Shown: positions 1-24,747 of the stretch, in pieces
Layout: every line of letters begins with the position of its first letter
How positions within the stretch are numbered: the first letter of the stretch is position 1
DNA from: a virus
Direction: 5' to 3' (one strand)
DNA: 24,747 nt
Virus record (IMG/VR): IMGVR_UViG_3300025151_000289
Coordinates: 1-24,747 of that record
Notes under the pieces: generated by a model
Seen by the model: the letters and a program-made list of their open reading frames with translations, nothing else
What the model was told of the DNA's origin: nothing
Database searches by the model: none
Position numbers and translations under genes: made by a program

Positions 1-23
1 GGCATATATTCAGATAATTTCAT
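1..23 (-). CDS. Start of a further phage gene, cut by the left edge
   Basis: An ATG at 23-21 opens a frame reading MKLSEYM up to the window edge. It begins two bases after the stop codon of the upstream coiled-coil gene. An AGGGA Shine-Dalgarno-like sequence lies about six bases before the ATG. Tight spacing and ribosome binding site are typical of this genome, so a continuing gene is plausible. Only seven codons are visible, so no function can be given. Confidence 0.45.
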
Positions 24-25
24 AT

Positions 26-466
26 TTATTCCCTACTTAGTTTGGTCATATCCTGCATAGATACTAACTTTAATATGTTGTCCATTGCCTTTTCTTTTAA
101 TTGATAGTCCTCTGTGTGTTCTACGTCTCGTATAACTTCAGACTTTTGTTCTTTTAACCGTAATATTTCTTCGTTCAATGATTGAATTTCTTGGTCTCTA
201 TCTAATATAGTGGCTTCAAGTTCAGCCTCACCCGTACCAAAAGTAGCATTATGCAGTACTCCCAATCTACCGGCTTCTTTCATTAAAGCTATAAACTGCC
301 CCTCAGAAAGAACTTGAACTGCAGGACTTTCATCTGGGATATCATCATCAGCTGACATGACCTTTATATCTTCATGCCATGAATCTAATACTCTCCATGT
401 CCCATTGTCGTCTTTTAAGGCTATATACTGCTGATCTGTACCTTCTAAAAAATTGCCCATTGTCAT
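26..466 (-). CDS. Hypothetical phage protein with C-terminal coiled coil
   Basis: This 146-residue protein is not one I recognise. The first 75 residues are mixed and rich in acidic residues. From about residue 80 to 125 the sequence is dominated by Glu, Lys, Leu and Ile in heptad-like spacing (for example EIQSLNEEILRLKEQK), which indicates a coiled coil. No signal peptide or membrane segment is seen. The ATG at 466 has an AGGAGC Shine-Dalgarno sequence upstream. It follows the 81-residue coiled-coil gene by about 34 bases and precedes another gene start within two bases, so it is part of the same operon. Its place downstream of terminase and reductase could put it near the head genes, for example as a scaffold-like protein, but that is only a guess. 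Confidence 0.75.
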   Translation of the reverse strand: MTMGNFLEGTDQQYIALKDDNGTWRVLDSWHEDIKVMSADDDIPDESPAVQVLSEGQFIALMKEAGRLGVLHNATFGTGEAELEATILDRDQEIQSLNEEILRLKEQKSEVIRDVEHTEDYQLKEKAMDNILKLVSMQDMTKLSRE

Positions 467-499
467 CTTGGCTGCTCCTAAAACTTTTCTGTCTTTATA

Positions 500-745
500 T
501 TATACTTGATTTTCTCGATTTGTCTCATATAACCCAGTCTCCTTATATTTAAGCATGTTTGCTAAACCTGAAACTTGTTCAAATAGATCGGAAAGTTTAA
601 CATCTAGCTTCTCTATTTTGTCAGACATTAGTTGTTCTCTGCCATAAAGAGCTTCTATCTGGGTTCTAACATCACTAAACTGCTTTAGTATCTCTTGATG
701 ATTATAATATGTATTGTCAAATTGTTTTCGTTGTTCGTTATCCAA
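500..745 (-). CDS. Small coiled-coil phage protein, TTG start
   Basis: This 81-residue charged protein is predicted to be nearly all helical. Residues about 20-70 show repeated hydrophobic positions (for example IEKLDVKLSDLFEQV) consistent with a coiled coil. The start codon is TTG at 745-743. The choice is supported by a strong AGGAGG Shine-Dalgarno sequence just upstream and by position ten bases after the reductase stop. There is no recognisable domain, signal or membrane segment. Small coiled-coil proteins like this occur in many phages as spanin-like, scaffold or unknown proteins, and nothing here separates those options. Confidence 0.7.
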   Translation of the reverse strand: MDNEQRKQFDNTYYNHQEILKQFSDVRTQIEALYGREQLMSDKIEKLDVKLSDLFEQVSGLANMLKYKETGLYETNRENQV

Positions 746-754
746 CTTATCCTC

Positions 755-2716
755 CTATGAAATTACACAGGCACTCCATCCACAAGACTTACATGTCTCA
801 CACCCATCTGCGAAAACTACCGTAGGAGTTTCACAACAATTGTGTTCTTCTTTAGGTGTGCTGGAACTTGTTTCAATTGCAGCTTCTTCCATCTCAAAGC
901 CATCTAAAACAGGCTGTTCCGCTTTATCTTTATTCCCTTTTACCAGTACTTCTTTATATCGACTACCTGCTCTATATACTGTAATACCCTTGCATCCTTC
1001 TTTCCATGCAAGCATGTAAGCATCTTCTACGTCTTGTTTAGTAGCACTATTTGCGAAATTAATTGTTTTGGAAATTCCTGAATCACAAGATTTCTGAAAG
1101 GCAGCTTGCATTAGTACATGACTTTCTGGTGATATTTCCGGTGCTGTGGCATATACTGCCTTCGCCCAATCTGGAACATTCGGCACGGTTTCTAAAGAAC
1201 CTCCCTCTGCCAAGTAATCCATTAAATCTTCAGAGTAAAAACCATGTTTTTTTGCATCTGCTTCAAGATACTTGTTTACATAATTCAAAGTTTTCCCATC
1301 TAATATGTTTTGTTTTTTCCAAGCTAATGCGAATGTAGGTTCTATCCCACTAGACGTATCAGCTATCATTGATATTGTTCCTGTAGGAGCAACTGTTAGC
1401 CTACAGTGATTCCTAAATTTTTGAGTTGCTTCATTATTAAAAGGAACATTGTATGTACTTTTTTCCCATGCTGGGAAAGTTCCTCTAACCTTAGCTAGTT
1501 CTTTTGAATGATCGTCTGCCCACTCTCTAACTCTAGTCATAATAGTTTCCCCTACTTCTCTAGCTAATTTAGAGTCGTATGGTATATGCATTTGAATCAG
1601 TAGGTCAGCAAACCCCATGATACCCAGTCCAATTTTTCTAGTTGCTTTTGTCATCTTTTCGATTTCAGGGGTAGCATATTTATTAGCATCAATAACGTTA
1701 TCTAAAAAATGAACCGAAGTTCTAGTTACTTTCTCTAAACGCTCCCAATCAACTTTTTCCAACCATCCATGAGTAGGACCTTCAGATTTTTTATAGAACT
1801 TGGCAAGGTTTATAGAGCCTAAGTTACAAGATTCATTCCCCAATAATGGCTGTTCCCCACATGGGTTTGTAGCAACCATTTCACCATATTCTTTTTTAAC
1901 GTGGTTGTCTTTGTTTACTTGGTCTAAGAAAATCATTCCGGGCTCCCCATTATTCCAAGCCCCTTCAACTATCTTTGTAAATACTTCTCGTGCATTCAAA
2001 GAACCCACAACCTCATTGCTTTTTGGGTTAATTAAATTATAGTCCATGTTGTTTTCTACAGCCTGCATAAAATTAGAATCAACCCCAACAGAAATATTAA
2101 AGTTGTGGATTTCTCCTTCAACCTTTTTACATTCTATAAACTCTAAAATATCTGGATGGTATATAGACATTACCGCCATATTAGCCCCATCTCTTTTTCC
2201 ACCTTGGGTTATCATAGATGAAACTCTAGATAGTGTCTTTAGTACTTCTATTGGACCACAGGCTATACCATGTGTTGATCTAATAGAATCTCCTCGTGGT
2301 CTGAGTGATGACAAGGCAAACCCTGTACCGCCTCCAAATTTTTGAACCATTGCTGTATCATGTGCTGCTTTCATAATACCCTCCATAGAATCCTCTAGGG
2401 GTAAAACGAAACAAGCTGAGAGAGTACCTTGGTCAGTACCTGCATTCATTAGGGTTGGGGAGTTTGGAACAAATTCTAAATTAGCCATTATCTCATAAAA
2501 TGCTTGAGATGAAAGCTCGGCTTCCACAGGAAGAGTCATGTAATTAGAGTCAATAGATGCAACCGCATTAGCAACTCTTCTAAACATCTCTTCTGGAATC
2601 TCAATCACTTGATTGTCATCATCTTTTAATAAATACCTGTGCTCTAAAATAACTTTAGCTTGGTCTGTGATTGTTGGCGGGTTTAAATTTGAATGGTTTT
2701 GTTCCACGGTTGTCAT
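755..2716 (-). CDS. nrdJ: Class II (adenosylcobalamin-dependent) ribonucleotide reductase
   Basis: This enzyme reduces ribonucleotides to deoxyribonucleotides for phage DNA synthesis. The class II family uses adenosylcobalamin to make a thiyl radical and needs no NrdB partner, and none is seen here. The active-site pattern is clear: C102 in SACFVLP, N284/C286/E288 in NPCGEQPL, and C297 in SCNLGSINL. These match the two redox cysteines and the thiyl-radical N-x-C-x-E motif of the family. The C-terminus carries C639, C642, C645 and C650 (CETCKSCGWSAC), as in the Cys-rich tail of NrdJ proteins. At 653 residues it is compact and lacks an ATP-cone domain, and there is no intein. An AGAGGAG ribosome binding site precedes ATG 2716. 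It sits directly after the large terminase gene. Confidence 0.93.
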   Translation of the reverse strand: MTTVEQNHSNLNPPTITDQAKVILEHRYLLKDDDNQVIEIPEEMFRRVANAVASIDSNYMTLPVEAELSSQAFYEIMANLEFVPNSPTLMNAGTDQGTLSACFVLPLEDSMEGIMKAAHDTAMVQKFGGGTGFALSSLRPRGDSIRSTHGIACGPIEVLKTLSRVSSMITQGGKRDGANMAVMSIYHPDILEFIECKKVEGEIHNFNISVGVDSNFMQAVENNMDYNLINPKSNEVVGSLNAREVFTKIVEGAWNNGEPGMIFLDQVNKDNHVKKEYGEMVATNPCGEQPLLGNESCNLGSINLAKFYKKSEGPTHGWLEKVDWERLEKVTRTSVHFLDNVIDANKYATPEIEKMTKATRKIGLGIMGFADLLIQMHIPYDSKLAREVGETIMTRVREWADDHSKELAKVRGTFPAWEKSTYNVPFNNEATQKFRNHCRLTVAPTGTISMIADTSSGIEPTFALAWKKQNILDGKTLNYVNKYLEADAKKHGFYSEDLMDYLAEGGSLETVPNVPDWAKAVYATAPEISPESHVLMQAAFQKSCDSGISKTINFANSATKQDVEDAYMLAWKEGCKGITVYRAGSRYKEVLVKGNKDKAEQPVLDGFEMEEAAIETSSSTPKEEHNCCETPTVVFADGCETCKSCGWSACVIS

Positions 2717-2731
2717 TTTATTCTCCTCTAA

Positions 2732-4405
2732 TTACTTGCGGTAGCCGCAATATATACATAATCCTCTCTCTGGAACCCAAAAAGAGGGCGTGCAAACTGC
2801 TTCCTTGCACTGAGGATTAGGAGCAGACTCAGCTCTTTCAACTTCATTAACAGGCTCCATTTGTAGCGGGTTAGTTGTTTTGATATCATCACCTTCTTTT
2901 ATCAAACCACTTAGCTCGTCTTGCTGTTGTCGCCTACTTTCTGGAGTCTCCCCCGGATTTATTGCGTTCAGCCAGTCGGTAGCACTTCCTAAGTCTACAA
3001 ATTTATATGCTGTGTCATGAACTGCTTGTAAAGCCATGGCAATAGAGAAAAAAGCATCCCCATGACCCATTGGGGTATCGGGAGCTTTTAAATCATTGCT
3101 TACGGATAAGATCTGATGTGTCTGTCGTTCATCCTTTATTAACTTTAATATACCCGAATGAACGAATTTTTCAAAGACTTGAGCCATAGTATTTTTGCTT
3201 TTTCTTGTGAAATTCATGGCAAGCCATCTGGTGTCTAATCCACGGTCTTCTAGCTCGCCTCTGGTATTATCTATATAGCCAGATGTTAGGTCAAAATTAT
3301 CTGCAACTTCATTCAAGTATTCTATCTGGTCAGAGTAACTCCAACCATCTAAAAAGGAGTGGTGGATTTGTTCAATATATTCCCCCCTCTTTCTAAACAA
3401 TACTAAGTGAGATGGGTGTCTTTTTTTACCTACATCAAAGCCACCAAATATTTGATCACCTGTTTCCCAGTCAGTAAACTTTTTTGTCGCTGGGGCTGAT
3501 CTTAAAGTTTCATCTTGACACTTTTCAATGTCCTCGCCTTCAAAATAAGACTCAGTAGCAAAATGAGGAATCAACATAAACTCTGAAGCAAAAGATTTAG
3601 GTCTTGCCTTCTGTTGAGCTAACAAGTATTTCTCACTCATTATTTCTGGAGCCAACACTCTTCTCCCCGGCACTGGGTCTAGTGCAGGTAATACTCTAGC
3701 TTTGAATCGTTCATCATTTTGTAACTTAGCTAATATATCGTTTGGCATCATTGGAGTCCCTACAACAATTACAGGGGCTTCTTTCAAAGGAATGAACATA
3801 GACTCTGTCATGAAGTGGTCTTCCACTTTAGTTATTTGCCCCATGTTCAATGGGTTCTCAGGGTCTCTCAAAACGTCATCAGCAATCAAAGCTCCATTCA
3901 CGTGCATACCCCGTTTGAAAGAAAACAAACCACCATGCATTATTTCCATAGGTTGGTTGTTCTTATAAAATCTAGCCGAATAATCAGCTTTAGGGTTTCT
4001 ATTTATAAGCAGTTCTGGGATAATGGGGTTTCTTGTAATGATCTTGTTTATCTCAGCAATATGATATTTTGCCATACCATCACTATAAGATAAGTAAAGT
4101 ATAGACATATCTCTAGGAGCTTTCAATAATCTCCACACACTAAAGGCGTGCCCTAAAACAGTTGATTTAAAATGTCCTCTAGGCAATACCCCCACATAAT
4201 TGAGCCCTGTTTCTAAACATTCTTCAATATCTTCAGCAAGTAGACTTACATGCCAAGCTTTGAAATACTCTGGATTATCATACGAAAGAGCCCATATGTT
4301 TTCAATAAACTCTCTAAAGCTCCCTACTTCATATTTTTTTTGCTCTGAAAGTTGATCGGAAAGCATATTAAAAGCATTATTAACACTAATAATATCTTTA
4401 GCCAT
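2732..4405 (-). CDS. terL: Terminase large subunit
   Basis: This is the ATPase/nuclease motor that packages and cuts the phage genome. The ATPase half has a Walker A-type motif LPRGHFKST (residues 74-82), a Walker B segment ALIADD (172-177, D176 or D177) and a VGTP coupling motif near 215. The nuclease half shows acidic residues expected for an RNase H-like fold: D324 in FDVG, D379 in YIDN and D450 in GHGDAFF. The 557-residue length is usual. The extreme C-terminus adds C533, C538, C550 and C553 (ending CIYCGYRK), a likely zinc ribbon that is not a standard part of TerL. ATG 4405 lies immediately after the small subunit gene and has an AGAGGAT ribosome binding site. Confidence 0.93.
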   Translation of the reverse strand: MAKDIISVNNAFNMLSDQLSEQKKYEVGSFREFIENIWALSYDNPEYFKAWHVSLLAEDIEECLETGLNYVGVLPRGHFKSTVLGHAFSVWRLLKAPRDMSILYLSYSDGMAKYHIAEINKIITRNPIIPELLINRNPKADYSARFYKNNQPMEIMHGGLFSFKRGMHVNGALIADDVLRDPENPLNMGQITKVEDHFMTESMFIPLKEAPVIVVGTPMMPNDILAKLQNDERFKARVLPALDPVPGRRVLAPEIMSEKYLLAQQKARPKSFASEFMLIPHFATESYFEGEDIEKCQDETLRSAPATKKFTDWETGDQIFGGFDVGKKRHPSHLVLFRKRGEYIEQIHHSFLDGWSYSDQIEYLNEVADNFDLTSGYIDNTRGELEDRGLDTRWLAMNFTRKSKNTMAQVFEKFVHSGILKLIKDERQTHQILSVSNDLKAPDTPMGHGDAFFSIAMALQAVHDTAYKFVDLGSATDWLNAINPGETPESRRQQQDELSGLIKEGDDIKTTNPLQMEPVNEVERAESAPNPQCKEAVCTPSFWVPERGLCIYCGYRK

Positions 4406-4406
4406 A

Positions 4407-4907
4407 TTATATATCCTCTTGTTTTTGTACTAGTGCTTTAAGTTTCACTGCTATTTTCTGTAGCTGATCTGTATCACTAACCTCTTCAACAAGAACACTC
4501 ATGATGTCTTGAACAAATTGAAGGTTAATCATACCCTGCAACACTTCTCTCTGCCCTTTAATACCAATATCAGCTGCTCTAGTAGCATCTAAGGCTCTAT
4601 CAAAATGAAGAGCATTCAACTCATTCATTGCTTTATTTGCCATAACGGTATAACCATCTAACTGTTCTGATTGCAACCTAGCAAATCTTTGCCCTTCTGT
4701 TTCGGCAAGCTCTTGTTGCTTATCCGCTACAGCTACGGCTTTTTGCTGCCCCCAACTATCTTTCTTCGCCCACGCATATATAGTAGGAGGGCTGACAGGG
4801 TGTTCTGAAGTAGAAACTTCTTCAGCTATTTGTTTGGCTGTTTTATCGCCCCGTAAAAAAAGCTCCATGGCTTTTAGTTTGATTTCTTGTGGTATATGTT
4901 TAGGCAT
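4407..4907 (-). CDS. terS: Terminase small subunit
   Basis: The small terminase subunit recognises phage DNA and regulates the large subunit. The N-terminal 50 residues form a helix-turn-helix of the kind common in small terminases: IKLKAMELFLRGD, then KTAKQIAEEVSTS, then PTIYAWAKKDSW. The remaining part is helical and charged, with long stretches suited to oligomerisation. It lies directly upstream of the large subunit with a one-base gap, the classic arrangement. No clear Shine-Dalgarno sequence precedes ATG 4907, so it may be translated by coupling to the gene upstream, whose stop is two bases away. Confidence 0.85.
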   Translation of the reverse strand: MPKHIPQEIKLKAMELFLRGDKTAKQIAEEVSTSEHPVSPPTIYAWAKKDSWGQQKAVAVADKQQELAETEGQRFARLQSEQLDGYTVMANKAMNELNALHFDRALDATRAADIGIKGQREVLQGMINLQFVQDIMSVLVEEVSDTDQLQKIAVKLKALVQKQEDI

Positions 4908-4909
4908 AA

Positions 4910-5413
4910 TTAATCGTATATACTGTTGCTATCAAGTGCCCCATATCCATCATCAGACGCATGTTGAGAATCAATGTTCCCGCCTAATGGGCTGCCATCT
5001 GAATTTAGGAATTGTGAGAAATCCCAATAACCTGTTTTATCTGTATGTGCTGTGTAACAACTTGGAACCTTTACCTTAGACCCACCGGGCAATCTTATTT
5101 CATTGAATTGCATTCCGATCTCACCTCTAGTACATACTCCAGCCCAAACATGTTCTTGTTCATTGATTGGTGTGTAATTTTGTCTTTTCAATAAAGTTCC
5201 TGTAGTTCTCTGTAAATTTTTTACTTGTTGGTTACTACCACATTTAGCAAACTTACACCAAACAACGGCACCATACTCTTTTTTTACATCTTCTATAGTT
5301 GGAAGTTTCTTAGGAAATTTATCTTCATACTTCCTTTTAGGTTCTTCCGTCTTACCCGGAAAAAACATTTGAAACCCTCTGACTACCTTAGTTAGTCCTC
5401 CAGCACCTATCAT
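4910..5413 (-). CDS. Hypothetical Cys-containing protein upstream of terminase
   Basis: I do not recognise this 167-residue protein. The N-terminal 45 residues are basic. The middle holds scattered cysteines (VVWCKFAKCG near 52-59, GVCTRGEIG near 93, SCYTAH near 117), which could bind metal but do not form a motif I can name. The C-terminal 35 residues are rich in Gly, Ser and Asp and probably disordered. An AAGGAGG ribosome binding site lies before ATG 5413, and the start is adjacent to the TAG stop of the resolvase gene. Its position between resolvase and small terminase suggests a role in DNA processing or packaging, but that rests on context only. Confidence 0.7.
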   Translation of the reverse strand: MIGAGGLTKVVRGFQMFFPGKTEEPKRKYEDKFPKKLPTIEDVKKEYGAVVWCKFAKCGSNQQVKNLQRTTGTLLKRQNYTPINEQEHVWAGVCTRGEIGMQFNEIRLPGGSKVKVPSCYTAHTDKTGYWDFSQFLNSDGSPLGGNIDSQHASDDGYGALDSNSIYD

Positions 5414-5869
5414 CTAGAACCTCCTTTTGTTCCATAACGCAATGCATATAGCATCTGCGTAATCTTGCTCTGGGAAATTATCTCCCCACTTTTCTATAGC
5501 AAACTTCATAATATCTTCTTTTTTAGCCTGCCCGTTTCCTAAACAAATTTTCTTCCATGTAGCTTGATGAACAAACTCAGTGTGAATATCCACTGTAGCT
5601 AGCAGTGCCCACACGGCACCTACTACTCTAGCCGTAATTGTATACGCTCGACTATTTCGTACTGGAATAGCATTCTCTAACGAAGCCTTGTAATCCTTAA
5701 GACTATCTACATCCTTATAGAAATTGTTAACAAGTTCAGGGAATCTTTCCTCGAACGTCACTTTTCTATTACAGTCCCACTTCAACAACTCTACTAACTT
5801 TTCTTCTTCATCAATAATAGCAGCGTGTATAGCAAAACTTGATGTATCAAATCCTATATAATGCTTCAT
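5414..5869 (-). CDS. RuvC-like Holliday junction resolvase
   Basis: This 151-residue protein has the RuvC/RNase H-like layout. The first strand holds D8 (YIGFDTSS). A mid-protein acidic residue E65 is followed by a helix with the family pattern SRAYTITARVVGAVWALL. The C-terminal motif EQDYADAICIALW carries D136 and D139. These match the four acidic residues that bind two metal ions and cut four-way junctions. In a phage it would resolve recombination or replication branches before packaging, which fits its place next to the RecA-like, exonuclease and terminase genes. ATG 5869 has no strong Shine-Dalgarno sequence, and the 28-base gap upstream is extremely AT-rich. Confidence 0.8.
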   Translation of the reverse strand: MKHYIGFDTSSFAIHAAIIDEEEKLVELLKWDCNRKVTFEERFPELVNNFYKDVDSLKDYKASLENAIPVRNSRAYTITARVVGAVWALLATVDIHTEFVHQATWKKICLGNGQAKKEDIMKFAIEKWGDNFPEQDYADAICIALWNKRRF

Positions 5870-5897
5870 AGTTCATTATACTCAAAAATTTATTATA

Positions 5898-6404
5898 TTA
5901 TAATTTATCCGACCCTTTTGTTCGTAAAGTTACAACCCTACTGACAGCATTATAAGCTGACGTATAAGTATTTAGTAACCCCTGCAACCTCTTTAGTTCA
6001 ATCTCTTGCTCAATAATCTCTCTTTTAAGATCTCGTAAAGCCTCAAAAGTAGACATAATCTCTCCCCTAAGCTCATCCCTAGTAGGCTTTTTCTTGTCTG
6101 CTTCTTCGTATTCTTTAGTTATCTTATATAATGCTGTGCTATATCCTTCAGTAAATGCAGCATCTAAAGCACCATGTGATGCCTCAATGTCAGCTACTTT
6201 AGTTTCTAGTGATGCCTTATAACCGCCATATATAACTAGTAAGCTAATTATTTGCTCATCATTATATGAAGCTAAGTCAGCAAAATTCAAATTCTCGTCT
6301 TGCAATAACTTAGGATCAAATATAGGAATCCCTAAAGCTTCTACCTTTTTATTAGCAGAGCCCAACGCTTTCATTGGAGTCCACTTAGTTTCTCTTTGTT
6401 GCAT
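5898..6404 (-). CDS. Helical coiled-coil protein, possible recombination mediator
   Basis: This 168-residue protein starts at ATG 6404, which overlaps the exonuclease stop as TAATG and follows a GGGGG-type ribosome binding site. A longer start five codons upstream is possible but has no separate site. From residue 60 to the end it is nearly all charged helix, with coiled-coil heptads near REIIEQEIELKRLQGLL and a C-terminal YTSAYNAVSRVVTLR segment. T4-type UvsY mediators are small helical proteins that load UvsX, and this gene sits in an operon with a RecA-like recombinase, two nucleases and a resolvase. That context makes a mediator role possible. I see no conserved motif that proves it. Confidence 0.75.
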   Translation of the reverse strand: MQQRETKWTPMKALGSANKKVEALGIPIFDPKLLQDENLNFADLASYNDEQIISLLVIYGGYKASLETKVADIEASHGALDAAFTEGYSTALYKITKEYEEADKKKPTRDELRGEIMSTFEALRDLKREIIEQEIELKRLQGLLNTYTSAYNAVSRVVTLRTKGSDKL

Positions 6405-7087
6405 TATACCCCCTTGCACTTACACCACATGTTACCTGTACATTTCTCAGGCATGGCTAACATGTCTTGGATAGAGAACATTCTTTTAAGAAGTTTATCC
6501 CACAGTTCCTGATCCCTATCTAATAAAAATGTTTTTATATTTTGGTCGTCCTTACACTCGTATAAAACTGTTCCCTTATCATAACCCCCCATATTTAAAT
6601 ACATTTGTAATTGTACAGTATGTTCAGGTTTTGGTTTACGTAATGCTTGAAACCCTTTTTTATTGATTGATTTTAATTCTACAGGCAGTGGACCATATTG
6701 ATAATGTTTGATTAGAAAGTCCATTCTCCCAGAAATTGGGGGAATCTCTTGCTTCAGAGAAATTTCTCGATCGATAAGAATGTTAAGATCAGTAAACCAT
6801 TTGTCTACACGCTCTTCCAAAAAGTTACCATTTTGAAATATTCTAATGACTCTGGCTTCTAGCACCTCTTCAGGCAACCGACCATTGTAATAAAGCCATA
6901 GGTATCTATCACAAGTGTTCCCTAGTGCTGATGGGTGAAATGTTCCTCCATCTTTAGAAGGTACAACCTCTTCTAAATGCCCATCTATTATATTATTCAA
7001 CCATTCGTCTTGCATAGCCATTGGTTGTGTATTCCGTTTACGTGGGCTTCTCTTTTTTACGGGCTTAATTTGATTAATTCCTGCCAT
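6404..7087 (-). CDS. Cas4/RecB-like PD-(D/E)XK exonuclease with possible Fe-S cluster
   Basis: This 227-residue protein has the order of the RecB/Cas4 nuclease family. An N-terminal FHPSALGNTCDRYLW segment carries C59. The nuclease core follows: SGRMDFLI with D123, VELKSI with E137 and K139, then a QLQMYL helix (Q159, Q161), equivalent to the family QxxxY motif. Three further cysteines at the C-terminus (C216, C222, C224) pair with C59 in a one-plus-three layout typical of the Fe-S clamp of Cas4 and AddB nucleases. It likely resects DNA ends for the neighbouring RecA-like protein. The start at 7087 has a GGGAG ribosome binding site and overlaps the preceding endonuclease gene by 31 bases. A basic stretch (residues 9-19) may bind DNA. 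Confidence 0.85.
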   Translation of the reverse strand: MAGINQIKPVKKRSPRKRNTQPMAMQDEWLNNIIDGHLEEVVPSKDGGTFHPSALGNTCDRYLWLYYNGRLPEEVLEARVIRIFQNGNFLEERVDKWFTDLNILIDREISLKQEIPPISGRMDFLIKHYQYGPLPVELKSINKKGFQALRKPKPEHTVQLQMYLNMGGYDKGTVLYECKDDQNIKTFLLDRDQELWDKLLKRMFSIQDMLAMPEKCTGNMWCKCKGV

Positions 7088-7362
7088 AGTGTCTCCCTTA
7101 TGTTCTCCAAAGTAGTTCCTTTTATGTGAACCACATGTTCTATATCATCTAATTCTAGCAGATCAGAGTCTCTTTTTCTATCTCTCTTGCCTAAATGCCC
7201 GTATATTCCATCGGCTTCAACAATCATTTGCAGTTCTTCTATATAAAAGTCTGCTATGTACGGATGAAAATATGCTTGTTGTTCATATCTTAAACCAAAT
7301 TCATCTAAACAACGAGCTATTATAAGCTCTTGCTCTGTAAAATCTCTAGGAGGTAAGTTCAT
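7057..7362 (-). CDS. DUF559/Vsr-like endonuclease
   Basis: This short protein (101 residues from ATG 7362) matches the compact PD-(D/E)XK nucleases of the DUF559/very-short-patch-repair-like group. The signature is FHPYIADFYIEELQ with D38, followed by IVEADGIYGH with E49 and D51, then a basic helix KRDRKRD. This corresponds to the family pattern of Asp, about ten residues, then E-x-D-G and a His. It overlaps the end of the RecA-like gene by 17 bases and the start of the exonuclease by 31. An alternative TTG start at 7377 has no better ribosome binding site. It probably nicks or cuts phage or host DNA during recombination, and the exact substrate is unknown. Confidence 0.75.
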   Translation of the reverse strand: MNLPPRDFTEQELIIARCLDEFGLRYEQQAYFHPYIADFYIEELQMIVEADGIYGHLGKRDRKRDSDLLELDDIEHVVHIKGTTLENIRETLWQELIKLSP

Positions 7363-8287
7363 TTTGGAGCTTATCAAACAATTTGTTGTCTTCTACAAAC
7401 TTTTCCTTTATGCCATTTAACCCCATAGCTTTTATATCTCCATAAGTATACCAAGCTCCAGCCTTAGATATCAAGCCTTGATCTATACCATCTCGTATAT
7501 AGCTTTCTAAGACATCAATACCACCCTCTACTCTAAATGGTACAACCGCAGAATCCCAATTCTCACCACCAGTTTTAGTCTTTCGTAGTCTAACGTTCAT
7601 ATCAAACCCTACCTTTTGGTCTCCTTCGGTTATCCAACCTTTACGTTGTACTTGCATAATAGAATGAGCAAAAAATACTTGCCCTTGTCCTGCAGGCATA
7701 TTATCCAACGCCACAGGTCCCATACTGGCTCGTACTTGGTTGATTGCCACAAAAGCCGATCCGTTTTGTAGGTGTGGGAATAATTTAGGAAATGAACTGT
7801 TTACAAACCTTGCTTGCCAAGCCATCGGGCTAAACCCAAAGTCTTCTTGAGATACGTTTGAAGGCACTAAACCTGCAATACTGTCTAATACAATAACTTT
7901 AAATCCTTCAATCATAGATTCTCTAACGTGCTCCATAGCTTCTTCTCCTGTTGTAGGTTGTGAAACTAAAATTTTCTGGGAATCAACCCCACACGCAGTC
8001 ATCCAGTCTTTGTCATAAGATAACTCTGTGTCCACCCAAACAGCCGATCCGCCCATTTTCTGGGCATTTACTACTATCTGAGACGCTAAGTAAGACTTTC
8101 CTACATTAGTTGGACCATATATAAGTGTCATTTTCTTTAACGGGATACCCCCACCTGTTAGTTTATCTAGTGCGGGAATATTAAAAGGAATTCTATTTGT
8201 AGTAAAATCATCACTATCGCCTAATTGAAAGTTTAAATTTTTCTTCTTTAGTAATTTTTGTATTGCTTCTTCTGCAGTGTTATCCAT
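7346..8287 (-). CDS. recA: RecA-like (RecA/UvsX family) recombinase
   Basis: This is an ATP-dependent strand-exchange protein. The RecA core is plain: Walker A YGPTNVGKS (residues 58-66), a catalytic Glu in VDTELSY (near 89), Walker B FKVIVLDSIAGLVP (near 130-143), and an AINQVRASMG segment corresponding to the motif before the DNA-binding loops. At about 313 residues it is slightly shorter than bacterial RecA and lacks the usual acidic tail. I chose ATG 8287 because AAAAGGAG sits six bases upstream; the TTG one codon earlier is too close. It heads a tight cluster of nucleases and a resolvase, which points to recombination-dependent replication or repair. Confidence 0.9.
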   Translation of the reverse strand: MDNTAEEAIQKLLKKKNLNFQLGDSDDFTTNRIPFNIPALDKLTGGGIPLKKMTLIYGPTNVGKSYLASQIVVNAQKMGGSAVWVDTELSYDKDWMTACGVDSQKILVSQPTTGEEAMEHVRESMIEGFKVIVLDSIAGLVPSNVSQEDFGFSPMAWQARFVNSSFPKLFPHLQNGSAFVAINQVRASMGPVALDNMPAGQGQVFFAHSIMQVQRKGWITEGDQKVGFDMNVRLRKTKTGGENWDSAVVPFRVEGGIDVLESYIRDGIDQGLISKAGAWYTYGDIKAMGLNGIKEKFVEDNKLFDKLQNELTS

Positions 8288-8534
8288 CAATTCTCCTTTT
8301 AACAGCTTCTGCCCATGCGAAATATGTAGCGGCAGTTTGAATTAGTTCTATAAATAATTTTGTATCATTTTGACCAAAGACTTCTTCTGCGATATCTCCA
8401 TTCTTCTCAGTGGTTAGTATGTTCCACCAAGCATCATCATGATTTTGTTCTCCAAACAATTTATCTTGTCGTTCTCGTTCTCCTAGAATCGATTCTAATA
8501 CTACGGCTCTAGAAGGTATTTTATTCTTCTTCAT
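8280..8534 (-). CDS. MazG-like nucleotide pyrophosphohydrolase-related protein
   Basis: This 84-residue protein resembles small phage proteins of the MazG/all-alpha NTP pyrophosphohydrolase group. The recognisable pattern is ERERQDKLFGEQNHDDAWWNIL, then TTEKNGDIAEEV, then FIELIQTAATYFAWAEAV. In the family, acidic residues on the first helix (usually EExGE) and an E-x-x-Q/D on the second bind magnesium. Here the first motif is altered to E43-K-N-G-D47, so activity is uncertain. Such enzymes clear non-canonical or alarmone nucleotides. It overlaps the 72-residue gene before it and the RecA-like gene after it by a few bases, indicating coupled translation. Confidence 0.7.
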   Translation of the reverse strand: MKKNKIPSRAVVLESILGERERQDKLFGEQNHDDAWWNILTTEKNGDIAEEVFGQNDTKLFIELIQTAATYFAWAEAVKRRIDG

Positions 8535-8739
8535 TTAACATAGCCTCTATCTGTGTGTCTACCTTGCCTTTTATAAACTCCCAGACTATATCAGCTACTT
8601 TTTTAGAATCTTCCAATTGGGCTTCTATTGGTAGTTCGGTATCTATCTGATCTACAGATAGGTCTACTCTCCCATATTGATTTTGTTCTAATGGACCTAC
8701 CCGAAAGGTGTATCCGATGTGTGCACTTACTTTTGCCAT
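8521..8739 (-). CDS. Small hypothetical protein, first gene of the recombination operon
   Basis: This 72-residue acidic protein is unrecognised. It begins with a strand-like half (KVSAHIGYTFRV) and ends in an acidic helix (residues about 45-72, ending NEEE). The ATG at 8739 has a well-placed AAGGAG at 8748-8753. It is the first gene after the predicted promoter at 8817-8845 and the hairpin at 8763-8794, and its end overlaps the MazG-like gene by 14 bases. No membrane segment or signal peptide is visible. As a leading gene of a recombination operon it may be an early or accessory protein, but nothing in the sequence states its function. Confidence 0.7.
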   Translation of the reverse strand: MAKVSAHIGYTFRVGPLEQNQYGRVDLSVDQIDTELPIEAQLEDSKKVADIVWEFIKGKVDTQIEAMLNEEE

Positions 8740-8762
8740 TGTGTTTTCTCCTTATTACAAAC

Positions 8763-8794
8763 CCCCTATCTGAACAGGAATGAAAGATAGGGGG
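8763..8794 (-). terminator. 9-bp hairpin in an operon leader; weak terminator or attenuator
   Basis: GATAGGGGG at 8786-8794 and CCCCCTATC at 8762-8770 are perfect complements and enclose a 15-base loop. On the minus strand the stem is followed by TTTGT, a weak U-tract. It lies between the predicted promoter at 8817-8845 and the ribosome binding site of the 72-residue gene. It could terminate the upstream AIPR-like transcript, attenuate the new one, or protect the 5' end of the message. Confidence 0.6.
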
Positions 8795-8816
8795 CTCGAA
8801 AATTATGAACACTATT

Positions 8817-8845
8817 AGTATAACTGAAACAATAACAAAAGTCTA
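8817..8845 (-). promoter_or_regulatory. Predicted sigma-70-type promoter for the recombination operon
   Basis: On the minus strand a TAGACT box (8845-8840, 4 of 6 matches to TTGACA) and a TATACT box (8822-8817, 5 of 6 to TATAAT) are separated by exactly 17 bases. The -35 box lies five bases beyond the first base of the AIPR-like stop codon at 8850. Transcription would start near 8810 and run through the hairpin into the 72-residue gene. Confidence 0.55.
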
Positions 8846-8849
8846 GTTA

Positions 8850-10010
8850 CTATCTATTAGAATCAACTATCCTAGCACATTCTTGCCACAAACTTTTAGA
8901 TCTAGCCATTGGATTAGGTTTGTTGTCGTGATCTTTACCAATATCTCTAATACAATCTAGTAATTCGTCTAAAGAATCGGCTAGCACTTTCTTTACTTTA
9001 GGAAAAGACCTGTCCCAAGCTAACTCGTTTGGGTCTACCACACTTCTAAATCCTGATAACACAGGCTTAACTAGCCCAGCTACAAGAGTTGATTTAGAAT
9101 TTTTCCCCAAGATAGGTAACTGTACTTCTGTTTTAGTGTCAATCCAACCAACTTTGTTCCCCAAAGAATTTTTCTTAGCTATGCCTACTTGAATGATTTC
9201 AGATAACTCTAATATTTCTGGCAACATAGGGAACATTTTTTCATAATGTCCTACATTCTCAGCATATTGAGATAACGTAGCAGCCTTTCCTGTATAAGTT
9301 TGTCTCGGATGCTTAGACTTACCCCACTTATCTTTGTTTAGAGGGTAATTAACTACATCAAGACACATCAGCTTGGAAACAACATCTCCTATTGGAATAG
9401 GTGCTTGTGAGTTCATTTCATACGCTATGTGTTCGGCATATGGGTGAAAGTTTGGAAATCTGCTTGTATCTATCAAAAAATTCTTCAAAGAATCAAAAAC
9501 TCGTTGAGTGTTGTATATAGATGTCTTGTCTACATTAACTTGAACGTTTTTAGCGATAGCTACTTCTTCTCTAGTAGTCTGATCCATACCCTCAATAATT
9601 TGAACCACTACACTTTCGTCAGCAGCCGTGCCTGCATCTACGTTTCGAGTAATCAAATCATAAGTGTGACCACCATTTATAATGCCTTCAGTTAATTCAT
9701 CAATGAAAAGATGGTATAAATTATCCCCTACCTTAGTCACTGATGACACTGCCAAATCAATTCCTCCGTTTTTTAGATGGAACTTGTCAGGGATTCCTTC
9801 TTCGCCCTGAATAGTTCGTTCTAAATTTTTGTATTTACCACCCGAACCTATTCCTAAATCATCACGTGATCTTACGTTTGGTCCATCGGGAAGTCCTTGA
9901 GGGAGCCCAGAAAAGGGCACGATTGCAAAATGAATGTTTTCAGACCCTTTTGCAGATGGTCTTATTCTCCTAATATCATGTACCCGGAGAGGGTATTTTG
10001 TGATAGCCAT
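8850..10010 (-). CDS. AIPR-like protein (abortive infection phage resistance family)
   Basis: This 386-residue protein carries motifs that resemble the AIPR family (Pfam AIPR). DKFHLKNGGIDLA (residues 75-87) matches the family FxxxNNGIT-type motif. GIINGGHTYDLI (109-120) matches the QIVNGxQT-type motif. VVVQIIEGMDQ (134-144) and AIAKNVQVNVDKTS (151-164) match the following strand and N-x-Q segment. Family members were named for lactococcal abortive infection, and their biochemical activity is poorly defined. No nuclease, membrane or signal motif is obvious. The gene has an ideal AAGGAGG ribosome binding site, its own predicted promoter (10089-10117), a palindrome over the predicted start site, and about 100-base gaps on both sides. 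It is therefore the one gene in the window not tightly packed into an operon. An alternative is a phage-specific DNA-binding or replication protein with a convergent NGG motif. Confidence 0.65.
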   Translation of the reverse strand: MAITKYPLRVHDIRRIRPSAKGSENIHFAIVPFSGLPQGLPDGPNVRSRDDLGIGSGGKYKNLERTIQGEEGIPDKFHLKNGGIDLAVSSVTKVGDNLYHLFIDELTEGIINGGHTYDLITRNVDAGTAADESVVVQIIEGMDQTTREEVAIAKNVQVNVDKTSIYNTQRVFDSLKNFLIDTSRFPNFHPYAEHIAYEMNSQAPIPIGDVVSKLMCLDVVNYPLNKDKWGKSKHPRQTYTGKAATLSQYAENVGHYEKMFPMLPEILELSEIIQVGIAKKNSLGNKVGWIDTKTEVQLPILGKNSKSTLVAGLVKPVLSGFRSVVDPNELAWDRSFPKVKKVLADSLDELLDCIRDIGKDHDNKPNPMARSKSLWQECARIVDSNR

Positions 10011-10067
10011 AAGTTCCTCCTTATGAGCTTCAATTTTCTTGTGTTGACCTTTCGGGTCTAACCAAGA

Positions 10068-10083
10068 TGTAACAAATGTTACA
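10068..10083 (-). promoter_or_regulatory. Operator-like palindrome at the AIPR-like gene promoter
   Basis: Two perfect 7-base arms, TGTAACA and TGTTACA, flank a two-base centre. The site starts five bases after the -10 box and covers the expected transcription start. That is the classic position for a repressor operator. Just downstream, GACCTTTCGGGTC (10046-10058) could form a 4-bp hairpin in the leader. No binding protein can be named; the helix-turn-helix gene at 16668-17066 is one candidate. Confidence 0.55.
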
Positions 10084-10088
10084 ATTTT

Positions 10089-10117
10089 ATTATACTAAAA
10101 GAATTTAAAATTTGCAA
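10089..10117 (-). promoter_or_regulatory. Predicted sigma-70-type promoter for the AIPR-like gene
   Basis: On the minus strand TTGCAA (10117-10112, 4 of 6 to TTGACA) and a perfect TATAAT (10094-10089) are separated by 17 bases within an AT-rich stretch. The -35 box falls in the last codons of the PD-(D/E)XK nuclease gene. The predicted start near 10082 lies inside the palindrome at 10068-10083 and gives a leader of about 70 bases. Confidence 0.65.
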
Positions 10118-10626
10118 ATCAGCTTTGATATCGGTAGGTTCCACATGTCTACTAAGGTAGTAAATTCATTAGAAGTATCTACATCGCCCTTCTTCCAGAG
10201 AGCAGCTTCCTCAAAGTACTGTTTAGCGTCTTTCTTACCCAACAACCAAATGTTCTTTAGCCCCCTGTAAGCTTTTGCCCCATCCTTTTTTATCGATTCG
10301 TTAAATTCTAGGCTAATAAAAATATAGGTATCAGGGCGTTGGTGGGTACTTGTAGAGGCAACGGATACGTCATAATAATCTCTAGGAGCTACTGTTCTTC
10401 TTTTAGTTTTTACCTCTATACATTCTCCATTAAGGAATATGTCATAATCAAACTTCTCGTCAGATTCTACTATCTCTGCTCCAAGATATTCTTTTATAGC
10501 TTCTTCTCCTAAGAACCCTGCTAAGTTACCTGCCCCACGAGTGATTGAATTGCGTATTTCACCCATTTGATCAGCTCGAACCTTAGCTCTATCAATCATT
10601 TCTTGTGTGTGAGGTATTATTATCAT
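10105..10626 (-). CDS. PD-(D/E)XK family nuclease
   Basis: This 173-residue protein has a restriction-endonuclease-like core. A GNLAGFLGEEAIKEYLG helix (residues 33-49) is typical of the N-terminal helix of such folds. It is followed by FDYDIFLNG with D62 and CIEVKTKRR with E71 and K73, a clear D...ExK catalytic pattern. The C-terminal half has strands and a KNIWLLGKKDAKQYF segment. It would cut DNA with magnesium, probably in phage replication, recombination or host DNA breakdown. It overlaps the DUF3310-like gene by four bases and its last codons hold the -35 box of the next promoter. Confidence 0.75.
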   Translation of the reverse strand: MIIIPHTQEMIDRAKVRADQMGEIRNSITRGAGNLAGFLGEEAIKEYLGAEIVESDEKFDYDIFLNGECIEVKTKRRTVAPRDYYDVSVASTSTHQRPDTYIFISLEFNESIKKDGAKAYRGLKNIWLLGKKDAKQYFEEAALWKKGDVDTSNEFTTLVDMWNLPISKLICKF

Positions 10627-10880
10627 TTAATATTCTGGTCGTTAAAATGTAGTAACAGCATAGCGTAATGAATAATCTTGAAAATGTCTTTACGAGGTGT
10701 TCCTTTTTTATCATAACGAGATGCATACTTTAAAATATTGCTCCTACAGAACGCCTCGGCATCTCCACACGCTGCTATAAAGTCCAAGGTCTGCACTTCA
10801 CCCTCACTATAATGTTCTCCATATGTATTTTTTACATACTCGGCGATTTCTTTTAGTATTTCTTCTTCGTTATATTTCAT
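10623..10880 (-). CDS. DUF3310-like small phage protein
   Basis: This 85-residue protein resembles DUF3310-type phage proteins. The telling segment is QTLDFIAACGDAEAFCRSN followed by ILKYASRYDKKGTPRKD and a hydrophobic helix HYAMLLL. In the family this is a short helical domain with an invariant N-x-x-KY-x-x-R-x-x-KK-G region. The family's function is not established, but it is often found near DNA metabolism genes. Here it directly follows the DNA polymerase gene (one-base gap) and overlaps the nuclease gene by four bases. Confidence 0.65.
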   Translation of the reverse strand: MKYNEEEILKEIAEYVKNTYGEHYSEGEVQTLDFIAACGDAEAFCRSNILKYASRYDKKGTPRKDIFKIIHYAMLLLHFNDQNIK

Positions 10881-10881
10881 A

Positions 10882-12852
10882 TTAGTCCCAGTCTATAAGG
10901 TCATCAAATGTAAGGGGTTTTAGGTCTTTCTTCACCGCCCACGAACCTTGAAAGATTTCCATATCTACTTTTAATGGGATGTCTAATGTGTTTATCTCAA
11001 GTATATCTCTAATCTTATAAGGTACTGTTTCAAGCTCTGAGTCATGTATTTCACAAATAATCTCGTCGTGTACTTGTAATAACAGGTTGCTCTCCTTATC
11101 TTGTAAATATTCGTCTACTTTCAACATTCTTTCACTTAGAAGATCAGCACTTGTACCTTGAACTAAATAATTAACTCCCTTATAAGCAAACTTTGGGTCA
11201 ATTCTATAGTGTCTACCATATTTATTCTTTATCCAACCTCTAGCAGTTACAGTAGCAACAACCTTATCAAAAAACTCTTTAGAACCTTTCATACCTTCAA
11301 AGTATTGTTTTTTATACCTACCTGCTTCTTTAGGTGTGGTGCTTAGTTGTTGTGCCAATTTCTTATTACCAATCCCATAAATAGTCCCAAAAGTAATTGC
11401 CTTAGCTGCCTGACGATATTCTTTAAACTTATCTGATGATTCGTCTACTTTAAAAGCTAACTTGGCTGCCTCACTATGAAAATCAACATCATCTTTATTT
11501 AGTATCTCATCGATTGTTTCATTTCTAAAATAAGACATGAACACTCGGACTTCCATTTGGCTGTAGTCAAACCCCACTAATGAGTATTTTGGGCGTGGGA
11601 TAAATAATCTTCTAATAGATATTTGTGACTTGTCTGCTTCATTGAATGATTCGTCCCCAACAAAAGACCATGTGTTTAGCACATCATCAGAAAGCTCTGC
11701 ATTTAGGGTAACACCCTTAGCACTAACTGTTGCTGCAATCTTACTTAGCACTTCTGCCTTTTCTTTAGAGGTCAGATTACGTTCTTGTAACTTAAAATGA
11801 TTTCTTGGAATATTTTGCAGATTGGGTTCCCTGCTAGACAACCGACCCGTAGCAGTACCCCAATTACAAAAAGATGTGTGCATTACTTCAATGCCTTTAT
11901 ATGGTTCGATATAAGTAGACCTTAGCTTATCCAAGGTTCTGTACTGCCTTACTAAGCCCGCCATTCTATGGTTTATATTAACTAAAGCTGCTTCACTCCA
12001 AGAGTCTTGCCCTTTAGGAGTCTTTACAGGAGATTCAATGCCAAACTCAGTAAATATTTCCCCAATTTGTGCTGGGGAAGATATGTTGAACTCTCTACCA
12101 GCTAGCCCATAAACCTCTTCTCTAACCTGATTCTGTCTATTAAGGATAAGGGTTTCAGCCTGCTGGGCATAATCTCTATCAATAGCTACCCCCCGCCTTT
12201 CCATGGTATACAACACAGAAGTCAAAGCGTTTTCAAATTCAAAAACACTCATTTGATCAGTCTTTGTTATCTTACGAAGATAATCGTTGAATATCCTTGC
12301 GGTAAGTGCAACATCTTTCTTGCAATACTCCCCTAAAAAGGAAGGAGGAGCCATTGAAAAGTCCTTATTCCATTTATTAGACCTAAGTTGTTTTTTTGTA
12401 TCTATGTCATACTGCACTGCACTGTCACCATAATTCCGCTTTGCAGTTGGAGTAAGCCCCAAATCTTTTATGTCTGAATGCTCTACAAGACGCACCATTA
12501 CTATTACGTCTATTAATTTTTTATCGATTGGTATTAAACCATCTTTTTCTAAAAAGTGTAGATCAAACTTTAGATTATAACCTATGTACTGTTTTACTGA
12601 GTGGTTAAGTAGACCTATTAATGAAACAAGATTGTCTAAGGGTAGATTCTCCCCTAGATGATGTCGAAACGGGTAGTATTGATATAAGCCAGTGTCTGAG
12701 GTCTGTCCCACACCAATACCACAGATTTGGTTAGCCCCAAAGGGGTCCAAACCATTCGTTTCTACGTCAACAACTAAAGTCGGGTCTACCTCTAAAGCCG
12801 ACTTTAATTTATTGATTTCTTGAGTGAATACCGAGTTTGTAACAACGGTCAT
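10882..12852 (-). CDS. polA: DNA polymerase, family A, with 3'-5' exonuclease
   Basis: This is the phage replicative polymerase. The exonuclease domain has VVDVETNGLDP (D29, E31), GYNLKFDLHF (D97) and YCKKD (Y176, D180). The polymerase domain has TGRLSSREPNLQNIPR (335-350), motif A GFDYSQMEVR (D429), motif B RQAAKAITFGTIYG (R480, K484, F488, Y492) and motif C LLQVHDEIIC (H595, D596, E597). F488 aligns with E. coli Pol I Phe762. There is no 5'-nuclease domain. Between NLQNIPR and RRLFIPR there are about 63 residues where E. coli Pol I has roughly nine, an apparent insertion of about 55 residues. The start overlaps the SSB stop as TAATG. All catalytic residues are intact. Confidence 0.95.
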   Translation of the reverse strand: MTVVTNSVFTQEINKLKSALEVDPTLVVDVETNGLDPFGANQICGIGVGQTSDTGLYQYYPFRHHLGENLPLDNLVSLIGLLNHSVKQYIGYNLKFDLHFLEKDGLIPIDKKLIDVIVMVRLVEHSDIKDLGLTPTAKRNYGDSAVQYDIDTKKQLRSNKWNKDFSMAPPSFLGEYCKKDVALTARIFNDYLRKITKTDQMSVFEFENALTSVLYTMERRGVAIDRDYAQQAETLILNRQNQVREEVYGLAGREFNISSPAQIGEIFTEFGIESPVKTPKGQDSWSEAALVNINHRMAGLVRQYRTLDKLRSTYIEPYKGIEVMHTSFCNWGTATGRLSSREPNLQNIPRNHFKLQERNLTSKEKAEVLSKIAATVSAKGVTLNAELSDDVLNTWSFVGDESFNEADKSQISIRRLFIPRPKYSLVGFDYSQMEVRVFMSYFRNETIDEILNKDDVDFHSEAAKLAFKVDESSDKFKEYRQAAKAITFGTIYGIGNKKLAQQLSTTPKEAGRYKKQYFEGMKGSKEFFDKVVATVTARGWIKNKYGRHYRIDPKFAYKGVNYLVQGTSADLLSERMLKVDEYLQDKESNLLLQVHDEIICEIHDSELETVPYKIRDILEINTLDIPLKVDMEIFQGSWAVKKDLKPLTFDDLIDWD

Positions 12853-13550
12853 TAGAAAAGGGTAGTCTCATCTCCTGCTGTTGGAGCATCAGATGTTGGA
12901 ATACTATTCCCATACCTTTCCATGTAATAATCTTTAATTTTTGGTAATTCAGCTACTTCAGCTTTTTTATCATCAGGTATTACCTCTGTTTTAGCAGTAG
13001 CTACTATTTGATAAGATGTATCTAACATGCCTGTCCCTGTTCTTTTTAGTCTCATTACACCTTTGTCTAAAGAACCCCAGTCATTATAAACATCTACTAG
13101 TTGATTCCAGTTAGCATCACCCCTACCAAACCCAAGGGATACTACTTTGAAGTCATTAACATCTTCTCTGAAAATTTTCTTACCAGCTGGTCCTTCAATC
13201 TCTACCCAGTCTTCTGAACCCGGTATGATTCTACCATTACTGTCTTTTCTTGTGTGAATTATATTGTGAACATATGCCCAAAAAGCAAATTTGTGAGACG
13301 CATATGTGTCTTCGGGTACAGAGCTTGCATCAACACTTGGGTCCTTGATTAGGTTTGTCCAGTTATTGCCAACTCTAAATGTATAAAGATACACATCATC
13401 TAAATTTGGATCGTTTTCAGCACCTGTTGCTATAGATGTTGCAAAGATTTGATCTCCATCTTTCATCCAAACTTCTCTAGTGCTAGGTCTCTCAGCTTGA
13501 GGCTGTCTTAAATCTTCTCTACCTTTGTTTATTTTTGCTATACCACCCAT
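12852..13550 (-). CDS. Putative single-stranded DNA-binding protein
   Basis: This 232-residue protein lies between primase and polymerase. It has a strand-rich centre with many aromatics (VYLYTFRVGNNWTNLI, FAFWAYVHNII, YNDWGSL) suited to stacking on ssDNA. It ends in an acidic, Gly/Pro/Ser-containing tail finishing DETTLF, like the short acidic tip with a final Phe in SSB and gp2.5-type proteins that binds replication partners. I see no standard SSB-fold motif, so this is inferred from tail, composition and context. ATG 13550 has an AAGGAG ribosome binding site that overlaps the primase stop. Confidence 0.6.
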   Translation of the reverse strand: MGGIAKINKGREDLRQPQAERPSTREVWMKDGDQIFATSIATGAENDPNLDDVYLYTFRVGNNWTNLIKDPSVDASSVPEDTYASHKFAFWAYVHNIIHTRKDSNGRIIPGSEDWVEIEGPAGKKIFREDVNDFKVVSLGFGRGDANWNQLVDVYNDWGSLDKGVMRLKRTGTGMLDTSYQIVATAKTEVIPDDKKAEVAELPKIKDYYMERYGNSIPTSDAPTAGDETTLF

Positions 13551-13560
13551 GTAAAACTCC

Positions 13561-14421
13561 TTAAAAAATTGTTTTATTTAACATAACGTTACGTAATGTC
13601 TGAGGATTATAAATTTCTTGAACATCTTTATAATTATCAGGTAACGTAAGATATGATAACAGAAATCTATCCTTCATGTCAAATGTAGCTTTCTTTATTC
13701 CTCGTGCTCCAGCTTCATCATTATCGAGAGCTAAAACCACTTCAGATGGATTTAGTTTACTTAGTAAATTGATTTGTGTTTTAGATATACTTGCCCCTAA
13801 AACCGCTACACTAGAATAACCATGTTGATTCAGCCACATACAGTCTAAGGCACCTTCAACAATATAAAGAATGTCCGTATTATATAATTGATTTATACCA
13901 AATAAGACCTTAGATTTTGAAAACCCTTTTGTGAACAAGTATTTGGGAACAGCAGATCTTCTTCTTGTAATCCAACCCTTTATGTTAGAGTTCAAATCTT
14001 CTACGGGAATCATGAAATCATCATACTTGTTAGTCTTACACCCCCACTTTAATATGGATTCGTAAGAAAACCCTCTTCTGTAAATCCAATGATTATCCTG
14101 AATGTCTAGGGTAACTTCAGGAGCGACCACTACATCAGAATCGTCAATCTCTGAGACATCATCAAACCAGTTAAATTCAAGATCGTATGTATCTACTTGG
14201 AAATCTTCGTTTAGTTCGTCCCAAGATTTACCTGTGTATTTCTTTATAAAGTATTTAAGTCCCCCTTGACCACATCCGGCAAAACAAATCCAAACCCCTT
14301 TATCAATATTTATTGAACAAGACTCACGTCTATCCTCATGAAAAGGGCAATGTATAATTACTTGTTCTTCGTTCGGTATGGCAACTCCATATTTTACAAG
14401 TATAGAGTACCAGTCTACCAC
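13561..14421 (-). CDS. DnaG-type primase (zinc finger plus TOPRIM)
   Basis: This 286-residue protein makes RNA primers. The N-terminal zinc-binding domain has VIIHCPFHED (C25, H28) and VWICFAGCGQGG (C46, C50). The second pair is spaced C-x3-C, one residue more than the usual CxxC. The TOPRIM domain has LYIVEGALDCMWL (E189) and VVLALDNDEAGARG (D233, D235), the acidic residues that hold the catalytic metals. At 286 residues it is shorter than bacterial DnaG and lacks a helicase-binding C-terminus, as in many phage primases. The start is GTG at 14421, overlapping the stop of the 66-residue gene as TAGTG. The helicase lies just upstream in the same operon. Confidence 0.88.
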   Translation of the reverse strand: MVDWYSILVKYGVAIPNEEQVIIHCPFHEDRRESCSINIDKGVWICFAGCGQGGLKYFIKKYTGKSWDELNEDFQVDTYDLEFNWFDDVSEIDDSDVVVAPEVTLDIQDNHWIYRRGFSYESILKWGCKTNKYDDFMIPVEDLNSNIKGWITRRRSAVPKYLFTKGFSKSKVLFGINQLYNTDILYIVEGALDCMWLNQHGYSSVAVLGASISKTQINLLSKLNPSEVVLALDNDEAGARGIKKATFDMKDRFLLSYLTLPDNYKDVQEIYNPQTLRNVMLNKTIF

Positions 14422-14621
14422 TATCTATCCCTTTTATTTTTTCTAAGAAATAGAACCACTTCGTTTCTGTAGCCGTTTTCATCTGTAGCTATACCTTTTC
14501 TAATATCTCCTACAGTTATATCTATCATTGGTCTACCATTCCCCTTACTTCGGGTAGATTTTACAATTATATTATTATCAGCATTATCATCCGTTGAATT
14601 AAACCAATCAAATATTCCCAT
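14421..14621 (-). CDS. Small hypothetical protein between helicase and primase
   Basis: This 66-residue protein is unrecognised. It starts MGIFDWF, has an acidic stretch (DDNADN), and ends in a basic tail (FLRKNKRDR). A GAGGAGG ribosome binding site before ATG 14621 supports it as a real gene, as does its tight fit between the helicase stop and the primase GTG. It could be a helicase or primase accessory protein by position only. Confidence 0.65.
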   Translation of the reverse strand: MGIFDWFNSTDDNADNNIIVKSTRSKGNGRPMIDITVGDIRKGIATDENGYRNEVVLFLRKNKRDR

Positions 14622-14636
14622 TATAAGCCTCCTCGC

Positions 14637-15887
14637 TTAGTATTCGTCCCATCTAAAATCAGGAACTTCTTCTATATTACCATTGTCTACAGCCCATTGC
14701 ATAACCGTTGTGTCTTTGGCTAGTTCACCATCTCTATATTTTTGAAATTGAACCAATCTTTTCTGATCATCTTGTTCAATACCACACATAGCTAAGGCTA
14801 CATCAGCCGCTCTTATCAACGCGTCTCCAAAGGCTACCTGATTTGCTTTCGGAGGAGTAAACATGTCCGTTGCAGCATCTCGTGTAGCTTGGGTAGTAAC
14901 AAAAATTGGTGTGTTTGTTGCGGTTGCTAAATTTTTTAGCCCATAAAATAGTTGATGAGATTGTTCCCATGCAGCTTTCTTAGGATCGCTAGTGCCCACC
15001 AAATAAACACCATCGATTACTACGAACTCAGGGCTGTGTTTTCTTACTAACCCTGCAATTGCATTCATAGATATACCCATTTGACCTGAAATGTGGTCAC
15101 ATACTAATAAAGAACCTGCATTTGATTCTTCTAAAAACTTAGTATACTCTTCCTCGTCTATCGGATCCCCATATCTTAATGATCTGTGGGAAAGATTATA
15201 ACCCATCAATTTTGCTAACACTACATCTAGCCTCATACTAATAGCTGTACTAGGCATTTCCGTAGAAATAAATAAGGTTCTGTGGTTATTAAACACAGAT
15301 ACCGCTGCAGCATGCACACATAACCATGTCTTACCAACAGTAGGACGTGCAAAGGCTGATATCAACTCTCCCGGCATCCACCCAACGCCAGTTTGATTAA
15401 TAGTCTTAAAGCTTGTTGGAATTCCCATTAACCCATCTCCAAGCTTTCTTTTATCAGTACGTTCTCTCCATTCATCTAATCTAGTAAGCTTACCACTATC
15501 GTATGAAAAAACGTCCTCGTCATAAACTACCTCAATATCTGTTAGACCGACCATAAGATTAGCTAAAGCTTTCTTAGGATTGTCTTTGACCAACTCTCGC
15601 TGTTCTTGAACCGTTTTTATAATAGTGCGTTGTAACACTTGATCTTTAAACTGCTCAATAGCATATTCAAAATTAACAGAATTAGCTGTGGGGTCAAGTT
15701 CGGGGTAGTTTTCTAGTAAAACTTCTTCAGAAGCAAACTCTCCATACTTATCAAAATGATTAACCACAAAATTATAAGCACTTCCGTGTCTTGCAAAGTC
15801 TTTTTCGGTATGTTTAAATGAACGTAGGTTAGTCTTGTTATCCAAATTTAATATAATTGCGGACTCAATGTATTCAAAACTAGCCAT
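14637..15887 (-). CDS. DnaB-type replicative helicase
   Basis: This 416-residue protein has the two-part DnaB layout. The N-terminal 120 residues are helical and correspond to the primase-interacting domain. The RecA-like motor follows: GVGWMPGELISAFARPTVGKT with Walker A at about 179-187, catalytic Glu in FISTEMP (E210), Walker B in PEFVVIDGVYLV (about 286-297) and an IFVTTQATRDAA segment near 335. In DnaB the phosphate-binding motif usually reads GARPxxGKT; here a Phe replaces the first Gly. It unwinds DNA as a hexamer with the primase and polymerase of this operon. ATG 15887 overlaps the preceding small gene by eight bases and has a GGAG site. Confidence 0.9.
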   Translation of the reverse strand: MASFEYIESAIILNLDNKTNLRSFKHTEKDFARHGSAYNFVVNHFDKYGEFASEEVLLENYPELDPTANSVNFEYAIEQFKDQVLQRTIIKTVQEQRELVKDNPKKALANLMVGLTDIEVVYDEDVFSYDSGKLTRLDEWRERTDKRKLGDGLMGIPTSFKTINQTGVGWMPGELISAFARPTVGKTWLCVHAAAVSVFNNHRTLFISTEMPSTAISMRLDVVLAKLMGYNLSHRSLRYGDPIDEEEYTKFLEESNAGSLLVCDHISGQMGISMNAIAGLVRKHSPEFVVIDGVYLVGTSDPKKAAWEQSHQLFYGLKNLATATNTPIFVTTQATRDAATDMFTPPKANQVAFGDALIRAADVALAMCGIEQDDQKRLVQFQKYRDGELAKDTTVMQWAVDNGNIEEVPDFRWDEY

Positions 15888-16122
15888 CTTTATCGTTCTC
15901 CTTTGTGTAAAGCACTCTATTTTTATCAGAATATACTAAATAGTCTACTTCAGAAACAGGTAACGTGTCAACTTCTTGTTTCGCATCTTCAAAGGTTGAG
16001 TACTCCCCATGAGTCCAGAAATCTCCATTGTGCCCATGAGCAATAATTCTAAACCTATTTTCAATTTTTTTATTTTTTGGTTTTTGTATTAACCGCCCTG
16101 TCCTTCTCATCCTTCTAGGCAT
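15880..16122 (-). CDS. Small hypothetical protein between sigma factor and helicase
   Basis: This 80-residue protein is not recognised. It begins with a very basic segment (MPRRMRRTGRLIQKPKNKK), then a compact strand-and-helix part (FRIIAHGHNGDFW, YSTFEDAKQEVD, VDYLVYSDKNRVLYTKE). I placed the start at ATG 16122 because it overlaps the sigma factor stop as ATGCCTAG, in the style of this genome; a longer form would begin at 16158. The basic N-terminus could bind nucleic acid. Its place between a sigma factor and the helicase gives no firm clue. Confidence 0.6.
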   Translation of the reverse strand: MPRRMRRTGRLIQKPKNKKIENRFRIIAHGHNGDFWTHGEYSTFEDAKQEVDTLPVSEVDYLVYSDKNRVLYTKENDKDG

Positions 16123-16684
16123 AATCTTCTGTATCACTTTCTTCCAAAACAATATCATTCATCTCAGAGATATCTAAAGACTTAATTTGTAATTTATCCC
16201 TAAGACCTTGTCTAACTTTATACGCAGACTCACCCAAATCTTCTGTAATTTCTTCCATAGTTAATCCTTCTAACTTTAATTGCAAAAAAAGTTTTTCTTT
16301 ATTATCTAGGTTTTGAGAATCTACCCATAAATTTATATCCACTTCATCTTGATAACGATTTGGATCAATAATCGCTTTCAGCACATTTTCAGGAATCGTC
16401 TCATATAGGTCTACTAGATCAATACTTGTAGCAGTATTAGTCTTTAAATTACGTTTAGCTTTGTTTATTAGGGTTCTAATAGTATTAACTAGTGCTGTGT
16501 GTAGGTACGTGTGAAAGATAGCTCCTTTTTCATTGTCAGGATCAAAAGCTTTCGCGGCTTTTACAAGGGCTATTCGCAATTCTTGGGCAATGTCTTCGTT
16601 ATCAAGCCCTACGATCTCTGCTGAATAGACCATTTTTTGTATCTTAGGTTCCCATTGGGTTATTAAATCATCGTTTATATCCAT
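16115..16684 (-). CDS. Sigma-70-like RNA polymerase sigma factor
   Basis: This protein (189 residues from ATG 16684) would redirect host RNA polymerase to phage promoters. A region 2-like segment spans DNEDIAQELRIALVKAAKAF to ALVNTIRTLINKAKRN, with the YLHTALVNTIR helix that resembles the core-binding and -10 recognition part of sigma-70 proteins. A region 4-like helix-turn-helix follows: NKEKLFLQLKLEGLTMEEITEDLG and YKVRQGLRDKL. The linker is typical of short phage or ECF-like sigma factors. Longer starts (GTG 16741, ATG 16735) are open but would overlap the upstream gene by up to 74 bases; none has a convincing ribosome binding site. It sits between the tail genes and the replication operon, next to another DNA-binding protein. 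Confidence 0.75.
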   Translation of the reverse strand: MDINDDLITQWEPKIQKMVYSAEIVGLDNEDIAQELRIALVKAAKAFDPDNEKGAIFHTYLHTALVNTIRTLINKAKRNLKTNTATSIDLVDLYETIPENVLKAIIDPNRYQDEVDINLWVDSQNLDNKEKLFLQLKLEGLTMEEITEDLGESAYKVRQGLRDKLQIKSLDISEMNDIVLEESDTEDYA

Positions 16685-17066
16685 ACAATCTGCGTTCAGT
16701 ATGATAGCATTCTCCACTACAATACATTCTATCATATCCACGATTATATTTCTGTACTATTTGAGATCGTTTTCTGTAGAATGGGACTCTACAATAATGG
16801 CAATTTACTTTGATGTTATAATATTGGAAATGGCATGAGCCATCATGTACTAATTTTGTACTTAACTCGCCACATATTTTACAATGACGAGCATCTTTCA
16901 TTCTTTTGGCTCTTAAACTAGGAACATTGTTCTGTTTCAGTACTTTATATATATACTGTCTAGATACTTTAAACGCATTTCCTATTTGTTGAAGAGTGTC
17001 GTGAGGATTATCGTATCTATGTTGTATGATTTTAGAAGTCTGAGACTGACGTTTGCTGTTTTTCAT
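16668..17066 (-). CDS. Helix-turn-helix plus zinc-finger DNA-binding protein
   Basis: This 132-residue protein joins two DNA-binding parts. Residues 24-47 form a helix-turn-helix (LQQIGNAFKVSRQYIYKVLK). The rest holds paired cysteines suited to zinc: C62/C65, H74/C78, C89/C92 and C116/C120, in a very basic background ending RRLYGYKR. The C89-C120 part resembles the Cys-rich finger that ends FCSxxC in some phage HNH-like and regulator proteins, but no HNH catalytic His-Asn-His is seen. It overlaps the small gene before it by 35 bases and the sigma factor after it. A transcription regulator is the most likely role. Confidence 0.7.
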   Translation of the reverse strand: MKNSKRQSQTSKIIQHRYDNPHDTLQQIGNAFKVSRQYIYKVLKQNNVPSLRAKRMKDARHCKICGELSTKLVHDGSCHFQYYNIKVNCHYCRVPFYRKRSQIVQKYNRGYDRMYCSGECYHTERRLYGYKR

Positions 17067-17223
17067 ACTCTTTTACTTGCCCAGAAATTTGAGATTTCCA
17101 TTTATTTGCTAGGTACGCTTCATCAACATTCCCGGATTCTCCGGGTCCATTTTTTATCCACGACGAAGCAGCAACTACTCTAGCCCATTGTGCATCTGTA
17201 AATGATACTGTTATGTCTGGCAT
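17032..17223 (-). CDS. Small hypothetical protein after tail fibre
   Basis: This 63-residue protein is not assigned. It reads as a strand followed by helices (ITVSFTDAQWARVVAAS, then VDEAYLANKWKSQISGQVKEYEKQQ). Short proteins of this look, with a T-x-x-x-W-x-R-V-x-A-A segment, are common next to tail genes in phages. Its ATG overlaps the tail fibre stop as TAATG, so translation is coupled. It may be a tail accessory protein, but this is from position only. Confidence 0.65.
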   Translation of the reverse strand: MPDITVSFTDAQWARVVAASSWIKNGPGESGNVDEAYLANKWKSQISGQVKEYEKQQTSVSDF

Positions 17224-20200
17224 TATTTATCCTCCTTCAGTTCTTTTATTTCGTCTTTTAATTTTTTCATCTCCGATAATAATAATACAGATAACATTTG
17301 ATAATCAACCGAATCTGCTTGCCCCTCTTTATTATGCGTAACTATCTCTGGAAAATATTTATCTACTTCTTCAGCAATTAATCCAAAGTTTTCTACTTTG
17401 GTGTCTTTAGAAGTGTAGTTAACTGGGCGTAAATCATATACATGACTTGTATCTATTTCTAAATTTCTAATATTTTCTTTATATCTTTTTGATGATGTGA
17501 TTCTATAAAACCTGTTTGGTGATGATCCTGTTACATCAATGTAGACAGCTTGCATTCCACCAGTACCCGAACTTGAAGCTAGTCCTGCGGTAATTCCCAT
17601 AGAATTTAGTGTAAGTCTTAGACCAGTAGAGCCACCAGAGGGACCAGTGTAAAAATTTATATCACCATCAGTAGTGCCATTAATATAATTTAAGGTATTA
17701 GTTCCCCAAGTGTATCCCACTCTTGTATAATAAAACCCACTATCATCTATATAAGCCTGAGCCGTCCCATCTGCAGCAAATCCTAGGGAGTCTGTCCCAA
17801 CTCTATACATTCCTGTATCAGCGTCTGACGTAAATGAGTACGTGGGCGTACCAGCCGTCCCATTATCCCAACGAAAGTCAGCACCAATGCTTCCTATAGT
17901 ACTTCCGCTAGAATCTTTTAGATATAAGTTACTTCCACTAATATATAAAGATCCTTGAACACTACCATTAGTAAATATTAGTTCAGAAGGATCATCACCT
18001 TCACCCATATCGTGTATTTCTATACTTCCATTAGCAACAAACTCAGCATCACCTGAGTAACCAATTTCCTTACCAAAGTTTGCTACTTGATAAAGTGTGT
18101 TACCCGAACCTATAGGAGCATATACACCTAATGTATTTTGGCTATTGTATGTAGTTGCTTGTATATGTCCGAATTTATTGCCACTTGTATCGTCAAACCT
18201 TATTACACTCCCCATACTACCGGGGGCGTTTAATACTTGTAGTCCATTACTTGTTATTTCTACTCTAGCCCCACTAGAAGCAGTTCTAATTGTATTAGAT
18301 ACAGTTAAAGTGGCTTCTAATTTAGCCGCTGTTATAGCATTAGCAATTATTTTGTCTGCTGTTACTGCGTTAGCTTGTATAGTATCAGCCGTAATAGCCC
18401 CCGCAGAGATTACACCAGCTGATATAGTAGCTTCATTACCTGTAAATGGGAATATAGAGGGTGAATCTGATCCATCATCTGAGCTTGCAACCTTTACCAT
18501 ACATAGTAAAACACGATCATCTTTATAAACATCGGTATAATCATTAGTAATTACTAGTGTTGATGAAGCACTATCCCCTACAGATTTATATATATAGTTA
18601 GTTCCAGCAGCTAAAGTTACCTTACCACCAGCAACTGAAGAACTATTCCCTAAACTTGAAGTGCCTGTAGCACTATGTGCAATTGCTTCTGTGTCATCAT
18701 CTGAAAAAGATAGGGTAGCATCGCTGCCAATCGAATCTGTTTGTCCAAATTTTATCTTATTATATTCCCCTGATGTACCAGTAGCTTCAAAACTAATATT
18801 AGATGTCCATGGTTGTATACCTTTTTTAGATAATGTAGCTGTCATTGTGTTATTAGAGATTGTTGCAAACCCTTCTAACACACTAGGAACAAAGTTTTTT
18901 ACTTTAACTCTCATAGTAAATACTGCTTCGCCTGAAGAATATTTACATTCAGCTATAATTTTATAGTCTTCAGGGTCTCCACTAGTTACTGTAGAAGCAT
19001 AACTTGATGCTTGTATAGTTCGTAGATTACTTTCTCCCTTTATATAGTAAACATAGTAAAGCCTACCGTCAGAGTTCATATCCCCATTAAGACCATACGT
19101 AGCATCATCTGTAGAATCTGCAGCTATATTATACTTTTTATCCCCTATATACAATTTACCAGAGGCTGTAGAACCTGCAGAACCATTCCATTTTACTTTC
19201 CCCGCTCCATTACTAGCAAACTCTAAATCAGTTGATATATTTGGATCTTGTGTTAATGGTGCTGCTATTGGAAGATTTACTTCTTCTGACATAGAATCCG
19301 CCATAGCTGCCGCAAAGTTTTTCTTTTCGTGTCCACCTTCTCTAGCTGTCTCAGCTCCTACTAATGAATAGTTAGAACTAGAAACCCCATTGTCTTCTGA
19401 GTACTTAATTTTAGTTACTAACATGTTAATATTAAGATTAGATAAATCATTTCGTACTTTTACTATATCTCCAGCTCTAACTGGAACATAATAACGTAAT
19501 GTGTCTGATGCAGATATACTACCTGTCATATAAGAACTTACAGTCGTACTAGTTACTTCTTTTATATACCCATAAGTACTTGTTGGCTGACTATTAGAAT
19601 CTAATTTCATTACAACCATACCTTTATGTATTCCATATGATTGTGGATTTACACTACTACTTAAAGTTATCACGTAAGGATTAGCTAAATTAGCATTCGT
19701 ACCCGACACTCCACTAGGACTATTATCAATATAAAAATGAGTAGGTTCATATGTTCCTATATCTGCTCGTACTTGAGTTGTAGTTTGTCTTTGTAGTTTA
19801 GCAACTATTTTCTCTCTTAAAGCATCTCCACTTGCTTCAGCACCCACCGCCATATTTAAACTTCTGTGAACCCCCATGGTTTTTCTAACCCTACTTCTAA
19901 GTTTAAAGTTAGAACCTGTGGTTGTTTGACCAACCCAAACTAAACTATCTGTGCCTGTTTGCCAAATGTGGTCGTTTTCAAGTATGTTTTTATCTATATC
20001 AGATAATAATATATAAGCTGTATCACTTGATCCTACAGTGCCTGTATCACTTAAGTATTGAATTCTTGCTACATCTCTTGCATAAAGTGTTTGACCTGAT
20101 GAATGTGGAGTAGCTTGTGTTGCTGAAGTTACATCATGAGGAGCAATATCATGCCCTCTATTTAACTCGACTTCAGTAGAACTAGTAATAGAGTCTACTG

Positions 20201-21467
20201 TAAAAAATTCTGTTGCTCCTGAACCACTGCTTTGCGTAGTTTCTAATACTTGCCCCGGATACATTCCGGCAGTACTTCCAACAGTAAAAGTTTTTTCTGT
20301 AAGACCTGTAGTTGTTGCTGTCAACGTTGTTAAAGCTACTTTTAGATATTCAGCACTATCTGTACCCGCTACATCCCCACCAATATTTTTACCTGTAAAC
20401 ACAAAACTAGAACCATTAGTAACTGTGTGTACTCCTACTAATTCAAACGTTGAATCTTTAGTGCTTGCAACAGTATCACCATTTGGGGCTATATTATTTT
20501 CAACGTGGGTTAATACTACTTCTGTAAATATTTCATTTTTAGGTCTAGTAATATCATGTGAAGTCATTAAGTGACGCTGACCCGTATCAGAAAAAGCTCC
20601 TGAACTGCTTGTGTCTGGTGATGGTAGGTCTATACTTAAACCATATGTTCCCGGTTGAGTTGCTGGTCTTGTACCTCTTTTAAAATAATTAAAATAAGCT
20701 TGAGGCTTTTCAGCTGCCGAAGGAGCTTCTTGATAGTTTGCGTCTAAATAATAATCATACCCAAATTCTTGCCCAGCAGAAACCGCATTGTGTGGATCTT
20801 CAGCACCTAAATTTTGAATATGTGTTAGAACAGATTTAATACCCCTGCTGTTAAGCTTATATATAAAAGATTCTTTATACTTTTGAGTAGATTCTACGAA
20901 TCTAGAGTCAGAAGAGTTTGCATCCCCCGGATGTTCAACGTTTTCAGTATTCTGGGTTAGCAAAGATTTTATAATGCCTCCTCTAGAACTTACAAGTGTA
21001 TCCCACCATTCATGTTCAGTGTCTTTAGAATCGGTGTTTTGTACGGAATCGTATAAATTTGCACTAGTATCAACTCTATAGTTATAGGCTCCTTTTGTAG
21101 TGTTATCTTTTAATTCCATCAAATAATCCACAGCATCAACTCTTAAGATCATTCCTTGACTTTGATCAAATTCTTCTGATGTTCCTGTCACAACACCATA
21201 AAAAATAACCCTGTATGAAGAACCATCTCTTATTTTTATGGGCGTAAAGTCTCCTAAAACTCCTGTAAAAGGACCTTTAGAGCCCGAACCGCTGTTAGAA
21301 AAAGGATTACTAGATTGATTAGAAATCTTTATATGGGCTGTTTGCGGAGCGTGTAAATGATCGTCTATGGTGAGCCCACGAATAGCTGTAGTAGAAGTGC
21401 CTGATATATTCATATCAACCCACGCACTCCCATTCCAATATGATATTATGGCACGTGAGGAAGGCAT
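17223..21467 (-). CDS. Tail hub/fibre protein with C-terminal S74 self-cleaving chaperone
   Basis: This 1414-residue protein is the largest gene. Residues 1-125 and about 660-710 resemble baseplate hub-type domains (DFTPIKIRDGSSYRVIFYG; AGDIVKVRNDLSNLNINM). Around 1010-1055 a repeat-like collar (SAGAITADTIQANAVTADK) matches the stalk of host-specificity proteins such as lambda gpJ. Beta-rich fibre sequence follows. The last 90 residues form an S74 intramolecular chaperone: SSKRYK gives S1325 and K1330, the Ser-Lys pair with five-residue spacing seen in endosialidase, followed by FGLIAEEVDKYFPEIV and a coiled coil. The chaperone trimerises the fibre and then cuts itself off before S1325. It is the probable receptor-binding tip. 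Start overlaps the preceding stop at 21467. Confidence 0.85.
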   Translation of the reverse strand: MPSSRAIISYWNGSAWVDMNISGTSTTAIRGLTIDDHLHAPQTAHIKISNQSSNPFSNSGSGSKGPFTGVLGDFTPIKIRDGSSYRVIFYGVVTGTSEEFDQSQGMILRVDAVDYLMELKDNTTKGAYNYRVDTSANLYDSVQNTDSKDTEHEWWDTLVSSRGGIIKSLLTQNTENVEHPGDANSSDSRFVESTQKYKESFIYKLNSRGIKSVLTHIQNLGAEDPHNAVSAGQEFGYDYYLDANYQEAPSAAEKPQAYFNYFKRGTRPATQPGTYGLSIDLPSPDTSSSGAFSDTGQRHLMTSHDITRPKNEIFTEVVLTHVENNIAPNGDTVASTKDSTFELVGVHTVTNGSSFVFTGKNIGGDVAGTDSAEYLKVALTTLTATTTGLTEKTFTVGSTAGMYPGQVLETTQSSGSGATEFFTVDSITSSTEVELNRGHDIAPHDVTSATQATPHSSGQTLYARDVARIQYLSDTGTVGSSDTAYILLSDIDKNILENDHIWQTGTDSLVWVGQTTTGSNFKLRSRVRKTMGVHRSLNMAVGAEASGDALREKIVAKLQRQTTTQVRADIGTYEPTHFYIDNSPSGVSGTNANLANPYVITLSSSVNPQSYGIHKGMVVMKLDSNSQPTSTYGYIKEVTSTTVSSYMTGSISASDTLRYYVPVRAGDIVKVRNDLSNLNINMLVTKIKYSEDNGVSSSNYSLVGAETAREGGHEKKNFAAAMADSMSEEVNLPIAAPLTQDPNISTDLEFASNGAGKVKWNGSAGSTASGKLYIGDKKYNIAADSTDDATYGLNGDMNSDGRLYYVYYIKGESNLRTIQASSYASTVTSGDPEDYKIIAECKYSSGEAVFTMRVKVKNFVPSVLEGFATISNNTMTATLSKKGIQPWTSNISFEATGTSGEYNKIKFGQTDSIGSDATLSFSDDDTEAIAHSATGTSSLGNSSSVAGGKVTLAAGTNYIYKSVGDSASSTLVITNDYTDVYKDDRVLLCMVKVASSDDGSDSPSIFPFTGNEATISAGVISAGAITADTIQANAVTADKIIANAITAAKLEATLTVSNTIRTASSGARVEITSNGLQVLNAPGSMGSVIRFDDTSGNKFGHIQATTYNSQNTLGVYAPIGSGNTLYQVANFGKEIGYSGDAEFVANGSIEIHDMGEGDDPSELIFTNGSVQGSLYISGSNLYLKDSSGSTIGSIGADFRWDNGTAGTPTYSFTSDADTGMYRVGTDSLGFAADGTAQAYIDDSGFYYTRVGYTWGTNTLNYINGTTDGDINFYTGPSGGSTGLRLTLNSMGITAGLASSSGTGGMQAVYIDVTGSSPNRFYRITSSKRYKENIRNLEIDTSHVYDLRPVNYTSKDTKVENFGLIAEEVDKYFPEIVTHNKEGQADSVDYQMLSVLLLSEMKKLKDEIKELKEDK

Positions 21468-21985
21468 TAGCTTATATCACTCCTCCATTTAGAAATTAAC
21501 TGGATACTGTATTGCCATCTATCTTCCATAGCCGGAGCTACAGTAAACTGCATTTGTTGTATGGCAACGTGGTAAATACCCCCACCTGTTGACACAGTTC
21601 CTGAAGTAGATATAGGCGTAGCAGCATTACCAACTTCAATTTGTAAGTCAGTACTGTTAGGATCTAATTGTAATAGTTTTTGCTCAAAAAAGTTTTTGTA
21701 AGGTATGTAATATTTTTGTCCCGATATAGTTATATATTCCATATCCCAAAAGTTTGAGTCATCATTTCCAGATGCATCTTGTGGGGTATTATCAACTAAT
21801 CCTGAAATAGTAATTGTTGGTCTAGACATTCGGATATCAAATATTTCTGGAGACAATGATGGAACTGGTATTTGCATAGGAGTTCTAGCAATTGCTATGC
21901 TAAGTTGTTCTACCTTTAAAGCAAATCTATTGGTAGCCCCTGAGTGACTTCCGTCTCTAAGTAATACTGCTAATTGTTCTGCCAT
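21467..21985 (-). CDS. Small tail protein (distal tail or baseplate candidate)
   Basis: This 172-residue protein is strand-rich, with no signal, membrane or catalytic motif. Recognisable segments are MSRPTITISGLVDN, EYITISGQKYYIPYKNFFEQ and a C-terminal QMQFTVAPAMEDRWQYSIQL. It lies between the tape-measure-like gene and the hub/fibre gene and overlaps both by one base. Proteins in this slot are usually distal tail or baseplate parts that attach the hub to the tube. I cannot match it to a named family, so the call rests on gene order and fold appearance. Confidence 0.65.
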   Translation of the reverse strand: MAEQLAVLLRDGSHSGATNRFALKVEQLSIAIARTPMQIPVPSLSPEIFDIRMSRPTITISGLVDNTPQDASGNDDSNFWDMEYITISGQKYYIPYKNFFEQKLLQLDPNSTDLQIEVGNAATPISTSGTVSTGGGIYHVAIQQMQFTVAPAMEDRWQYSIQLISKWRSDIS

Positions 21986-22968
21986 TATGGACCTCCGCCA
22001 AGTGAAGCTCCTGTGTCAAACATTCGTGCTTCTTGTTGTACGGTAACTTTTTGGCTACTAGAATAGGCTGATTGAGGATCAACGTCTATTCCTGCTCCCG
22101 CTGTGATCTCTACTTCTACTTTAGTAGAGTCATCATCTTTCTTAAACGGGTTGCCCCCAAGGAATCCTTTTGCAAATCCCCCTACCCATGAGTCTAATAA
22201 CTCACCTAAAGCAGTTTTGAAGAAATCTACTATAGTCATTATCCATTGAAATTGAGAAAGCCATTCCCAAGCATCTCTTGCCCAATTCCAAATCGTTTCA
22301 AAAAAAGGTTTAGTCCAGCCAAAGAAAGCATCAAAATATTCTGAATACAATCCCCAATAAAAATCAAAAATTCCTCTAAATGTTTTGCCCACAAGTTCTG
22401 CAATATCTCCTACTAATTTTAACCAGTTCAGAGGATTGATTATCCATTTAAATAATGACCACCCAAACCCAACAGCCCATTTTATCAAATTTGATATAAG
22501 ATCTCCCATAAGTCTGCCTAGAAATTCCATAATTCCATTGGATTTTTCCCAAACGTCTTTAAAGTATCCTGTGATTGTGTTCATTAAATTTGCAAGCTTT
22601 GGAATCCCACTCGCCATCCACACCAATAATTTAGCAAAAATAGGCATTAGTGGCATCAACAAAATATCAACGAAGGCACCTAAGATTTGAAATAAGGAAC
22701 CAGCAACACCAGCTAGAAGCTGTGATTGTTTTGCAACAGCACCAGTAGAAAACTGAATACCTGTAAGTTTTTGAAGAGATTTTTGAGCAGTTACTCTCAT
22801 GCTTTTAGGACCTTTTATAATCCCGTCTCTAACAGCCTTATCTTGAGCAGACCTAGCAACCGATCCTGCTACTTGTCCTACTGCACCACGTACTCCCGCT
22901 GAAGCAACTCCTCCCGCAGCCGTACCCACAGCCCCCATTACTGCTCCTAACACAGCCGGTAATGCCAT
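21985..22968 (-). CDS. Tape-measure-like tail protein, unusually short
   Basis: This 327-residue protein directly follows the frameshifted chaperone, the usual place of the tape measure protein. It begins with an Ala/Gly/Val-rich helix (residues 1-35), then amphipathic and hydrophobic stretches near 85-120 and 150-260 rich in Trp and Phe (for example FDFYWGLYSEYFDAFFGW). Tape measure proteins have long helical, partly hydrophobic sequence that sets tail length and inserts into the membrane. Most exceed 600 residues; this one at the usual 0.15 nm per residue would give about 49 nm. GGGGAGG precedes ATG 22968. An alternative is a membrane-active tail injection protein. Confidence 0.65.
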   Translation of the reverse strand: MALPAVLGAVMGAVGTAAGGVASAGVRGAVGQVAGSVARSAQDKAVRDGIIKGPKSMRVTAQKSLQKLTGIQFSTGAVAKQSQLLAGVAGSLFQILGAFVDILLMPLMPIFAKLLVWMASGIPKLANLMNTITGYFKDVWEKSNGIMEFLGRLMGDLISNLIKWAVGFGWSLFKWIINPLNWLKLVGDIAELVGKTFRGIFDFYWGLYSEYFDAFFGWTKPFFETIWNWARDAWEWLSQFQWIMTIVDFFKTALGELLDSWVGGFAKGFLGGNPFKKDDDSTKVEVEITAGAGIDVDPQSAYSSSQKVTVQQEARMFDTGASLGGGP

Positions 22969-23585
22969 TTAAAACCTCCCCTTACCAAACGAAGATTTAG
23001 CTTGGCTTGCAGCCATCTCTCTTGCTTGTTCTTCATTTTGTTTTTGTTGCATAGCCATCTCACTTGCAATTATCATATCTATTTCATTTATTGACAAAGT
23101 CATAATCGTCTCATATGGAATCCCAATTTTTAAGAGTTGCACCAAGACCACCCAATGTTGAAATGCTATAATTTCACTCACTGTGACTGACTTTGGGTCT
23201 CTCAACCAACTTAGGATTCTTTTTTTATTTCATCAGGATTGCTACCCCCTTCACCGCCAAACGCAGTTGGAACTAGCGATTCTAATGCTCCTCCTAATCT
23301 TTCATCAATTGATACTAAAAAGGACTCTGTTGTCGGTCCCCATGGAGCGTCAATAATAAGTTCTTTTAACATATCTTTCATATACTTTTCAGCATTGAAT
23401 GACTGTACTCCATCTTTCCCAAGTGATATACAATTTGAAACAATTTGATTTCGTTTATTCCAAGATAATTGTTTCACAGTTATCTCAAACTCATCACCTG
23501 TTTCAGCGATCGTTATAATCTTCTTCTCGTTTGATGGGCTTATCTGATACTTACTTACGTCAAATGCTTTTCTATTCTGAGCCAT
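22969..23585 (-). CDS. Tail assembly chaperone, -1 frameshift fusion product
   Basis: A -1 slip on the A7 run at 23226-23220 joins the first chaperone frame after residue 122 (a Lys) to the downstream frame, which then reads RILSWLRDPKSVTVSE and continues to the TAA at 22971-22969. The fused protein is about 205 residues. The second frame (near 22969-23205) has a helical core VVLVQLLKIGIPYETIM and a charged Gln/Glu tail. In isolation it would need a TTG at 23205 with no Shine-Dalgarno sequence. In lambda-like tails the gpG/gpGT pair uses the same arrangement to chaperone the tape measure protein, whose gene follows here at once. Confidence 0.8.
23211..23585 (-). CDS. Tail assembly chaperone, unshifted product
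   Basis: This 124-residue protein is the first frame of the pair. It has a strand-rich N-terminal half ending in VKQLSWNKRNQIVSNC, a segment typical of tail assembly chaperones, then helices (NAEKYMKDMLKELII) and a Gly/Asn-rich tail. It ends at TAA 23213-23211, two codons after the slippery run. ATG 23585 has an AAGGAG ribosome binding site. It follows the tail tube-like gene and precedes the shifted frame. This abundant short form and the rarer fused form together coat the tape measure during tail assembly. Confidence 0.8.
   Translation of the reverse strand: MAQNRKAFDVSKYQISPSNEKKIITIAETGDEFEITVKQLSWNKRNQIVSNCISLGKDGVQSFNAEKYMKDMLKELIIDAPWGPTTESFLVSIDERLGGALESLVPTAFGGEGGSNPDEIKKES
23220..23226 (-). 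promoter_or_regulatory. Slippery heptamer A-AAA-AAA for -1 ribosomal frameshift
   Basis: Seven T on the plus strand (23220-23226) give ATA AAA AAA G on the message in frame 0. Slipping back one base re-pairs both tRNALys on AAA and continues into the second chaperone frame. The stop of the first frame lies six bases further on. A short imperfect stem, TTGG with CCAA around a loop, starts about ten bases downstream (from 23209) and could help. Confidence 0.75.
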
Positions 23586-23599
23586 GTGTTCTCCTTACT

Positions 23600-24747
23600 T
23601 TATGGGTATACAGGTTCTGTATCCTTTATTGTTATCTTTATACTTCTAAAGATCATATCTACATCTACTTGGAATGGATTGTCCGTTGTTATGCTATGTG
23701 TGGCAGTGTTTATCATAATACCTTGATTATTCAAGCCACTACCTATATCGTTAGCATCACTTGGGTCTCCAACCGTACCAGATGTTGGTATATCTATTAT
23801 TATATAATCATCTGCTCCTCTTTGAAACTTTATAGTAGCTGTAAAACCTTTTCTATTTGGAGATGCGTCTGAGCCATAATCACCTTCTAATAGTAATTGT
23901 CTGAATAATTCTAATGCACTATCCTGACTTGCACTACCATGAGCCGCATTTGAATCAACGCTTGCGTCTGGTAAAGCTACTGTTGCTGACATAGAGTACT
24001 CTCTTGGTCCTTCCTTTATTTCATATGGACCTCTTCTTCTTCTACCTTGCTTACCTATGTAATACCTAGGTTCTGAACCATTAGATATAGACAAAGAAAA
24101 ACTTCTAATTCTAGCAAACTCTTGACCAAAGAATTTTATGGTTCCTTCAGAAAAGTAGTATGGTTGTGTTGTTGGAAATCCTGTTCCGTCATTAGCAGAA
24201 GAACCATTATGAGAAGGTGCTCCCACGTCTGTAGCAGTAATTGATTGCGTTAATGCATATCTTGGCATGTTATGTGCTACTGAAGAACCGTTATATAAAT
24301 TTGTTCCTACTGTAGTTTGACTTGCTTGGTTATGAATCATATCTAAGAAATTTACACCATCCCAAGACATTGTTACCATTCCACCTTCTTCAGCTGATAT
24401 AGTAGTTGAATCTACCATACCCCCAAGGTATCTTCTGTTAAATGCTTTGTCAGAGTCTTCATCAGTTGGAAGCATATGAACATTCCATGTTACAGTGTCT
24501 AGCTCTGCTTGTTCAAGAATAGTATGTGTGTATGTTGTACTAGCACTACATTCTTCCACAGACACTCCACTGGTATGAGCAAATTGCATTGGATAGTTTA
24601 GTTTCCATACATTACCATTAGGATTAGCAACCAATCTTCTAACCTCTGATTTAGTACTAGAACCATCATCTATGTTTAAATAGTCTCCAGCACTAAGGCT
24701 AGTACTAGCATTTAGTGTTACGTACACATCCCCTTTATTGGTATCCG
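23600..24747 (-). CDS. Tail tube-like protein, cut at its start by the right edge
   Basis: This beta-rich protein has at least 381 residues. The frame is open to the window edge (reading ...DTNKGDVYVTLNAS), so the GTG at 24727 is probably an internal Val and the true start lies outside. Tube-like segments include YTHTILEQAELDTVTW, YLGGMVDSTTISAEEGG, KFFGQEFARIRSFSLSISN and TATIKFQRGADDYIIIDI. These resemble long siphovirus-type tube proteins that build the tail channel from stacked hexameric rings. It precedes the chaperone and tape measure genes, the standard order. The stop lies 15 bases before the next ATG. Since there is no visible sheath gene, the tail type cannot be settled here. Confidence 0.75.
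   Translation of the reverse strand, partial: DTNKGDVYVTLNASTSLSAGDYLNIDDGSSTKSEVRRLVANPNGNVWKLNYPMQFAHTSGVSVEECSASTTYTHTILEQAELDTVTWNVHMLPTDEDSDKAFNRRYLGGMVDSTTISAEEGGMVTMSWDGVNFLDMIHNQASQTTVGTNLYNGSSVAHNMPRYALTQSITATDVGAPSHNGSSANDGTGFPTTQPYYFSEGTIKFFGQEFARIRSFSLSISNGSEPRYYIGKQGRRRRGPYEIKEGPREYSMSATVALPDASVDSNAAHGSASQDSALELFRQLLLEGDYGSDASPNRKGFTATIKFQRGADDYIIIDIPTSGTVGDPSDANDIGSGLNNQGIMINTATHSITTDNPFQVDVDMIFRSIKITIKDTEPVYP

Follow-up and report, generated by a model that had tools for sequence, protein, structure and literature searches.

A short AIPR gene as optional phage cargo, exchanged as an allele together with its palindromic leader

The DNA analysed here, referred to as the window, is a stretch of 24,747 nucleotides from a virus record. 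An open reading frame on its minus strand at positions 8850 to 10010 encodes a protein of 386 residues with the motifs KNGGI (residues 80-84), INGGHT (111-116) and KNVQVNVD (154-161); the length, both glycine motifs and the N-x-Q segment named in the original prediction are all present. The gene is flanked by the two largest gaps of the window, 110 bp and 94 bp, compared to 33 bp for the next largest and a median of 0, which bears out the earlier remark on gaps on both sides in a tightly packed genome. The features of the locus are as follows, with relatives cited by their locus numbers (L).

8521 to 8739, minus strand: gene for a 72-residue protein, one border of a variable slot and start of the RecA/nuclease operon (comparison of relatives)
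8762 to 8794, minus strand: GC-rich hairpin CCCCCTATC...GATAGGGGG 3' of the AIPR gene, terminator-like with a weak T tract, covarying in all alleles
8850 to 10010, minus strand: short AIPR gene, 386 residues, predicted ParB/DndB-like fold (Pfam, model, motifs)
10008 to 10025, minus strand: possible hairpin III, with the Shine-Dalgarno sequence (10016-10022) in the loop and the start codon in the stem; not present in L002
10038 to 10066, minus strand: hairpin II, CTTGGTTAGACC-CGAAA-GGTCAACACAAG, showing two double compensatory changes when the window is compared with L003
10068 to 10083, minus strand: palindrome or hairpin I, TGTAACAAATGTTACA (TGTAAC-N4-GTTACA), perfect, covarying between alleles
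10089 to 10094, minus strand: -10 box TATAAT, invariant in 10 of 10 aligned sequences
10112 to 10117, minus strand: -35 box TTGCAA, within the 3'-terminal part of the upstream gene; TTGACA in L021 and L076
10105 to 10626, minus strand: neighbouring gene, 173 residues, with a PD-(D/E)XK-like motif D..ExK (motif only)
10623 to 10880, minus strand: DUF3310 gene, the other border of the variable slot (Pfam)

In the Pfam-A search, the open reading frame matched the AIPR family (PF10592) with an E-value of 3.2e-14 and 53.8 bits compared to a curated cut-off of 25, and the six-frame search of the record agrees with this. The likeness to AIPR that had been claimed from the motifs alone is thereby confirmed. 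All 67 short AIPRs in our alignment also match the family at E <= 0.001. The phage product is a true AIPR protein of the short form of about 400 residues. With AbiU it shares the core motifs FHLKNGGI and INGGHT, but the PADLOC model for AbiU gave a weak match which begins only at model position 262 of 537. The phage protein thus corresponds to the second half of AbiU and lacks the N-terminal half of about 260 residues. For long AIPRs, the N-terminal HEPN domain has been presented as a toxin that is predicted to be an RNase (PMC3506569); no HEPN Pfam domain was detected in any of the 67 short AIPRs. A further difference from the AIPR/AbiU systems is that the phage gene is not surrounded by a restriction-modification operon. 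Because the N-terminal half is missing, the abortive-infection label, which the original prediction had associated with the family name, should not be transferred to the phage protein.

Searches of PDB sequences with the phage protein or its profile gave nothing meaningful. AlphaFold yielded a pLDDT of 34 with 7 close relatives and a confident model (mean pLDDT 94.1, pTM 0.86) with 67 diverse sequences. The best PDB structure matches of this model were PadC and the ParB-N domain of a pNOB8-like plasmid, the latter being weak (E 0.016, probability 0.80). In the viral structure library BFVD, the model matched a phage AIPR (E 5.6e-9), a DNA-sulfur-modification (DndB-like) protein (E 7.9e-4) and several GmrSD N-terminal proteins, each with a probability of about 1. 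An hhalign comparison with six DndB proteins places the (D/N)GGHT motif on DGQHR at a P of only 0.0038, and the comparison with ParB gave no meaningful alignment. These matches and the register of the motif agree with the literature, in which a relationship between DndB and AIPR has been noted (PMC3506569; PMC8546572) and GmrS is described as having the ParB/Srx fold and as resembling the DGQHR domain of DndB (PMC4619093). On the best reading of the model, the phage protein belongs to the ParB/Srx-DndB-GmrS superfamily as a member without HEPN, and by analogy with this superfamily it most likely binds nucleic acid. GGHT is invariant in the AIPR alignment, keeping the histidine and having threonine where DGQHR, GERR and GCHR have arginine. 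Due to this exchange, the arginine-bearing nucleotide-site motif is not found in the phage protein, hydrolysis of nucleotides should not be assumed, and the nucleotide site may have been lost. By predicted fold and motif register, DndB would belong to the same superfamily as the phage protein, with a different form of the motif, and unlike at DndB loci no dnd-like genes (dndCDE) were found among the open reading frames of the window that were examined.

The original prediction had proposed a survey of related phages for the presence of the gene at this locus. From IMG/VR, 52 loci were recovered via the RecA-like neighbour and 12 via the 173-residue neighbour, and in 41 contigs both borders of the slot were in view. 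As these are metagenome contigs gathered by matches to neighbouring proteins, the counts describe a sample and not a frequency. Nine of the 41 slots contain AIPR and 32 lack it. In 13 of the latter the slot is empty, with the DUF3310 and 72-residue genes overlapping by 13 bp; this arrangement supports the earlier claim that the AIPR gene stands as a divider between the operons for replication and recombination. The remaining 19 slots hold other genes, comprising relatives of the 173-residue gene in 3 cases and different genes, some with nuclease-like motifs, in 16. No AIPR was found elsewhere in the 19 AIPR-less records that were searched whole, which are possibly fragments. Most other slot occupants overlap or abut their neighbours, and among the contents seen, gaps suited to control elements occur only with AIPR. 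Accordingly, the gene is optional cargo and not a core replication gene, and, as expected for a moron, close relatives lack it at this site. The two outcomes which had been named as speaking against the original prediction, a missing profile match and an invariable presence in relatives, were thus both not observed.

The 173-residue gene accompanies AIPR in 8 of the 9 AIPR-bearing relatives and is also found without it. Its assignment to PD-(D/E)XK has no profile support in Pfam, NCBIfam or PDB. The protein is nearly frozen (97-99% identical) even where the flanks are about 75% identical (L011, L012), which points to a spread by recent exchange. The versions in L039 and L046 are fusions with a second nuclease-like domain.

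The position of AIPR between polymerase and recombinase operons, together with the nuclease-like motifs in other slot occupants, would suit an accessory role in DNA metabolism, in which a ParB/Srx-like nuclease or NTPase acts with the PD-(D/E)XK-like neighbour and RecA in recombination or packaging; proteins of the ParB/Srx fold can be nucleases (PMC4619093). However, AIPR is missing in most of the relatives in which the genes for replication and recombination are retained. Moreover, the gene has a separate promoter, its dN/dS is about tenfold that of recA, and two of its copies are frameshifted, so that we regard such a role as quite unlikely.

The putative promoter on the minus strand comprises the -35 box TTGCAA, a spacer of 17 nt and the -10 box TATAAT, spanning 10117 to 10089. 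The pattern TTGnnA-N17-TATAAT occurs once in the window compared to a chance expectation of 0.24. In L021 and L076, the upstream DNA differs (in L021, the 173-residue gene is absent), yet the promoter is retained as TTGACA...TATAAT, which lends comparative support to a working promoter. At the other end of the gene, all alleles retain the hairpin at 8762-8794, and compensatory changes are seen in it. On the best reading, a sigma-70-type promoter of its own drives the AIPR gene, probably without dependence on the flanking operons, and the earlier claim of an own promoter, a further mark of a moron, holds at the level of conserved -35 and -10 sequences. A distinct base composition, which is another such mark, was not found: the GC content is 0.387 locally and about 0.37 overall. 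The window also encodes a sigma-70-like factor at 16115-16741 on the minus strand (Pfam Sigma70_r2, E 1e-7); in this group of phages, the factor may be responsible for middle or late promoters. Given this phage-encoded region 2 protein, the consensus sigma-70-type promoter of AIPR may mean that it is expressed at another time than other genes.

The palindrome at 10068-10083 begins about 5 nt past the -10 box. A window-wide count of its pattern with two mismatches allowed was not above chance, and the support for it therefore rests on its place and on covariation. With regard to place and arm length, it is unusual for the leader of the window (p about 0.009 in shuffles of the single sequence); the corresponding values were 0.006 for L003, 0.033 for L007 and 0.086 for L011. 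All four allele groups are palindromic at this place, with TGTAGC-N4-GCTACA in L003, ATAGC-N4-GCTAT in L007 and TAGC-N3-GCTA, with a spacer one base shorter, in L011 and L021. Between alleles, two base pairs are altered on both sides. Folding of the leader as RNA gave z-scores of -4.7 for the window, -5.1 for L003, -4.1 for L011 and -1.3 for L007. For leaders of 85 nt, the values were -4.0 (window), -5.8 (L003), -4.5 (L011), -0.3 (L007), -3.5 (L021) and -2.7 (L002), compared to a mean of -0.44 and a minimum of -3.89 for random 85-mers of the window. The leader of L007 is not significantly folded (z from -0.3 to -1.3), and conservation of the leader is clear in three of the four allele groups only. 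An Rfam search with the leader gave no match.

As judged from these sequences, the palindrome may be a DNA operator or, equally, an RNA hairpin. Of the operator-like palindrome described earlier, the perfect and covarying palindrome past the -10 box stands; operator is one of its two readings. If the palindrome acted solely as RNA structure, controlling mRNA stability or translation, the AIPR protein would not regulate itself. The stability of hairpins I and II, with z-scores of -4 to -5.8 in three allele groups, is consistent with this explanation, as are hairpin III, which may hold the start codon, and a second stem-loop predicted in the leaders of all alleles despite their differing sequence. 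Against it stand the location of hairpin I at the expected start of transcription, which is the usual site of a repressor operator, and its exchange along with the protein allele, as described below. DndB, furthermore, represses its own operon by binding to palindromes in the promoter (PMC4507180). Altogether, a purely RNA-based leader has an appreciable, though less than even, chance of being correct. A palindrome at its own promoter is thus a further likeness to DndB; the palindrome of the phage is a different one and its binding by the phage protein is putative.

A comparison of L003 with L007 showed flanks of 97-100% identity over about 5 kb, whereas their AIPR alleles are only about 58% identical and the DNA identity drops to 54-74% from the -10 box to the start of the 72-residue gene. 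The left border of this swap lies just past the -10 box, which indicates that the palindromic leader travels with the AIPR allele and that the promoter stays. The same picture emerges from the synonymous divergence, with a dS of 1.33 for AIPR compared to 0.05-0.07 for the 173-residue gene and recA. An assembly artefact is disfavoured by the origin of the two records in different metagenomes and by the recurrence of the L007 allele in the separate records L009 and L010. These two records have the same kind of backbone, and the data thus comprise one allele swap between near-identical backbones. Conversely, the window and L002 share a recently transferred block of AIPR and the 173-residue gene (dS of 0.14-0.17), set in backbones that are much more diverged (dS of 1.17 for recA). 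While AIPR genes in phages have been annotated before, the exchange of the allele together with its leader is the new part. The separately controlled moron that the original prediction had read from a single sequence is therefore upheld by the Pfam match, the variable slot, the promoter, the leader, the end hairpin and the cassette exchange.

Over all allele pairs, the dN/dS of AIPR amounts to 0.15-0.30 compared to values of up to 0.08 for its neighbours, which indicates that the gene is functional and under purifying selection that is several-fold looser than on the neighbouring genes. Two copies are frameshifted: L004 (L004:5460-5510), where two TTTGA repeats bound a deletion of 8 bp and the copy otherwise has 99.9% identity with that of L002, and L010 by one inserted base, possibly a sequencing error. 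These frameshifts and the optional presence of the gene could be explained by a decaying insertion without function. The selection across the whole allele range, the invariant core motifs and the conserved promoter and hairpins render this explanation highly improbable. Divergence is highest in the C-terminal half of the protein (41-50% for residues 241-386 between the window and L007) and lowest in the GGHT core. Both this distribution and the rapid turnover of alleles, which fits an arms race, could also reflect counter-defence, in which the phage AIPR would be a decoy or dominant-negative partner blocking host defences of the AIPR, DndB or GmrS type and its alleles would track host variants. 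The lack of the AbiU residues that are the HEPN toxin site in long AIPRs (PMC3506569) would suit such an inhibitor.

This explanation has to be weighed against the AIPRs of bacteria. From profile-guided scans, 80 of 190 matching bacterial loci and several more viral short AIPRs were taken, and nearly all short AIPRs in the gathered set comprise 380-440 residues. The bacterial ones are found on plasmids, in one case followed by a Z1 gene, and in restriction islands. A small divergent HTH gene at the AIPR start was counted by motif in 27 of 83 loci, nearly all Gram-positive, and most short AIPRs of Bacillota and bifidobacteria have such an XRE-like gene. The usual presence of a dedicated regulator in these bacteria indicates that tight control is common in the AIPR family. 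The phage gene resembles them in length, motifs and as a free-standing gene under dedicated control, but has its control elements in its own leader instead of an adjacent regulator gene and shares about 21-28% identity. Since bacteria have the same short AIPR free-standing with its own regulator, the phage protein is not a truncated inhibitor copy, and counter-defence appears rather unlikely.

The short AIPR with a divergent XRE-like HTH gene of about 90-110 residues forms a recurrent two-gene module in these bacteria (L103-L142, L161), sometimes on plasmids. It was not flagged by the defence-protein profiles used here and could represent a so far undescribed unit of defence or of a toxin-antitoxin-like kind. 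One candidate phage relative, the INPHARED entry MT838632.1 (L078, 'Bacteriophage sp.'), was dropped, as its genes are those of a bacterial restriction island (Mrr, DpnII, TIR, AIPR); the phage label of this GenBank record is probably wrong.

In the tree, which omits Goe8 and ct8nN1, the AIPRs of the window clade group together (100/99), while those of other phages are spread over three or more further positions, which indicates that phages acquired AIPR more than once. AIPR proteins on phages are also recorded for the Bacillus phage Goe8 (gp148), Podoviridae ct8nN1 and PHROG 1841 ('Abi alpha-like', moron category); in contrast to the present case, the records consulted for these describe neither allele exchange nor a leader. 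A fixed slot with interchangeable cargo, AIPR domains included, was described for the defence hotspots of P2/P4-like phages (PMC9122126). Here, in contrast, alleles of one gene are swapped with their own leader, and this in a group of uncultured phages. With cultured phages, its terminase and polymerase share no more than about 25% identity, so that the group has no close cultured relative in the collection searched. No relative was found in the bacterial genomes scanned with the alignment of the window clade, and hence no host is indicated. The impression from the gene set is that the phage is probably of marine origin. Other genes of the 24.7 kb contig include one for a large ribonucleotide reductase at 755-2716, in which Pfam recognises the barrel and the all-alpha domain, and a structural protein of 1414 residues at 17223-21467 with a terminal Peptidase_S74 (endosialidase chaperone) domain, both on the minus strand.

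Altogether, we consider it probable that the gene is a moron-like cassette, optional and exchangeable, that limits its own expression and serves as a conflict factor. The architecture and the mobility of the cassette are seen directly in the genomes compared. For the remainder, the short AIPR gene, read from its own promoter, is probably transcribed apart from the flanking operons, and the terminator-like hairpin follows it. Its product, being of the ParB/Srx-DndB-GmrS type, would bind nucleic acid, and the most likely limit on its expression is that palindrome and folded leader are recognised in an allele-matched way, by AIPR itself or at the RNA level. Analogy to DndB suggests a protein that, by binding nucleic acid, restricts its own expression via the matched palindrome and leader; this has a nearly even chance. 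A role in conflict with other phages or with host defences is likely on balance, superinfection exclusion being somewhat more likely than counter-defence. A more far-reaching possibility, which we hold to be unlikely, is that AIPR and its folded palindromic leader are allele-specific cognate pairs and that a cassette swap changes the specificity group of the phage. If so, each allele would recognise its own leader, as DNA or RNA, and act on co-infecting phages with another allele or none, which would amount to exclusion based on a protein of the ParB/DndB kind.

Defence islands contain scattered AIPR genes, whose mechanism is poorly known. Phages with nearly the same genome but different AIPR alleles, each with its matching leader, constitute a natural experiment. 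With this phage group, it becomes testable whether AIPR is an autoregulated binder of the DndB/ParB kind, and whether it is used against other phages or against hosts.
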